A DNA stretch of 50,438 nt. It comes from Gemmatimonadaceae bacterium (GTDB taxonomy: Bacteria > Gemmatimonadota > Gemmatimonadetes > Gemmatimonadales > Gemmatimonadaceae). A model generated the notes under the pieces. It saw only the letters and a list, made by a program, of their open reading frames with translations. It made no database searches and had not been told where the DNA came from. Shown here piece by piece: positions 1-50,438 of this stretch. The position numbers and the translations under genes were made by a program. The stretch lies in the NCBI GenBank assembly GCA_025362035.1, contig JANYIN010000053.1, positions 1 to 50,438 on the forward strand. The letters are read 5' to 3'. Each line of letters opens with the position of its first letter. The first letter of the stretch is position 1.

Positions 1-498
1 GCGGAGCTCCGGAGCGACGCACGCGTGCTCGCGGCCACGAATCAGCCGCTGGAGGACCTGACGCGCGCTGGCCGCTTTCGCGCCGATCTCTACTACCGCC
101 TTCAGGTACTGACGCTCGCATTGCCGCCACTGCGTGAACGAAGAGACGAGCTCTGGTCGATGGCGAACGCGTTCCTGCCGCGCGGAGCCACGCTGGCGAC
201 CAGTGCGCGCAACGCAATCATGGAATACGACTGGCCGGGCAATGTACGGGAGTTGAAGAACACGCTGTGGCGCGCCGCCCTGCTCGCGGAAGGATTGCCA
301 ATTGGAGCGAACCATCTCTCCCTGCCGCAGCGATCGGCGCCATCAACCGGGGGTCCGAAAACCCTCGCAGACGCCGAGCATGCTGCCATCGTTGCGGCGC
401 TCAAGGCCACAGACGGCAACAAGGCCCGCGCGGCGCAGCTGCTCGGGATCGCGAGATCCACGCTGCTGGAGAAGCTGAAGCGCTTCGATCAGAAGTGA
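1..498 (+). CDS. sigma-54-dependent activator, C-terminal part (cut by window edge)
   Basis: The reading frame is open from base 1, so the N-terminal part lies outside the window. What is visible is the end of a sigma-54 AAA+ ATPase domain: the LAATNQ sensor-type segment, the FRADLYYRL segment with the arginines that act in trans on neighbouring subunits, the PPLRER motif and WPGNVREL. After a short linker follows a Fis-type helix-turn-helix (roughly the last 45 residues, ending LLGIARSTLLEKLKRF). Such proteins (NtrC family) remodel RNA polymerase-sigma-54 at distant enhancers. Whether a receiver domain, a GAF/PAS domain or nothing precedes the AAA+ core cannot be seen. A stand-alone receiver protein lies 150 bases downstream on the same strand and may belong to the same signalling locus. 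Family call is firm; target genes unknown. Confidence 0.93.
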   Translation, partial: AELRSDARVLAATNQPLEDLTRAGRFRADLYYRLQVLTLALPPLRERRDELWSMANAFLPRGATLATSARNAIMEYDWPGNVRELKNTLWRAALLAEGLPIGANHLSLPQRSAPSTGGPKTLADAEHAAIVAALKATDGNKARAAQLLGIARSTLLEKLKRFDQK

Positions 499-650
499 GC
501 GATAATCGGTCATTGGCGACTGTGAAATGTCCGGATATCGGCCGAACATCACTTCCGTATGCTCGGCCTTAATTCCAGCTAACTCGTTTGCTGTATTGGT
601 TTTGAGTCTGGATACAGGGAAATGGTCCCAGTTTCGCTTTCAGATGGGGC

Positions 651-1076
651 ATGACCGTCGCTGAGCAGTGCTGGGTTTTGATCGTCGAGGATGAACAGTG
701 CATTCGCGATGTGCTCGTCGAGCTGTTCGATGTGGACGGATCCTTCGTCAGGTCGGCCGCTACGCTCGATGATGCCAAGCAAGTGCTGGCAGGCGAATCG
801 TTCAACCTCATCGTCACCGACATCCGGCTTGGTGGGCGTCGCGATGGCGGGCTGCAGGTCATGGCGGCTGCCGGGGTGCTTTCACCGGACGCGACGGTGA
901 TTGCGCTGACCGCCTTTCCGAACGACGACAACCGCGACGCATCCCGAAGGCTGGGCGCGTCGCATTTCCTCGAGAAGCCGATCGCATTGGAGCGCATAGC
1001 GGAGCTTGCCGCTGCGGTGGGCGTGCCGACGGCGATGATCCCGTCGAAGGATTTCGTGGCAAGTCTCAGCGCGTAG
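651..1076 (+). CDS. stand-alone response-regulator receiver (CheY-like) protein
   Basis: A 141-residue protein made of a single receiver domain. The acidic pocket is E13-D14, the phospho-acceptor is D57 (in IVTDIRLGG), the switch threonine is T87 (ALTAF) and the conserved lysine is K109 (LEKP), so it should be phosphorylatable. The last 25 residues after the domain resemble nothing known to me and carry no DNA-binding motif, so output is probably by protein-protein contact. It follows the sigma-54 activator by about 150 bases on the same strand and may be its partner or the receiver of the same histidine kinase, which would lie upstream of the window. Start ATG at 651; no strong ribosome site is visible. 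Confidence 0.88.
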   Translation: MTVAEQCWVLIVEDEQCIRDVLVELFDVDGSFVRSAATLDDAKQVLAGESFNLIVTDIRLGGRRDGGLQVMAAAGVLSPDATVIALTAFPNDDNRDASRRLGASHFLEKPIALERIAELAAAVGVPTAMIPSKDFVASLSA

Positions 1077-1293
1077 TCGCCGGAGTAGTTGAAGAGGCCG
1101 CGAGAGCGGCCGAGCTGATTAGCCGAAGTTCCGAACAGGTTGGCACGCTGGTACCAGTCGATCGTGGGGAGTGGGGAAGGGTGGTGACGACGACTCGGCC
1201 AGCGGCGCCAATCCTGTTTGGCTCGCGCGCCATGGTGTTGACGCGAGGCGCTCGACTCACGGCCGAGGGGCGGTTCAGTTATCTTCCGCCGCT

Positions 1294-1851
1294 ATGCCGG
1301 AACCGACCGTCTCACCTGTGGCTTTGCTGCGCGCGCACTCGCGCCATGCGCCGTGGAATGCCCGTGGCCTTGCCGCTCATGTCACCGCGCTCGTGGACGC
1401 GGCCGGCATTCGTCCGACGAACGCGTCTGCGCGCGTAGCGCCCAGCGCGAGGTCGGTGCGCTTCTACGTCGCGAGCGGGCTACTCGACCGCCCCGAGGGC
1501 GCCGGCACCGCGGCCACTTACAACTACCGCCACCTGCTGCAGTTGCTCGCGATCAAGATCCGCCAGCGTGAGGGCGCTACGCTGGACGGCATCAAGCACG
1601 AGATGAAAGAGGTTACGGGCGACGCCCTCGAGCGGCGAGTTGCCGCGTCGCTCGCGCCGGCGCTGGGTGCTCACGCCGATCGGGTCGTCCGCGAGACGGA
1701 CGACGATCGTTCCGCGAGTTGGCGGCGAGTCCCTGTGGCGGATGGCATCGAGATCCACGTGCGCGACGACAGCCCGGCTGCCCGGGACGAGGCGCTGGTG
1801 GCGATGCGGGAGGCCGTCCGCGCGGCACTTGGCCGAGCGGACATTCGGTAG
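1294..1851 (+). CDS. MerR-family transcriptional regulator
   Basis: About 185 residues from the ATG at 1294; an upstream in-frame GTG at 1171 would add 41 residues of poor, low-complexity character, so I prefer 1294. The centre has the MerR winged helix-turn-helix pattern: SVRFYVASGLLDRPEG, then TYNYRHLLQLLAIKIRQ and TLDGIK, i.e. the turn-wing-helix 3 order of that family. The C-terminal third has no recognisable ligand-binding or metal-binding cysteine motif, so the effector is unknown. It ends 5 bases before the stop of the convergent PLD gene, so the two share a very short 3' junction. DNA-binding role confident, target unknown. Confidence 0.75.
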   Translation: MPEPTVSPVALLRAHSRHAPWNARGLAAHVTALVDAAGIRPTNASARVAPSARSVRFYVASGLLDRPEGAGTAATYNYRHLLQLLAIKIRQREGATLDGIKHEMKEVTGDALERRVAASLAPALGAHADRVVRETDDDRSASWRRVPVADGIEIHVRDDSPAARDEALVAMREAVRAALGRADIR

Positions 1852-1855
1852 CGGA

Positions 1856-3190
1856 TCAGAGCAGCCGGGAGAGCAGGGCGGCTCCATTCTCGACCATGTG
1901 GTCATACCAGGGACGCCGCACGAATTCGGCGAGCGTCATCTCTTGCGACCGCGTCAGGTCGTCCATGAAAACCGCATTCATCCGCGCCCCGACGCCGGCG
2001 TCCAGAAACACGAAATTCGACTCGTTGTTGAACGCCATTGAGCGGTTGTCGAAGTTCATCGACCCGATGGCGCCCCACATGCCGTCCACGACGAAGGTCT
2101 TGGCGTGGAGCATCGTGGGCTGATACTCGTAAATACGCACGCCGAGGGTGAGGAGCTCCTCGTACCGCGACCGACCGGCCCACCAGGTCGTCTTCACGTC
2201 CGATTCGCCGCTGACCGTGAGCACCCGTACGTCCACACCGCGTTTTCGCGCGTCGGTGAGCAGGCGCCTGAACTGGTCGTCGGGGACGAAGTAGGAATTG
2301 GTGACGAACAACGTGCGACGGGCGCTGGCGATCGAGAGCGCCACGAAGCGTTCGGCCGACGTGCTTCCCGTAGTGGGTGACGTGAACAGAACCCCTGCCG
2401 TCACGCCGCCATCCACTTCTTCGAACGCCCGTTTGGGAAAGTACATGTCACCGGCGATGAGTTCGCCAGTACACTCCGCCCACGCCGAGGCGAATGCGCC
2501 TTGGAGGCTCATCACGGATGGCCCTTCGAAGCGCACGTTACTCTCCCTCCACTGCCCTTTGTGCGCGCCATCACCAAGCCAGTAATCGGCGATGCCAAAA
2601 CCACCTGTGTATCCCACTTCTCCGTCGATCACCACCGCGCGGACGTGGGAGCGCTCCGTCGCGTTCTGCAGTGCGTTCCAGTGGAGTTGCCGGAGCAGGC
2701 CGATCTCCACTCCGGAGGCTCGAAGACTGTCGGCCCAGGCTCGCTTCAGGCTCTGCGACCCGAATGCGTCGAGCACCAGGAGGACTCGAACGCCGGCGCG
2801 GGCGCGCTCCTTCAGCACAGCCGCGATGGTGTCCGCCACGGTGCCGGGACGCGAGTAGTACATCTGAACGGTGATCGTGTGCTTCGCGCGGCGCAGATCG
2901 GACCAGAGCCGCGGGTAGACCGCGCCATTGTCCACCTGTTCCACTGCGTTTCCCTTCGTCAGGTGAAGACCGGTGTAGATCTCCATCGTGCGCGAAAAGA
3001 GGGAGTCGGTCACCGGGGGCGGTCCGTTCTTGTCGCCGATGGCAACCACGGCGTTCACGGGGGTACCGCGCGTGATGGCCAGTGCACCCGCGAGCGCCAG
3101 CGCTGCAAACACGAGCAGCCCGATCACCACGGCGGCGCGTTTCACCCTGAGTAGCTTTCGCATTTCAGCCACTGGCATCACATACTTCAT
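1856..3190 (-). CDS. phospholipase D / cardiolipin-synthase-like protein with one altered HKD motif
   Basis: A 444-residue membrane-anchored protein of the PLD superfamily, probably transferring phosphatidyl groups between phospholipids. One hydrophobic N-terminal segment (AAVVIGLLVFAALALAGAL) follows a basic start. Two catalytic repeats follow: the first reads HVRAVVIDGEVGYTGG, where HxK has become HxR; the second, LHAKTFVVDGMWGAIGSMN, is canonical. The length is close to bacterial Cls enzymes, but only one N-terminal membrane segment is present. Start choice among 3190, 3178 and 3163 is open because none has a clear ribosome site; all keep the membrane segment. The SDR gene diverges 66 bases away. 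Family membership firm, exact substrate inferred. Confidence 0.85.
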   Translation of the reverse strand: MKYVMPVAEMRKLLRVKRAAVVIGLLVFAALALAGALAITRGTPVNAVVAIGDKNGPPPVTDSLFSRTMEIYTGLHLTKGNAVEQVDNGAVYPRLWSDLRRAKHTITVQMYYSRPGTVADTIAAVLKERARAGVRVLLVLDAFGSQSLKRAWADSLRASGVEIGLLRQLHWNALQNATERSHVRAVVIDGEVGYTGGFGIADYWLGDGAHKGQWRESNVRFEGPSVMSLQGAFASAWAECTGELIAGDMYFPKRAFEEVDGGVTAGVLFTSPTTGSTSAERFVALSIASARRTLFVTNSYFVPDDQFRRLLTDARKRGVDVRVLTVSGESDVKTTWWAGRSRYEELLTLGVRIYEYQPTMLHAKTFVVDGMWGAIGSMNFDNRSMAFNNESNFVFLDAGVGARMNAVFMDDLTRSQEMTLAEFVRRPWYDHMVENGAALLSRLL

Positions 3191-3256
3191 GCCACGATGC
3201 CGAGGCTGGTTGCGGCGTGTGTGCGTGGTGCAGGGGACGGTCACCGGTGAGGACAC

Positions 3257-3967
3257 GTGGATTTCGGCGGACGAAGTGTGGTCATCACGGGCGTCGGCCG
3301 CGAAGGACAGATGGGAGAGGCGGTCGCGTTGGCATTCGCGGAAGCCGGCGCCCGCGTTTTTCTCGTGGACCGGCAGGAGTCGGAAGCGCGGGCGCGAGCC
3401 GACGCACTCCTGGCCGCGGGACTCCGCGCCGCGGGACTCGGTGTGGACCTCTCGGACGAGGCGGCGGTGGCCGCGCTTGCCGAGCGCGTTCGCGACGCGA
3501 CGGGGGGCCGCGTGCACGCAGTCGTGCATCTCGCGGGCGGGTTCACCATGAGCGGCCCGATTTCCGGCAGCGATCCATCGCTCTGGTCGCGCCAGTTCAC
3601 CATCAACGCCACCACGGCGTATCTCACGGCGCGCGCGTTTCTTCCGTTGCTGAGGGCGACCAAGGGATCGGTGGTCTTCTTTACGTCCGCAGCGGTGCTG
3701 CCGGGCGGACGCGTGGCCGAGATGTCGGCCTATGCCGCCGCAAAGGGAGCACTGGTGGAGTTGATGCGCGCCATCGCGCAGGAAGAGGCGTCTCGCGGCG
3801 TACGCGCCAACGCGGTGGCGCCGTTGGCTATTCGGACGGCGGCCAACGTGGCCGCGATGGGGCCGGATGCGGCCTACGTCTCGCGGGAGGATGTCGCGAA
3901 GGTCGTGCTCTGGCTCTGCTCCGAAGAGGCGCGCGTGGTGAGCGGTCAAGTCATCCCCGTGCGATGA
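3257..3967 (+). CDS. short-chain dehydrogenase/reductase (SDR)
   Basis: A 236-residue classical SDR with GTG start at 3257, preceded by a GGTGAGGA ribosome site. Residues 9-20 carry the nucleotide-binding turn in the form TGVGREGQMG; HLAGG is the usual NAG segment; the catalytic Ser-Tyr-Lys triad is in FFTSAAV and YAAAK. The C-terminal part (SREDVAKVVLWLCSEEARVVSGQVIPV) is the standard end of SDRs related to FabG. An aspartate and arginine after the second strand (VDRQ) suggest either NAD(H) or mixed cofactor use; this cannot be settled from sequence. The substrate is unknown. The gene diverges from the PLD gene and the next gene begins within about 50 bases. Confidence 0.88.
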   Translation: MDFGGRSVVITGVGREGQMGEAVALAFAEAGARVFLVDRQESEARARADALLAAGLRAAGLGVDLSDEAAVAALAERVRDATGGRVHAVVHLAGGFTMSGPISGSDPSLWSRQFTINATTAYLTARAFLPLLRATKGSVVFFTSAAVLPGGRVAEMSAYAAAKGALVELMRAIAQEEASRGVRANAVAPLAIRTAANVAAMGPDAAYVSREDVAKVVLWLCSEEARVVSGQVIPVR

Positions 3968-4019
3968 GTTGGCGTCCTGGGCTTGGGCGGGCCAGCGGTC
4001 CCGGGAACCGATTTCGGGA

Positions 4020-4868
4020 ATGAGCGTCGCGGCGCGGCGACGGACGGCAGCGCGAGTGATTCGGCTGGACCGGTCACTCGAAGCGCTCCCGCTGTTCCGC
4101 CTGAGCGACTCCGCCGACGATACGGTCATCACGTACGCCGATGGCGACAGCCGACGTTGGCGTGCGCTGCCCGGCGCCGGTGATCGGCTGCCCGGCACCT
4201 TCGATCAGGACGTGTACATCGAGCTGCTACGGCGCTATCAGGAATCCGGGCAGCCAAGCGACGGCGCGCTCACGTTCACACTCCACGCCTTTCTCCGCGG
4301 CATCGGGCGTCGTGTGGACGGTCGCACCTACGAACAGCTCCGCGGCGCGCTTACGCGCCTTGAAAAGACGATCCTCGATTCTCACGGGATGTACCAAACC
4401 GCCGACGGCGGCCGGCCCGACGTGCGTTTCACGATCCTCAGCGCGGTCGCTGTGGAACGGCGGCGAACGGCGGACCGCAGTCAGCTCGCGCTCTTCGATG
4501 CGTTCCCCGCGGGGGAGCCGGGCGTGGCGCGTGTCGTGCTTTCCGCCCTGGTTCGCGACAACCTGGCTGTCGAGCACGTGTCGAGCCTATCGGCCGCATG
4601 CTACTGGTCACTGGATTCTCCGGTGGCGCGGCGCCTCTACCGTCTGCTCGAGGTGGCGCGCGCCGAGGAACGGCTGACCTGGAGAATCGGACTCGATCGG
4701 CTGGCCGAGCAACTCCCACTGTCCCAGCGATACCCATCGCACCTGCAGCGAGTGCTGCAACCGGCACACGACATGCTCGTGGCATCGGGGGTCCTGCGAA
4801 ACGTTGCGATCCGGCAGCAGCAGCGTGTCTGGTTCGTGGACTACATGCTCGGGTCTCGACCCTCCTGA
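4020..4868 (+). CDS. replication initiator protein A (RPA)-like protein
   Basis: About 282 residues from the ATG at 4020; an in-frame TTG at 3969 would add 17 residues. The pattern matches the RPA family of plasmid initiators (Pfam RPA, PF10134, by memory): SLEALPLFRLSD, an acidic DQDVYIELLRR helix, FTLHAFLRGIGR, then GRTYEQLRGALTRLEKTIL, which is the characteristic Gly-Arg-x-Tyr-x-x-Leu-x-x-Ala-Leu-x-Arg-Leu segment. A second winged-helix-like half follows (ARRLYRLLEVAR ... WRIGLDRLAEQLPL). Flanking genes are ordinary chromosomal housekeeping genes and no iterons, partition genes or other plasmid functions are visible, so a replication role here is doubtful; it may be a domesticated DNA-binding protein. 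Confidence 0.7.
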   Translation: MSVAARRRTAARVIRLDRSLEALPLFRLSDSADDTVITYADGDSRRWRALPGAGDRLPGTFDQDVYIELLRRYQESGQPSDGALTFTLHAFLRGIGRRVDGRTYEQLRGALTRLEKTILDSHGMYQTADGGRPDVRFTILSAVAVERRRTADRSQLALFDAFPAGEPGVARVVLSALVRDNLAVEHVSSLSAACYWSLDSPVARRLYRLLEVARAEERLTWRIGLDRLAEQLPLSQRYPSHLQRVLQPAHDMLVASGVLRNVAIRQQQRVWFVDYMLGSRPS

Positions 4869-4887
4869 CCCGCACTTCCGCACTCAC

Positions 4888-5064
4888 ATGACGACAAAGC
4901 TCACCGAGCCGCTTCGGCGCGAGATCGAGATCGAGGGCGAGCCATTCACCATCGAGCTGACCGTCCACGGCATCCGGCTCAGCCGCAAACGACATCGGGG
5001 CGGCCGCATGGTGACGTGGCGGGCTCTGTGGGAGGCGAACGAACTCGAACGGCCCCCCGGGTGA
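4888..5064 (+). CDS. small hypothetical protein (58 aa)
   Basis: A 58-residue protein starting at the ATG at 4888, 20 bases after the RPA-like gene. It is highly charged, with the core REIEIEGEPFTIELTVHGIRLSRKRHRGGR, no cysteines, no membrane segment and no signal peptide. The alternating beta-type pattern and basic centre suggest a small beta-sheet fold, perhaps nucleic-acid or ribosome associated, but that is only a guess. Codon use resembles its neighbours and the spacing suggests co-transcription with the gene upstream. I do not recognise a named family. Confidence 0.5.
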   Translation: MTTKLTEPLRREIEIEGEPFTIELTVHGIRLSRKRHRGGRMVTWRALWEANELERPPG

Positions 5065-5158
5065 GCGCCTCGTAGCAGCCGTGCCCGACGGGAAACGGAA
5101 CCCCGCGCGCCAGCAGACGTATTCCATCGGTCACGCCTCCTCTTCTCCGCGAGCTTCC

Positions 5159-6781
5159 ATGCGTCGTCGTCCAGTCCTTCTTGCTTTGCTGATGCTACCG
5201 GTCGTGGCCGGTGGCTTTCTGGTTCAGAACCGCGCCACGGCCGACGGCGCGGCACTTCTCGATCAGGTGCTGAATCTCGTTTCACAACGGTTCGTCGATA
5301 CCGTGAGCTCGACCGCGTTGTACGAAAAGGCGGCACGAGGCCTGGTGAATGAGCTCAACGATCCCTACAGCGAACTGTTTTCGCCCAAGGAATTGGCCGG
5401 GTTTTCCCAGCAGACCAGCGGTAAATACGCCGGCATCGGCATGCAGATCGAGGATCAGCAGGGTGCCATCACGATCAGCAAGGTGTTTCCGCACACGCCT
5501 GCCGAGGAGGCCGGAATTCGTGAAGGCGACAAGATTCTCAATGTCGATTCCCTGTCCACGCGTGGATGGACGACGCAGAAGGTCTCGGACTATCTGATTG
5601 GCACCCCTGGCACCAAGGTGACTGTGACCTTTGGCCGGCCTGGCGTGCCGGAGCCAATCGTGTCCAGGTTTTCGCGCCGGCTGATTCACATTCCCGCCGT
5701 GCCGTACGCGATCGTGCTGGACGACCACCTTGGCTACGTGCCCGTGCAGCGCTTCAGCGAGACGGCGGCGGACGAGGTGGAGGCGGCCGTGAGTCGGCTG
5801 CAGAAGGAGGGTGCGAAAGGCGTCGTGCTCGACATGCGCGGCAATCCGGGCGGCATTCTGGACCAGAGCATCGCGATGTCGAACATGTTCTTGAAGGGCG
5901 GTCAGGAGATCGTCAGCGTTCGGTCGCGCGCCGGCTCGCCGCAGACGTACACGACGCGGGGGAATCCCGTGTTCCCCGCGCTGCCAGTCACGGTGCTGAC
6001 GGACGAGTACACGGCGTCGGCCAGCGAGATCGTCGCCGGCGCGCTGCAGGATCACGACCGGGCGCTGGTGGTGGGCACGACCAGCTACGGCAAGGGGCTG
6101 GTGCAGACACTCTACCCGCTGGATGGCGGCTATGCGCTCAAGATCACCACGGCCAAGTGGTTCACGCCGAGCGGTCGCAGCATCCAGCGCGAACGAAAGT
6201 TCGTGAACGGCAAGTTCGTGGAACCGGCGCATGATTCCGCCGAAACCGAAGCGAAGAAGAAGGCGCGTCCGGCGTACAAGTCGGATGCCGGGCGCATCGT
6301 GTACGGCGGCGGCGGTGTCGCCCCTGACGTGCTCGTGCCGAACGACACGCTCACGGGTGCGGAACAGCGGTTCGCACGAGCGCTCACACCCAAGTTACAG
6401 GACGTGTACGTCACGGTGGCGGACTACGCGCTGGAACTCTCGCGGGGTGCGCCGAACGGCTTCAAGGTCCAGCCAGCATGGCGTGACGAGCTGTATCGCC
6501 GTCTCACCGCCAAAGGCGTGAAGGTCGAACGCGTGCAGTTCGATTCCGCCTCGCGGTACGTGGACCGTCTGCTGGAGCAACGTGTCGCGCGGTATATAGG
6601 CGGTGACTCCACCGCCAAGCGCCGCGACCTCGCGTTCGACGCGCCTCTGCGGAAGGCGCTCCAGTTGATGGAAAAAGGCAGCTCGCAGCGTGATCTCTTC
6701 ACGCTGGCTGCTGCCGAGCCACACGCCGTAGAGGGCAAGCCCGCCGGCCAGGATGTAACAGCCGTCAAGAAAACTCCCTGA
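5159..6781 (+). CDS. S41-family C-terminal processing protease (CtpA/Tsp-like)
   Basis: From the ATG at 5159 the protein has 540 residues and opens with a basic stretch and a hydrophobic segment (LLALLMLPVVAGGFLV), a signal peptide or anchor, placing the enzyme in the periplasm. A GTG at 5081 would add 26 non-signal-like residues and is less likely. Domains in order: N-terminal helical cap, PDZ domain (about residues 90-180, including GIGMQI and GIREGDKILNVD), and the S41 core with the serine-lysine dyad S287 (TASASEI) and K312 (SYGKGLVQ), 25 residues apart as in Tsp. GNPGG and SGRSIQR are also typical. The C-terminal extension of about 200 residues is longer than in minimal CtpA. It probably trims or degrades periplasmic proteins at their C-termini. 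Confidence 0.93.
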   Translation: MRRRPVLLALLMLPVVAGGFLVQNRATADGAALLDQVLNLVSQRFVDTVSSTALYEKAARGLVNELNDPYSELFSPKELAGFSQQTSGKYAGIGMQIEDQQGAITISKVFPHTPAEEAGIREGDKILNVDSLSTRGWTTQKVSDYLIGTPGTKVTVTFGRPGVPEPIVSRFSRRLIHIPAVPYAIVLDDHLGYVPVQRFSETAADEVEAAVSRLQKEGAKGVVLDMRGNPGGILDQSIAMSNMFLKGGQEIVSVRSRAGSPQTYTTRGNPVFPALPVTVLTDEYTASASEIVAGALQDHDRALVVGTTSYGKGLVQTLYPLDGGYALKITTAKWFTPSGRSIQRERKFVNGKFVEPAHDSAETEAKKKARPAYKSDAGRIVYGGGGVAPDVLVPNDTLTGAEQRFARALTPKLQDVYVTVADYALELSRGAPNGFKVQPAWRDELYRRLTAKGVKVERVQFDSASRYVDRLLEQRVARYIGGDSTAKRRDLAFDAPLRKALQLMEKGSSQRDLFTLAAAEPHAVEGKPAGQDVTAVKKTP

Positions 6782-6811
6782 GCGCGGAATCCTGGTTCCC
6801 CGGTCTCGAGT

Positions 6812-6840
6812 GCGGGCGTCCCTCTCCAGGGGCGCCCGCT
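6812..6840 (+). terminator. hairpin terminator after the S41 protease
   Basis: A 12-bp stem (6812-6823 with 6828-6839, one G-T pair) and a 4-base CTCC loop lie 30 bases after the protease stop. Only a short TTACATT follows, so it may be a weak or Rho-assisted terminator. The next gene starts at 6855, directly behind it. Confidence 0.6.
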
Positions 6841-6854
6841 TACATTGATCGCCT

Positions 6855-7910
6855 ATGCGAATTTTCAATCTGCTGATCCCGACCGGCCTGGCGGTTGCCG
6901 CGCTGTCGTGCGCGCGCTCCGGCGCGACCTTCGCCCCCGTTCCCATTCCGGCGGCCGCGGGCGAGGGACATCTGCGCAGCATCCGGCAACTCACCAACGG
7001 CGGCTCGAACGCCGAAGCGTATTTCAGCGCGGATGGACGTCGGATCGTCTTTCAGAGCGCGCGGGACGGATACGCCTGTGATCAGGAATACGTGATGAAG
7101 GTGGACGGTTCCGGCGTGCAGAAGATTTCCACCGGCACCGGCAAGACGACCTGTGGATTTTTCTACCAGAACGATCAGCGCGTCATCTTCGGATCGTCGC
7201 ACGGCACCAATCCAGAATGCCCTCCCCGACCGGACCCGTCCAAGGGCTATGTGTGGCGCCTCGATCCGTACGACATCTTCACGGCGCGTCCGGACGGCGG
7301 CGATCTCAGGCGGCTCACGAACTATGGGGTCTACACGGCTGAAGGCGTCGTGTCGCCCGATGGAAAGCGCATCGTCTTCACGTCGCTCAAGGATGGCGAT
7401 CTGGAGATCTACACGATGAACGTGGACGGCACGGACGTCCGCAGACTCACCAACACGCCCGGTTATGATGGCGGACCGTGGTGGTCGCCCGACGGAAAAC
7501 GGATCGCGTACCGCGCGTGGCACCCGACGGGCGATTCGCTGGCGGCGTATCGTGACCTCCTGTCGCAGCGGCTGGTCCGTCCGAACCGCATGGAGCTCTG
7601 GGTCATGAACGCCGACGGCAGCGACCAGCACCAGATCACCCATCTGGGGGGTGCCAACTTCGGACCATCGTGGACACCCGACGGAACAAAGCTGATCTTC
7701 TCGTCGAACTACATGCGACCGCGCAGCGGCAATTTCGATCTGTATCTCGTCAACCTCGACGGCTCCGGTCTCGAGCAGGTGACAACGGACGAAGGCTTCG
7801 ACGGCTTCCCGATGTTCAGCCCGAACGGGTCACAGTTGCTCTGGGTATCGAACCGGCACGACGCCAAAGCGGGCGATACGAATCTCTTCATGGCTGACTG
7901 GATTCCGTAG
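6855..7910 (+). CDS. TolB-like beta-propeller (PD40) lipoprotein
   Basis: A 351-residue exported protein. The N-terminus (hydrophobic stretch ending AALSC) looks like a lipoprotein signal with the lipid-bearing cysteine near residue 19. The rest is a set of WD40-like PD40 blades: YFSADGRRIVFQSARDG, VSPDGKRIVFTSLKDGD, WSPDGKRIAYRA, WTPDGTKLIFSSN, FSPNGSQLLWVSN, alternating with YTMNVDGTDVRRLTN-type strands. This is the TolB propeller architecture, but the N-terminal domain of true TolB is missing, so a Tol-Pal role is not implied. Such single propeller lipoproteins are abundant in some Gram-negative phyla and their function is generally unknown. Its last 23 bases overlap the 3' end of the convergent threonine synthase gene. 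Confidence 0.85.
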   Translation: MRIFNLLIPTGLAVAALSCARSGATFAPVPIPAAAGEGHLRSIRQLTNGGSNAEAYFSADGRRIVFQSARDGYACDQEYVMKVDGSGVQKISTGTGKTTCGFFYQNDQRVIFGSSHGTNPECPPRPDPSKGYVWRLDPYDIFTARPDGGDLRRLTNYGVYTAEGVVSPDGKRIVFTSLKDGDLEIYTMNVDGTDVRRLTNTPGYDGGPWWSPDGKRIAYRAWHPTGDSLAAYRDLLSQRLVRPNRMELWVMNADGSDQHQITHLGGANFGPSWTPDGTKLIFSSNYMRPRSGNFDLYLVNLDGSGLEQVTTDEGFDGFPMFSPNGSQLLWVSNRHDAKAGDTNLFMADWIP

Positions 7911-9204
7911 CCTGCGCGAGCACGCGCTCGACCATGGCGAGTGCGTCATCCGGCGTGAGCGGTGGCTCCGGCGCGGCGCGCACGTCCACCTCGCCGCCAG
8001 CCGGGTCCTTCAGCAGATGTCCGGTGAGCACGGCAATCACGCGATCCTGCGGCCGAATCGTTCCGCGCTGCACGAGGGCGCGCACGCCCGCCACACTCGC
8101 CGCACTGGCAGGCTCGCACCCAACGCCGCATCGATCAATGACGTGCTTGGCGGCGAAGATTTCGTCATCGGTCACGGATATGACCATGCCGTTCGTGGCT
8201 TCGATGGCCCGTACCGCACGGTCCCATGACGCCGGGTCGCCAATGCGAATTGCCGTCGCGCGTGTTTCGGCACGCACGCGAATTCGGTCGACAAACCCGC
8301 TGGCGAACGCCTGTGCGAACGGCGACGCGCCCGACGCCTGTACCGCCAGCAACCGAGGGAGACGATCGATCAGGCTGAGGTGGTGCGCCTCGGCCAGCGC
8401 TTTCCCGAACGCCGAGGTATTGCCCAGGTTTCCGGCCGGCAGCGCGATCCAGTCCGGTGCCTGCCAATTCAGCTGCTGCAGCATCTCGAACACGATCGTC
8501 TTCTGGCCTTCGATGCGGAACGGATTCACTGAATTGACGAGATAGACGCCCAGCTTGTCGCTCGCGTCGAGGGCGAGCCGCATGCAGTCGTCGAAGTCGC
8601 CGCGGATCTGCAGAGTCCGCGCGCCGTAGGCGAGCGTCTGGGCCAGCTTGCCGAGCGCGATGCGCCCCTCCGGGACGAACACAAATGATGGAATGCCCGC
8701 CTGCGCGGCATAGGCGCTCAGCGAGGCCGAGGTATTGCCAGTGGAGGCGCATGCCACGGCGCGCGCCCCCACGCGGCGCGCCTGCGTGAGGGCCACGGTC
8801 ATGCCGCGATCCTTGAATGAACCGGTCGGGTTGTGGCCTTCGTGCTTGACGAGGATGCCGTCCACGCCCGCGAACTGCGCGATCGCAGCGCGGCTGATCA
8901 GCGGCGTATTTCCTTCGGGATGGCTGACGATCTCGTCGTCGTCCGCATCCAGCACCAGCTCGCGAAATCGCCAGACTCCCGATCGGCCGGTGGACGACAC
9001 ATCCCGCAGCGCGGCGGCGGCGCGCTCGTCGAACACCGCGCGCAAGAGGTTCCCGCGGTGATGTGGCACGTGCTCGACGACGAGCAGGCCTCCGCAGGCA
9101 GTACACGTGGACTGCGCCGTGCGGTCCGAGAGCGTGACACCACACGCGGCGCAGCGCACTGTGGTCGATGCGGTGTCGTCCCTGTCGACAGTCCCAGTGG
9201 ACAT
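7888..9204 (-). CDS. thrC: threonine synthase
   Basis: A 438-residue pyridoxal-phosphate enzyme converting O-phosphohomoserine to threonine. The N-terminus has a zinc-ribbon of C18, C21, C34 and C37; the PLP lysine is K131 in NPTGSFKDRGM; the phosphate-binding ASTGNTS and the PAGNLGNTSAF loops are present. This is the shorter threonine synthase type seen in Bacillus, plants and many other bacteria rather than the E. coli type. Start is the ATG at 9204, two bases after the thrB stop, so the two are very likely translated from one mRNA as the last step of the thrA-thrB-thrC operon. Its 3' end overlaps the convergent TolB-like gene by 23 bases. Confidence 0.95.
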   Translation of the reverse strand: MSTGTVDRDDTASTTVRCAACGVTLSDRTAQSTCTACGGLLVVEHVPHHRGNLLRAVFDERAAAALRDVSSTGRSGVWRFRELVLDADDDEIVSHPEGNTPLISRAAIAQFAGVDGILVKHEGHNPTGSFKDRGMTVALTQARRVGARAVACASTGNTSASLSAYAAQAGIPSFVFVPEGRIALGKLAQTLAYGARTLQIRGDFDDCMRLALDASDKLGVYLVNSVNPFRIEGQKTIVFEMLQQLNWQAPDWIALPAGNLGNTSAFGKALAEAHHLSLIDRLPRLLAVQASGASPFAQAFASGFVDRIRVRAETRATAIRIGDPASWDRAVRAIEATNGMVISVTDDEIFAAKHVIDRCGVGCEPASAASVAGVRALVQRGTIRPQDRVIAVLTGHLLKDPAGGEVDVRAAPEPPLTPDDALAMVERVLAQATESSQP

Positions 9205-9206
9205 GG

Positions 9207-10178
9207 TCACAGTGCTCGCACGATGGTTCCGTTCACATCGATCTCCGTGACTGCCGTGGTACACGCGATGCCGCGCGCAGCATACGCCCGGTGCATGGCG
9301 GCGGCTATGGACTGTGCGCGATGCAGATCGTCGGCGATGGCGAACGCGGTGGGCCCCGCTCCGGAGATGGATGCGCCGAGGGCGCCCGCGTCGAGCGCGG
9401 CGCGCTTTGCATCGGCGAATCCCGGAATGAGGCTGGCGCGCGCCGGTTCCGCGATGCGATCGTCGAGCGCACGTCCGAACAACGCCAGGTCGTTGGAAAA
9501 ACATGCGGCGACGATAGCGGCGACCTGCGCGAGCTGATGCGTCACCACGCGCAGCTCGACCGTGCGCGGGAGTGCTCGTCGCGCCGCCGCCGTCGACAAC
9601 CGCTGCGCCGGGTGGGCGAGCACGAGCCGGAGTCCCGCCGGCACGGGCAGTCGGATGATGTCGAGGGGATCGATGGATCGCACAAGCACCATGCCGCCCA
9701 GGAGCGCCGGCGCGATGTTGTCGAGATGCCGGCCGGCCACGCGAGTCTCAGCCGCCAGGCTGCAGCGGATGAGCGCCTCGGTGTCCAGCGGGCTGCCCAA
9801 CAGTCCGTTCGCAGCGGCCGCACCGGCTACGGCGGACGCTGCGCTGCCGCCCTGCCCGCCAGCCAGCGGCAGGCCTTTCCTGACGGTCAACGCGATACCC
9901 TTGCCCGCAAAGTGAACTCCGAGCTTGCGCGCTTCCTCCAACACGGCGGCGGCCGCGATGGCCGATGTGTGTCGCGCGGGGTCGGCTGGCAGATCCGGAT
10001 GGCCGGATTCCAGGACCGTCACGCCCTCCGCGTCGAACCATTCCGCGGTCACTTCGTCGCGTGGTCCCAGGATGGCGCAGCCCAACACGTCGAGGCCCGG
10101 CCCGACGTTGCCAATGCCTCCGGGAGTGGTTGCCCGGTAGCGGACCGCGGGGACCTGTTCGGACAGATTTCCGGTCAT
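9207..10178 (-). CDS. thrB: homoserine kinase
   Basis: A 323-residue GHMP-family kinase that phosphorylates homoserine. The ATP-binding GHMP loop is at residues about 103-116 in the form LPLAGGQGGSAAS; the C-terminal ASISGAGPTAFAI motif is also typical. Its ATG (10178-10176) overlaps the thrA stop as ATGA, and its own stop lies two bases before the thrC start, so translation is probably coupled through the operon. The N-terminal PGGIGNVGPGLDVLG segment replaces the usual PATSANLGPGFD, which is a mild divergence at the homoserine site but keeps the glycine-rich character. Confidence 0.95.
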   Translation of the reverse strand: MTGNLSEQVPAVRYRATTPGGIGNVGPGLDVLGCAILGPRDEVTAEWFDAEGVTVLESGHPDLPADPARHTSAIAAAAVLEEARKLGVHFAGKGIALTVRKGLPLAGGQGGSAASAVAGAAAANGLLGSPLDTEALIRCSLAAETRVAGRHLDNIAPALLGGMVLVRSIDPLDIIRLPVPAGLRLVLAHPAQRLSTAAARRALPRTVELRVVTHQLAQVAAIVAACFSNDLALFGRALDDRIAEPARASLIPGFADAKRAALDAGALGASISGAGPTAFAIADDLHRAQSIAAAMHRAYAARGIACTTAVTEIDVNGTIVRAL

Positions 10179-12703
10179 GTGGCCGTCAGCCGCAGGACAT
10201 CGCCCAACACGCCGGCGGCGGTCACCTCGGTTCCGGCGCCGGGACCGGATACGACGAGCGGGCGCGCGCGATATCGCGCCGTGGTGAAGACAAACAGGTT
10301 GTCCGTTCCGTCCAGGGAGGCGAGCGGGCTTCCGAGGGGAACGCTCACGAGTCCCACCCGGACACCGCCGCGAGTGGCACGAGCCCGGTAGCGAAGGACC
10401 TCCCCGCGGGTACGCGCGTCGGTGACCCGCTTGTCCCATTCCGCATCACAGCCTGGGAGTGCGGCGAGAAACTCGGCGCGCGATACACCGCGGAGCGCAT
10501 CGGGGACCATTGATTCGAGCGCCACCTCGGACATCTCGCCCGTGTAGCCGAGCATGCGACCGAGAATCAACCCTTTGCGTGCGACGTCCAGTCCGGAGAG
10601 ATCGTCGCGCGGATCGGGCTCCGTGTACCCGCGCGTCATCGCCTCGAGCACCACGTCGGAGAACGCCCGGCCGCGGCCCATTTCGCTGAAGAGAAATCCC
10701 ATGGTGCCGGAGGGAGAGCAGTCCACACTGTCTACGCGGTCACCGGAGGCATGCAGTTGCTGCAGCGTGTCGATTACCGGGAGCCCCGCTCCCACCGTGG
10801 CCTCGTGTAGTACGCGTCGGCCGGCGGCGCGCGCATCCTGGAGAATCGTCCGCGATGAGTCCAGGGATGAGGCCAGGGGCACCTTGTTGGCGAGCACCAG
10901 GTCCATCCCGTGGGCCAGCGCGGCGACCAGGGCGGGCGCGGTGTCGCCGCTAGCCACATCGACGACCACGGGCCGCGTGAGCGCATGGGACGCCATGAAC
11001 AGGACGGCGTCCCGCGCCGTTGCGGCGCGTCCGGTTGCCACGTGCTCGAGCGCCCCGCCGTGTTGCTTGTGGCGCACGATCGCCGACGTCTGGCGCGCGG
11101 TCATGCCGCGAGGGTTGAAGACATAGCCACTACGGTCGATCATCCCGATGATGCGCATCGACGGCCCCTTCCGGCGGGAGAGCGCCGCAAACTGCGTCAC
11201 GAACTCCTGCGCCACACGCCCCATGCCCAACAGGATGATGTCGGTGTGCCGCGTGCGACGGCTGGCTCTTCCACCACCGACCTTGCCCAACTGAAAAGCG
11301 TCGTGCACGGCCCGCACGGCAGCGGGCGCGTCGCTGGTATCGACCACGAACGAGACATTGCGTTCCGACGCACCCTGCGCGATGGCTACGACGTTGACCG
11401 CGGCGTCCGCCACCGCCGAGAAGATCCGGGCCGCGATACCGGGCGTACTTGCCATTCCTGATCCCACCACGGCAATCGTGGTCAGATTGACGCGTGCGCC
11501 GATGTCGTCCACTTCACGCCGCTCGAGCTCCTCGGCGAACGCGCTGCGCAGACGCTCCACCACATCCGTCGCGCGATCCGAGGGAACTGTGAAGCAGATG
11601 GATTGTTCGGATGACGCCTGGGAGATCATGGACACGGAGATGTGCGCCGAGGCGAGCGCTCCGAAGACCCGGGCGGCCACACCGGGAACGCCGAGCATGC
11701 CCGTTCCGCTCACGGCCACGAGTGCCTGTTCGGACATCCCTGAAATAGCGCGTACCGGCGCGCCACGTGCCACCTTCCCCACGACGATGGTAGTGCCCGC
11801 CGCACTGGGGTCGGCAAATGGCCGAAGGCGGAGTGTCATGCCCGGTTTCAGTGGAATGAGCGTGCGGGGATGCAGGACCTTTGCCCCGTAATACGCCAGT
11901 TCGGATGCCTCGCGCGCATCCAGCAGCGGCACCACGCGGGCATCGGGCACGATGCGCGGATCGGCGGTCATGCACCCCGCGACGTCCTTCCAGAGAATCA
12001 CTTCATGCGCGTCCAGCGCCCGCGCGAGCACGGCGGCCGTAAGGTCCGACCCGCCTCGGCCGAGCGTTACCACGTTCCCATCACGGCCGGCTCCGATGAA
12101 GCCCGATACGACCACCGTCATATCGCGCTCAAACCACGGTTCGAGCGCGTGGGCCGCCGTGGCGTCGGTGCGCGCCAGATCCGGAGCGGCATTGCCATGC
12201 CGTCCGTCGGTCCAGATCAGTTCCGCGCCGTCCACGACCGTACTGATCATGCCTCGTGCCTGTAGCATTGCGCTCACGATCTTCGCGGCCTGTCGTTCGC
12301 CGAATGCCAGGATCGCGTCCGACAGCGCCCCGGTGCCCGGCTCGGTCACCTTCACGTCGGCGAGCTGAGCGCGCAGGTCATCGCTGGCCGTGTGGAGCGA
12401 GGTGAGGAGCGTGGCGCGTTCGGACGCTGCGGATCCGGCGAGAAGCGACGACGCCACCGCGATGTGGCGCGCGCTCAGCTCGCGCACCAGTTCGTTCGCC
12501 GCCGCGTGCTCGCCAGCGATCGAGAGGCGAATGGCTTCGAGCAATTGATTCGTGACACCTTGCAGCGCCGATGTGACGATCACGCGTCGCTGGACCGTGA
12601 CGTCCGAGGCGAGCAAGGCGCCGACGTTCGCAATGGCGGCGGCATCCGCGAGTGCGGCGCCACCGAACTTGTGGACAACGACGGGAATAACGGACAACGG
12701 CAT
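10175..12703 (-). CDS. thrA: bifunctional aspartate kinase / homoserine dehydrogenase
   Basis: An 842-residue fusion enzyme: aspartokinase from the VVVHKFGG motif (K12) to about residue 290, two ACT domains (about 300-460, containing GVPGVAARVF and STPGIAARIF) that normally bind threonine, and homoserine dehydrogenase from about 475 (IILLGMGRVAQEF) to the C-terminus. It carries out the first and third steps from aspartate to threonine. The start at 12703 keeps the kinase motif close to the N-terminus; an upstream TTG/GTG in frame would read through the leader terminator and is rejected. It is the first structural gene behind the threonine leader and attenuator, and overlaps thrB by 4 bases. 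Confidence 0.95.
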   Translation of the reverse strand: MPLSVIPVVVHKFGGAALADAAAIANVGALLASDVTVQRRVIVTSALQGVTNQLLEAIRLSIAGEHAAANELVRELSARHIAVASSLLAGSAASERATLLTSLHTASDDLRAQLADVKVTEPGTGALSDAILAFGERQAAKIVSAMLQARGMISTVVDGAELIWTDGRHGNAAPDLARTDATAAHALEPWFERDMTVVVSGFIGAGRDGNVVTLGRGGSDLTAAVLARALDAHEVILWKDVAGCMTADPRIVPDARVVPLLDAREASELAYYGAKVLHPRTLIPLKPGMTLRLRPFADPSAAGTTIVVGKVARGAPVRAISGMSEQALVAVSGTGMLGVPGVAARVFGALASAHISVSMISQASSEQSICFTVPSDRATDVVERLRSAFAEELERREVDDIGARVNLTTIAVVGSGMASTPGIAARIFSAVADAAVNVVAIAQGASERNVSFVVDTSDAPAAVRAVHDAFQLGKVGGGRASRRTRHTDIILLGMGRVAQEFVTQFAALSRRKGPSMRIIGMIDRSGYVFNPRGMTARQTSAIVRHKQHGGALEHVATGRAATARDAVLFMASHALTRPVVVDVASGDTAPALVAALAHGMDLVLANKVPLASSLDSSRTILQDARAAGRRVLHEATVGAGLPVIDTLQQLHASGDRVDSVDCSPSGTMGFLFSEMGRGRAFSDVVLEAMTRGYTEPDPRDDLSGLDVARKGLILGRMLGYTGEMSEVALESMVPDALRGVSRAEFLAALPGCDAEWDKRVTDARTRGEVLRYRARATRGGVRVGLVSVPLGSPLASLDGTDNLFVFTTARYRARPLVVSGPGAGTEVTAAGVLGDVLRLTAT

Positions 12704-12725
12704 GGGACGCGCCGGAGTAGGTAGC

Positions 12726-12756
12726 AAAAAAAGAGCGGCCTCCAGTGGAGGGCCGC
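12726..12756 (-). terminator. intrinsic terminator (attenuator) in front of thrA
   Basis: In the transcript the 5' arm (12756-12747) and 3' arm (12743-12735) form a 9-bp GC-rich stem with one bulged C and a 3-base loop, followed after TC by seven T residues (12732-12726). It sits 22 bases before the thrA start and 23 bases after the stop of a threonine-rich leader ORF, so read-through of it must decide expression of the operon. The 5' arm contains CCTCC, which is complementary to GGAGG at 12806-12802 inside the leader ORF, a possible antiterminator. Confidence 0.85.
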
Positions 12757-12779
12757 GTGCATCGTCGTGAGCCGTACCG

Positions 12780-12857
12780 CTACTCGGACGCGACCGCGAC
12801 GCCTCCCGTCGTGGAAGTCGTGCGCGTCGTCATGGAATTGCGATGGACGGGCGTCAT
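12780..12857 (-). CDS. thrL: threonine operon leader peptide
   Basis: A 25-codon ORF from ATG at 12857 (a second in-frame ATG is at 12833) to TAG at 12782-12780. From the second methionine it reads MTTRTTSTTGGVAVASE: six threonine codons (ACG ACG, ACG ACT, ACG ACG) within eight codons. A GTGAG sequence precedes the first ATG. It lies between the MBL gene and the thrA attenuator. By analogy with the enterobacterial thr leader, stalling of the ribosome at these codons when charged threonyl-tRNA is scarce would prevent the terminator from forming. No isoleucine codons are present, so control may respond to threonine alone. Confidence 0.85.
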   Translation of the reverse strand: MTPVHRNSMTTRTTSTTGGVAVASE

Positions 12858-12886
12858 GCTCACTAAACGACCGAACATACCATCCG

Positions 12887-13891
12887 TCACCAGTCGCGCG
12901 TCTGTCCGAATGACGCGATCCAGAGGCGCTGTTCGTCCAGCCCTCGCTCGCGCCATCGCGCCATGGCCCGGCGGGGTGGCTCGTCCATCGGTTCGTCGGT
13001 GAGGCGGAACGTTCCCCAGTGGATGCCCAGCATCAATGGCAGCCGGTGGCCCGCGTGCGCCGCCATGACGTCTTCGTACGCCCGAACCGCCTCTTCCGGG
13101 TCCATGTGCACGATGTGCATGAACCACCGCGGGTCATACGCGCCGATTGGCATCATCACGAAATCGAACGGGCCGCATGCTGACGCGATCCGGCCGAACT
13201 CAGGATGATACGCCGTATCGCCCGCGAAGTACGCCCGCCGAGAGCCGACATCCAACGCGTATCCGCACCACAGGGTCCGGTTACGGTCTCGGAGGCCGCG
13301 CGCGCTGAAGTGCCTGGCCGGTGTGGCCGTCACGAGCATGCCGTTGATCGACTCCTGCTGCCACCAGTCCAGCTCGACGATGTGGCGCGCGCCCCACCGG
13401 CGCACCACGGCGCCGAGGCCGAGCGGTACCACGAACGTGGCCGCGGCATGGTCGTGCGCGAGTCGCTGGATGGTCGGCTTGTCGAGGTGGTCGTAGTGGC
13501 TGTGGGACAACAGCACCATGTCCAGAGGTGGCAGCGCCGACAGCGGCAGCGCGGGGGACATGACGCGGCGCGGCCCCAGCCATCTTAGCGGAGAGGCTCG
13601 TGCACTCCAGATCGGATCGGTGAGCACATTCAGCCCGCCAACCTGCAGCAGCACGGTCGAGTGACCGATCCATGTGGCGAGCGGCTGGTCAGGTGCGGCG
13701 TGCGGCAGACGCACGTGCGGAGACGCAACGGGAAACGACTCGCGTGCCGGCGAGGGAACCCGGGGTTGCGCACGACGCTGGCGCATCCATCGCAATGCCG
13801 CGCCAAAACCGTGCGGCGCACTGTCCGCCCACGGATTCCGAAAGCCGCCGGCAGGATCGTGGTGATCCGGCCGAGTCGCGCGTTGAGACAT
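12887..13891 (-). CDS. MBL-fold metallo-hydrolase (NAPE-PLD-like)
   Basis: A 334-residue cytosolic metallo-beta-lactamase-fold protein. The metal site HSHYDHLD, the preceding WIGHSTVLLQVGGLNVLTDP, the FAGDTAYHPEF segment and the late GIHWGTF motif match the NAPE-PLD / UlaG-like group, which hydrolyses phosphodiester or lactone substrates. No signal peptide is seen. Start ATG at 13891 is chosen because upstream residues are only basic low-complexity sequence. Substrate unknown. The gene lies directly upstream of, and in the same direction as, the thr leader, with 29 bases between them, so it could contribute read-through transcripts to the thr operon. Confidence 0.88.
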   Translation of the reverse strand: MSQRATRPDHHDPAGGFRNPWADSAPHGFGAALRWMRQRRAQPRVPSPARESFPVASPHVRLPHAAPDQPLATWIGHSTVLLQVGGLNVLTDPIWSARASPLRWLGPRRVMSPALPLSALPPLDMVLLSHSHYDHLDKPTIQRLAHDHAAATFVVPLGLGAVVRRWGARHIVELDWWQQESINGMLVTATPARHFSARGLRDRNRTLWCGYALDVGSRRAYFAGDTAYHPEFGRIASACGPFDFVMMPIGAYDPRWFMHIVHMDPEEAVRAYEDVMAAHAGHRLPLMLGIHWGTFRLTDEPMDEPPRRAMARWRERGLDEQRLWIASFGQTRDW

Positions 13892-13907
13892 CGTCACCGT
13901 GACGAGC

Positions 13908-14198
13908 CTACGAATGCGCCGCCGGGCGTGGCGCCGGCTCGATGAAGAGCTCATCTACGAAGCACCAACCCCAGTCCTCGCCCGGTTGGAAGCTCCGCAT
14001 GACCGGATGAGACGAAACGTGAAAGTGTTTCGTTGCGTGCTTCATGCGCGAGTCATCGCAGCAGCCCACGTGCCCGCACTCGAGGCACATGCGCAGATGC
14101 ACCCAGGTCGTTCCCCCCGCGAGGCATTCTTCGCAGCCTTCCGGAGTCGCAGGTGACACGGAACGGACGTGATCGAGGTGGGCGCATTGCATGGTCAT
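13908..14198 (-). CDS. UBP-type zinc-finger protein
   Basis: A 96-residue protein consisting of a single UBP-type zinc finger. Visible ligands include C5, H7, C22, C25, C38, C41, C46 and histidines H54, H58 and H60 in the segment KHATKHFH, matching the ubiquitin-carboxyl-terminal-hydrolase zinc finger that in eukaryotes recognises C-terminal diglycine. In bacteria the role is unknown. Its ATG overlaps the stop of the upstream flavoprotein gene as ATGA, so the two products are probably made in stoichiometric coupling and act together. A TGGAAA sequence precedes the start. Confidence 0.85.
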   Translation of the reverse strand: MTMQCAHLDHVRSVSPATPEGCEECLAGGTTWVHLRMCLECGHVGCCDDSRMKHATKHFHVSSHPVMRSFQPGEDWGWCFVDELFIEPAPRPAAHS

Positions 14199-15850
14199 GT
14201 GGATTTTTCCAGATGGGCGTGAACGAAACTGATGGACATCGATCCCTCGCCAACCGCGGAGGCGACTCGCTTGACCGAGCCGCTTCGCGCGTCGCCCGCC
14301 GCGAACACCCCGGGCATACTCGTTTCCAGGAAGAACGGCGGTCGCTTGACGAATTGCCATGCGTCGTCGGCGATCGCGGCGTCAGGAAGGGCCGGCCCTG
14401 TGAGGACGAATCCCTTGGTGTCGAGCGCGACGCAGTCGCGAAGCCATTCGGTGCGCGGGGCGGTTCCGATGAAGAGAAAGAGCGCCTTTGCGTCGAGCAG
14501 CAGGTCGTCCGCTCCCGCCAAGCTGCGCAGACCCACCCGTGTCAACGACTGTGCACCCTCCAGCGCGGCGACGACGCGGTTGAAGTGCACACTTACGTTG
14601 TCTGTCCGTTCGATGCGGTCCACGAGATACCGGGACATGCTTTTCCCCAGATTGTCGCCGCGAATGACCAGGTGCACTCGGCGCGCGTAGCGCGACAGGA
14701 ACATCGTTGCCTGGCCAGCGGAATTGCCCCCGCCAACGACGGCGATCTCGTCGCCGCCGCACAGGCGCGCTTCCATCTCGGTGGCCGCATAGTAGACACC
14801 CGCCCCTTCGAACTCGCGAAGGCGCGGCACCTCGAGCCGCCGGTACTCGATGCCGCTCGCGATCACCAGCGCCCGCGCATGAAGCACCGATCCATCGTCG
14901 AGCGTCACGACGATGGTTCCGCCCTCGCGTCGCAACCCAGTCACCACGGTTGGGACCGAGAACTGCGCGCCGAACTTCTGGGCCTGCAGGAGGGCGTTCT
15001 GCGCCAGGTCGAGACCGGATATCCCCAGGGGGAACCCGAGGTAGTTCTCGATGCGCGAACTCGTTCCGGCCTGTCCGCCCGCCGCCATGGCATCGAGCGT
15101 CAGTGTCTGCAGTCCTTCGGAGGCGGCGTAGACGGCAGCCGCGAGTCCAGCCGGGCCCGCCCCTACCACGACGAGGTCGTAGTTTGCTTGCACGTCCAAC
15201 TGCTGATCCAGACCCGCGCTGCGGGCGAACTGTGCGATGGACGGATTGCTGATCCACTGGCCGTCACGACCGATCATCACCGGCGTGGCGTCGGGCGAAA
15301 TTCCCGCGGCGTGGAGCAGCGCTTCGGCGCCCGCATCGTGTTCGAGGTCGAGCCACGTGTACGGAATGCCATTGCGCACGGCAAACTCTCGCAGGTGGTG
15401 CGTGGCCGGCGAGAACCGCGAGCCGATGATCTTGACCCCTTCCAATCCCTGGCCGATCAGGAGCGTCCGGCGCATCAGGAACGCACGCATGAGCAGTTCT
15501 CCCAGGTCGGGTAGCTCGTTCACCACGCGGCGGAGCGCCTTCACCTCCAGCGCGACGACGGCGCCGGCCGTGCTCACGCGCCCCGTCACCAGCGCGCCAC
15601 GCCCTGTGAGCATGTCCACGTCACCCGTGAATTCACCCGATTCGTGCATCGCGACCACGCGGGGACTTCCGCTGGAGAGCTCGACGATCTCGACGGCTCC
15701 GGATAGCACCACGAAGAACCCGAAATCGCGGTCGCCGTCGGCGAAGAGCACGTCTCCCACCGAGACGTCACGCACGGTGCCCCGCGAGCGCAGATCAGCA
15801 ATCTGGCGCGCCGACAGGCGCGGAAACGCGAGTTCCTGATCAGTTGCCAT
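14195..15850 (-). CDS. cNMP-binding / glutaredoxin-like / thioredoxin-reductase-like fusion flavoprotein
   Basis: A 551-residue three-part protein. Residues about 10-125 form a cyclic-nucleotide-binding-type domain (VGDVLFADGDRDFGFFVVLSG); about 135-215 resemble a thioredoxin/glutaredoxin fold (VKIIGSRFSPATHHLREF) with no CxxC; from about 225 on comes an FAD/NAD(P)H oxidoreductase of thioredoxin-reductase type (VVVGAGPAGLAAAVYA, AVVGGGNSAGQA, GVFAAGDARSGSVKRVASAVGEG). At the place of the redox CATC motif the sequence reads YYAATEMEA, so both the reductase and the Grx-like cysteines are gone; disulfide reduction by the usual route is excluded. It is translationally coupled to a UBP zinc-finger gene and follows an aldo/keto reductase by about 40 bases. 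Start ATG at 15850. Confidence 0.87.
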   Translation of the reverse strand: MATDQELAFPRLSARQIADLRSRGTVRDVSVGDVLFADGDRDFGFFVVLSGAVEIVELSSGSPRVVAMHESGEFTGDVDMLTGRGALVTGRVSTAGAVVALEVKALRRVVNELPDLGELLMRAFLMRRTLLIGQGLEGVKIIGSRFSPATHHLREFAVRNGIPYTWLDLEHDAGAEALLHAAGISPDATPVMIGRDGQWISNPSIAQFARSAGLDQQLDVQANYDLVVVGAGPAGLAAAVYAASEGLQTLTLDAMAAGGQAGTSSRIENYLGFPLGISGLDLAQNALLQAQKFGAQFSVPTVVTGLRREGGTIVVTLDDGSVLHARALVIASGIEYRRLEVPRLREFEGAGVYYAATEMEARLCGGDEIAVVGGGNSAGQATMFLSRYARRVHLVIRGDNLGKSMSRYLVDRIERTDNVSVHFNRVVAALEGAQSLTRVGLRSLAGADDLLLDAKALFLFIGTAPRTEWLRDCVALDTKGFVLTGPALPDAAIADDAWQFVKRPPFFLETSMPGVFAAGDARSGSVKRVASAVGEGSMSISFVHAHLEKST

Positions 15851-15891
15851 GCACGCCACCCCACCGAGACTCCCTGTTGCCCGATCCCTTC

Positions 15892-17034
15892 CTACGCCAT
15901 GCCGCGCCATGCGTCGATATTTTCGTGCACGTGCTCACGCGTCCGCATTCCGGCCAGGACTGTCGCGACGCCGGGAAGGGAGGACGTGAATCGGAGCGCC
16001 CGTTGGGCGTCCGAGGTACAGTCCGGAAACAGCGCGTGAAGTTCCTGTGGCAGGGCGGTCGCCAACTTGCCCTGCATCAGCGGCGCGCTCGCGACGACGC
16101 CCAGCCCGAGTGCGTCGGCCGCCTCCAGAATGGTGACGAGCTTCCGACCGAGGGGCTGCGTGGGAAGCCGGGCGGCTTCGGGCATCGCGAGATTCAGCGG
16201 AAGCTGAATGGCGCGAAAGTGATGCGTCGTGCCGCCAACTTCTCGGGCGATCGCCACGAGGTCGGCGAGTGTGAGGTGCTGCTTGTGATCGGGCGTGACG
16301 CGAAGGCCGATCCACGTCGCGCACCCGTACCCGCCGATGTCACCGGCGTCCGCGCGCTCTTCCAGCAGGCGGAATGCCGCGCGAATTCGCGTGCGAAATT
16401 CATCACGATCGACGGCGAGCAACTGTTCTTCCGGGTTGTGCAGGTAATACACGTCCACCGTCTTGAGGCGCAGATTCGACAGGCTTTGAGCGAGCTGATG
16501 CGCGATGAACGCCGGCGCGATGGAGTGTCCGCTGCGCGCGATCTCGCTCTGCGATGCGATGCCAGGCGTGAACAGTGTGTCCTGAAGCCATGTGTCGTAA
16601 GCGGCGCGGGACACTGGCGGGCTGCCGTCGAAGGCGACGTACCCTCCCTTGGTGCAGATCACGATCTCGTCGCGGCGAATGTCGCCGGCCGCAATCGCTT
16701 CTTCGACGGCATGCCCTGCCGCGCGTTCCGAACGCTGGCATCGATAGTTGCTTGCCGTATCCACGACGTTGATCCCGGACACGAGGGCTTCGCGCACGGT
16801 TGACCGATATCGTTCGTCTTCGTCGTCGGTGCATTCGCCGAGATAGGTGCCGATTCCCAGGGCACTCACGATGAGCTTGCGAGGGAATGGCCGGAGAAAT
16901 GCCGTAAGTTCTGCAGGCACCCGCTCCGCGAACCGGCTCGTGCCGGCGGAGTTCGCTCGGGAGGCGGCCCGACGTGATGGCGGCGTGAGGCTCGTAACGC
17001 TCTCGGTCGAGCGAGGTGGTGTGCGTCGTCGCAT
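15892..17034 (-). CDS. aldo/keto reductase
   Basis: About 380 residues from ATG at 17034. The core has AKR landmarks: VVDTASNYRCQRSERAAGHAVEEAI with the catalytic aspartate and tyrosine, CTKGGY with the lysine and DVYYLHNPEEQL with the histidine, and a C-terminal LPGVATVLAGMRTREHVHEN that binds the cofactor phosphate. The first 45 residues are arginine- and serine-rich and unlike the family, so the true start may be nearer residue 45. Between residues 125 and 160 there is an insertion relative to short AKRs. Substrate unknown. It lies upstream of the flavoprotein and zinc-finger genes on the same strand, spacing 41 bases. Confidence 0.85.
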   Translation of the reverse strand: MRRRTPPRSTESVTSLTPPSRRAASRANSAGTSRFAERVPAELTAFLRPFPRKLIVSALGIGTYLGECTDDEDERYRSTVREALVSGINVVDTASNYRCQRSERAAGHAVEEAIAAGDIRRDEIVICTKGGYVAFDGSPPVSRAAYDTWLQDTLFTPGIASQSEIARSGHSIAPAFIAHQLAQSLSNLRLKTVDVYYLHNPEEQLLAVDRDEFRTRIRAAFRLLEERADAGDIGGYGCATWIGLRVTPDHKQHLTLADLVAIAREVGGTTHHFRAIQLPLNLAMPEAARLPTQPLGRKLVTILEAADALGLGVVASAPLMQGKLATALPQELHALFPDCTSDAQRALRFTSSLPGVATVLAGMRTREHVHENIDAWRGMA

Positions 17035-17214
17035 GCAGTCGAGAGGGTATGCGGCGCACGCGTGCACAGCAAGTCTGTTTTCGGCCGCATGGTCGCCGGA
17101 CCAGTTCACCGTTACATTTCGTGCAGGCGCTCCGGCCGCTTCATGTCGGAGCGCTCGTCGCTCCGGATGCTGCAATCCGTGAGCAAGAACGCTTCGAATG
17201 ATTTGGAGTCTGCG

Positions 17215-18018
17215 ATGCCGGAGTTTGGCGCCTGGGCACACCGGTGGTGGATGCCGGTTCTTTTTCTTGCCATCGCGGGACACATCACCAACGTGTGTGT
17301 CACGCTTTACCTGCATCGCGCGCAGACGCATCGCGGCGTCCGCTTGCACGCGATCGTCTCCCTGCCCATGCGGTTGTGGCTGTGGTTGACCACGGCCATC
17401 GTGACCAAGGAGTGGGTCGCCTGCCACCGGAAGCATCACGCTTTTGCCGACCGCGAAGGTGATCCCCACAGTCCGGTGATGGAGGGACTGCGCGAGATCA
17501 TGCTCAAGGGGGCCTTCTACTATCGCAAGGCCGTGCGTCAACCGGGCATCCTGGAGAAGTATGGCAAGGGCACGCCGAACGACTGGATCGAGCGGCACTT
17601 GCTGACACCGTTGAACTGGACGGGCATCCTGCTGATGCTGGCCATCGACGTCTACCTCTTCGGGTTCTTCATCGGACCTGCGGTCTGGTTCGCGCAGATG
17701 ATCTGGATTCCGCTATGGGCGGCGGGCGTGATCAACGGGATCGGCCACGCGCTGGGGTACCGCAACTTTGAAGTGAAGGACGCGAGCCGCAACATCACCT
17801 TCATCGCCATCTGGCTTGGCGGTGAGGAGCTGCACAACAACCATCACGCGGATCCAAAGAGCGCCAAGTTCAAGGCGCGCTGGTTCGAGTTGGATATCGG
17901 CTGGATCTACATTCGCGCCCTCAAGCTCGTCGGCCTCGCCAAGATCGAGTATGCGCGCAATTACGGGTCGGCCGCGACGCGGCACGACGAGAGCGCGGTG
18001 GACGCGGCGGTCGCGTAG
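17215..18018 (+). CDS. membrane fatty-acid desaturase
   Basis: A 267-residue integral membrane di-iron desaturase acting on acyl chains. From ATG 17215 (GGAG nine bases upstream) the three histidine boxes are visible: HRAQTH at 34-39, HRKHH at 71-75 and HNNHH near residue 205. At least four hydrophobic segments surround them (PVLFLAIAGHITNVCVTLY, WLWLTTAIV, GILLMLAIDVYLFGFFIG, WIPLWAAGVINGIG). The order and spacing match delta-9 type acyl-CoA/acyl-lipid desaturases. An earlier ATG at 17143 would add residues without family resemblance. The gene diverges from the aldo/keto reductase. It probably introduces a cis double bond into membrane lipids; regiospecificity cannot be read. Confidence 0.9.
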   Translation: MPEFGAWAHRWWMPVLFLAIAGHITNVCVTLYLHRAQTHRGVRLHAIVSLPMRLWLWLTTAIVTKEWVACHRKHHAFADREGDPHSPVMEGLREIMLKGAFYYRKAVRQPGILEKYGKGTPNDWIERHLLTPLNWTGILLMLAIDVYLFGFFIGPAVWFAQMIWIPLWAAGVINGIGHALGYRNFEVKDASRNITFIAIWLGGEELHNNHHADPKSAKFKARWFELDIGWIYIRALKLVGLAKIEYARNYGSAATRHDESAVDAAVA

Positions 18019-18070
18019 CGGCCGTGCCAGCAGGTTCCCCGGTCAGTAGCTCGCCACCCTGAGGATTTTC

Positions 18071-18352
18071 ATGCCCGCCATCGTCACGTGTTCTCGTTGT
18101 GGACTTAGCCGGGCCGGATTCGAGCGTCCGCCATTTCCCGGCGCGATCGGCGCGCGCGTGGTGGAGGGAATCTGCACCGACTGCTGGGGGCTCTGGCTCA
18201 AGCAGCAAACGATGTTGATCAATCACTACGGGCTGAACGTCATGGATCCGCAGGCGCGCAGCTTTCTGACCAAGAACATGGACGCGTTTCTCTTCAAGAA
18301 GGGTGGCGAGGAAGACGTCGACACCTCGAAGCAGGGAACGATTGCATGGTGA
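18071..18352 (+). CDS. Fe(2+)-trafficking protein YggX-like
   Basis: A 93-residue cytosolic protein with the YggX pattern: cysteine C7 near the N-terminus, FPGAIGARV, a tryptophan-rich helix and the signature KQQTMLINHYGLNVMDPQARSFL. In E. coli YggX supports iron-sulfur cluster integrity and oxidative stress resistance. An extra cysteine follows in SRC, and a third and fourth in CTDC, so metal or thiol chemistry may be more elaborate than in E. coli. It is about 50 bases behind the desaturase and overlaps the next gene by 7 bases (ATGGTGA), so it is probably expressed with the GH3 lipoprotein. Confidence 0.88.
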   Translation: MPAIVTCSRCGLSRAGFERPPFPGAIGARVVEGICTDCWGLWLKQQTMLINHYGLNVMDPQARSFLTKNMDAFLFKKGGEEDVDTSKQGTIAW

Positions 18353-20244
18353 AGGCACGGGGTCGCGCCGGTTTCGCATCGTTTGCGCTCGCTGCGGCCC
18401 TGGCACTATCGGCCTGTGCCACGGTCGGTACGGCGACGAGCCGCGAGGCCGGCGGCGATGCGGCGTGGGCTGATTCCGTTCTCGCCACGCTGTCGCTGCG
18501 CGACAAGGCCGCTCAAATGGTGTGGCCCTGGGTACTGGGCGACTACACCTCCGCAGACGATCCCGCGTATCGGCGGATCGAGCGACTGGTGCGAGACCAG
18601 CATCTGGGCGGCATCATCATTTCCGTCGGTTCGCCGACGGAAATTGCGGCCAAGCTGAACGCGCTCCAACGGGTGAGCGCGGTTCCTCTGCTGGTCGGGG
18701 CGGACCTCGAGACTGGCGCTGCGTTTCGCGCGCGCGGCGGCTTCTTCGTGCCCAACGCAATCGATCTCGGGGGCTCCACCTACTTTCCCTACGAGATGGG
18801 GGTCGGCGCCACACGCGATACCGCGATTGCGTATGCCATGGGGCGCGTCACGGCGCGAGAAGGGCGCGCGTTGGGCATTCACGTGGCGTTCGCACCCGTG
18901 CTGGATGTCAACAACAACCCGAAGAATCCAGTCATCAGCACCCGATCGTTCGGGGAGAATCCCGAGCTGGTCAGTGCGCTCGGCGCCGCGTTCGTGCGTG
19001 GAATTCAGGAGAACGGCATGCTGGCCACGGGAAAGCACTTTCCGGGGCATGGCGACACCGACCAGAACTCCCATCTCGAGCTCGCACGCGTCGATGCGTC
19101 GCGCTCCCACATCGACAGCGTGGAACTGGCTCCATTTCGTGCCGCCATTCGAGCGGGTGTCCGCGGCATCATGACGTTTCATGGCTACATCCCGTCGCTC
19201 GACACCACGCGCATTGCCGCTACGCTCAACCCGCGCATCATGACGGACCTGTTGCGCGGGCAGCTCGGCTTTCACGGACTCGTGTTCACGGACGCACTCG
19301 ACATGAACGGCGTGCTGGGCACGATGTCGATGGCCGAGGTGACGGAGCGAGCGGTGCTGGCCGGTGCGGATGTGCTGCTCATGCCGACGGACAACGTGGG
19401 ATCGATCGACGCCGTGGTCGCCGCGGTGCAGGTCGGCCGTATTCCCGAGTCGCGCGTCAACGAGTCCGTCCGGAAGTTGCTGATCGCCAAACACGAGATG
19501 GGCCTCGATCGGGATCGGCTGGTGGACGTGCAGGCCATGCGGCGCGTGGTGGGGGATAGTGCCGACCTCGCGGCGGCGCGGATCGCCGCGGAACGCTCGA
19601 TCACGCTCGTGAAGGACTCGCTCGGCGTCGTGCCCCTGGGGCGCATGTCGCGGACGGCGCGCATCGTCAGCATCACGATCGCGCCGCGCACTGATCTCTC
19701 AGCCGGTCTGGGGTTCAACGCAGAGTTGCTGCATGCCTTTCCGCAGTTGCGGGCGCTGACGCTGTCTCCCGAGGCGATTTACGGCGTGTCCGGGAGCGCC
19801 ACTGGTGCCGCCGCTGGTGGCGGCACGTACGTCGCGAGTCCACGTCCGACCTTGCTGGCCGCGTCGGTCGAGAATGCGCTGCATGCGGCCCAGGGTGCCG
19901 ATGTCGTCATCGTGTCGTCCTACTTCGGCGCGAGTTCCTCCACGGCGAGCCTTGCCGCTCCCGGCGGAATGGCGGACCTGCTTGGCGGCTTGCAGCGAAC
20001 GGGGAGTCGGGTGGTGCTCGCGTCGTTCAGCAATCCGTACATCGCGATGGAGGTGCCCGCGACGTCGGCGTATCTGCTGGCATGGGGTGGTTCGCCCGTG
20101 TCGCAACGCGCCGCGGCACGCGCACTTCTGGGAATTTCGTCCATCAGTGGCCAGCTTCCCATCACTATCCCGTCAGTTGCTCCGTATGGAGCGGGCCTTC
20201 GACGCGATGCTCTTCCACAATCGGTGATGCCGCTCACGCCGTAG
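18346..20244 (+). CDS. glycoside hydrolase family 3 lipoprotein (beta-N-acetylhexosaminidase-like)
   Basis: A 632-residue exported protein. The N-terminus ends in LALSAC, a lipobox with the cysteine near residue 24. The catalytic domain carries the NagZ-type motif KHFPGHGDTDQNSHLEL, including the histidine used as acid/base in NagZ, and the nucleophile aspartate in VFTDALDMNGV. Beyond about residue 400 comes the second GH3 sandwich domain, so it is the two-domain form rather than the short cytosolic NagZ. A role in peptidoglycan or chitin-like sugar turnover at the cell envelope is likely. It overlaps the YggX-like gene by 7 bases. Confidence 0.9.
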   Translation: MVKARGRAGFASFALAAALALSACATVGTATSREAGGDAAWADSVLATLSLRDKAAQMVWPWVLGDYTSADDPAYRRIERLVRDQHLGGIIISVGSPTEIAAKLNALQRVSAVPLLVGADLETGAAFRARGGFFVPNAIDLGGSTYFPYEMGVGATRDTAIAYAMGRVTAREGRALGIHVAFAPVLDVNNNPKNPVISTRSFGENPELVSALGAAFVRGIQENGMLATGKHFPGHGDTDQNSHLELARVDASRSHIDSVELAPFRAAIRAGVRGIMTFHGYIPSLDTTRIAATLNPRIMTDLLRGQLGFHGLVFTDALDMNGVLGTMSMAEVTERAVLAGADVLLMPTDNVGSIDAVVAAVQVGRIPESRVNESVRKLLIAKHEMGLDRDRLVDVQAMRRVVGDSADLAAARIAAERSITLVKDSLGVVPLGRMSRTARIVSITIAPRTDLSAGLGFNAELLHAFPQLRALTLSPEAIYGVSGSATGAAAGGGTYVASPRPTLLAASVENALHAAQGADVVIVSSYFGASSSTASLAAPGGMADLLGGLQRTGSRVVLASFSNPYIAMEVPATSAYLLAWGGSPVSQRAAARALLGISSISGQLPITIPSVAPYGAGLRRDALPQSVMPLTP

Positions 20245-20292
20245 ATTCGGCGTTGGTGAGATCGTGTCATACCGCATCGGCCAGATCGTCAG

Positions 20293-20417
20293 TTGACGTC
20301 GCCAGACGAAGCTCGTATATCACGAGGTCGGCGACACCCATTTAGACTCGTTTAGTAACTATGTAATCGTCGACATCTGGGCACGCCCTTGACATTGGTG
20401 ACGAATTGTTACTAATT
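20293..20417 (+). promoter_or_regulatory. promoter region and putative NrtR operator
   Basis: Two sigma-70-like promoters point to the regulator gene at 20426: TTGACG-17-TATATC (20293-20321) and TTGACA (20389-20394) with CTAATT 17 bases on. The octamer TTAGTAAC at 20352-20359 recurs as its exact reverse complement GTTACTAA at 20408-20415, the latter overlapping the second -10 region. The two half-sites are 48 bases apart, suggesting two operators or a looped complex; an autoregulatory site for the NrtR-like protein is the simplest reading. Confidence 0.55.
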
Positions 20418-20425
20418 CGCGCCAC

Positions 20426-21121
20426 ATGCGTGACCGACCTGTTGTCCTCTTGAAGCCCGCCGTCCGCCGGACGACGCTTGCGGTGGACGTCGTGGTCCTC
20501 TCCCCTCGAGTCGATGCGTTGGCGGTATTGCTCGTGCGTGCGCCCTCGAGTGCGCGTGAGCGGTGGTCGCTTCCGTGGGACGCGCCGCAAGTCGGCGAAG
20601 GGTTAGAGGACGCGGCGGCACGCATCACGAGGGTCGTGCTCGGCGCCGCGCCGGCATTCTTCGAACAGGTCGGGACGCTCAGCGATGGCCGCCGTCATCC
20701 GGGAGACGCCGAGGTATCGGTGGGGATCGCGGCGCTGTCGCCCGCGGGCGTCGGCCAGCCGATCATGGACGCAGAGTGGTTTCCACTGGCGTCGCTGCCT
20801 GCCATTGCACCTCGTCACCGCACCATCGTGGACCATGCTGCCGCCGTCGTGCGCCAGCGCGTGGACCAGTCTCCACTTGCGTTTCGACTGCTTCCGCCCG
20901 CGTTCACCCTGTCGGACCTGCAAGGGGTGTACGAACTGCTGCTGGGCAGGCGGTTGCACAAGGCCAGCTTCCGTCGTGCACTCCAGGCCAGCTATCTCGT
21001 GGAGCCGATGGACGAATGGCATAGCGAAGGGCGCGGGCGGCCGGCACAACTTTTCCGGTATGCGCCAAAGAAGCGCCGGGGCGTACGCCGGGGTGTTCGA
21101 TTCGACCTGTTCACCGACTAG
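20426..21121 (+). CDS. NrtR-like Nudix-related transcriptional regulator
   Basis: A 231-residue protein with an N-terminal Nudix fold (about 1-145) and a C-terminal winged helix (about 150-231, with FTLSDLQGVYELLLGRRLHKASFRRAL), the arrangement of NrtR regulators that sense ADP-ribose and control NAD metabolism. The Nudix box is degenerate (GLEDAAARITRVVLGAAP lacks the REUxEE glutamates), consistent with ligand binding without hydrolysis. The start is the ATG at 20426, close behind an octamer operator. No NAD biosynthesis gene is adjacent within the window, so its regulon must lie elsewhere or differ. Family confident, ligand inferred. Confidence 0.8.
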   Translation: MRDRPVVLLKPAVRRTTLAVDVVVLSPRVDALAVLLVRAPSSARERWSLPWDAPQVGEGLEDAAARITRVVLGAAPAFFEQVGTLSDGRRHPGDAEVSVGIAALSPAGVGQPIMDAEWFPLASLPAIAPRHRTIVDHAAAVVRQRVDQSPLAFRLLPPAFTLSDLQGVYELLLGRRLHKASFRRALQASYLVEPMDEWHSEGRGRPAQLFRYAPKKRRGVRRGVRFDLFTD

Positions 21122-21232
21122 GCACATCGATACCGGTTGAGTCTGCAGCGTGCGCCACCGATACTGACCTAGGTGCGCCTCTTGCGTTTACTACGCATTA
21201 GTCGCAATATGTTCTTTAGGTGCAAACTCGGG

Positions 21233-21544
21233 ATGCGCATGCTCGACTATCTGGACGGCCTATGTGCGGCGCTGCTGGCGCGAAACGGAACGGAAATTCG
21301 GCGCTTGTTGCGTCATCCGCTCGCGCGCGCGCTCCCGCGTCGTGTCCGTGAAGAGGGCTATTCCATCGCCCGCTCCGGACCGGAAAGCCTTCGCGCGCCC
21401 GTGCAGACACTGCACTTCTATCACCAGACGCTCCACCTGCTTGGAGCCCGGTCCGCCGCATCCCGCGCCGATGCGCCGAATGCCGCCGACCATCCCGTGA
21501 CTGATCGTCAACTGGAGATGCCGCTCCGCGCTGCTGGGGGGTGA
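21233..21544 (+). CDS. hypothetical protein
   Basis: About 103 residues from ATG at 21233; earlier in-frame starts at 21173 (GTG) and 21209 are possible. The N-terminal half is a leucine/arginine-rich helical stretch (YLDGLCAALLARNGTEIRRLLRHPLARALPRRVREE), the C-terminal half is polar and less ordered. No family recognised. Codon usage resembles neighbouring genes in the first half, which favours it being real. It lies behind the NrtR-like gene with about 110 bases between. Confidence 0.4.
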   Translation: MRMLDYLDGLCAALLARNGTEIRRLLRHPLARALPRRVREEGYSIARSGPESLRAPVQTLHFYHQTLHLLGARSAASRADAPNAADHPVTDRQLEMPLRAAGG

Positions 21545-21661
21545 TCGCTGGGGGCAGGCCAACGGCTTCATGTCATCTGCGCAGTCGTTCCCCCGAACGG
21601 CCGCGGCTGCCGTTCGTGCTGTGTGGGCAGAGCCCCGCTCACCCTGACGTCGGTGTCGGCT

Positions 21662-21686
21662 GATGCCGTATGGACGGTACGGCATC
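21662..21686. terminator. inverted repeat, possible bidirectional terminator
   Basis: GATGCCGTA (21662-21670) and TACGGCATC (21678-21686) are exact reverse complements around a 7-base loop. They lie between the convergent 21233-21544 gene and the cold-shock gene. No T tract follows on either strand. Confidence 0.4.
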
Positions 21687-21772
21687 CGTGCGCGCGTTGG
21701 TGTTCTGGGCGAACGTCGGGAGCGTAGAGCCTCCGAACCGTGACCAGCCGCGCACGTTACGACGCGGCGCGT

Positions 21773-21798
21773 CCAAGCCTGTGGTCAGGCAGGCTTGG
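21773..21798 (-). terminator. hairpin overlapping the end of the cold-shock gene
   Basis: CCAAGCCTG (21773-21781) and CAGGCTTGG (21790-21798) pair perfectly with an 8-base loop that contains the stop codon of the cold-shock gene (21787-21785). It could terminate transcription or protect the 3' end; there is no T tract after it. Confidence 0.4.
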
Positions 21799-21994
21799 TG
21801 ACGTCCGCGGCTTGGGGGCCTTTTTGGCCCTGGACGATCTCGAACTCGACCTTATCGCCTTCGGCCAACGACTTGAAGCCGTTGCCCTGAATGGCACTAA
21901 AATGGACGAAAACATCCGGACCGCCTTCGCGCGAAATGAACCCAAACCCTTTCGCGTCGTTGAACCACTTCACTGTGCCGTTGATGCGAGCCAT
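21785..21994 (-). CDS. cold-shock domain protein (CspA family)
   Basis: A 69-residue single OB-fold RNA/DNA-binding protein. The RNP1 segment KGFGFI and RNP2 segment VFVHF are intact, and the N-terminus [13 protein letters not shown] is standard. It acts as an RNA chaperone that keeps mRNA unstructured. AGAGGT lies about 12 bases before the ATG. Over 260 bases separate the start from the perfect hairpin at 22257-22292 and no gene is seen there, so a long 5' leader, as in CspA-type mRNAs, is possible. A second Csp gene is at 42772-42978. Confidence 0.95.
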
Positions 21995-22256
21995 GAGCCG
22001 TACCTCTTACCAGAGCGGTGGCGCCTGGTCGACGGCAGTGACGAAGCACGGAATGCGGCTTTGCCCTGCATCCGACCGATGTTGTGCCCATTGAGGCGAA
22101 TTTCTCGACTCCAGGGCGGACGGTCTGATACCTTCGGGCAAGTTTTGTGCACGCACGCAAACACTTGTGCCCGACCCATCTGCTATACCCCTGCATGGAC
22201 GTTCGGTTCACGCCAGTCGCGAGCATGGGAGCCCCCAGCAGTACATCACGTCGAAA

Positions 22257-22292
22257 CGCGAAACGGGACCGATGACTCGGTCCCGTTTCGCG
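22257..22292. terminator. perfect 16-bp hairpin between zinc-ribbon and cold-shock genes
   Basis: The arms 22257-22272 and 22277-22292 are exact reverse complements (16 bp, core CGAAACGGGACCGA) around the tetraloop TGAC. It lies 27 bases after the stop of the 69-aa zinc-ribbon gene on the minus strand and is followed in that direction by TTTCGACG. The position fits a terminator that isolates the cold-shock gene from upstream transcription. Confidence 0.65.
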
Positions 22293-22318
22293 ACTGACAC
22301 CCTCAGAATCCAGTGCGC

Positions 22319-22528
22319 CTACGCGGCGCCCGCTATGTAGCGTGCGACACGACCGCACTCACGACACTGCAGAGTGACCTGCGAGCGGGGAGGCGGTGGA
22401 AAATCGTCAGGCGTTCGCGCGATCTGCCCCGAGCAGGACGGGCAGCTCAATGGCGAGCCGTTCCGATCGTTCGCGATCAAATGAAGCGCTTGCACTGGGT
22501 TATACGTAGCCGGGCGCGGCTTGCGCAT
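22319..22528 (-). CDS. small zinc-ribbon protein
   Basis: A 69-residue protein with ATG at 22528 and a strong GGAGG ribosome site 4 bases before it, which decides against the longer start at 22582. Two cysteine pairs, CPSC and CREC, separated by about 23 residues, form a probable zinc ribbon. The N-terminal RKPRPATYNPVQALHLI is basic and could touch nucleic acid. I do not recognise a named family; small zinc-ribbon proteins of this type recur at 41365-41595. The perfect hairpin at 22257-22292 follows it. Confidence 0.65.
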   Translation of the reverse strand: MRKPRPATYNPVQALHLIANDRNGSPLSCPSCSGQIARTPDDFPPPPRSQVTLQCRECGRVARYIAGAA

Positions 22529-22582
22529 TGGCCCTCCAGAATGATTTCGCACCGTCCCGGTATGCTGAGGGCGCCGGGCCAC

Positions 22583-23503
22583 CCGTGATGAATAGTAACC
22601 CTCAAATGGCCTAAAGCACAGTGGGGCATTGTCTTGCGGGTGGGTTTTTTTTCACCGCCACGACTTGCCTAGCGGCCTCGAGCGATTTCCGACTCCGCAT
22701 CGCCGCGGCATTCCGACCCCCTTCCCGCACTTCTCGCTTTTTGACCCGCGAACGAACGCAACCTAGTAACCGCCTGCGCTGTATCACATTTATACCAGCA
22801 AGCCGTGGATTGGTTCCGCATTCGTGGCTCGCGCGCAGACGTACGATGGGACGGTGGCCGGATAGATCCTTGACGCCAAGGCGATTCGAGTATCGCTGAG
22901 CGCCGTGCGACGTTTAGTGGGTGCGCATGTCAGCGCGCCGCCGATTGAAGCCCGAGATCTGTTCCTGCCGCGGCTAACCGACGACCCGTCAGCGTTGCCT
23001 CCGTCGCCCGGCTTCATTTTTCACACGTGGCGCTCGGCCGGAACGGCGTGCTGGCCGAGCGGGCGCCGGAGAGCCATGTTGTGCGGGTGTCTGATCGGTT
23101 TTTCATCTGCCACCAACTTCCATCTCGAACTTGCCGCCTGCCGCCTGCCGACGAGCGACGTGTGTCCGGCGGTGTCTTCGTACACCACATTGAACGCAGA
23201 TAGCTCCGGCTCTTCTCCAACGAGGACCACCGATACCGGATCGCGGCAGCGCAGGGCGGCGATCATCCCACATTCGCGACGCGTGTACGTTTCGACGTCA
23301 TGAATGCCGACGTGATCATCGCGGACGGCGCGGCCACGACGCCGGCCAGTGTGGTTCGTGGAGTCACGATTTTTTTCATCTCACATTCAACATCATGCGG
23401 CTGCAAGTCCGCCGGACGTGAATACGTTGTCCAAAAAACTTGCTTGCACCACTGAGAGATTCGCGCAACACCCACGGCCACTACCGGCAAAGGAGACGCA
23501 GCG
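22583..23503. other. gene-poor 0.9-kb stretch
   Basis: No convincing gene is visible. Base composition is lower in GC than the surroundings, with homopolymer runs such as the eight T at about 22645-22652. A weak minus-strand pair of ORFs (23263-23379 and 23021-23266, overlapping as ATGA) has moderate codon bias in its first half but no recognisable family. The 3' end (from about 23400) must hold the promoter of the lysine-rich protein gene at 23504. Confidence 0.5.
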
Positions 23504-23959
23504 ATGGCAACAGCGAAGAAGGGCGGCGTGAAGAAGCGCGTCGGAGCAAAGAAGGGCGCCGCGAAGAAGACGGCGAAGAAGAAGACGGCGAAGAAGACGG
23601 CGAAGAAGACGGCGAAAAAGACCGCGAAGAAGACCGCGAAGAAGACCGCCAGGAAAGCAGCGCCACGAAAGAAGGCGGCGACGCGGAGCGCCAAGCGGCG
23701 GCCGGCGATGAAGAAGACAGCGAAGAAGACAGCAAAGAAGGCAGCGACACGGAAGGGTCCTGCCAAGAAAGCTGCGGCTCCCGCAAGGAAGGCTCCTTCG
23801 AAGAAGGCTGCGCGTCCGCGTAAGAAGTCGAGTTCACCGGCCGCCCGCGTGAGACGCGTGGCCTCCGGTGTCGTGGAACAAGCGCAGTCGGCGGTGACCG
23901 CCGGCGTCGATGCCATCAAGGAAGGTGTCGAGAATCTCGTTGATCGCGTGACGGGCTGA
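23504..23959 (+). CDS. lysine/alanine-rich histone H1-like DNA-binding protein
   Basis: A 151-residue very basic protein. Residues about 15-105 are near-perfect repeats of the type AKKT/TAKK followed by AAxRKxP blocks, resembling the C-terminal tail of histone H1, AlgP and Hc2-type nucleoid proteins that neutralise DNA. The last 40 residues (ASGVVEQAQSAVTAGVDAI and beyond) change to a mildly acidic amphipathic helix, which is not part of the usual H1-like tail and might mediate self-association. AAAGGAG lies 9 bases before the ATG. The repeated AAGAAGACGGCG codons make the locus prone to length variation. Confidence 0.85.
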   Translation: MATAKKGGVKKRVGAKKGAAKKTAKKKTAKKTAKKTAKKTAKKTAKKTARKAAPRKKAATRSAKRRPAMKKTAKKTAKKAATRKGPAKKAAAPARKAPSKKAARPRKKSSSPAARVRRVASGVVEQAQSAVTAGVDAIKEGVENLVDRVTG

Positions 23960-23990
23960 CGTCGTCTCTTCTTGCGTGCCGCGTCGACGG

Positions 23991-24881
23991 TCAGTCGGCG
24001 TGGCGCGCGAGGAAGGCCAGGACCTGGTCAGCGACGGTGTCCTTGCAGTAGTCCACCGTAATCACATGGCCGCATTGTGAAACCCAATGCGACTCGACAG
24101 GCGCGCGGATCTCCGCGATGATCTTCTCGGCGTAGGCCTGCGGGATGCGGTTGTCCTGCTCGGAGTTGATCACGAGCGTGGGCACGCTCAGGCTTGCCAG
24201 TGCCTGACGGCCCGCCGTCGCGGTCTGGTCCAGTGCCCTCAGCGCTCCCGCGGAGAACGTCCCGTAGGCGTGGCTCGCCTTTCGGGCCCCGACATCGTGG
24301 ACGGACGCCTCGCCGCCGCCACCGACGTACTTCACGAAGAGGGTCCACAGCCACGCTGTTCTCGCCGCGCGGCGCACGGGTTCCGGTGTGATCAGGTACG
24401 GAGCGAGCAGGACGAGCACCCGGACGTCGGACGCTTCCGCGGCAACGCGCGTCGCCAGCGCTCCACCCATCGAGAGCCCTATGACACCCACCCATGGTGC
24501 CGCAGCGCGCGCCGTGGCAAGGCCAGCGCGCGCGGCCGCTAAGAACTCCTCTGCACGCGCGGCGGCGAACGCGCGAGGAGAGCGTCCATGCCCGGGTAGC
24601 AGCGGCGCGTAAACTGTGTAGCCGGCCGCATTCAGGCGGTCGCCAAAGTATCGCATCGACTGTGGCGAATCGCCGGAGCCATGCAGCAGCAGCAGCCCGC
24701 GAGCGTTCGTGCCGCGGAGCATGAATCCCTCCGCACCGAGGACGATTCCGTCGGCGTCGACGGCACGGCCGAACAGGTAGGCGCGATCGACAGCATTCGC
24801 GTTACGCCGACGGATGATCGCCACGACCGCGATCGTCGCCATCGTGACGGTTGAGACGATCATGACGACATGCGCGCTCAT
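23991..24881 (-). CDS. alpha/beta hydrolase (membrane-anchored)
   Basis: About 296 residues from ATG at 24881; the frame is open to 24971 but that would overlap the upstream gene. One N-terminal hydrophobic segment (VVMIVSTVTMATIAVVAII) is followed by an alpha/beta hydrolase domain: LLLLHGSGDSP oxyanion loop, nucleophile serine in GLSMGG, aspartate in NSEQDNRIP and histidine in CGHVITVD. The order and the PLLPGHGRSP segment resemble monoacylglycerol lipase/carboxylesterase enzymes (S33-like). Substrate unknown; it likely acts at the membrane. It follows the MoeB-like gene by 37 bases on the same strand. Confidence 0.85.
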   Translation of the reverse strand: MSAHVVMIVSTVTMATIAVVAIIRRRNANAVDRAYLFGRAVDADGIVLGAEGFMLRGTNARGLLLLHGSGDSPQSMRYFGDRLNAAGYTVYAPLLPGHGRSPRAFAAARAEEFLAAARAGLATARAAAPWVGVIGLSMGGALATRVAAEASDVRVLVLLAPYLITPEPVRRAARTAWLWTLFVKYVGGGGEASVHDVGARKASHAYGTFSAGALRALDQTATAGRQALASLSVPTLVINSEQDNRIPQAYAEKIIAEIRAPVESHWVSQCGHVITVDYCKDTVADQVLAFLARHAD

Positions 24882-24918
24882 GGCAAGCACAATGGCGGAA
24901 CCCAGTGAGCCGCGGCGT

Positions 24919-26103
24919 TCAATATCGGCGAACGGACGAATCCACCTCGAGACTCCAGCGATCAATCCCACCGACGAGATTCAACACGTGATCGAACCCC
25001 TGATCGCGGAGCCATTCCTGTGCCGCCGCGCTTCGCGGTCCATGGTGGCAGTACACCACGATTTCCACGTTGCGGTCGAGCGAATTGACAGCGACGGGCA
25101 AGGAGCTCAATGGTATGAGTCGCGCTTCCGGGATGCGAGAGATCGCCCATTCGTACGGCTCGCGAACGTCGAGCACGGTGATCGGCGCGCGCTGTCGCAA
25201 GCGTGCGTTCAGACGCTGCGGCGTGATGTCATTCGTCTCGGCTCCAGGCTCGACGGGGCCTTCCGGAGATGGGCTCGACGGGGTGCTGGCCGGCAGCCCG
25301 CAGAATGCATCGTAGTCGATGAGCGCGGTGATTTCGCGCGTGCCGCACGCGCGGCACTCAGGATCGCGCACCACCTCGATGGTGCGAAAGCGCATGCGCA
25401 GCGCATCGATGAGCAGCAGACGGCCCACCAACGGCTCGCCGGCGCCAGTGATGAGCTTGATCGTTTCCGTCGCCTGGATGACGCCCACCAAACCAGGGAG
25501 TACGCCGAGCACGCCGCCTTCGGCGCAGTTCGGTATCAGGCCGGGCGGAGGCGGCTCCCGAAACAGGCACCGATAGCACGGACCTTCCGCAGTTCCGAAC
25601 ACGGCCGCTTGCCCGTCAAACCGGATGACGCTGCCGTAGACATTCGGCTTTCCAAGGAGCACGCAGGCATCATTGACCAGATACCGCGTCTGAAAATTGT
25701 CCGATCCATCGACGATGACGTCGTAGGAACGGAGAATCTCCATGGCATTCGCACTGGTCAGCCGCGTGTGGTAGGGCGCGACATCGACGTGAGGATTGAG
25801 GTCGCGCAGGCGATCCTGTGCGGACGCGGTCTTGGGCCGCCCGACATCATGCGTCCCGTGCAGCACCTGCCGCTGCAGATTGCTCGTCTCGACAGCGTCG
25901 GCATCCACGATGCCCAAGTGCCCTACGCCCGCAGCGGTCAGGTACAATGCTGCCGGCGAGCCCAGGCCGCCCGCTCCGACAAGGAGCACGCGAGCCGCCT
26001 TGAGTTTTCGCTGGCCGTCCTCTCCCACATCGGGAAGAATCAGGTGGCGATGATAGCGTTGGAGCTCGTCTGGCGTGAGCGAGGGGGTCGTATCGGGCGA
26101 CAT
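24919..26103 (-). CDS. MoeB/ThiF-type adenylyltransferase with C-terminal rhodanese domain
   Basis: A 394-residue protein (MoeZ/MoeBR type). The E1-like domain has the P-loop-like GAGGLGSPAALYL (about 43-55), the arginine/aspartate segment DNFQTRYLVNDAC and zinc-binding CxxC pairs (CYRC and CRAC). From about residue 290 a rhodanese domain follows with the active cysteine in VVYCHHGPRSA. Such proteins adenylate and then thiocarboxylate the C-terminus of a ubiquitin-like sulfur carrier (MoaD, ThiS or CysO) for molybdopterin, thiamine or cysteine synthesis. No sulfur-carrier gene is nearby, so the partner cannot be named. Confidence 0.9.
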   Translation of the reverse strand: MSPDTTPSLTPDELQRYHRHLILPDVGEDGQRKLKAARVLLVGAGGLGSPAALYLTAAGVGHLGIVDADAVETSNLQRQVLHGTHDVGRPKTASAQDRLRDLNPHVDVAPYHTRLTSANAMEILRSYDVIVDGSDNFQTRYLVNDACVLLGKPNVYGSVIRFDGQAAVFGTAEGPCYRCLFREPPPPGLIPNCAEGGVLGVLPGLVGVIQATETIKLITGAGEPLVGRLLLIDALRMRFRTIEVVRDPECRACGTREITALIDYDAFCGLPASTPSSPSPEGPVEPGAETNDITPQRLNARLRQRAPITVLDVREPYEWAISRIPEARLIPLSSLPVAVNSLDRNVEIVVYCHHGPRSAAAQEWLRDQGFDHVLNLVGGIDRWSLEVDSSVRRY

Positions 26104-26174
26104 CCGGTCTCATGGGCGTGGGACAAGAATATAAGCCTATGAGCCTCGCCAGAGTTCATGGAGCCAGGGGGACG

Positions 26175-26942
26175 CTACTGCAGCGTGGCCTCGGCCCGAG
26201 TGCTGCCCGCGGAGCCAGCTACGAGCAGCCCGTCGGAGCTGGAGCGGATGCGCTCGAAGTTGAGTGCCGATGGCACTACGTAGAGAGTGCTGTCCACGCG
26301 TTCGACGATTCCTCCGCCCACCAGCCGCCCCAGCACGAGTGCGACTGATTCTCGCGTGGCGCCGACCATCTCGCACAGCAGGCGATACCGCAAATTATCA
26401 AGTTCGATGCGTCCCGTGTCATCGAGTGCCGCCCGGTGCGCGGCGATTTGCTGGAGCGCCCTCATGATCCGATGCTCCACGGACAGCGTCGTGATTTCGC
26501 TGAGCTTCTCGAGCAGAGTGGTTCGCTCGGCCATCGCTTGACCGATCAGCGCCAGGGCGTGCACCGGTTGTTCCCGGACGAACGCTCGCAATTTCGCGGA
26601 GCTCATGAACAACGTCTCGGTTTGCGCTGCGTCGGTGCGAGCCTCGGTGGAATAGAGCCCGTGCCGCGTCAGGCCTTCAGCGCCGAAAGTCTGGCCGCAG
26701 ATGGCTATGCACGGGACGAATCCACGCCCCCCACGACCGCGACTCCGCAACACGACGCTTCCATTGACGACGACGAAAATACCGTCGGCCGACGTACCGC
26801 GCTCGTAGACCAGAAACCCAGCTGGCCATGTCGCGCGTGCCGTGTAACCCTCGAGGGCGGCGCATTCATCGTTCGAGAGCTGGCAGACACCCGAGCCAGC
26901 TCGATACTCTCCATTCGACCTCACGACTTCGCTCCCGTGCAT
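26175..26942 (-). CDS. Crp/Fnr-family transcriptional regulator
   Basis: A 255-residue regulator from ATG 26942 (an in-frame TTG lies two codons upstream). Residues about 25-145 make a cNMP-binding-type beta barrel (WPAGFLVYERGTSADGIFVVVNGSV), about 150-180 the dimer helix (HRIMRALQQI), and the C-terminus a Crp helix-turn-helix (LLCEMVGATRESVALVLGRLVGGGIVE). Isolated cysteines occur (C22, C28 and others) but no clear FNR-type N-terminal four-cysteine cluster, so oxygen sensing is not assumed. A perfect TTGTGA-N6-TCACAA palindrome near 49.5 kb could be a target of this or another Crp-like factor. Confidence 0.87.
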   Translation of the reverse strand: MHGSEVVRSNGEYRAGSGVCQLSNDECAALEGYTARATWPAGFLVYERGTSADGIFVVVNGSVVLRSRGRGGRGFVPCIAICGQTFGAEGLTRHGLYSTEARTDAAQTETLFMSSAKLRAFVREQPVHALALIGQAMAERTTLLEKLSEITTLSVEHRIMRALQQIAAHRAALDDTGRIELDNLRYRLLCEMVGATRESVALVLGRLVGGGIVERVDSTLYVVPSALNFERIRSSSDGLLVAGSAGSTRAEATLQ

Positions 26943-27032
26943 ACGCAACTGTGGTATGCAATCGGTGGGCCGACGTGCGTTACTTCGTTCGCCCGTGCAT
27001 GACTGGATGGATCGTGCCTCTGCTGTTGGCGG

Positions 27033-29198
27033 TTAACGATTGAGTGCCGCTCGGGCAGCGACCAGCGCGTGCGTGGCCATGTCGAATCGCAGCGCAAGGT
27101 CGGCAAGCTCGACGGTTGTGAGTTGCTCATCGTTGGCGCGCACGGCTTCGTTGATGGACGGGAAGACCATGTTCGCGTATCCGTTGTCCTCATCCGCGAC
27201 GTAAATGAGATTGCGATACCACGGGCGCGTTCTGAGTCCCGACGGCCTGACGAAGGAACGTTCGACCTGCAGCAACGAAGCATTCACAGTGGCCCTGGTG
27301 TCGCGCGCGAGGGCACCGGTCGCAAGCGCCGCGTCACGCGCAGCGGAAAATGCGCCCGCCTCGCGCTCCATCCTGCTCATCGCGTCACGCAGCACAAGCG
27401 TGTTCGTCGCCGCCCATTTCTTGTCGGCAAGTCCCCGATCAAGCTGAGGCAGGTAGCGCTGCATTGTCCGCGCGAATTCGACATAGTCGTACGGCAGGAC
27501 GTCGGCATTCGCGAGTCGAAGGACCATGGCGGCACCGATGCGCGCCGCGGTCGCGTGATAGAGGAACTGCGGGTCGCCAAACTTGGACATCCACGCGAAA
27601 TCGTCGTATTGCGAATGGTAGACACCGCCGGCACCGCCGAACCCCCATTCGGCGATCGGCATGCCCAGGTGGTTATAGAAGCCGGCGAAGTCCGAGCCAC
27701 CGCCCGGGTCTCCCATCGCCGGCTCTGCGGTGTCCGGCACGGCGCTGGCCTTCCGCCATTCCGCATACACGCTGCCTTTGCCGCTTGGATCCTGCACGCT
27801 GCGCGCAACGTCGCGGAGCGTGGCGCGGAGTGACGGCGATCCACCACCCCCGAAGCGAACACCTTGTGCCGCGACATCCTGATTGAAATACGCGACGCCG
27901 CCACGCATCAATCGAAGGGAGTCATCTTCGACGTATTCGGTGGAACCCATGAGACCCCATTCTTCCGCGTCCCACGTGGCGAACATGATTGTCCGCTTGG
28001 GCGGATGACCACTCTTGACGGCCTCGGCTACGGCGCGCGCCGCTTCTAGCACCGAGACCGTTCCGCTGATGTTGTCGGCGGTGCCAGGCCCCCACGCGTC
28101 GCGATGGCCACCGATGATCACGAATTCATCCGGGAACTCGCTGCCGCGCACGATCCCGAAGGTATCGAATATCGGTTTGGTGCCATGCGTGTTCCGATCA
28201 TCGGTGACGCGTATCCGCGCCCGTACCGCGCCCGGACCGACGTGATACCGGAACGGCAGCCCGCCTTGCCACGTCAGAGGCACTTCCTTGCCCCTGACTC
28301 CCTGCAGCAGCTCGGTTGCGTTGCCGTACGAAATGGGCACGACGGGGATGTGCGGAATGGCCATCTTGTCGGGGGTGAGGCGAAGTGCCCCATTCGTGCT
28401 CGCATAGCCGGGCGTTGCCGGGTCGCCCGCTCCGTTGAAAACGCTGCCGCGTTGCACGCCGTTGCGGTTGCGCATGGGCCCGTCGGGGTAGACATCGCCG
28501 CGCACGTAGCCGTCGTCCTGAGGATCGCTGTAGATCAGCAGAGCGGCGGCACCGTGCTTCTCGGCCTCACGCGCTTTGATGCCGCGGAATGACCTGCCGT
28601 ACCGAGCGACGGCGATTTTTCCGGCTACCGAGATGCCCATCAAGTCGAGTTGGGCGTAGTCCTCGATGAGACCATAGTTCACATAGACCACGTCCCCCGT
28701 GACATCGCCGACGCCGCTGTGCCCGTTCACGGTGGGATACTGTGTCAGGGCGGACGTGGCATCGCCCTTGATCGGGGGTTCGGAGAGCGACAGCGCCATG
28801 GGCCGCGGCGACAAGCGCCAGATCTGCACGGACGTCGGATGCGGAATGAAGACGTCGTATTGTCGCACCTCCGTCTCCAGCCCCATCGCCTTGAGCTGGG
28901 CGATGACGTAGTCGCGCGTTCGTGCCTGCGCCGGTGTGCCGGCAACGTGAGTTTCCGCCGACAAGGCTTTCGAGTGAGCCCTGGAACGCGCGGGATCCGG
29001 CCGAGCAATCGCGTCGAGTTCGAGAGCCCGCTCCGACACCGCGTTGGCGGGAGTGAAACCCGGAAGGGATGCACCGGCTTGTTGCGCTGCCAGTGGCAAA
29101 CCCGCCATCAGTGAGAACATGAGCGTCGCACGTACCGTGCGGGCAATCAGAAGAGAGGAAGGCATGAACACGCGGTTAAGTGTGAAGCGGGCGCGCAC
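27033..29198 (-). CDS. M28-family metallopeptidase (glutamate carboxypeptidase II-like)
   Basis: A 721-residue secreted zinc peptidase. A GTG start at 29198 has GGAG seven bases upstream; ATG at 29165 is an alternative. A hydrophobic signal segment ends LPLAAQ. After a protease-associated domain (about 125-290, GDVVYVNYGL ... AAALLIYSDP) the M28 core has the zinc ligands in GGHRDAWGPGTADNISG (H365 and the following aspartates), the catalytic/ligand glutamates in DAEEWGLMGS (about 411-412) and H in YHSQYDD (about 525). The C-terminal helical dimerisation domain matches the GCPII/transferrin-receptor layout. It probably releases C-terminal amino acids from periplasmic peptides. Confidence 0.92.
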   Translation of the reverse strand: MRARFTLNRVFMPSSLLIARTVRATLMFSLMAGLPLAAQQAGASLPGFTPANAVSERALELDAIARPDPARSRAHSKALSAETHVAGTPAQARTRDYVIAQLKAMGLETEVRQYDVFIPHPTSVQIWRLSPRPMALSLSEPPIKGDATSALTQYPTVNGHSGVGDVTGDVVYVNYGLIEDYAQLDLMGISVAGKIAVARYGRSFRGIKAREAEKHGAAALLIYSDPQDDGYVRGDVYPDGPMRNRNGVQRGSVFNGAGDPATPGYASTNGALRLTPDKMAIPHIPVVPISYGNATELLQGVRGKEVPLTWQGGLPFRYHVGPGAVRARIRVTDDRNTHGTKPIFDTFGIVRGSEFPDEFVIIGGHRDAWGPGTADNISGTVSVLEAARAVAEAVKSGHPPKRTIMFATWDAEEWGLMGSTEYVEDDSLRLMRGGVAYFNQDVAAQGVRFGGGGSPSLRATLRDVARSVQDPSGKGSVYAEWRKASAVPDTAEPAMGDPGGGSDFAGFYNHLGMPIAEWGFGGAGGVYHSQYDDFAWMSKFGDPQFLYHATAARIGAAMVLRLANADVLPYDYVEFARTMQRYLPQLDRGLADKKWAATNTLVLRDAMSRMEREAGAFSAARDAALATGALARDTRATVNASLLQVERSFVRPSGLRTRPWYRNLIYVADEDNGYANMVFPSINEAVRANDEQLTTVELADLALRFDMATHALVAARAALNR

Positions 29199-29245
29199 GG
29201 ACGGCTCCGTGTGTCGTAGTCGGGGAGGTCGGGAATTACGGCGGC

Positions 29246-29872
29246 TCAGTGGACGAGTGCTTCGCGGACGCCGGTGATGACGAATTGCACCGCGATTGCG
29301 GCAAGGAGCAGTCCCATGATTCTGGTCAGCACGCGGATGCCGGTCTGCCCCATGCGCACGACCAGGCGCTCCGCGAGGTGGAGCGTGATCCAGCTGATGA
29401 ACAGCGTGACGACAATCGACGCATACACAATGATCGTCTGCACCGTCGTATGAGCCTGACCGGCTAGCACCATCACGGTCGAGATGGCCCCCGGGCCCGC
29501 GAGCATCGGCATGGCGAGCGGCGTCAGCGCAACATCGTCCTTTGCCTGGCCCTCCGTAATTTCCGCGGTGCCTTCCTGCGTGGAGCGCGTGCCGTGCAGC
29601 ATGTCCATTGCGACGAGCCAGAGAATCAGGCCTCCTGCTATTCGGAACGCCGGCATGGTGATGCCGAACAGGCCAAAAATGCGGCTGCCTGCCAAGGCGA
29701 AGATGATGAGGAGCACGGCCGCCGACAAACAGGCGCGTCGAGCGGTGACCTGCCGTTGGATCGTACTCTGGCCCTGGGTGATCACCAGGTATGTCGGGAT
29801 CACGGCAATTGGGTCCACGATGAAGAGCACCGACGCGAACGTGACCAACGCAAACTGCAGATAGCCATCCAC
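29246..29872 (-). CDS. MarC-family integral membrane protein
   Basis: A 208-residue inner-membrane protein with six predicted hydrophobic segments: LVTFASVLFIVDPIAVIPTY, ACLSAAVLLIIFALAGS, AFRIAGGLILWLVAMDML, a central AMPMLAGPGAISTVMVLAG, TIIVYASIVVTLFISWITL and IMGLLLAAIAVQFVITG. The NPxxxxP-like DPIAVIP and the AGPGAIST motifs are family signatures. Function of MarC proteins is unsettled. GTG start at 29872, one base after the stop of the Smr-like gene, so it is the third gene of a phosphatase-Smr-MarC operon. Confidence 0.88.
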   Translation of the reverse strand: MDGYLQFALVTFASVLFIVDPIAVIPTYLVITQGQSTIQRQVTARRACLSAAVLLIIFALAGSRIFGLFGITMPAFRIAGGLILWLVAMDMLHGTRSTQEGTAEITEGQAKDDVALTPLAMPMLAGPGAISTVMVLAGQAHTTVQTIIVYASIVVTLFISWITLHLAERLVVRMGQTGIRVLTRIMGLLLAAIAVQFVITGVREALVH

Positions 29873-29873
29873 G

Positions 29874-30488
29874 TCAGTCGTACTCGCTCATCGCGACGGT
29901 GATGGCCTGCCGCAACTGCTGCTCGCGATCCGCGCCCGTGCCCACCGTGGCGGCGAGGCTGCCGAACAGTCGGAGCATCTCCGCGACGACGAATGGTTGT
30001 CGGTCGCGAACGCCAAGGGCATCGAGCGAACGGTCGGCCAGTGCGCGCAGGAGCTCGCGCGTGTGCTCGTCGAGCGCCGCCAGCGTTGCCGGCGACGCCG
30101 GGGCGGGAAGAGAAGTGTGTTCCCGACGCCGGCTGGCGGCTTCGAACATGGACTTGAATGGCGCGAGCGTGACGACAAAGGCACCGGCGTTGTGTTCGGC
30201 AAACCGATCGACCACTCCTTTTCTGCGCTGCTCGTACAGCACGCGAAGGGTGGCTTCGCGCACCACGGCGATGCCGCCTTCGCTGTTGTTACCGCGCCCC
30301 GTGATGACCAGCACTTCTCCTGATTGCTGCACTTGATGCTGGCGCAGCCACTTCTCCACGCGTTGCGCGGCTTCACTCGCCGTGGGAAGGGACGTCCGCA
30401 GATTCAGCGTCCGCGTCACGCCAAAGCGCATCTCCTCGAACGCCTGCTGGAGGACGGATCGTCGCACCGGCCGACGTGGGGCGCCCAT
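29874..30488 (-). CDS. Smr-domain-like protein (divergent)
   Basis: A 204-residue soluble protein. The N-terminal 110 residues follow the Smr (MutS2 C-terminal) pattern: LNLRTSLPTASEAAQRVEKWLRQ in place of the LDLHG motif, and VLVITGRGNNSEGG in place of the HGxG loop. Both signature histidines are lost, so nuclease activity of the usual kind is doubtful. The remaining 90 residues are helical and of unknown type (TRELLRALADRSLDALGV). Its ATG shares a base with the upstream stop (TGATG) and the MarC gene starts one base after it, so translation is coupled. The family call is moderate. Confidence 0.55.
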   Translation of the reverse strand: MGAPRRPVRRSVLQQAFEEMRFGVTRTLNLRTSLPTASEAAQRVEKWLRQHQVQQSGEVLVITGRGNNSEGGIAVVREATLRVLYEQRRKGVVDRFAEHNAGAFVVTLAPFKSMFEAASRRREHTSLPAPASPATLAALDEHTRELLRALADRSLDALGVRDRQPFVVAEMLRLFGSLAATVGTGADREQQLRQAITVAMSEYD

Positions 30489-32098
30489 CAGCGCGGCGGC
30501 CTGACGTGAGGCATGAGCGCCTGGGTAAGCACGTGCCCATCGATTCGCTCGGTGGGCGGCACGCCTACCACGCTTGCCAATGTTGGAGCCATGTCCACCA
30601 CGAGTGCCCGGTCTCCATAGCGGCCGGCTTTGAACCAGGGTCCGTAGAAAATCACCGGCACGTGCGCGTCGTCGTCGTATGGCAGTCCGTGCTCGGCAAT
30701 CTTCGATCCGGCAGAATACGCTCCCTGCTTCGGGGTGATCACGTACTCCACTGGAGAGTCGGCGGGGATCATGTGGTACCACCGGCGACGGACCACATCG
30801 GACACGGTGTCATGGCCTGCCAGATCTCCGACTCGGTCCACGCGCGCGATACCGGGCGTGGTTCGAACGACACCGATGAACCGGCGCAGGATGGGCTCGG
30901 GATCGACCTGCGCCTGCGCAAAGGCCGCACGGTCCACGGATACAAGGCCCCCGTCGAGCGAGATCGCGCCCGGGTCAACGTGATTGAAGGTAAGGGCGGA
31001 GCGGAGTCCGGTAGTGGCCGGACCATAGTCGTACCGGGGAGGCAGTGGCTTGTTTGCCCGCTTCGAGACCAATTCCGGATATGGCGTCACGCCGTGGTCG
31101 GCAGTGAGGGCGATTACGATGGCACTCGAGTCGCGCAGCTTGTACAACGAATCGATGAACGCACCCAGCGCGCGGTCGAGCCGCACAATGTTGTCATGCT
31201 GCTCGCGGGAGTCCGGACCGTAGCGATGCCCGATGTAGTCGGTGGCCGACAGCGAAACCGCGACGAGGTCGGTAGCCGGACCTTTGCCGAGCTGAAGAGC
31301 CTGGAGGCCTTCCAGTGCGACGTCCAGGGTGAGTTCATCCATCCACGGCGTGTATGGGAAGTCGACCGCCGCACTATCGGCGTTGCCGGACAGCCGGTGC
31401 GGAAAGAGGTATTGCTTTCCGCCGTTCTCGATCGGCTCGCTATCCGGCTCCGCATATTCGTTGGCCGGGAGTAACAGGCTCCAGGCTTCTCCCGCGTGCT
31501 TTTGCGGGACGCGCCGCGCATTGACGCGTCGGATCCAGTCGGGAAGGGTGTCCGCATAGTACCGGCTGGTGGTAAACTCGCCGTTCGACGTGGCATACCA
31601 GAACACGTTCTGCTTCGCACGTCCCAGAGGGAGGATCGCGCCACGATCCTTTCTCGAGACGGAGAGCGCCCGGGACCGCGTATCACGCGTGCGAATCCAG
31701 TCGAGCAGTACGGACCCGCGAAATCGGAAGGGCGATGCGGGGAGGTCGCGCGATGTCAACAGCGGCGATTGCTGGTCCTCGACACCCGCGGTATTGCTGA
31801 TAATGCCCGTGGATCGCGGAAACCGACCCGACATCGTTACCGAATGCCCCGGGGCGGTTTCGGTGACTCCATGGTCCTGGAATGCATTTGTGAAGAACGC
31901 TCCATTGCGCGAGAGTCGCGCGAGACCGCCGTTCATCTGTCCGGCCCACCTGTCGAGATAGTCCGGGCGCATCTGGTCCACCGTGAGGAAAACGATGAGT
32001 CGCGGACGCTCCGATGCCGCACGGGTGTACTGCGCGGCCAAGCGGAGGGGACTGACAAGGGCGATGAGCAACAGGGCGAAACGGCGCATGAGGTGCAT
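30488..32098 (-). CDS. PafA-like alkaline phosphatase / phosphodiesterase
   Basis: A 536-residue exported metalloenzyme. A signal peptide (RRFALLLIALVSPLRLAAQ) is followed by the alkaline-phosphatase superfamily core: metal-ligand D41 in FLTVDQMRPDY, nucleophile T81 in TETAPGHSVTMSG, an asparagine in STGIISNTAG, DYIGHRYGP with further ligands, and TADHGV near residue 340. The threonine nucleophile and the asparagine resemble PafA from Bacteroidota rather than E. coli PhoA. It probably frees phosphate from organic phosphomonoesters in the periplasm. ATG 32098; a second ATG lies three codons on. First gene of an operon with Smr-like and MarC genes. Confidence 0.88.
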   Translation of the reverse strand: MHLMRRFALLLIALVSPLRLAAQYTRAASERPRLIVFLTVDQMRPDYLDRWAGQMNGGLARLSRNGAFFTNAFQDHGVTETAPGHSVTMSGRFPRSTGIISNTAGVEDQQSPLLTSRDLPASPFRFRGSVLLDWIRTRDTRSRALSVSRKDRGAILPLGRAKQNVFWYATSNGEFTTSRYYADTLPDWIRRVNARRVPQKHAGEAWSLLLPANEYAEPDSEPIENGGKQYLFPHRLSGNADSAAVDFPYTPWMDELTLDVALEGLQALQLGKGPATDLVAVSLSATDYIGHRYGPDSREQHDNIVRLDRALGAFIDSLYKLRDSSAIVIALTADHGVTPYPELVSKRANKPLPPRYDYGPATTGLRSALTFNHVDPGAISLDGGLVSVDRAAFAQAQVDPEPILRRFIGVVRTTPGIARVDRVGDLAGHDTVSDVVRRRWYHMIPADSPVEYVITPKQGAYSAGSKIAEHGLPYDDDAHVPVIFYGPWFKAGRYGDRALVVDMAPTLASVVGVPPTERIDGHVLTQALMPHVRPPR

Positions 32099-32124
32099 TC
32101 GCTTGAGGGGGACCGCCGCGCCAG

Positions 32125-32619
32125 CTAGGCCGCTTGCTCGACCTCCGCCAGTACGAGATTCTTCGCGAAACATATCTCGTTGCAGGCAAAGCGCCGGGGA
32201 CAGGCGAGACAGTCGCGACGGATCTTTTCCGGATAGCGCGCGCGGTCGACGCGGAGGTATCCGATGCGCGCGAAAAAATCCGGTTGCAGCGTGAGCGCAA
32301 AGACATCGTAGATGCCGCGCTTGCGCGCGAGCGCCTCGACAGCGGTGACGATCGCCCGACCGAGTCCATTGCCACGCGCTTCGCGGGACACCGCCACGGC
32401 GGCGATTTCGGCCACACTGGGCGAATATTCCTTGATCGCTCCACACGCCGTCAGTTCCCCGACCGCGTTCTGCACCACCACGTAGTCGTCGATTGCCAAT
32501 GAAATCATTTCGGGCGAGCGGCGCAGCATCTGCCCTTCATCGGCGAAGATGTTGTTCAACCGCGAAATGGCGGCTGCGTCCTGCGGTCGTGCACGTCGCA
32601 CGAGGTGGTCAGACCCCAT
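32125..32619 (-). CDS. argA: GNAT-type N-acetylglutamate synthase
   Basis: A 164-residue acetyltransferase, consisting only of the GNAT domain (acetyl-CoA loop SREARGNGLGRAIVTAVE, about 80-97), as in the short ArgA enzymes of actinobacteria, which make N-acetylglutamate, the first intermediate of arginine synthesis. Context supports this: it is the last gene of argC-argB-argD-argA and its ATG overlaps the argD stop by one base (TGATG). The C-terminus has the four-cysteine pattern CLACPRRFACNEIC, suggesting a metal site absent from textbook NAGS. A generic GNAT enzyme cannot be excluded by sequence alone, but the operon makes ArgA by far the best call. Confidence 0.85.
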   Translation of the reverse strand: MGSDHLVRRARPQDAAAISRLNNIFADEGQMLRRSPEMISLAIDDYVVVQNAVGELTACGAIKEYSPSVAEIAAVAVSREARGNGLGRAIVTAVEALARKRGIYDVFALTLQPDFFARIGYLRVDRARYPEKIRRDCLACPRRFACNEICFAKNLVLAEVEQAA

Positions 32620-33851
32620 CAGAGGACTTCTTCCAGGATCTGGAGGCCGCGCAGCAGTTCATCCTGTGTCGCCACGAGTGGCGGGAGCATGCGAACTGTG
32701 TAATCGCCCGCCGAACAGATCAACAGTCCGCGACCCAGGGCTTCGCTGACGACGTGTGCTGCGGTTCCCATGACGTCGATCCCCCACATCAAGCCCACGC
32801 CACGAACCTGCCGGACACGGCTCGTACGGTGGGCGATCTCGTTCAGCTGCTTGCCGAACCATGCACCCACTTCCCGCACATGTTCCAACAACGCGGGGTC
32901 GGAGAGCCTGTCGAGGACATGCAGCGCCACGGTTGCGACGAATGGCCCACCGCCAAACGTGGTACCGTGATCACCAGCTTTGATCACGGACGCGATCTCG
33001 TTGGTCATGAGGACGGCGCCCATGGGAAGACCGCCCGCAATCGGCTTGGCCAGCGTGACCATGTCCGGAACGATGCCTGCCTGCTCATGGGCAAACAATG
33101 TCCCGGTGCGTCCCAGGCCGCACTGGATCTCGTCCAGAATGAGCGCGATGTGACGCGCTTTCGTCATGGCGCGAAGCTCGCGCAGAAACCCGTGGTCCAG
33201 CACGCGCACGCCGCCCTCGCCCTGTACCGGCTCGACGATGAGTGCTGCGACCGTGTCCTCGCTCAACGCGGCATCGAGCTCGTGCAAGTCGCGTTCGAAG
33301 ATGGAAATACCCGGCGTCAGTGGGCGGAACGGCAGTCGGTAGCCCGGACGATCCGTCGCGGCGAGCGTGCCGAACAGTCGGCCGTGGAATGCTCCGCGGA
33401 GCGCGATGATCTCGTGTTTGGCATCACCCAGGTTCCGTGCCCACCGCCGAGCGAACTTGAACGCACCCTCGTTGGCTTCCGCGCCGGAGTTGCAGAAGAA
33501 CACCTTGTCCGCGAACGATTTCGCGACGAGTGCCGCAGCCAGCCGTTCACCCGCTGACGTACTGTACAAGTTCGACGTGTGCACGAGGCCTTCAGCAGCC
33601 GCGTGTATGGCGGTCTTCAGGCCGGTGTCGTCATAGCCCAGTGCGTTGACGGCAATGCCGCTCACGAAATCGAGATAGCCTTTCCCTTCAGCATCGTAGA
33701 GGTATACGCCGCTGCCTCGGACGAACTCCACGGGGGCTCGCTTGTATGTGCCCAGGATGGGGCTCTCCATCGTTGCCGCGACGGCGGCCTGCCGAGGCAT
33801 CGGGCTCGCCAGCGGTGATTCATTCATCGGTATGACCGTTGGTGCCGTCAT
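32619..33851 (-). CDS. argD: acetylornithine aminotransferase
   Basis: A 410-residue PLP-dependent class III transaminase that converts N-acetylglutamate semialdehyde to N-acetylornithine. The PLP lysine is K269 in [28 protein letters not shown] and [14 protein letters not shown] are typical. The start at 33851 overlaps the argB stop as ATGA; a GTG two codons earlier would be out of step with this coupling. Ordinary length. Part of the argC-argB-argD-argA operon. Confidence 0.95.
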
Positions 33852-34615
33852 GCGCACACACTCCCCACTCGCGTCAAGAGGGTGCCACGATCGAGGTGCT
33901 CGATCGCGGCGATATCGGAAATACGGACCCGTTCCACTCCGCCTTCCAGCGCGGTGAGGGCGGCCTGGAGCTTTGCGCCCATTCCACCGTGTGCCGTTCC
34001 CTCGTCGATCATGCGTTGCGCGTCGTCGGGGCCGAGCATCGAGACCGGTGCGCCATCCACGAGGACGCCCGCAACGTCCGAGACGAGCAGCAATTCGTCC
34101 GCATCGAGCGCCACGGCGATGTGCGCGGCGGCGTCATCGCCGTTCACATTGAGCACCATGCTCGGCGACGCATCCATGCCGCGACTCACTGGAGAGATCA
34201 CGGGAAGGTAGCCTCCCGCCAACAGGTGTCGAAGCAGGCCCACGTTCACTGCCGCCGGTGATCCGACGAACCCGTACTGCGAGACATCCAGCGGCGTCGC
34301 GGACAGGAGCGCACCGTCCTCTCCGGAGAGGCCAAGGGCGGGGACGCCGGATGAAATGAGCGCGCTCACAAGGCGCTTGTTTGCCGATCCAGACAGCGCC
34401 ATCCGAATGATTTCGAGATCGAGTTGGGTCGTGAAGCGGCGGCCACCCTTGAACTGCGAGTCTGCGCCGTAGAGGCGCTGCAGCGCTGACACTTCATTGC
34501 CGCCACCGTGCACGACGACGAGGGATCCGGGCGCCTTCCGATGCGCGGCGGCGAGTGCCGGCGACAGCGACGGATCCGACTGTGGGCGCCCGCCGACCTT
34601 GATGACGCGCGTCAT
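33848..34615 (-). CDS. argB: acetylglutamate kinase
   Basis: A 255-residue amino-acid kinase phosphorylating N-acetylglutamate. Visible motifs: TRVIKVGGR at the N-terminus, VVVHGGGNEVSALQRL for the substrate and VLNVNGDDAAAHIAVAL with the late GGMGAKLQAA segment. ATG 34615 overlaps the argC stop as ATGA, which sets the start. The N-terminal helix that lets arginine-sensitive hexameric kinases bind arginine is missing, so the enzyme is probably not inhibited by arginine, and control is likely through ArgR instead (inference). Confidence 0.94.
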   Translation of the reverse strand: MTRVIKVGGRPQSDPSLSPALAAAHRKAPGSLVVVHGGGNEVSALQRLYGADSQFKGGRRFTTQLDLEIIRMALSGSANKRLVSALISSGVPALGLSGEDGALLSATPLDVSQYGFVGSPAAVNVGLLRHLLAGGYLPVISPVSRGMDASPSMVLNVNGDDAAAHIAVALDADELLLVSDVAGVLVDGAPVSMLGPDDAQRMIDEGTAHGGMGAKLQAALTALEGGVERVRISDIAAIEHLDRGTLLTRVGSVCA

Positions 34616-35586
34616 GGCGGCAACCCGGCGCACTCGTCCAGCGCAAACATGAGGTTTGCGTTCTGTAGCGCCTGGCCAGCCGCGCCTTTCACCAGATTGT
34701 CCAGCGCTGACGTCACCAGTAGTGTCGGTATGCGCGTGCCCGCAATCATCGCCGCGGTCAGTCGTACCACATTCCGTCGCAGGACGTCGCGCAACATCGG
34801 TTGTTCATCCACGACTTCAATGAAGGGCTCGTTCGCATACGCCTCCCGGAAGAAGGCGACCGGGTCTTCAAGCGGCGCGATCAACGGGACGGTGATGGTG
34901 GAGAGAATCCCGCGCGGCACGGGAAGCAGGTGTGGCGTGAAGATGAGATCCGCGTCTCCGCCGAGCGCTGTCAGCGTGGCCGTCATCTCCTTGAGGTGGC
35001 GATGGACGTTGCCCACGGCGTACGCGCGATAGTCGTCAGCGACCTCCGCGAACAGCAACTCTCGCTTCGGCGAATTGCCCGCGCCACTGACGCCGCTGGA
35101 CGCGTTCACGACGATTGCTCCACCGGCGATCACGAGACGCGCCCTCACGAGCGGGGCCAGGGCGAGCAGAATCGACGTGGGATAGCACCCCGGGTTTGCC
35201 ACAACGGTCGCCGAGCGGATAGCCGACCTCGTCGAGGTGCCGAGTTCGGGCATGCCATAGACGGCCCCGATCGCTTCCTGCCCGTTTCCCGGACGGAGAT
35301 CGCTGGAGAGGTCCACCACGCGCGATCCGGCTGCCTGTGCGCGTTCCACCCATGGGAGCGACGCGCCATGCGGAAGTGCGGAAAAGACCACGCCGACCCG
35401 ATCGAACGACACGTCGTCGTTGGCGGCATACGTGATCTGCTGTCGCGCGACCCGCATGCTCTGACCACGCTGCTCGTTCGCGGTGGCGAACGAGAGCGAG
35501 AACCGCGGATGCTGGCCGATGAGCGCACACAGCTCGCGACCGGCGTAGCCGCTGGCACCGAGTACGCCGACAGGGATCTTATTCAC
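34612..35586 (-). CDS. argC: N-acetyl-gamma-glutamyl-phosphate reductase
   Basis: A 324-residue NADPH-dependent reductase. The dinucleotide-binding start VGVLGASGYAGRELCALI is followed by the active cysteine C134 in ANPGCYPTS and by GVSGAGN and VGNVHRHLKEM segments. GTG start at 35586, since the first in-frame ATG would remove the cofactor motif. First gene of the minus-strand arginine operon; the divergent argR gene starts 94 bases away and a TGCAT-type palindrome lies in between, close to the argC start. Confidence 0.95.
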   Translation of the reverse strand: MNKIPVGVLGASGYAGRELCALIGQHPRFSLSFATANEQRGQSMRVARQQITYAANDDVSFDRVGVVFSALPHGASLPWVERAQAAGSRVVDLSSDLRPGNGQEAIGAVYGMPELGTSTRSAIRSATVVANPGCYPTSILLALAPLVRARLVIAGGAIVVNASSGVSGAGNSPKRELLFAEVADDYRAYAVGNVHRHLKEMTATLTALGGDADLIFTPHLLPVPRGILSTITVPLIAPLEDPVAFFREAYANEPFIEVVDEQPMLRDVLRRNVVRLTAAMIAGTRIPTLLVTSALDNLVKGAAGQALQNANLMFALDECAGLPP

Positions 35587-35593
35587 AACTTAA

Positions 35594-35607
35594 TGCATAA
35601 TCATGCA
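35594..35607. promoter_or_regulatory. putative ArgR box between argC and argR
   Basis: TGCATAATCATGCA: half-sites TGCAT and ATGCA around AATC. The 5-4-5 geometry equals that of the classical ARG box (TGAAT-N4-ATTCA) with one base changed per arm. It sits 8 bases upstream of the argC start in the argC-argR divergent region, so it could repress argC and argR together. A -10-like TAGAAT for argR lies at 35653-35658. Confidence 0.6.
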
Positions 35608-35680
35608 CTGCGTATAGGTCAATCCCGGCTTTCCGCTTTCTGGTGCTCGTGGTAGAATGGGCCTGTCCCTTGGAGGGTCA

Positions 35681-36142
35681 ATGACCAAGAAGCGGGTACG
35701 CCAGACATCCATCTTGGATCTGGTTTCGTCGCATGTTGTTGGAAGTCAGGAGGAGCTCCGCATGCTACTGCTTGAGCGGGGGATGGACGTCACGCAGGCT
35801 ACTCTGTCTCGCGACTTGCGTGATCTGGGGCTCGCGCGCGTTTCCACTGAGGACGGCGGCCGCTACGTGCTGCCGGAGTCCCTCGTTTCTGATGACGGTA
35901 AACCATTGCTTGACAACCTTTTGCCGCAATTATTCTCTCGAATTGACGGCGTCGGCGAGCTGATCGTACTCCACACCGTTCGCAGCGGGGCACAGCCGAT
36001 CGCCGAAGCCATCGATCAGGAGGAGTATGAGGAGGTGCTTGGTACGATCGCCGGCGACGACACCATTCTGATTGTGACGCGATCGGCGGAGGCACGCGCT
36101 TCACTGACACGCCGCCTGCTGAATCTGGCTGGTGAAGTCTAG
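35681..36142 (+). CDS. argR: arginine repressor
   Basis: A 153-residue ArgR. The N-terminal winged helix contains QEELRMLLLERGMDVTQATLSRDLRDLG, the recognition helix region; the C-terminal hexamerisation/arginine-binding domain ends with the acidic-aspartate segment GTIAGDDTILIV that contacts arginine. ATG 35681 is 5 bases behind GGAGGG; an earlier ATG at 35657 lacks such a site. Encoded between argC and argG, it probably represses both by binding the TGCAT palindromes. Length is typical. Confidence 0.94.
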   Translation: MTKKRVRQTSILDLVSSHVVGSQEELRMLLLERGMDVTQATLSRDLRDLGLARVSTEDGGRYVLPESLVSDDGKPLLDNLLPQLFSRIDGVGELIVLHTVRSGAQPIAEAIDQEEYEEVLGTIAGDDTILIVTRSAEARASLTRRLLNLAGEV

Positions 36143-36204
36143 TTCAGCCAACCGAGGCTGAGATCCATTACGGAAGGGTTGACTCCATTCGGCATTCTGT
36201 GTAA

Positions 36205-36225
36205 ATATGCATGAGTTCTGCATAT
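36205..36225 (+). promoter_or_regulatory. putative ArgR box upstream of argG
   Basis: ATATGCA-N7-TGCATAT, a perfect 7-bp inverted repeat with half-site TGCAT as at the argC promoter, ending 16 bases before the argG ATG. The spacer is longer than in the argC box, so the second half may belong to an adjacent box. Position over the ribosome site region fits repression. Confidence 0.55.
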
Positions 36226-36241
36226 CTTTCTCAGGAGCGCC

Positions 36242-37492
36242 ATGTCTCGCACTATCGTCCTTGCCTATTCTGGCGGACTCGACACGTCGATCATCGTTCC
36301 GTGGTTGCGCGAGCACTACGATGCGCGCGTGATCTGCGTCGCTGCCGACATCGGTCAGGGGGGCGATGAATTGCGTGGCGTCCGCGACAAGGCGCTCGCG
36401 TCGGGTGCGGACGAATGCTTCGTCGAGGATCTGCGCGAGGAGTTCGTGCGCGACTTCATTTTCCCGACGTTGCGAGCGGGCGCTATCTACAACCGGAAGT
36501 ACCTGCTCGGTACCGCCATGGCGCGGCCGCTCATTGCCAAGCGGCAAGTCGAGATCGCCCGGAGCGTCGGCGCGGATGCGTTGGCGCACGGATGTACCGG
36601 CAAGGGTAACGATCAAGTCCGTTTCGAGATGACGTTTGCCACGCTCGCGCCGGAACTTCCCGTCATCGCGCCGTGGCGCGAGTGGACCATTCGCAGCCGC
36701 GAGGATGCTATCGACTATGCGGCGGCCAAAGGCATTCCGATCGCTGCCACAAAGGAGAAGATCTATTCGCGGGATGCCAACCTCTGGCACCTTTCGCACG
36801 AAGGCGGCATCCTCGAAGACCCCAACGCCGCGCCGCCCGACGATCTGTTCATGCTGACCACCAACCCCTCGCATGCGCCTGACGCGCCTGAGGACGTGGT
36901 TATCGGCTTTGAGCGCGGCACGCCGGTATCCGTGAACGGAAGGAAGCTGGGACCCGTTGCGCTCGTCACTGCGCTGAATGCCATCGGCGGTCGTCACGGC
37001 GTCGGACGCATCGACCTGGTCGAAGATCGCATGGTCGGCATGAAGTCGCGGGGCGTTTACGAGACGCCAGGGGGGACGCTGCTGTACACGGCGCACTCGG
37101 AGCTCGAGCAACTCGTTCTGGATCGAAAGACTCTCTCGGCGAAGGACATGATTGCGCCCCGGTACGCCGACCTGGTGTACGAGGGCCGCTGGTGGACCAC
37201 GGAGCGCGAGGCCTACGACGCGTTCGTGAATGTCACGCAAGAACGTATTTCCGGAACGGTCACGCTCCGACTGTTCAAGGGCGCTGTCGCGGTGGCGGGC
37301 CGGGAGAGCATCCACGCGCTGTATGACGAACGCTTCGTCACATTCGGCGAGGACGACGTGTACCAGCAGAGCGATGCCGCCGGCTTCATACGCCTCTTCG
37401 CGCTTCCCGCTCGCGTGCGTGCCATCAAGGACCGGGAGCTTGCCATCGCACAAGCGGCGGCGGAGTCCGTCGAGGAACTGGCTGCGGTGTGA
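36242..37492 (+). CDS. argG: argininosuccinate synthase
   Basis: A 416-residue ATP-dependent ligase joining citrulline and aspartate. The ATP-pyrophosphatase signature AYSGGLDTS is at residues 8-16, [10 protein letters not shown] and the [18 protein letters not shown] segment are standard. CAGGAG lies 6 bases before the ATG. It is the first gene of argG-argH, directly behind argR, with a TGCAT palindrome in front. The next gene, argH, begins 75 bases on. Confidence 0.96.
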
Positions 37493-37567
37493 CAACGGTG
37501 CCCACCCCGCATGCGACCGCGCGATGCGCCAGAGGCAGCCGTGGCGGCTGACGGCGGCAGGGCGCCG

Positions 37568-38977
37568 ATGAAGGCACACAAGCTGTGGGGTGGACGTTTC
37601 GGCGCCGCCCCCACCGCCGCGTTCGACGCGCTCAACAATTCCATTGGCGTCGACTTCCGGCTCTGGCCCTACGACATCCGCCTCTCCAAGGCGTGGGCGA
37701 TGGCGCTCTGGGGGGCGAACGTCCTCACACTCGACGAGAGCAAACTGCTCGAGCGCGGACTCGATGCAGTCGCCGCTCGGCTGGACTCGGGCGAGCTTCC
37801 GTTAGCGTCCGACGAAGACGTGCATACACTCATCGATCGGCTTCTTCACGAAGAAACCGGTGACGTTGCGTCGAAGCTGCATACCGGACGGAGTCGCAAC
37901 GACCAGGTCGCCACGGCGACGCGGTTGTGGACAATGGACGCCTGCCAACATCTCGATTCCGCCCTGCGTGGTCTCGAGCAGGTCATGATCGATCAAGCCA
38001 CGACGATCGAAACAGCGCTCATGCCATCGTATACACACATGCAGCGCGCGATTCCCGTGTTCGGCGCGCATTGGTTACTGTCGCACTTCTGGCCGCTCGA
38101 GCGCGATCGTGCTCGCCTCAAGGCCACCCATCGTTCCGCCGCCGTGCTGCCACTTGGCTCCGGTGCGGTTGCAGGCTGCGCGTATCCGATTTCTCGCGTC
38201 CTGCTGCAGGGAACGCTTGGCTTCGACGCCATGTCGACGAATTCGATCGACGCGGTGAGCGATCGCGATTTCATCGCTGAGCTACTCTTTGCCGCCACCA
38301 TGATTGGTACGCACCTGTCCCGGCTCGCGGAAGATCTGATCATCTATGGCTCCAGCGAGTTTGGTTTCGTGCAGTTCGGCGAGGGTTACACGAGCGGATC
38401 GAGCATGATGCCGCAAAAGCGGAATCCCGACGCACTCGAGCTTGCACGTGGGTCAGCCGCGCGGATGCTTGGTGATCTCGTGTCGCTGCTGGCGACGCTG
38501 AAGGGATTGCCGACGAGTTACAACAAGGACTTGCAGGACGACAAGCGCACACTGTTCGACGCAACGGATACGCTGCTGCTGGTGCTGCCCGCAGTGGCTG
38601 GGGCACTCGCCGAATGCACGTTCCGGAAGGAGCGTATGAAGGCGGCTCTCTCGAGCACGATGATGGCGACTGATCTGGCTGACTATCTCGTGCGGAAGGG
38701 TGTCACGTTTCGTGATGCGCACGGCGCTGTGGGCCGGTTGGTTCGCGAGAGCGAGGCGAGCGGCGTCGAGATGCAATTGCTGCCGTTCAGTTCCTTCACG
38801 GCGGCTCACGCACTCTTCAGCGACGATGTCTCGGATGCATTGAGCCCGGAACAGTCGGTCATGCAGCGCGAAGTGGAGGGAGCAACAGGTCCGGTGGCGG
38901 TAGGAGCGCAACTCGACGCCGCCAGGATTGCACTCCTGCCTCCGCCCACACCTCGGTCCGGTAATGCGGTAGTGTGA
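37568..38977 (+). CDS. argH: argininosuccinate lyase
   Basis: A 469-residue enzyme of the fumarase/aspartase family releasing arginine and fumarate. The signature GSSMMPQKRNPD is at residues 277-288, and HTGRSRNDQVATATRLW near residue 100. Start ATG 37568 (MKAHKLWGG) is preferred; a longer in-frame start at 37511 adds 19 non-family residues. Genes for ornithine carbamoyltransferase and acetylornithine deacetylase are not in this window, so the pathway is completed elsewhere. Confidence 0.95.
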   Translation: MKAHKLWGGRFGAAPTAAFDALNNSIGVDFRLWPYDIRLSKAWAMALWGANVLTLDESKLLERGLDAVAARLDSGELPLASDEDVHTLIDRLLHEETGDVASKLHTGRSRNDQVATATRLWTMDACQHLDSALRGLEQVMIDQATTIETALMPSYTHMQRAIPVFGAHWLLSHFWPLERDRARLKATHRSAAVLPLGSGAVAGCAYPISRVLLQGTLGFDAMSTNSIDAVSDRDFIAELLFAATMIGTHLSRLAEDLIIYGSSEFGFVQFGEGYTSGSSMMPQKRNPDALELARGSAARMLGDLVSLLATLKGLPTSYNKDLQDDKRTLFDATDTLLLVLPAVAGALAECTFRKERMKAALSSTMMATDLADYLVRKGVTFRDAHGAVGRLVRESEASGVEMQLLPFSSFTAAHALFSDDVSDALSPEQSVMQREVEGATGPVAVGAQLDAARIALLPPPTPRSGNAVV

Positions 38978-39030
38978 TCAGGCAGGCGGACGCGCTGCGA
39001 CACGCCCCCGCTTCAAAACGTGCGTCGGCT

Positions 39031-39519
39031 TCAGCCGTGACGCGCGAACACAGAGGTCGAGCCGTTGGCGGCAAATGCGATGACGGAGTACTGATCCGCC
39101 CTCGCAGGCCCTTCCATACCTGGGGAACCGCTTGGCATCCCTGGTACGGCCAGGCCAAGCAGCCCTCGCGGCGCCGTCGCGAGCAGGCGCATCACGTCAC
39201 CCGCGGGCACGTGGCCCTCGATGAGGTACTTTCCCGCAAGCGCCGTGTGACATGAGCGTAACGCGACTGGAATGCCGATGCTGTCCTTCAGCGCCGCCAT
39301 ATCCGTCCGATCCGTGACGCTGGGGGCGAACCCGTTCTCACGCATGTACGTCACCCACTTGGCGCAGCACCCGCACGACGGGTCCTTGTAGACCGTAAGC
39401 GCCAACGGTACCTCCGATGCGCGCGCGGGAAGCATGGCGCCGGCAAACGAGCCGGCCGCGAGCATGCGGAGCCCCGTCGCGAGCATTTCACGCCGTGTGA
39501 CGTCTGGAGTGTCCATCAT
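39031..39519 (-). CDS. DUF411-family metal-binding protein
   Basis: A 162-residue exported protein. The N-terminus has a twin-arginine-like signal (TRREMLATGLRMLAAGSFAGAM). The mature part carries the DUF411 motif DPSCGCCAKWVTYMRENGF and ends in a C-terminal region with GIPVALRSCHTALAGKYLIEGHVPAGDV, whose third cysteine and histidine probably complete a copper site. Members of this family are often near copper resistance genes; no such gene is seen here, but a cupredoxin lipoprotein occurs later in the window. Confidence 0.87.
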   Translation of the reverse strand: MMDTPDVTRREMLATGLRMLAAGSFAGAMLPARASEVPLALTVYKDPSCGCCAKWVTYMRENGFAPSVTDRTDMAALKDSIGIPVALRSCHTALAGKYLIEGHVPAGDVMRLLATAPRGLLGLAVPGMPSGSPGMEGPARADQYSVIAFAANGSTSVFARHG

Positions 39520-39576
39520 CCGCCTTGTCTCCCGGCGCCCACGACGCCGCTGGTCCGCTTGTTCGTGAGATCCAAC

Positions 39577-41298
39577 CTAGCGCACGTGCTGCACCGCGTC
39601 GATGCCGATGGGTGTCGGTCGAATCTTGCTGCGACGATTGCGTTTCTTTTGCGCGTAGAGTTCGGCGTCAGCGCGCTCCATCGCGTCGCGCAGCGGCAGC
39701 GCCGGATCGAGTGGGCTCGCGCCAACGCTCGCCGACACGACATAGGGCAGATCGTATGGTGTGTGCGTCGCGATCGCCGCCTCGAGCCGCCCCGCAATCA
39801 GCAAAGCCGCCTCTCCGCTTCCGTCCACCATGAGCGCGACGAACTCGTCTCCACTCCATCGCGCAACGATGTCGGTCTCGCGGAAGATGCTGCGTAGCGC
39901 ACTTGCGACGAGCCGAATGGCCGCATCACCTGCGGCATGGCCATGTTCGTCGTTGATCTGCTTCAGCCGGTCGAGATCGGCGAACACGAGGACCGGCGTA
40001 CTGCCGTGGCGCCGCGCGCGCGCGAGCTCCTGCTCGGCAAAGAGCGTGAAGGCACGACGATTTTGCAAGCCAGTGAGCTCGTCCACGAGCGCCAGCGCGT
40101 GCAGGTCCCGCTCGTAGCGCAATTGCGCCGTGATGTCCCGAGCAAGCACCAGTGTGGCGGGGCGGTCGTGGTAGACGCAGCGGCTCATGGTCACCTCGAC
40201 ATCCACGACATTGCCAGCAGTATCGAGCATCCTCGCGCGGGGACGGGGGGCCCGTGCAAATGGCGGTGTACCCCGGAGGGCCTCGTCCTCGGAGAACGAC
40301 GATAGAGCGTCCGGGTGCACGTACCTCGCCAGCGGCTGGCCGGCGAGTGTCTGCTCGGACGGCAGACCCAACAGCTCGGCAGCAGCGGGATTGGTGAAGA
40401 GAATGTCGCCGTGAGCGTGGACAATGACGGCATCCGGGAGCAACGCGAGGATCTGCGCATACCGAGCTTCGGTTTCGCGCAGCGTTCGGAGCTGCCGGCG
40501 AGTTCCAAGACGCGCGAGGGCGAGGAGCCCTCCGGTTATGATGGAGACCAACAACGCGATCCAGACCGTCCGCGCTGACCGGCCGCTTGGCTCCAGCCCC
40601 TTCTGTACGTCCGCGGCATCCCGTGGGACGACTTGCCACACTACGGGATCCTCAGCGTTGTCCTGGTACGATGTGACCACCCCGACAACGATCAGGCTGT
40701 CTCGCTCGCGGATTCTTGCAAGATCGATTGAAGCGCCGTGGTTAGCCGGCACCCAGACCGTGAGGATACGGTGCGTCGTCGGCGAGTCGTCGCGAAGCCG
40801 CAGGTACTGCCCTCCTTCACTTCGACCGAAGCCGGCCACACGGCCATGCACGCGGATCAATTGCCCTGGATGCCGTGCGATGACCGCTTGTTCAATCGGA
40901 AGATCCAGTGGAAGCACCGGGCGCCGTGGAGCGTTGGCGACCTCCACGCGCGTCGCTGCTAGTTCGATGTTCCCCCTGTAGCTCTTGATCTTGCCGGTAG
41001 CGACAACGCTGTCACCCACATGCACTACGGGTTGCGTACTACGAGAGAAGATCCTGATGCCACCCGACCCGTCCTGGATCGCGATGTCGAACGCGCTGGA
41101 CTGCAGCTGGCCCGAGCCGACGACGGCACGTCCCGCAACGGTCACGTCCCGCCCTGCCCCCTGAAGGGCGATCGCATGAGCGATGGACAACGTGCTTCCT
41201 CTCGATGGCGCAACGGCGACTTGACCCGATACGGCAGCCGGGATGGCAATCGCCGTGCTGACAAACGCAGTGATCACGACAAACGATCGACTGTTCAT
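39577..41298 (-). CDS. diguanylate cyclase with OB-fold and PAS domains
   Basis: About 573 residues from ATG 41298. Order: signal segment (VVITAFVSTAIAIPAAVSGQ), two OB-fold-like periplasmic domains (about 45-220, e.g. VTVAGRAVVGSGQLQSSAFD and GQLIRVHGRVAGFG), a membrane segment (TVWIALLVSIITGGLLALARL) near 250-270, a PAS domain (about 285-400, ILFTNPAAAELLGL), and a GGDEF domain whose signature reads ARWSGDEF. An RxxD motif (RETD) lies five residues before it, the position of the product-inhibition I-site. It should make cyclic di-GMP and probably senses something in the periplasm. Confidence 0.88.
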   Translation of the reverse strand: MNSRSFVVITAFVSTAIAIPAAVSGQVAVAPSRGSTLSIAHAIALQGAGRDVTVAGRAVVGSGQLQSSAFDIAIQDGSGGIRIFSRSTQPVVHVGDSVVATGKIKSYRGNIELAATRVEVANAPRRPVLPLDLPIEQAVIARHPGQLIRVHGRVAGFGRSEGGQYLRLRDDSPTTHRILTVWVPANHGASIDLARIRERDSLIVVGVVTSYQDNAEDPVVWQVVPRDAADVQKGLEPSGRSARTVWIALLVSIITGGLLALARLGTRRQLRTLRETEARYAQILALLPDAVIVHAHGDILFTNPAAAELLGLPSEQTLAGQPLARYVHPDALSSFSEDEALRGTPPFARAPRPRARMLDTAGNVVDVEVTMSRCVYHDRPATLVLARDITAQLRYERDLHALALVDELTGLQNRRAFTLFAEQELARARRHGSTPVLVFADLDRLKQINDEHGHAAGDAAIRLVASALRSIFRETDIVARWSGDEFVALMVDGSGEAALLIAGRLEAAIATHTPYDLPYVVSASVGASPLDPALPLRDAMERADAELYAQKKRNRRSKIRPTPIGIDAVQHVR

Positions 41299-41364
41299 TT
41301 GTGGGGAGGAGGGAAGTAGCGCAGGGCAAGACTGCATCGCGGTCCGGGCGACTGCGACCAAAGA

Positions 41365-41595
41365 CTAATCGTGAGCGCGGTTCGCTCTCGTCCGACCGGA
41401 TCGACACGATACGCAGGTGGTGGAGCCCACGAGATCCGCGAGCAGCCGCCGTAACCACGACCCATGTAGATGCTGATAGCACAGGATGCGGCCGCAGTTG
41501 GTGCAAACGCCACCTTTCAACAGGTCCACACGTCCACCGCACTGATCGCAATCAGTTGTGACCTGAGAGCTTCGAAAGAATTCGAACTTTGCCAT
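41365..41595 (-). CDS. small zinc-ribbon protein
   Basis: A 76-residue protein with three cysteine pairs, CDQCGG, CTNCG and CVSC, plus an additional CYQH. The first two pairs probably bind one zinc, and the third with CYQH a second. An ATG codon at 41598 precedes the chosen one. The basic centre (SWLRRLLADL) is compatible with nucleic acid or membrane contact. No named family recognised. Confidence 0.6.
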   Translation of the reverse strand: MAKFEFFRSSQVTTDCDQCGGRVDLLKGGVCTNCGRILCYQHLHGSWLRRLLADLVGSTTCVSCRSGRTRANRAHD

Positions 41596-41598
41596 CAT

Positions 41599-42117
41599 CT
41601 CCGATTGGAGTCCGGCCTACTTCACCATCGTCCACGCTCGAGGCAGTCGTCCGTCCGACGATTGCCGTGCGGCATTGCGATTCCGCGATCGAGTCGAGGG
41701 CCGCCATGTCGAATCGGCCACGTTTCCTGTTGGACGACTGGAGTATGGCCGGCGTTGCTGATTACTCCGGTTACTGGGAACAGAAGCATGTGTCAGCGCT
41801 GGCTCGGCGCCGACTGGCCCGCTGCGAAGCGCGGGAGAGTTGTCACCTCGCCGATGTCCCGGTGGTGTCGGCCCGCCTGGGCCTCGCGTCGGCAGTTCCG
41901 GGGAGACCGATTGGGCGCTCCCATCAGCATTACAGGTCGTCCGCGCTGCCGCGCATCTTCAGAACCTCGTGACGGCCGTGATCAGGGTGAACTGTGCCTT
42001 TCTCGCCGTTCTGATTGGTTGCACCCCACTTGGTATCGCGCTTCGAAGAAAGGTCGTGAGCCCCGAGGAGAAGTCAAAGCCTATTGCCGATTAACGCGAG
42101 CGGCGGCCTTTTCGACG
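41599..42117. other. 0.5-kb stretch without a recognisable gene
   Basis: Several open frames cross this stretch but none resembles a known protein, has a ribosome site, or keeps a consistent codon bias along its length. Two neighbouring frames contain fragments that look protein-like (around 41706-41900 on the plus strand, and 41960-42090 in another frame), as if an old gene had decayed. It runs into the octamer tandem repeat. Confidence 0.4.
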
Positions 42118-42180
42118 CTGCGATGCTGCGATGCTGCGATGTTGCGATGCTGCGATGCTGCGATGCTGCGATGCTGCGCT
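42118..42180. repeat. octamer tandem repeat
   Basis: Seven copies of the 8-bp unit CTGCGATG (the fourth copy is TTGCGATG) and a partial eighth, from 42118 to 42180. Eight is not a multiple of three, so copy-number changes would shift any frame through it. It stands in a gene-poor stretch about 70 bases upstream of the large inverted repeat. Confidence 0.9.
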
Positions 42181-42246
42181 CAGAATTGCGGCAGCCCGAC
42201 ACGTTCGTTGTGGCAGCGGAAGATCTTTTCTAACCGTCCATTAAGT

Positions 42247-42307
42247 GCCTATTTTTGGAGGAACTGGTAGTTAAACTATAGATTGATATATTCCTCCGAA
42301 AATAGGC
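42247..42307 (+). promoter_or_regulatory. large inverted repeat flanking a promoter
   Basis: Arms GCCTATTTTTGGAGGAA (42247-42263) and TTCCTCCGAAAATAGGC (42291-42307) are reverse complements with one mismatch. The 27-base interior contains a second small palindrome TAGTTAAACTA and a promoter-like TATAGA; TTGGAG in the left arm is a fair -35 box 16 bases before it. The right arm ends 9 bases before the ATG of the next gene. It could be a two-arm operator or an RNA hairpin in the 5' leader. Confidence 0.6.
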
Positions 42308-42316
42308 GAAATACTT

Positions 42317-42703
42317 ATGCCCATGTATAGTGTTGGTATTGCTTCACTTGTCATCAAGGCGCCCAGTAAGTGGACAGACAATGTTTTAACCCACCACCAT
42401 CTCCCGGAGATCGCGTCTACCAACCGAGGTGCAGACCGTGGGATTCCTTACTCAGGCCTGGTTCGACTGGCAATCATCCGTCTCCTACACCAGGACCTGG
42501 GGCTCGGGGTTCGAGACGCCCTTCGCATTTCACTCGAGATGTACAACGGCGACGGGGTGTGCATGTATCGCCGGGGGCCCATCAGTCTTGCCATCGACGG
42601 CCTAGCCGTCGAGCGCAGTGTCGAGACGCGGCTCGCGGAAGTTCTCGAATCCGCGCCGGCCCGTCGACGCGGACGTCCTGCCCGTCATCTGCCTGCGGGT
42701 TAG
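42317..42703 (+). CDS. small hypothetical regulator-like protein
   Basis: A 128-residue protein with a second in-frame ATG at 42323. The central SGLVRLAIIRLLHQDLGLGVRDALRIS segment looks like a helix-turn-helix of the MerR/Xre kind, followed by a beta-rich part (GPISLAIDGLAVERSVETRLAEVLE) and a basic tail RRRGRPARH that resembles an AT-hook. No family can be named with confidence. The large inverted repeat immediately upstream suggests self-regulation. The cold-shock gene converges on it; a hairpin lies between. Confidence 0.55.
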   Translation: MPMYSVGIASLVIKAPSKWTDNVLTHHHLPEIASTNRGADRGIPYSGLVRLAIIRLLHQDLGLGVRDALRISLEMYNGDGVCMYRRGPISLAIDGLAVERSVETRLAEVLESAPARRRGRPARHLPAG

Positions 42704-42720
42704 GGCCCCATAAGAGGCGG

Positions 42721-42747
42721 GGCGGGGTATCTATGGGATACCCCGCC
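42721..42747. terminator. bidirectional terminator hairpin
   Basis: GGCGGGGTATC (42721-42731) and GATACCCCGCC (42737-42747), a perfect 11-bp stem with loop TATGG, sit between two convergent genes. No long T tract follows on either strand. Confidence 0.6.
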
Positions 42748-42771
42748 CTGCCTGTCGATCGAGATTGCGAG

Positions 42772-42978
42772 TCAGGCTTTCGAGACGTTTTCGGCCGCAG
42801 GGCCCTTGGCGCCTTGCACGATGTCGAATTCCACCGCATCACCCTCGGCTAGCGACTTGAAGCCGTTGCCTTGAATGGCACTGTAGTGCACAAAGCAATC
42901 CTTTTCCCCATTATCCGGGGTGATGAAACCAAAGCCCTTCGCGTCATTGAACCACTTCACCTTGCCGGTCGTACGCAT
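42772..42978 (-). CDS. cold-shock domain protein (CspA family), second copy
   Basis: A 68-residue OB-fold protein with RNP1 KGFGFI and RNP2 CFVHY, and the usual [16 protein letters not shown] start. ATG 42978 with CAGGAGTG 6 bases upstream fixes the start. About three quarters identical to the Csp at 21785-21994 by eye, the main differences lying in the loop DNGEKDC and the C-terminus. Probably an RNA chaperone expressed separately from the first copy. Confidence 0.95.
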
Positions 42979-43198
42979 GTCCCACTCCTGAGGAAGCTGA
43001 TTGTCTAGGGAGCGGAACGTGCCGTGCCCCGACAATACCTGACACCGCGGGCTCACCGATGTCCCGCCACAAATGCCGAGCCTCGGACGCACCTAACGCC
43101 CGGCAGCCGCTAACGTAGCAACGCCGAAAAGGGCGGTCAATAGTTGGGATTGCATCCCGCGAATTCGGCGCGGGAGCCCTGCGCGTTCCATGAGAGCG

Positions 43199-43648
43199 TT
43201 AGCGGACAGTCTTTACGGCCGTAACGAAATACTGCGTGTCCCCGAAGCAGCTGCCTGGTAAGCCAACGTGCTGCGCGTACGTGAGGGCCACACGGGCACC
43301 CATGAGCTTATCAATTTGCTGCGCAACATCGGCATCTCGTACGGAGAACGACCATCGCTCCTGCGCTGCACCCGGCATGTTTACCATCGCGATCTCTCCC
43401 TCCCACGTCTTGCAGACCCAGCCCTTGCGCGAGAATTTCTGCAAGTATCCCGAACGGTCACCGGTCGAGTAACTCCAGTTGAGGGCGACAGCCGTCCAGA
43501 TGACCATGACGGCAACCGGGAGCACAACGATGACTCCGAACAGCACGTAGGGCCACCGTCGACGCGTGTGCATGATCGGGATCGGTTCAGCCGGCGCTGC
43601 CGTCGTTGCATCCGATCCAGTCGTACCACCGGGGTCCCGATTTGGCAT
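43199..43648 (-). CDS. single-pass membrane protein of unknown function
   Basis: A 149-residue protein: about 30 hydrophilic residues, one membrane segment (WPYVLFGVIVVLPVAVMVIWTAVAL), then a periplasmic domain containing YSTGDRSGYLQKFSRKGW, CKTWEGEIAMVNMPG and LPGSCFGDTQYFVT, with two cysteines that could form a disulfide. GGGAG lies 4 bases before the ATG. The STGDRSGYLQKFSKKGWVCKTWEGE stretch, allowing for variation, recurs in proteins of many Gram-negative genomes that have no known function. It diverges from ispG. Confidence 0.7.
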   Translation of the reverse strand: MPNRDPGGTTGSDATTAAPAEPIPIMHTRRRWPYVLFGVIVVLPVAVMVIWTAVALNWSYSTGDRSGYLQKFSRKGWVCKTWEGEIAMVNMPGAAQERWSFSVRDADVAQQIDKLMGARVALTYAQHVGLPGSCFGDTQYFVTAVKTVR

Positions 43649-43775
43649 TTCGCTCCCTGTTCGTCGTGGGGCGGCGTGTGTGTCCCTTCACGAGATCGTG
43701 GAAGTTATCTTGATTAAGCGCCTCGCACGAGAGCGCCGCCGATAGGTTACCAGTTTCCTCTCAAGGTCCTCAACT

Positions 43776-45017
43776 GTGGCTTTTTCTCCTCGCAGGCAGA
43801 CGGTTACGGTCTTGGTTGGCACGGTTCCGGTCGGGTCAGCGCATCCGATCGTGGTACAGTCCATGACGAATACGGACACGGCGGATGCCACGTCGACTGC
43901 CACCCAGGTTGCCGCTCTCGCTGCGGCGGGTTCGCAGTTGGTCCGGCTCACGGTGAACAACGAGGCGGCCGCGGCCGCCGTACCAGACATCGTGTCTCGT
44001 CTGGCCGATCTTGGAGTGACCGTTCCACTGGTAGGCGATTTTCACTACAACGGGCATCTTCTCCTCGCCAAGTATCCCGCGTGCGCCCGCGCCCTTGCAA
44101 AATATCGAATCAACCCCGGTAACGTCGGTGGCAAGCGGCGCGACGAGAATTTCCGCACGATCGTTCAGATGGCAATCGACAACGGCAAGCCGGTTCGAAT
44201 CGGCGTAAACTGGGGATCCCTCGATCAGGATTTACTTACCCAGATGATGGACGAAAATGCTGAAAGCGGTTCTCCGCGTACGGCGAAAGACGTGTACATC
44301 GAGGCGATGCTGGCGAGCGCGTTGCGGTCAGCGGAATTGGCGGAAGCAGTTGGACTGAGCCATGATCTTATTCTGCTCTCTGCGAAGGTCTCTCATGTGC
44401 CGGATCTGGTGGAGGTATATGAACGACTGGCAGCACGCTGTGACTACCCATTGCACCTCGGTCTGACCGAGGCGGGCATGGGCATGAAGGGGCAGGTGGC
44501 CAGTGCAGGCGCATTGTCCATTTTGCTCGCGAAAGGCGTCGGGGACACCATCCGCGTGTCCCTGACGCCGAAGCCCAATGGTGATCGATCGGAAGAGGTC
44601 CGCGTTGCACAACAAATTCTTCAATCGCTCGGCCTGCGGAGCTTTACGCCGCAGGTCACCGCATGCCCGGGCTGCGGCCGCACGACCTCGACCTACTTTC
44701 AGCATATGGCCGAGGACATTCAGACGTATCTGCTCGAACAGATGCACACCTGGAAGACGACGCGACCCGGTGTGGAAGCCTTGAACGTTGCCGTCATGGG
44801 ATGCGTCGTGAACGGACCAGGTGAGTCGAAGCACGCGAACCTCGGGATCTCACTACCCGGTACCTTCGAAGAGCCGAAGGCCCCTGTCTACGTGGACGGA
44901 AAGCTCCTCACCACCCTCAAGGGGGACCATATCGTGCAGGAGTTCCTGGTCATACTCGATGCCTACGTCGCCAGAAACTATCCGTCTCCGCTCGGCGAGC
45001 CGGTGGCCCAGGCGTGA
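43776..45017 (+). CDS. ispG: 4-hydroxy-3-methylbut-2-enyl diphosphate synthase (IspG/GcpE)
   Basis: A 413-residue iron-sulfur enzyme of the MEP isoprenoid pathway reducing MEcPP to HMBPP. The TIM-barrel part holds [32 protein letters not shown] and [13 protein letters not shown]. The 4Fe-4S cysteines are in CPGCGR and [13 protein letters not shown] start at 43776, with AAGGT nine bases upstream. Length is typical for the form lacking the plant insertion. It is followed by a convergent HD-domain gene 45 bases on. Confidence 0.95.
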
Positions 45018-45061
45018 ACGTCCAGGCACCGATCGCCTGCGACCGTGCGTGCGACGTTGGT

Positions 45062-45670
45062 TTATGGTGTCCAGTGCTCGAGTCGTTCAGCGACCTCGCG
45101 CAGTTCATCCATGATCTCGCCGGCGAAGTGAAGCTCGCGTAGCCGTTCGTAGACGCGACGGTACCATCGCACGGTACCGAGCCGACCGACATTGAATCGT
45201 GACCAGACGGTATCCGGGTCCAGCGTGCGCTGCAGGTCGGCGAGAATGGAGCTCCCGTTGTGTACCTTGTCGGCCGCACATACCCAGCGCGCGCGCTCCG
45301 ACGCCGCCGCGAGGCGGGCAAGGTAGTCATCCTTCCTCTCTTCGCTGGAGAGCTCGACCCCTTCCTCGTTGACAACTCGGTGGGTCACCGCCAGCACGGT
45401 TTCAAGAATTTCTACACCGAACTTGTCTCCGATACGTTGTTCCAGCATGTCGCGGGTGAAGCCGTCACGCACGCAATCTTCGATTACGTCATGCAGAATT
45501 CCTGCTATGATCGTCTGTTCATCCTGGTGGTAGCACGTGAGGATCACAGCCACGTTTGCCGGCTGGGTCAGATACGGAAGCCGAGTTCCTTTCCGAACTT
45601 GCCGGTCGTGATGCTTCGCGGCGAAGGCGAACGCGTGGTTGATACGATCTGAGTAGCCGCGAATCGTCAT
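45062..45670 (-). CDS. HD-domain (p)ppGpp hydrolase-like protein
   Basis: A 202-residue protein with the RelA/SpoT-type hydrolase domain alone: HHDRQVRKGTRLPYLTQPANVAVIL, the HD motif in AGILHDVIEDC and AADKVHNGSSIL. A synthetase domain is absent, so it resembles small alarmone hydrolases (Mesh1-like). It probably breaks down (p)ppGpp or a related nucleotide. GTGAGG sits just before the ATG. The gene ends 45 bases from ispG. Confidence 0.85.
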   Translation of the reverse strand: MTIRGYSDRINHAFAFAAKHHDRQVRKGTRLPYLTQPANVAVILTCYHQDEQTIIAGILHDVIEDCVRDGFTRDMLEQRIGDKFGVEILETVLAVTHRVVNEEGVELSSEERKDDYLARLAAASERARWVCAADKVHNGSSILADLQRTLDPDTVWSRFNVGRLGTVRWYRRVYERLRELHFAGEIMDELREVAERLEHWTP

Positions 45671-45841
45671 TTACCTCACACGAAACGGCAGGATGAGCGC
45701 ACAGTGCGGGCAGTCTTTTATAACATACAGTGACGGAATACGTGTCGCACGCACTACGGATGCATTTGTCAATCCGAGCGTTGAGTCAGCGCGAAAGCTA
45801 TTGGCCGTCTGATAGGGGCCTGTACCCGGAAGCATGCGCAT
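45671..45841 (-). CDS. possible small ORF abutting the HD gene
   Basis: A 56-codon frame from ATG 45841 to TAA 45673-45671, directly touching the HD gene start. It ends VIKDCPHCALILPFRVR, with a CPHC pair as in zinc or thiol motifs. No ribosome site is visible and no homologue is known to me. It may simply be leader sequence. Confidence 0.2.
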   Translation of the reverse strand: MRMLPGTGPYQTANSFRADSTLGLTNASVVRATRIPSLYVIKDCPHCALILPFRVR

Positions 45842-45855
45842 GTGTCTGTTCGAAC

Positions 45856-46293
45856 TCATCGCGAAATGTGGACAGCCAGCGTGAGATCCAGCAGTACGAG
45901 TGCACTCCCCTGGACGATGACGCCCACGCCGGCGCCCACGAGGCCAGATCTTCGACCGATCTGCCACCCGGTTACGAGTATCGAGGCACCAACGAGCACG
46001 TACCCAAAATCGAGGCCGATATTGAGCCACAGAAATCGATCCAGTCTGGTTGCGCCTGCAAGGTCGCGTAGCCCGAGCCCGCGAGATGCGAAGAGGGCCA
46101 AGGCGACCTCCGCCAGCCCCCAGCCCATGGTCTGAAGCCCGAATTGCAGCAATAGGGGTGACTGACCCGCCCTTCCGCGCAGCCAGCCCACTAGAGCGGT
46201 GCCCGTCACCGCGCTTGTAGCGCCCCACGCGAACAACCGGAGGATGTGTGCTCGTTCGGCCGTCAGCAGAGTATCAGCCCACATGTATTGCAT
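45856..46293 (-). CDS. small integral membrane protein
   Basis: About 145 residues from ATG 46293; the frame stays open to 46473, which would overlap the 5' end of the divergent YdeI-family gene. Four hydrophobic segments are visible: LFAWGATSAVTGTALVGWL, GLQTMGWGLAEVALALFA, FLWLNIGLDFGYVLVGASILVTGW and LVGAGVGVIVQGSALVLLDLTLAVHI. The WGL...ALALF and RLDRFLWLNIGLDFGYVLVG pattern recalls a family I believe is DUF6992, but I cannot verify this. Function unknown. Confidence 0.6.
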   Translation of the reverse strand: MQYMWADTLLTAERAHILRLFAWGATSAVTGTALVGWLRGRAGQSPLLLQFGLQTMGWGLAEVALALFASRGLGLRDLAGATRLDRFLWLNIGLDFGYVLVGASILVTGWQIGRRSGLVGAGVGVIVQGSALVLLDLTLAVHISR

Positions 46294-46410
46294 TCGCGAA
46301 CGGTAGTCGCTTCCTGCTTCGACCGGCAGGCGAAGCTTGGCTCGTTCCCGACCGGCCTCGCAAATTTCCCTTCCAATCTGTTTCGATTCCTCTTCGACTC
46401 GGTCGCTGCG

Positions 46411-46976
46411 ATGGCGAAGCCACTCTTCTTCAAGACAGCGGGTACGTTCCGCGTATGGCTCGAACGGCATCATGAGCGCGCGACGAGCTCTTTGTAGGCT
46501 TTCATCGCAAGGCCTCCGGAAAGCCGAGCCTGACCTGGCCGGAATCAGTGAATGAGGCTCTCTGCTTTGGCTGGATTGACGGTGTGCGTCGGTCCCTCGA
46601 TGTCAGCAGCTATGTGATCCGATTCACTCCGAGAAGGCCCCGGAGCGTCTGGAGTAGGGTGAATATCGCCAAGGCCGAGGAACAAATCCGCCTCGGCCGG
46701 ATGACGTCAGCAGGTTTGGCAGCCCTCGACCGCCGAGATCCCGCCAGATCCGGCATTTATTCATTCGAGCACACCTCCGTGACATTGGACGGACCGTCGG
46801 ATCAGCTCTTCAGGCGCAATGCGGCGGCGTGGGCATTTTTTCAAGCGCAGCCGGGTGGCTATCGCAAAGTGTCACTTCACTGGGTGACAAGCGCCAAACG
46901 ACCGGCAACACGCGCGAAGCGTCTTGCGAAGTTGATCGACGCCTCCGCTAGCAGGGAGCGTATTTATTGGACTTGA
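46411..46976 (+). pseudogene. YdeI/OmpD-associated family gene with a frameshift
   Basis: The protein family (YdeI/OmpD-associated, cytosolic, unknown role) is recognisable in two frames. Frame A from ATG 46411 gives AKPLFFKTAGTFRVWLERHHERA and then stops at 46495; frame B resumes at about 46485 with ELFVGFHRKASGKPSL, TWPESVNEALCFGWIDGVRR and continues to the stop at 46976. Insertion of one G around 46478-46484 (ERADELFVGF) restores one 189-residue protein. Either a genuine one-base deletion or a sequencing error in the GCGCGCGAC run explains this. A fragment starting at GTG 46548 could still be translated. Confidence 0.75.
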
Positions 46977-47038
46977 TGACGCAGCAGCAAAATATGGCGT
47001 TTGAGTGACGGCTTACTGGCGCCGATATTATGGAATAG

Positions 47039-48796
47039 CTAAGACGCCTCGACTAGTACTCTTTCAGCAGCTTCGACTGGCCGCAGGTCCGCAAGTATCG
47101 GGTCAGGAGCATCCCAAATAACGATGCCGCGGCAGTGGGCACCTGTTTTCTCGATATCCGACAATACGGCGGACAGCGTGGCTATCGTGGTCTGCCCTGT
47201 GCGAACGCAATAGATCACGTCCGATATAGGGAGCCCAGACGGCAGCCCTTCCAGTACCTGCTCGAGCGCGCTCACCAATACAATGGCATCGTACTGTCGG
47301 GTGAGACGCCCCACGTCGTGATTGAGCAAAGTTGCGATCTTGCCCATCGTGAGTGGGCCTTCGCCACTGGGAATGACGTCGATCGAGCGGTCCCGACCCA
47401 ACTGAGCTGCTCGAGTCACCTCGCCCCATCGTGCTGTCCCGGTCGCGAGTTCCGTGACACCGGCGCCCGGCCGAAGTCTCAGCGAGGCCATCACGGATGC
47501 AGCCACGGGATCGGTATCGATCAGCACTGTCGAACGCGCCTCGTCGGAGGCGATGGCAGCAAAATTGATTGCCACAATCGCCGAGACTGCCGGGAGGTCG
47601 CTGGTGACCGTCAGCATCACGGTACCAACACCAGCTGTCACAATTGCCTGGTAGATCAGCTGGTGCCCGTCTGCGCCGGGATCGATGTAGGTCGGTCCAG
47701 CTCGTTCCGCGGACCTCCTCCCACGCTCCGGTGACGGCGGAAGCGGGCGAATCACACCCAGTACGCGCACTCCGCTCGCTCGCTCTGCTTCGCGTGCGTT
47801 CGAGATTCTTGGGTTGCGAACTTCATCCAGCAGAGCAACACCGAATCCGAATATCGCTCCGAACACTAGGGCGGCAGCGAGCATCGCCTGCGGGGAAGCA
47901 CCGACGTTGGCCAGTTCGCGCGCCCGCGCTTCTTGTTCGTCGAGGCGAATAAGCTCGCTACGCTCCCGCGCCAACTCTGCCGCGGCCGACGACGACGCGA
48001 TGCGGGCGTCACGACGTTCTTTCACACGCGCCAGGGTATCTGGCAACATTCGTCGTGGTGCCGCCGCCAAGGCGACTGGAATTCCTGGTTCCAATGTGGC
48101 GATTTCCCGTCTGATTGCAGTTCGCTTGGCGTCAGCAACCGCCTCGATGCTGCGTCCGAGTTCGTTTGCCCGGGCCGTAAGCGCCACGAAGACCGGATCC
48201 ACGCCGCCCACGGCGCTGTAGCTATCTCGTTCCCGTTCGATCTCGATCAACGAGTCGAGAAGCTGGCGAACTCGTGCATCTCCCTGCATGGGACCCGCCA
48301 ATGCCAGTGCGCGATAGGAGGCTAGAAGGGGCGCGTTTTCGGATCGGCTGATGAGCCGCCCCAGCAGACCCGCTTGGGCAGCCAATGTATCCCGACGGCT
48401 TCGAGCGACCGGATTGAGTGTATCACCTCCCGATGCGGCGTCTGGCGCGGCTGTGGGAGCGCTTGCGGCCGTCATTAGTGTCACGACCTCCGCGCGGGCG
48501 GCGACCAATGCAGCCTCCGACATCGCGGCGCGTGTCTCGGCCTGCGCGAGAAGGGCGGCACTATGTTCGGTATCGGGCCTAGCCAGAGCATTCGTCGTAA
48601 TGGCCGCGGCGGCCTTCCTGGCCTGCTGAGGGACGATGACGAGCGCGACGAGCGCGACGGCGAAGGCCCCGATACTCACCGTGGCGACGAAGATCGTTCG
48701 GCGCAGGGCGTTCGTGGCGCGCGCCGCGATCCACGCTACCGATGCGGAGAGCGGGCGAGCTAAACGGCGACGAGATTGGGGGCGACGCGAGCTCAT
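47039..48796 (-). CDS. Wzc/GumC-like chain-length-determinant protein with degenerate P-loop
   Basis: A 585-residue inner-membrane protein. A basic N-terminus precedes a membrane segment (IFVATVSIGAFAVALVALVIV, about 36-56), a long periplasmic coiled-coil-like region rich in alanine and arginine (about 60-300), a second membrane segment (AMLAAALVFGAIFGFGVALLDEV, about 305-327) and a cytoplasmic domain with the order of a BY-kinase. There the Walker A site that should follow LTVTSD reads LPAVSAIVAINFAA, lacking the GKT, while TVLIDTDP keeps a Walker A'-like aspartate. It therefore resembles a polysaccharide co-polymerase whose kinase part is inactive. No polysaccharide genes are nearby. Confidence 0.75.
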   Translation of the reverse strand: MSSRRPQSRRRLARPLSASVAWIAARATNALRRTIFVATVSIGAFAVALVALVIVPQQARKAAAAITTNALARPDTEHSAALLAQAETRAAMSEAALVAARAEVVTLMTAASAPTAAPDAASGGDTLNPVARSRRDTLAAQAGLLGRLISRSENAPLLASYRALALAGPMQGDARVRQLLDSLIEIERERDSYSAVGGVDPVFVALTARANELGRSIEAVADAKRTAIRREIATLEPGIPVALAAAPRRMLPDTLARVKERRDARIASSSAAAELARERSELIRLDEQEARARELANVGASPQAMLAAALVFGAIFGFGVALLDEVRNPRISNAREAERASGVRVLGVIRPLPPSPERGRRSAERAGPTYIDPGADGHQLIYQAIVTAGVGTVMLTVTSDLPAVSAIVAINFAAIASDEARSTVLIDTDPVAASVMASLRLRPGAGVTELATGTARWGEVTRAAQLGRDRSIDVIPSGEGPLTMGKIATLLNHDVGRLTRQYDAIVLVSALEQVLEGLPSGLPISDVIYCVRTGQTTIATLSAVLSDIEKTGAHCRGIVIWDAPDPILADLRPVEAAERVLVEAS

Positions 48797-48853
48797 GGCG
48801 TCATACTAGCGCACGGTACGCGCCACACTGATCGCTACACCGAAAAGGCACAA

Positions 48854-48881
48854 TGGGGCGGATGCACAAGCATCCGCCCCA
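48854..48881 (-). terminator. terminator after the cupredoxin gene
   Basis: TGGGGCGGATGC (48854-48865) and GCATCCGCCCCA (48870-48881) pair perfectly (12 bp, 4-base loop), and in the minus-strand transcript are followed by TTGTGCCTTTT. They lie 27 bases after the cupredoxin stop. Confidence 0.75.
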
Positions 48882-48908
48882 GAGCGTACGAGGAACCAGG
48901 CGTTTGAA

Positions 48909-49433
48909 CTACTGAACCGTCACCTGACCCTTCATGTTCATCGCCGCATGTGGCGTGCAGGTAAAATCATACTTGCCCGCAGGCACCTTGCCAAACGACA
49001 CGACGTACGACTCGTTCGGCTGCATGAGCATCGGGCTTGACAGCGGACCCATCTTGGCGCCGGCCATGTTTGCATCGAGTTGGGCCGAGGCCGCCGCATC
49101 GGTCACGTTCAAGAACGCGACGTTGTGGGGGCCACCGCTGGCCATGACGAACTTGATCGCATCGCCCTGCTTGATGGTGATATTGGCTGGGTCAAACTTA
49201 TAGCCTGTCGCGTCGCCGATCATCTTGACTTCGTGGGTCGCACCGGTGGCCGGAGCCGCCGTGACGGAGCCCGCGGCTACGGGGGCTGCCGGCGCGGGAG
49301 TCATCGTCGCAGGAGTGGTCGCACTCGCCGCAGCCGCATTGGCCGCGGCGGTATCCGTGGCGGGCTTCTTCTCGCCGCCGCAGGCGCCGAGGACCGCCGC
49401 ACTCGCGAGGAGCGCAATACCGTTGAACCGCAT
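48909..49433 (-). CDS. plastocyanin-like cupredoxin lipoprotein
   Basis: A 174-residue exported copper protein. ATG 49433 has a strong GGAGG site about 9 bases upstream. The signal ends VLGAC (lipid cysteine near residue 18), then an alanine/threonine/proline-rich linker of about 45 residues tethers a cupredoxin domain. Type 1 copper ligands are visible: histidine in SGGPHNVAF, then cysteine, histidine and methionine in FTCTPHAAMNM. It probably shuttles electrons in the periplasm. Upstream lie a GC palindrome and a perfect Crp-type palindrome. Confidence 0.9.
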   Translation of the reverse strand: MRFNGIALLASAAVLGACGGEKKPATDTAAANAAAASATTPATMTPAPAAPVAAGSVTAAPATGATHEVKMIGDATGYKFDPANITIKQGDAIKFVMASGGPHNVAFLNVTDAAASAQLDANMAGAKMGPLSSPMLMQPNESYVVSFGKVPAGKYDFTCTPHAAMNMKGQVTVQ

Positions 49434-49470
49434 TTCTTGGAGCCTCCAAAACTTGATCGTGAACCGCACA

Positions 49471-49508
49471 CCACGGGGCCCCGTGGCGTATTGTGATTTT
49501 ATTCACAA
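49471..49508. promoter_or_regulatory. Crp-type palindrome and GC palindrome upstream of the cupredoxin gene
   Basis: TTGTGATTTTATTCACAA (49491-49508) is a perfect TTGTGA-N6-TCACAA palindrome equal to the Crp core TGTGA-N6-TCACA, 58 bases before the cupredoxin ATG and about 107 bases before the his leader. Immediately next to it CCACGGGGCCCCGTGG (49471-49486) is a perfect 16-bp palindrome in the cupredoxin leader. Both genes could be affected because they diverge here. Confidence 0.7.
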
Positions 49509-49579
49509 GCGCGGCTGTGCGCAATTCGTGCCACTGGATTCGTCCGTACAAACAGCGAGTTCTTTTCTCTCTCCGCTGG

Positions 49580-49608
49580 TTGACCGGACAGAGGCCAAAC
49601 AATAGCTT
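49580..49608 (+). promoter_or_regulatory. possible promoter of the his leader
   Basis: TTGACC (49580-49585), 17 bases, TAGCTT (49603-49608). If used, transcription would begin about 49615, exactly at the GTG of the leader ORF, giving a leaderless message. The -10 match is poor. Confidence 0.35.
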
Positions 49609-49614
49609 GCCGAG

Positions 49615-49692
49615 GTGACGATCTCCCATCGGCCCCATCGCGTGCATCAACACGGACTCCCGGGTCGGGGCGACGCGCGCGTGCAGGAGTAA
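49615..49692 (+). CDS. hisL: histidine operon leader peptide
   Basis: A 25-codon ORF from GTG 49615 to TAA 49690-49692. Its first half reads MTISHRPHRVHQHG: four histidine codons (CAT, CAT, CAT, CAC) within nine codons. It is followed by 40 bases and then an intrinsic terminator directly in front of hisG. This is the layout of his attenuation in enterobacteria, although the histidines here alternate with other residues instead of forming a run. No Shine-Dalgarno site precedes the GTG, so initiation may be leaderless. Confidence 0.8.
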   Translation: MTISHRPHRVHQHGLPGRGDARVQE

Positions 49693-49764
49693 GCAACCGC
49701 TTCTCTGTCGGCACAGCTGCTGGTCTGCTTTCGGCCCGTCCCTCTCGGACGGGTCCTTTTTTTT
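49661..49764 (+). terminator. attenuator of the his operon: antiterminator arm and terminator
   Basis: The terminator stem is 49733-49741 with 49747-49755 (9 bp, one G-T pair, loop CTCTC) followed by CC?-free run C then eight T at 49757-49764. The leader segment CGGGTCG at 49661-49667, just after the histidine codons, can pair with CGGCCCG at 49732-49738, the 5' arm of the terminator, so the two structures exclude each other. The terminator ends 34 bases before the hisG ATG. Confidence 0.8.
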
Positions 49765-49798
49765 GGTTTGTTCCTTCTGCCATTCTCACTCCCCGACG

Positions 49799-50438
49799 AT
49801 GCTGCGCATTGCACTTCCCAACAAGGGCAGACTCTCCGAAGAGGCGCGCGAGTTGTTTACGGACGCTGGACTGGAAATCCGAGCCGCTGGACCTCGGGCC
49901 CTTACCGCCTCACTCGGCAGCGAATTTCAAGCCCTTTTCGTCCGCGCTCAGGATATCCCCGAGTTCGTGGCGGATGGCGCTGCCGATGCCGGCGTCACAG
50001 GCTTCGATCTTATCCGGGAATCCGGCCGACATCTCAAGGAGCTTGCCGATCTCGGATTTGGCGCGTGTCGTCTGGCCGTCGCCGCGAAGGACGACAGTGG
50101 CGTCCAATCACTCGACGACATCCGAACTGGCGCGCGCGTGGCGACGGTATTTCCGCGCATCACAAAGTGGTTCTTTGACCTTCGCGGGCAAGTTGTCGAA
50201 GTCGTGCCGATCTCAGGCGCAGCGGAAATTGCACCGCACATCGGTATCGCGGACGTGATCGTGGATCTCGTATCCACCGGATCGACGCTACGGGTAAATG
50301 GCCTGCGGGAGATTGCGACGGTCCTGGAATCCACCTGCCGGCTGATCTCCACACCAACCGCCCGGTCTGATCCTACTCAGGCTCGCACGCTGGATGAACT
50401 GGTGGCGGCCTTGGGCAGCGTCATCGCCGCGCGCGGCA
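49799..50438 (+). CDS. hisG: ATP phosphoribosyltransferase (cut by window end)
   Basis: The frame is open from ATG 49799 to the end of the window (213 codons). It begins LRIALPNKGRLSEEARELF and carries AGVTGFDLIRESG, FGACRLAVA and DVIVDLVSTGSTLRVNGL, the HisG phosphoribosyl-diphosphate region. It catalyses the first step of histidine synthesis. The VFPRITKWFF segment and the sequence approaching residue 213 suggest the short (HisZ-dependent) or long form cannot yet be told apart. It stands directly behind the his leader and attenuator. Confidence 0.93.
   Translation, partial: MLRIALPNKGRLSEEARELFTDAGLEIRAAGPRALTASLGSEFQALFVRAQDIPEFVADGAADAGVTGFDLIRESGRHLKELADLGFGACRLAVAAKDDSGVQSLDDIRTGARVATVFPRITKWFFDLRGQVVEVVPISGAAEIAPHIGIADVIVDLVSTGSTLRVNGLREIATVLESTCRLISTPTARSDPTQARTLDELVAALGSVIAARG

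Follow-up and report, generated by a model that had tools for sequence, protein, structure and literature searches.

Leader and terminator in front of hisG

How might transcription into the histidine genes be controlled in this Gemmatimonadaceae bacterium, and is the arrangement in front of its hisG as unusual as a first-pass annotation proposed? The window, that is the whole 50,438-nt stretch of DNA analysed here, contains at this place a GTG-initiated ORF of 25 codons that ends in TAA and encodes the peptide VTISHRPHRVHQHGLPGRGDARVQE, with histidine at codons 5, 8, 11 and 13 and thus four histidine codons in nine. The annotation had also described an intrinsic terminator with eight T downstream of the ORF and a competing pairing of CGGGTCG with CGGCCCG, and both are found as claimed (Table 1). 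The terminator stem comprises nine pairs with a 5-nt loop and is followed by C and eight T. How the operon may continue past the truncated hisG can be seen in the relative L036, where a histidinol dehydrogenase, an aminotransferase, a glutamine amidotransferase and a His_biosynth gene follow. Farther upstream in the window, a 585-aa ORF (47039-48796, minus strand) looks by eye like a membrane-anchored polysaccharide chain-length or tyrosine-kinase-like protein.

Table 1. Positions of the leader elements in the window and of the Phe/Tyr leader elsewhere in the same genome.
Feature	Position	Strand	Remarks
-35 box TTGACC	49580..49585	+	TTGAC recurs in relatives
-10 box TAGCTT	49603..49608	+	17-nt spacer; 6 nt upstream of GTG
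his leader ORF	49615..49692	+	GTG start, TAA stop; probably leaderless
His-codon region	49627..49653	+	His codons at 49627, 49636, 49645, 49651; aligns with His run of relatives
Helix P, 5' strand	49639..49644	+	includes conserved non-His codon, GTG 49642-49644
Hairpin S (small)	49653..49667	+	weak in window: -0.5 kcal/mol vs median -8.7 (52 relatives)
Antiterminator arm CGGGTCG	49661..49667	+	within leader ORF
Helix P, 3' strand	49678..49683	+	
Arm partner CGGCCCG	49732..49738	+	overlaps 5' arm of terminator
Intrinsic terminator	49733..49764	+	stem 49733-49755, T run 49757-49764
hisG	49799..50438	+	first gene past terminator; truncated by contig end; Pfam HisG, 2.5e-49
Thr leader ORF	12780..12857	-	MTPVHRNSMTTRTTSTTGGVAVASE; before aspartokinase-domain gene starting at 12703
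Thr leader terminator	12735..12756	-	GCGGCCCTCCACTGGAGGCCGC; T run next
Phe/Tyr leader (L251 / L318)	G000:C158:19797-19971	-	same terminator type, before DAHP synthase

Taken by itself the window terminator is not significant, because a generic terminator scan yields 1.1 sites of this kind on shuffled DNA; this speaks for a histidine-rich ORF that lies beside an ordinary terminator by chance. Short ORFs (at most 70 codons) with at least four histidines per ten codons occur only twice on both strands of the 50-kb window. The more specific terminator pattern GGCCCGT-N3-16-ACGGGYC-N0-5-TTTT turns up twice in the 4.64-Mb genome, each time in front of an amino-acid gene with a cognate leader. This distribution argues against a coincidence, and so does the conservation of the leader described below; we regard chance as an almost negligible explanation.

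Conservation across hisG loci

The upstream regions of hisG were compared among relatives, using loci from a HisG search of 60 related genomes (41 with a match, 30 loci taken) and from a search in named genomes, where the best 80 of 175 relatives were kept. Subtracting 10 repeats and 2 loci with too little upstream DNA from these 110 left 98 distinct upstreams. A histidine-rich leader ORF with at least four histidines in nine codons is found in 96 of them and a terminator in 97, with a stem of at least eight pairs in 94 and weaker stems in L026, L075 and L105. This conservation is the strongest evidence that the his leader and its terminator are real. Of the two upstreams that lack a called leader ORF, L021 has Ns inside the leader, though its His run is visible, and L030 has a hisG that is 45% identical and lies downstream of a gene read as hisZ. 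Retention of the terminator with loss of the histidine codons is seen at none of the 98 loci, bar L021 with its Ns.

By their record titles the carriers of the leader are Gemmatimonadota and Myxococcota, together with three 'Ca. Eisenbacteria' MAGs and some entries with odd names. At L084, L097, L045, L055 and L071 the leader occurs under titles that would not be expected, namely Comamonas sp., Ca. Kuenenia and Ca. Eisenbacteria, which may reflect mislabelling, contamination or transfer.

The usual leader core reads HHH-[A/V/T]-HHHH, followed by GPTGRG. Among the 72 non-Myxococcota loci, four histidines per nine codons occur in 5, five in 18, six in 36, seven in 12 and eight in 1, so that 67 carry five to eight, the run being usually interrupted midway by a single conserved non-His codon; the 24 Myxococcota-type loci have five to seven. 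The first-pass annotation had taken the alternation of histidine with other codons for an unusual design, a view that the comparison does not bear out: since relatives carry fuller runs and the window copy is among those with the fewest histidines, H-R-P-H-R-V-H-Q-H is best taken for a thinned version. Two other runs in the same genus are thinned as well, with four histidines in L005 (H-R-H-A-Q-L-H-H) and five in L007 (H-R-H-L-H-H-H-Y).

A probably leaderless start

At 60 of the 72 non-Myxococcota loci, a -35 box matching five of six letters is combined with a TAnnnT -10 box whose end lies 5-10 nt upstream of a leader start. The same geometry was met on average 0.09 times (maximum 1) in 200 dinucleotide shuffles and at no hisG start. 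If transcription starts at the usual distance from such a promoter, no room is left for a ribosome-binding site, and the GTG-started leader ORF is therefore probably leaderless, as the annotation had considered possible; in the window the gap is 6 nt. The window promoter is called by comparison with relatives, and a generic sigma-70 scan of the window did not report one before the leader. None of the 24 Myxococcota-type loci matches the box rule, which was not fitted to Myxococcota; by eye they show a TTGAC box and a different -10.

Alternative helices

Structural analysis started from alignment A1, which holds 52 of 70 non-redundant leaders and served as the source of the covariance model of the his leader (model R1), of a helix scan, of an RNAalifold run and of nascent-RNA folding. 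The helix scan and RNAalifold, the latter unprompted, agree on three helices: P, which pairs the central part of the His run, conserved non-His codon included, with the leader end; S, a small hairpin that contains the antiterminator arm; and T, the terminator. As 18 leaders, untypical ones among them, had been excluded from A1 by hand, the counts were redone on all 70 (alignment A3), and the result holds. There P, S and T together reach 92.7% pairing and show 12 doubly changed pairs; slid registers attain at most 45.0%. None of 500 shuffles was as good on any of five measures, although such shuffles do not remove relatedness.

Helix P alone is 84.0% paired in the 70 leaders. Slid by two columns it still reaches 68.0% and 64.6%, owing to the many alternating C and G in its strands, and its number of further pair types was attained by 62 of 500 shuffles. 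Column 30, the wobble base of a His codon, varies together with column 85 (CG 23, UG 20, UA 17, other 10). When strands were swapped between loci, the own P pairing was superior at 55 of 72 loci (p=7e-6) and at 17 of 24 Myxococcota-type loci (p=0.008), and two control segment pairs gave no comparable excess. Judged from these alignments, the conserved non-His codon that interrupts the His run is structural and belongs to helix P. The outermost P pair of an earlier helix set was dropped, being unpaired in 44 of 52 leaders.

The antiterminator is 85.9% paired in its own register across the 70 leaders and at most 48.4% in slid ones. It is almost invariant and offers little covariation: its doubly changed pairs were matched by 184 of 500 shuffles, and a swap test within his leaders was not significant (p=0.13). 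In predicted nascent RNAs the antiterminator forms in 50 of 52 leaders with the His run masked versus 36 of 52 unmasked. The difference is compatible with classical attenuation but no proof of it, and the preference for the antiterminator already seen in the unmasked RNAs counts against the model.

In the window, P and S together are weak (-6.3 kcal/mol versus a median of -11.4). Combined with a run of only four histidine codons, found at 5 of 72 loci, these feeble helices could indicate a decayed attenuator that has inherited the structure, has lost some or all of its response to histidine and now relies on the terminator for a constant level of read-through. The window nevertheless retains promoter, ORF, antiterminator arm and a strong terminator (-17.4 kcal/mol, median -18.2), and L005 and L007 show that other members of the genus also have few histidines, so that a thin run may suffice. 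Decay of the window copy thus appears unlikely to us.

Very probably, then, the his operon is controlled by a ribosome-dependent transcription attenuator. The annotation's proposal of a his attenuator is supported by the conserved leader ORF, the terminator and the alternative helices, and by all the sequence evidence it is one that is ordinary in principle. From the ORF, its His codons, the promoter geometry, the terminator, the alternative helices and their conservation we infer the start site, stalling and switching. Transcription would start at or next to the GTG, and a ribosome would initiate on the leaderless mRNA. With charged His-tRNA plentiful it would clear the His codons, letting helix P and hairpin S sequester the antiterminator arm; the terminator would then fold and transcription end before hisG. 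With charged His-tRNA scarce, the ribosome would stall in the His run and block helix P, leaving the arm to pair with the 5' side of the terminator while RNA polymerase continues into hisG.

Related leaders with other sensor codons

The annotation had linked the his element to a Thr leader in the same window and suggested leader-peptide attenuation as a general strategy of the organism. This idea gains from the genome itself, which has His, Thr and Phe/Tyr leaders, the last with the peptide MTSRASFYYGFYIYGFTLTGRGRSRTRE before DAHP synthase. For acetolactate synthase and leuA, no match in this genome exceeds the family cut-off. Among 11 thrA upstreams, a clear Thr leader with terminator is seen only in the window and in L201; L196 has a terminator without a Thr run, contig ends truncate L198 and L202, and no Thr leader was seen in the remaining six. 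For ilvB, trpE and leuA, 26 genomes were searched per gene, and the upstreams of 8 ilvB, 8 leuA and 12 trpE loci were read by eye. No leader emerged from the 12 trpE upstreams or from partial upstream scans of 30 trpE and 8 ilvB loci; the partial scan of 9 leuA loci gave two candidates, L172 and L178. Leu-type leaders with terminators were accepted before leuA only in L171 and L172, from two genomes of the order to which the window belongs, and an Ile/Leu/Val-type leader was accepted before ilvD in L317, from one genome of its genus.

Model R1 matches 103 of 298 Gemmatimonadota genomes and 46 of 119 genera, some of its weak matches being leaders of other genes. Among 20 R1 regions chosen by hand, 19 have a leader (L259 included) and L262 is not one. 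R1 found Tyr leaders upstream of a biopterin-dependent hydroxylase, taken to be phenylalanine hydroxylase, Tyr/Phe leaders before DAHP synthase, the one in the window's own genome included, and a leader before ilvD; the Tyr leaders occur in many Gemmatimonadota (L306, L308, L311, L315, L316 and others). One genome (G120:C210) carries two His leaders 9.5 kb apart (L252, L253), one in front of hisG and the other, also among the R1 regions, in front of an aminotransferase read as hisC. The terminator pattern in its ACGGGCC form is found in 35 of 59 family genomes. Of 16 regions taken from it, hand-chosen and including five already known leaders, 15 have a cognate leader, and L313 is a coding gene read as a sigma factor. 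In five genomes, four of Myxococcota and that of L071, the pattern outside the his locus (L320, L321) has no leader.

A second model, R2, was built from 14 aromatic (Tyr/Phe) leaders and matches 89 of 298 genomes and 41 of 119 genera, his leaders included. We read 70 of its 116 rows; the others are 18 R1 places, 4 short opposite-strand matches and 24 unread rows. Hydroxylase leaders (n=22) have at least three Tyr in 21 cases and three Phe in none, DAHP synthase leaders (n=38) at least three Tyr in 31 and Phe in 26, and the six prephenate dehydratase or chorismate mutase leaders all have at least three Phe and none three Tyr. Two aspartokinase leaders have at least six Thr each, and two leaders have no gene found downstream; at least six Thr also occur in one hydroxylase, one DAHP synthase and one prephenate dehydratase leader. 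Phe is thus more frequent before DAHP synthase (26/38) than before the hydroxylase (5/22; p=0.001, not corrected for relatedness). These counts follow from peptides picked among candidate starts by the highest Tyr, Phe, His or Trp count, which favours such frames, and from a model trained on Tyr/Phe leaders; Phe-only and Thr leaders fall outside this training set. Hydroxylase and DAHP synthase were called by tblastn to one reference each, with a weak match for L328 (5e-7). The leaderless promoter geometry recurs in 39 of the 70 R2 leaders, and GR, encoded by the antiterminator arm, lies within the last 14 residues in 49.

The pair flanking the antiterminator changes from G:C in his leaders (36/69) to C:G in aromatic leaders (38/57). 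Aromatic leaders pair better with their own arm (53 of 57, p=3.6e-10), but his leaders pair no better with theirs than with aromatic arms (34 of 69, p=0.97). For lack of a recognised arm or position, 3 of the 72 his loci and 13 of the 70 R2 loci were dropped from this comparison.

The sensor codons of the sibling leaders match the downstream gene. This bears on a further reading, in which the leader RNA would act through a ligand, a tRNA or a protein and the ORF would be incidental. A structured RNA in front of a biosynthetic gene is what such regulation would look like, yet His codons survive CAT/CAC exchanges among relatives, and Tyr, Phe or Thr codons replace them before matching genes. Moreover, neither the window nor seven relatives gave a match at the gathering threshold in a search with 4227 Rfam models, and below it only unrelated sRNA families came up. 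We consider this reading highly improbable and retain the translating ribosome as the presumed sensor.

T-box riboswitches use one RNA architecture with exchangeable specifier codons in front of many amino-acid genes and bind tRNA directly. On balance we favour the view that Gemmatimonadota possess a ribosome-read counterpart, a leaderless attenuator layout that is used again and again with nothing but the sensor codons swapped (His, Tyr, Tyr/Phe, Phe, Thr, perhaps Ile/Leu/Val) and that includes Tyr-sensing leaders before phenylalanine hydroxylase. Exchangeable codons would be common to both systems; here the sensor would be the translating ribosome rather than tRNA binding.

Relation to known attenuators

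The enterobacterial his leader has a run of seven histidines, and its attenuator, hisL, is presumably the Rfam family named His_leader. Like the element described here, it combines a His-codon leader peptide, alternative helices and an intrinsic terminator before hisG. Unlike it, the present leader is probably leaderless, has a His run broken by one conserved codon in helix P, and finds no Rfam match at the gathering threshold.

Leaderless cysteine attenuators of mycobacteria have reportedly been described by Canestrari in 2020. That work is named in the reference list of PMC13236596, and the S. meliloti trpL RNA begins with the ATG according to PMC7298713. These systems share with ours a leaderless amino-acid-sensing leader ORF, but concern other amino acids and organisms, whereas here one layout would be common to several amino acids.

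His attenuators also occur in the Bacillus cereus group, Eubacteriales and Erysipelotrichales, according to PMC9413887. As described there, these Firmicutes attenuators resemble ours in having a His leader peptide and a terminator with antiterminator before his operons, outside Proteobacteria; they differ by phylum and by their three to five consecutive histidines. According to PMC2965389, leader-peptide systems had previously been shown only in Proteobacteria and Actinobacteria, to which it adds Firmicutes, and a work cited in PMC4833913 looked for His leader peptides among Actinobacteria. In the open-licence literature we found no report of leader-peptide attenuation in Gemmatimonadota, of leader-peptide attenuators in Myxococcus or of such attenuators with tyrosine codons.

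Implications

The present leaders extend leader-peptide attenuation to a phylum for which we found no report, with a leader ORF that seems independent of a ribosome-binding site. They suggest that a single chassis can serve attenuators for different amino acids, which would make codon-swap tests direct and allow amino-acid regulons to be predicted directly in uncultured soil bacteria. The Tyr-codon leaders suggest that phenylalanine hydroxylase serves tyrosine synthesis, a testable statement on the way these bacteria make tyrosine; if the leaders do sense tyrosine, this enzyme would be a regulated step of tyrosine synthesis.
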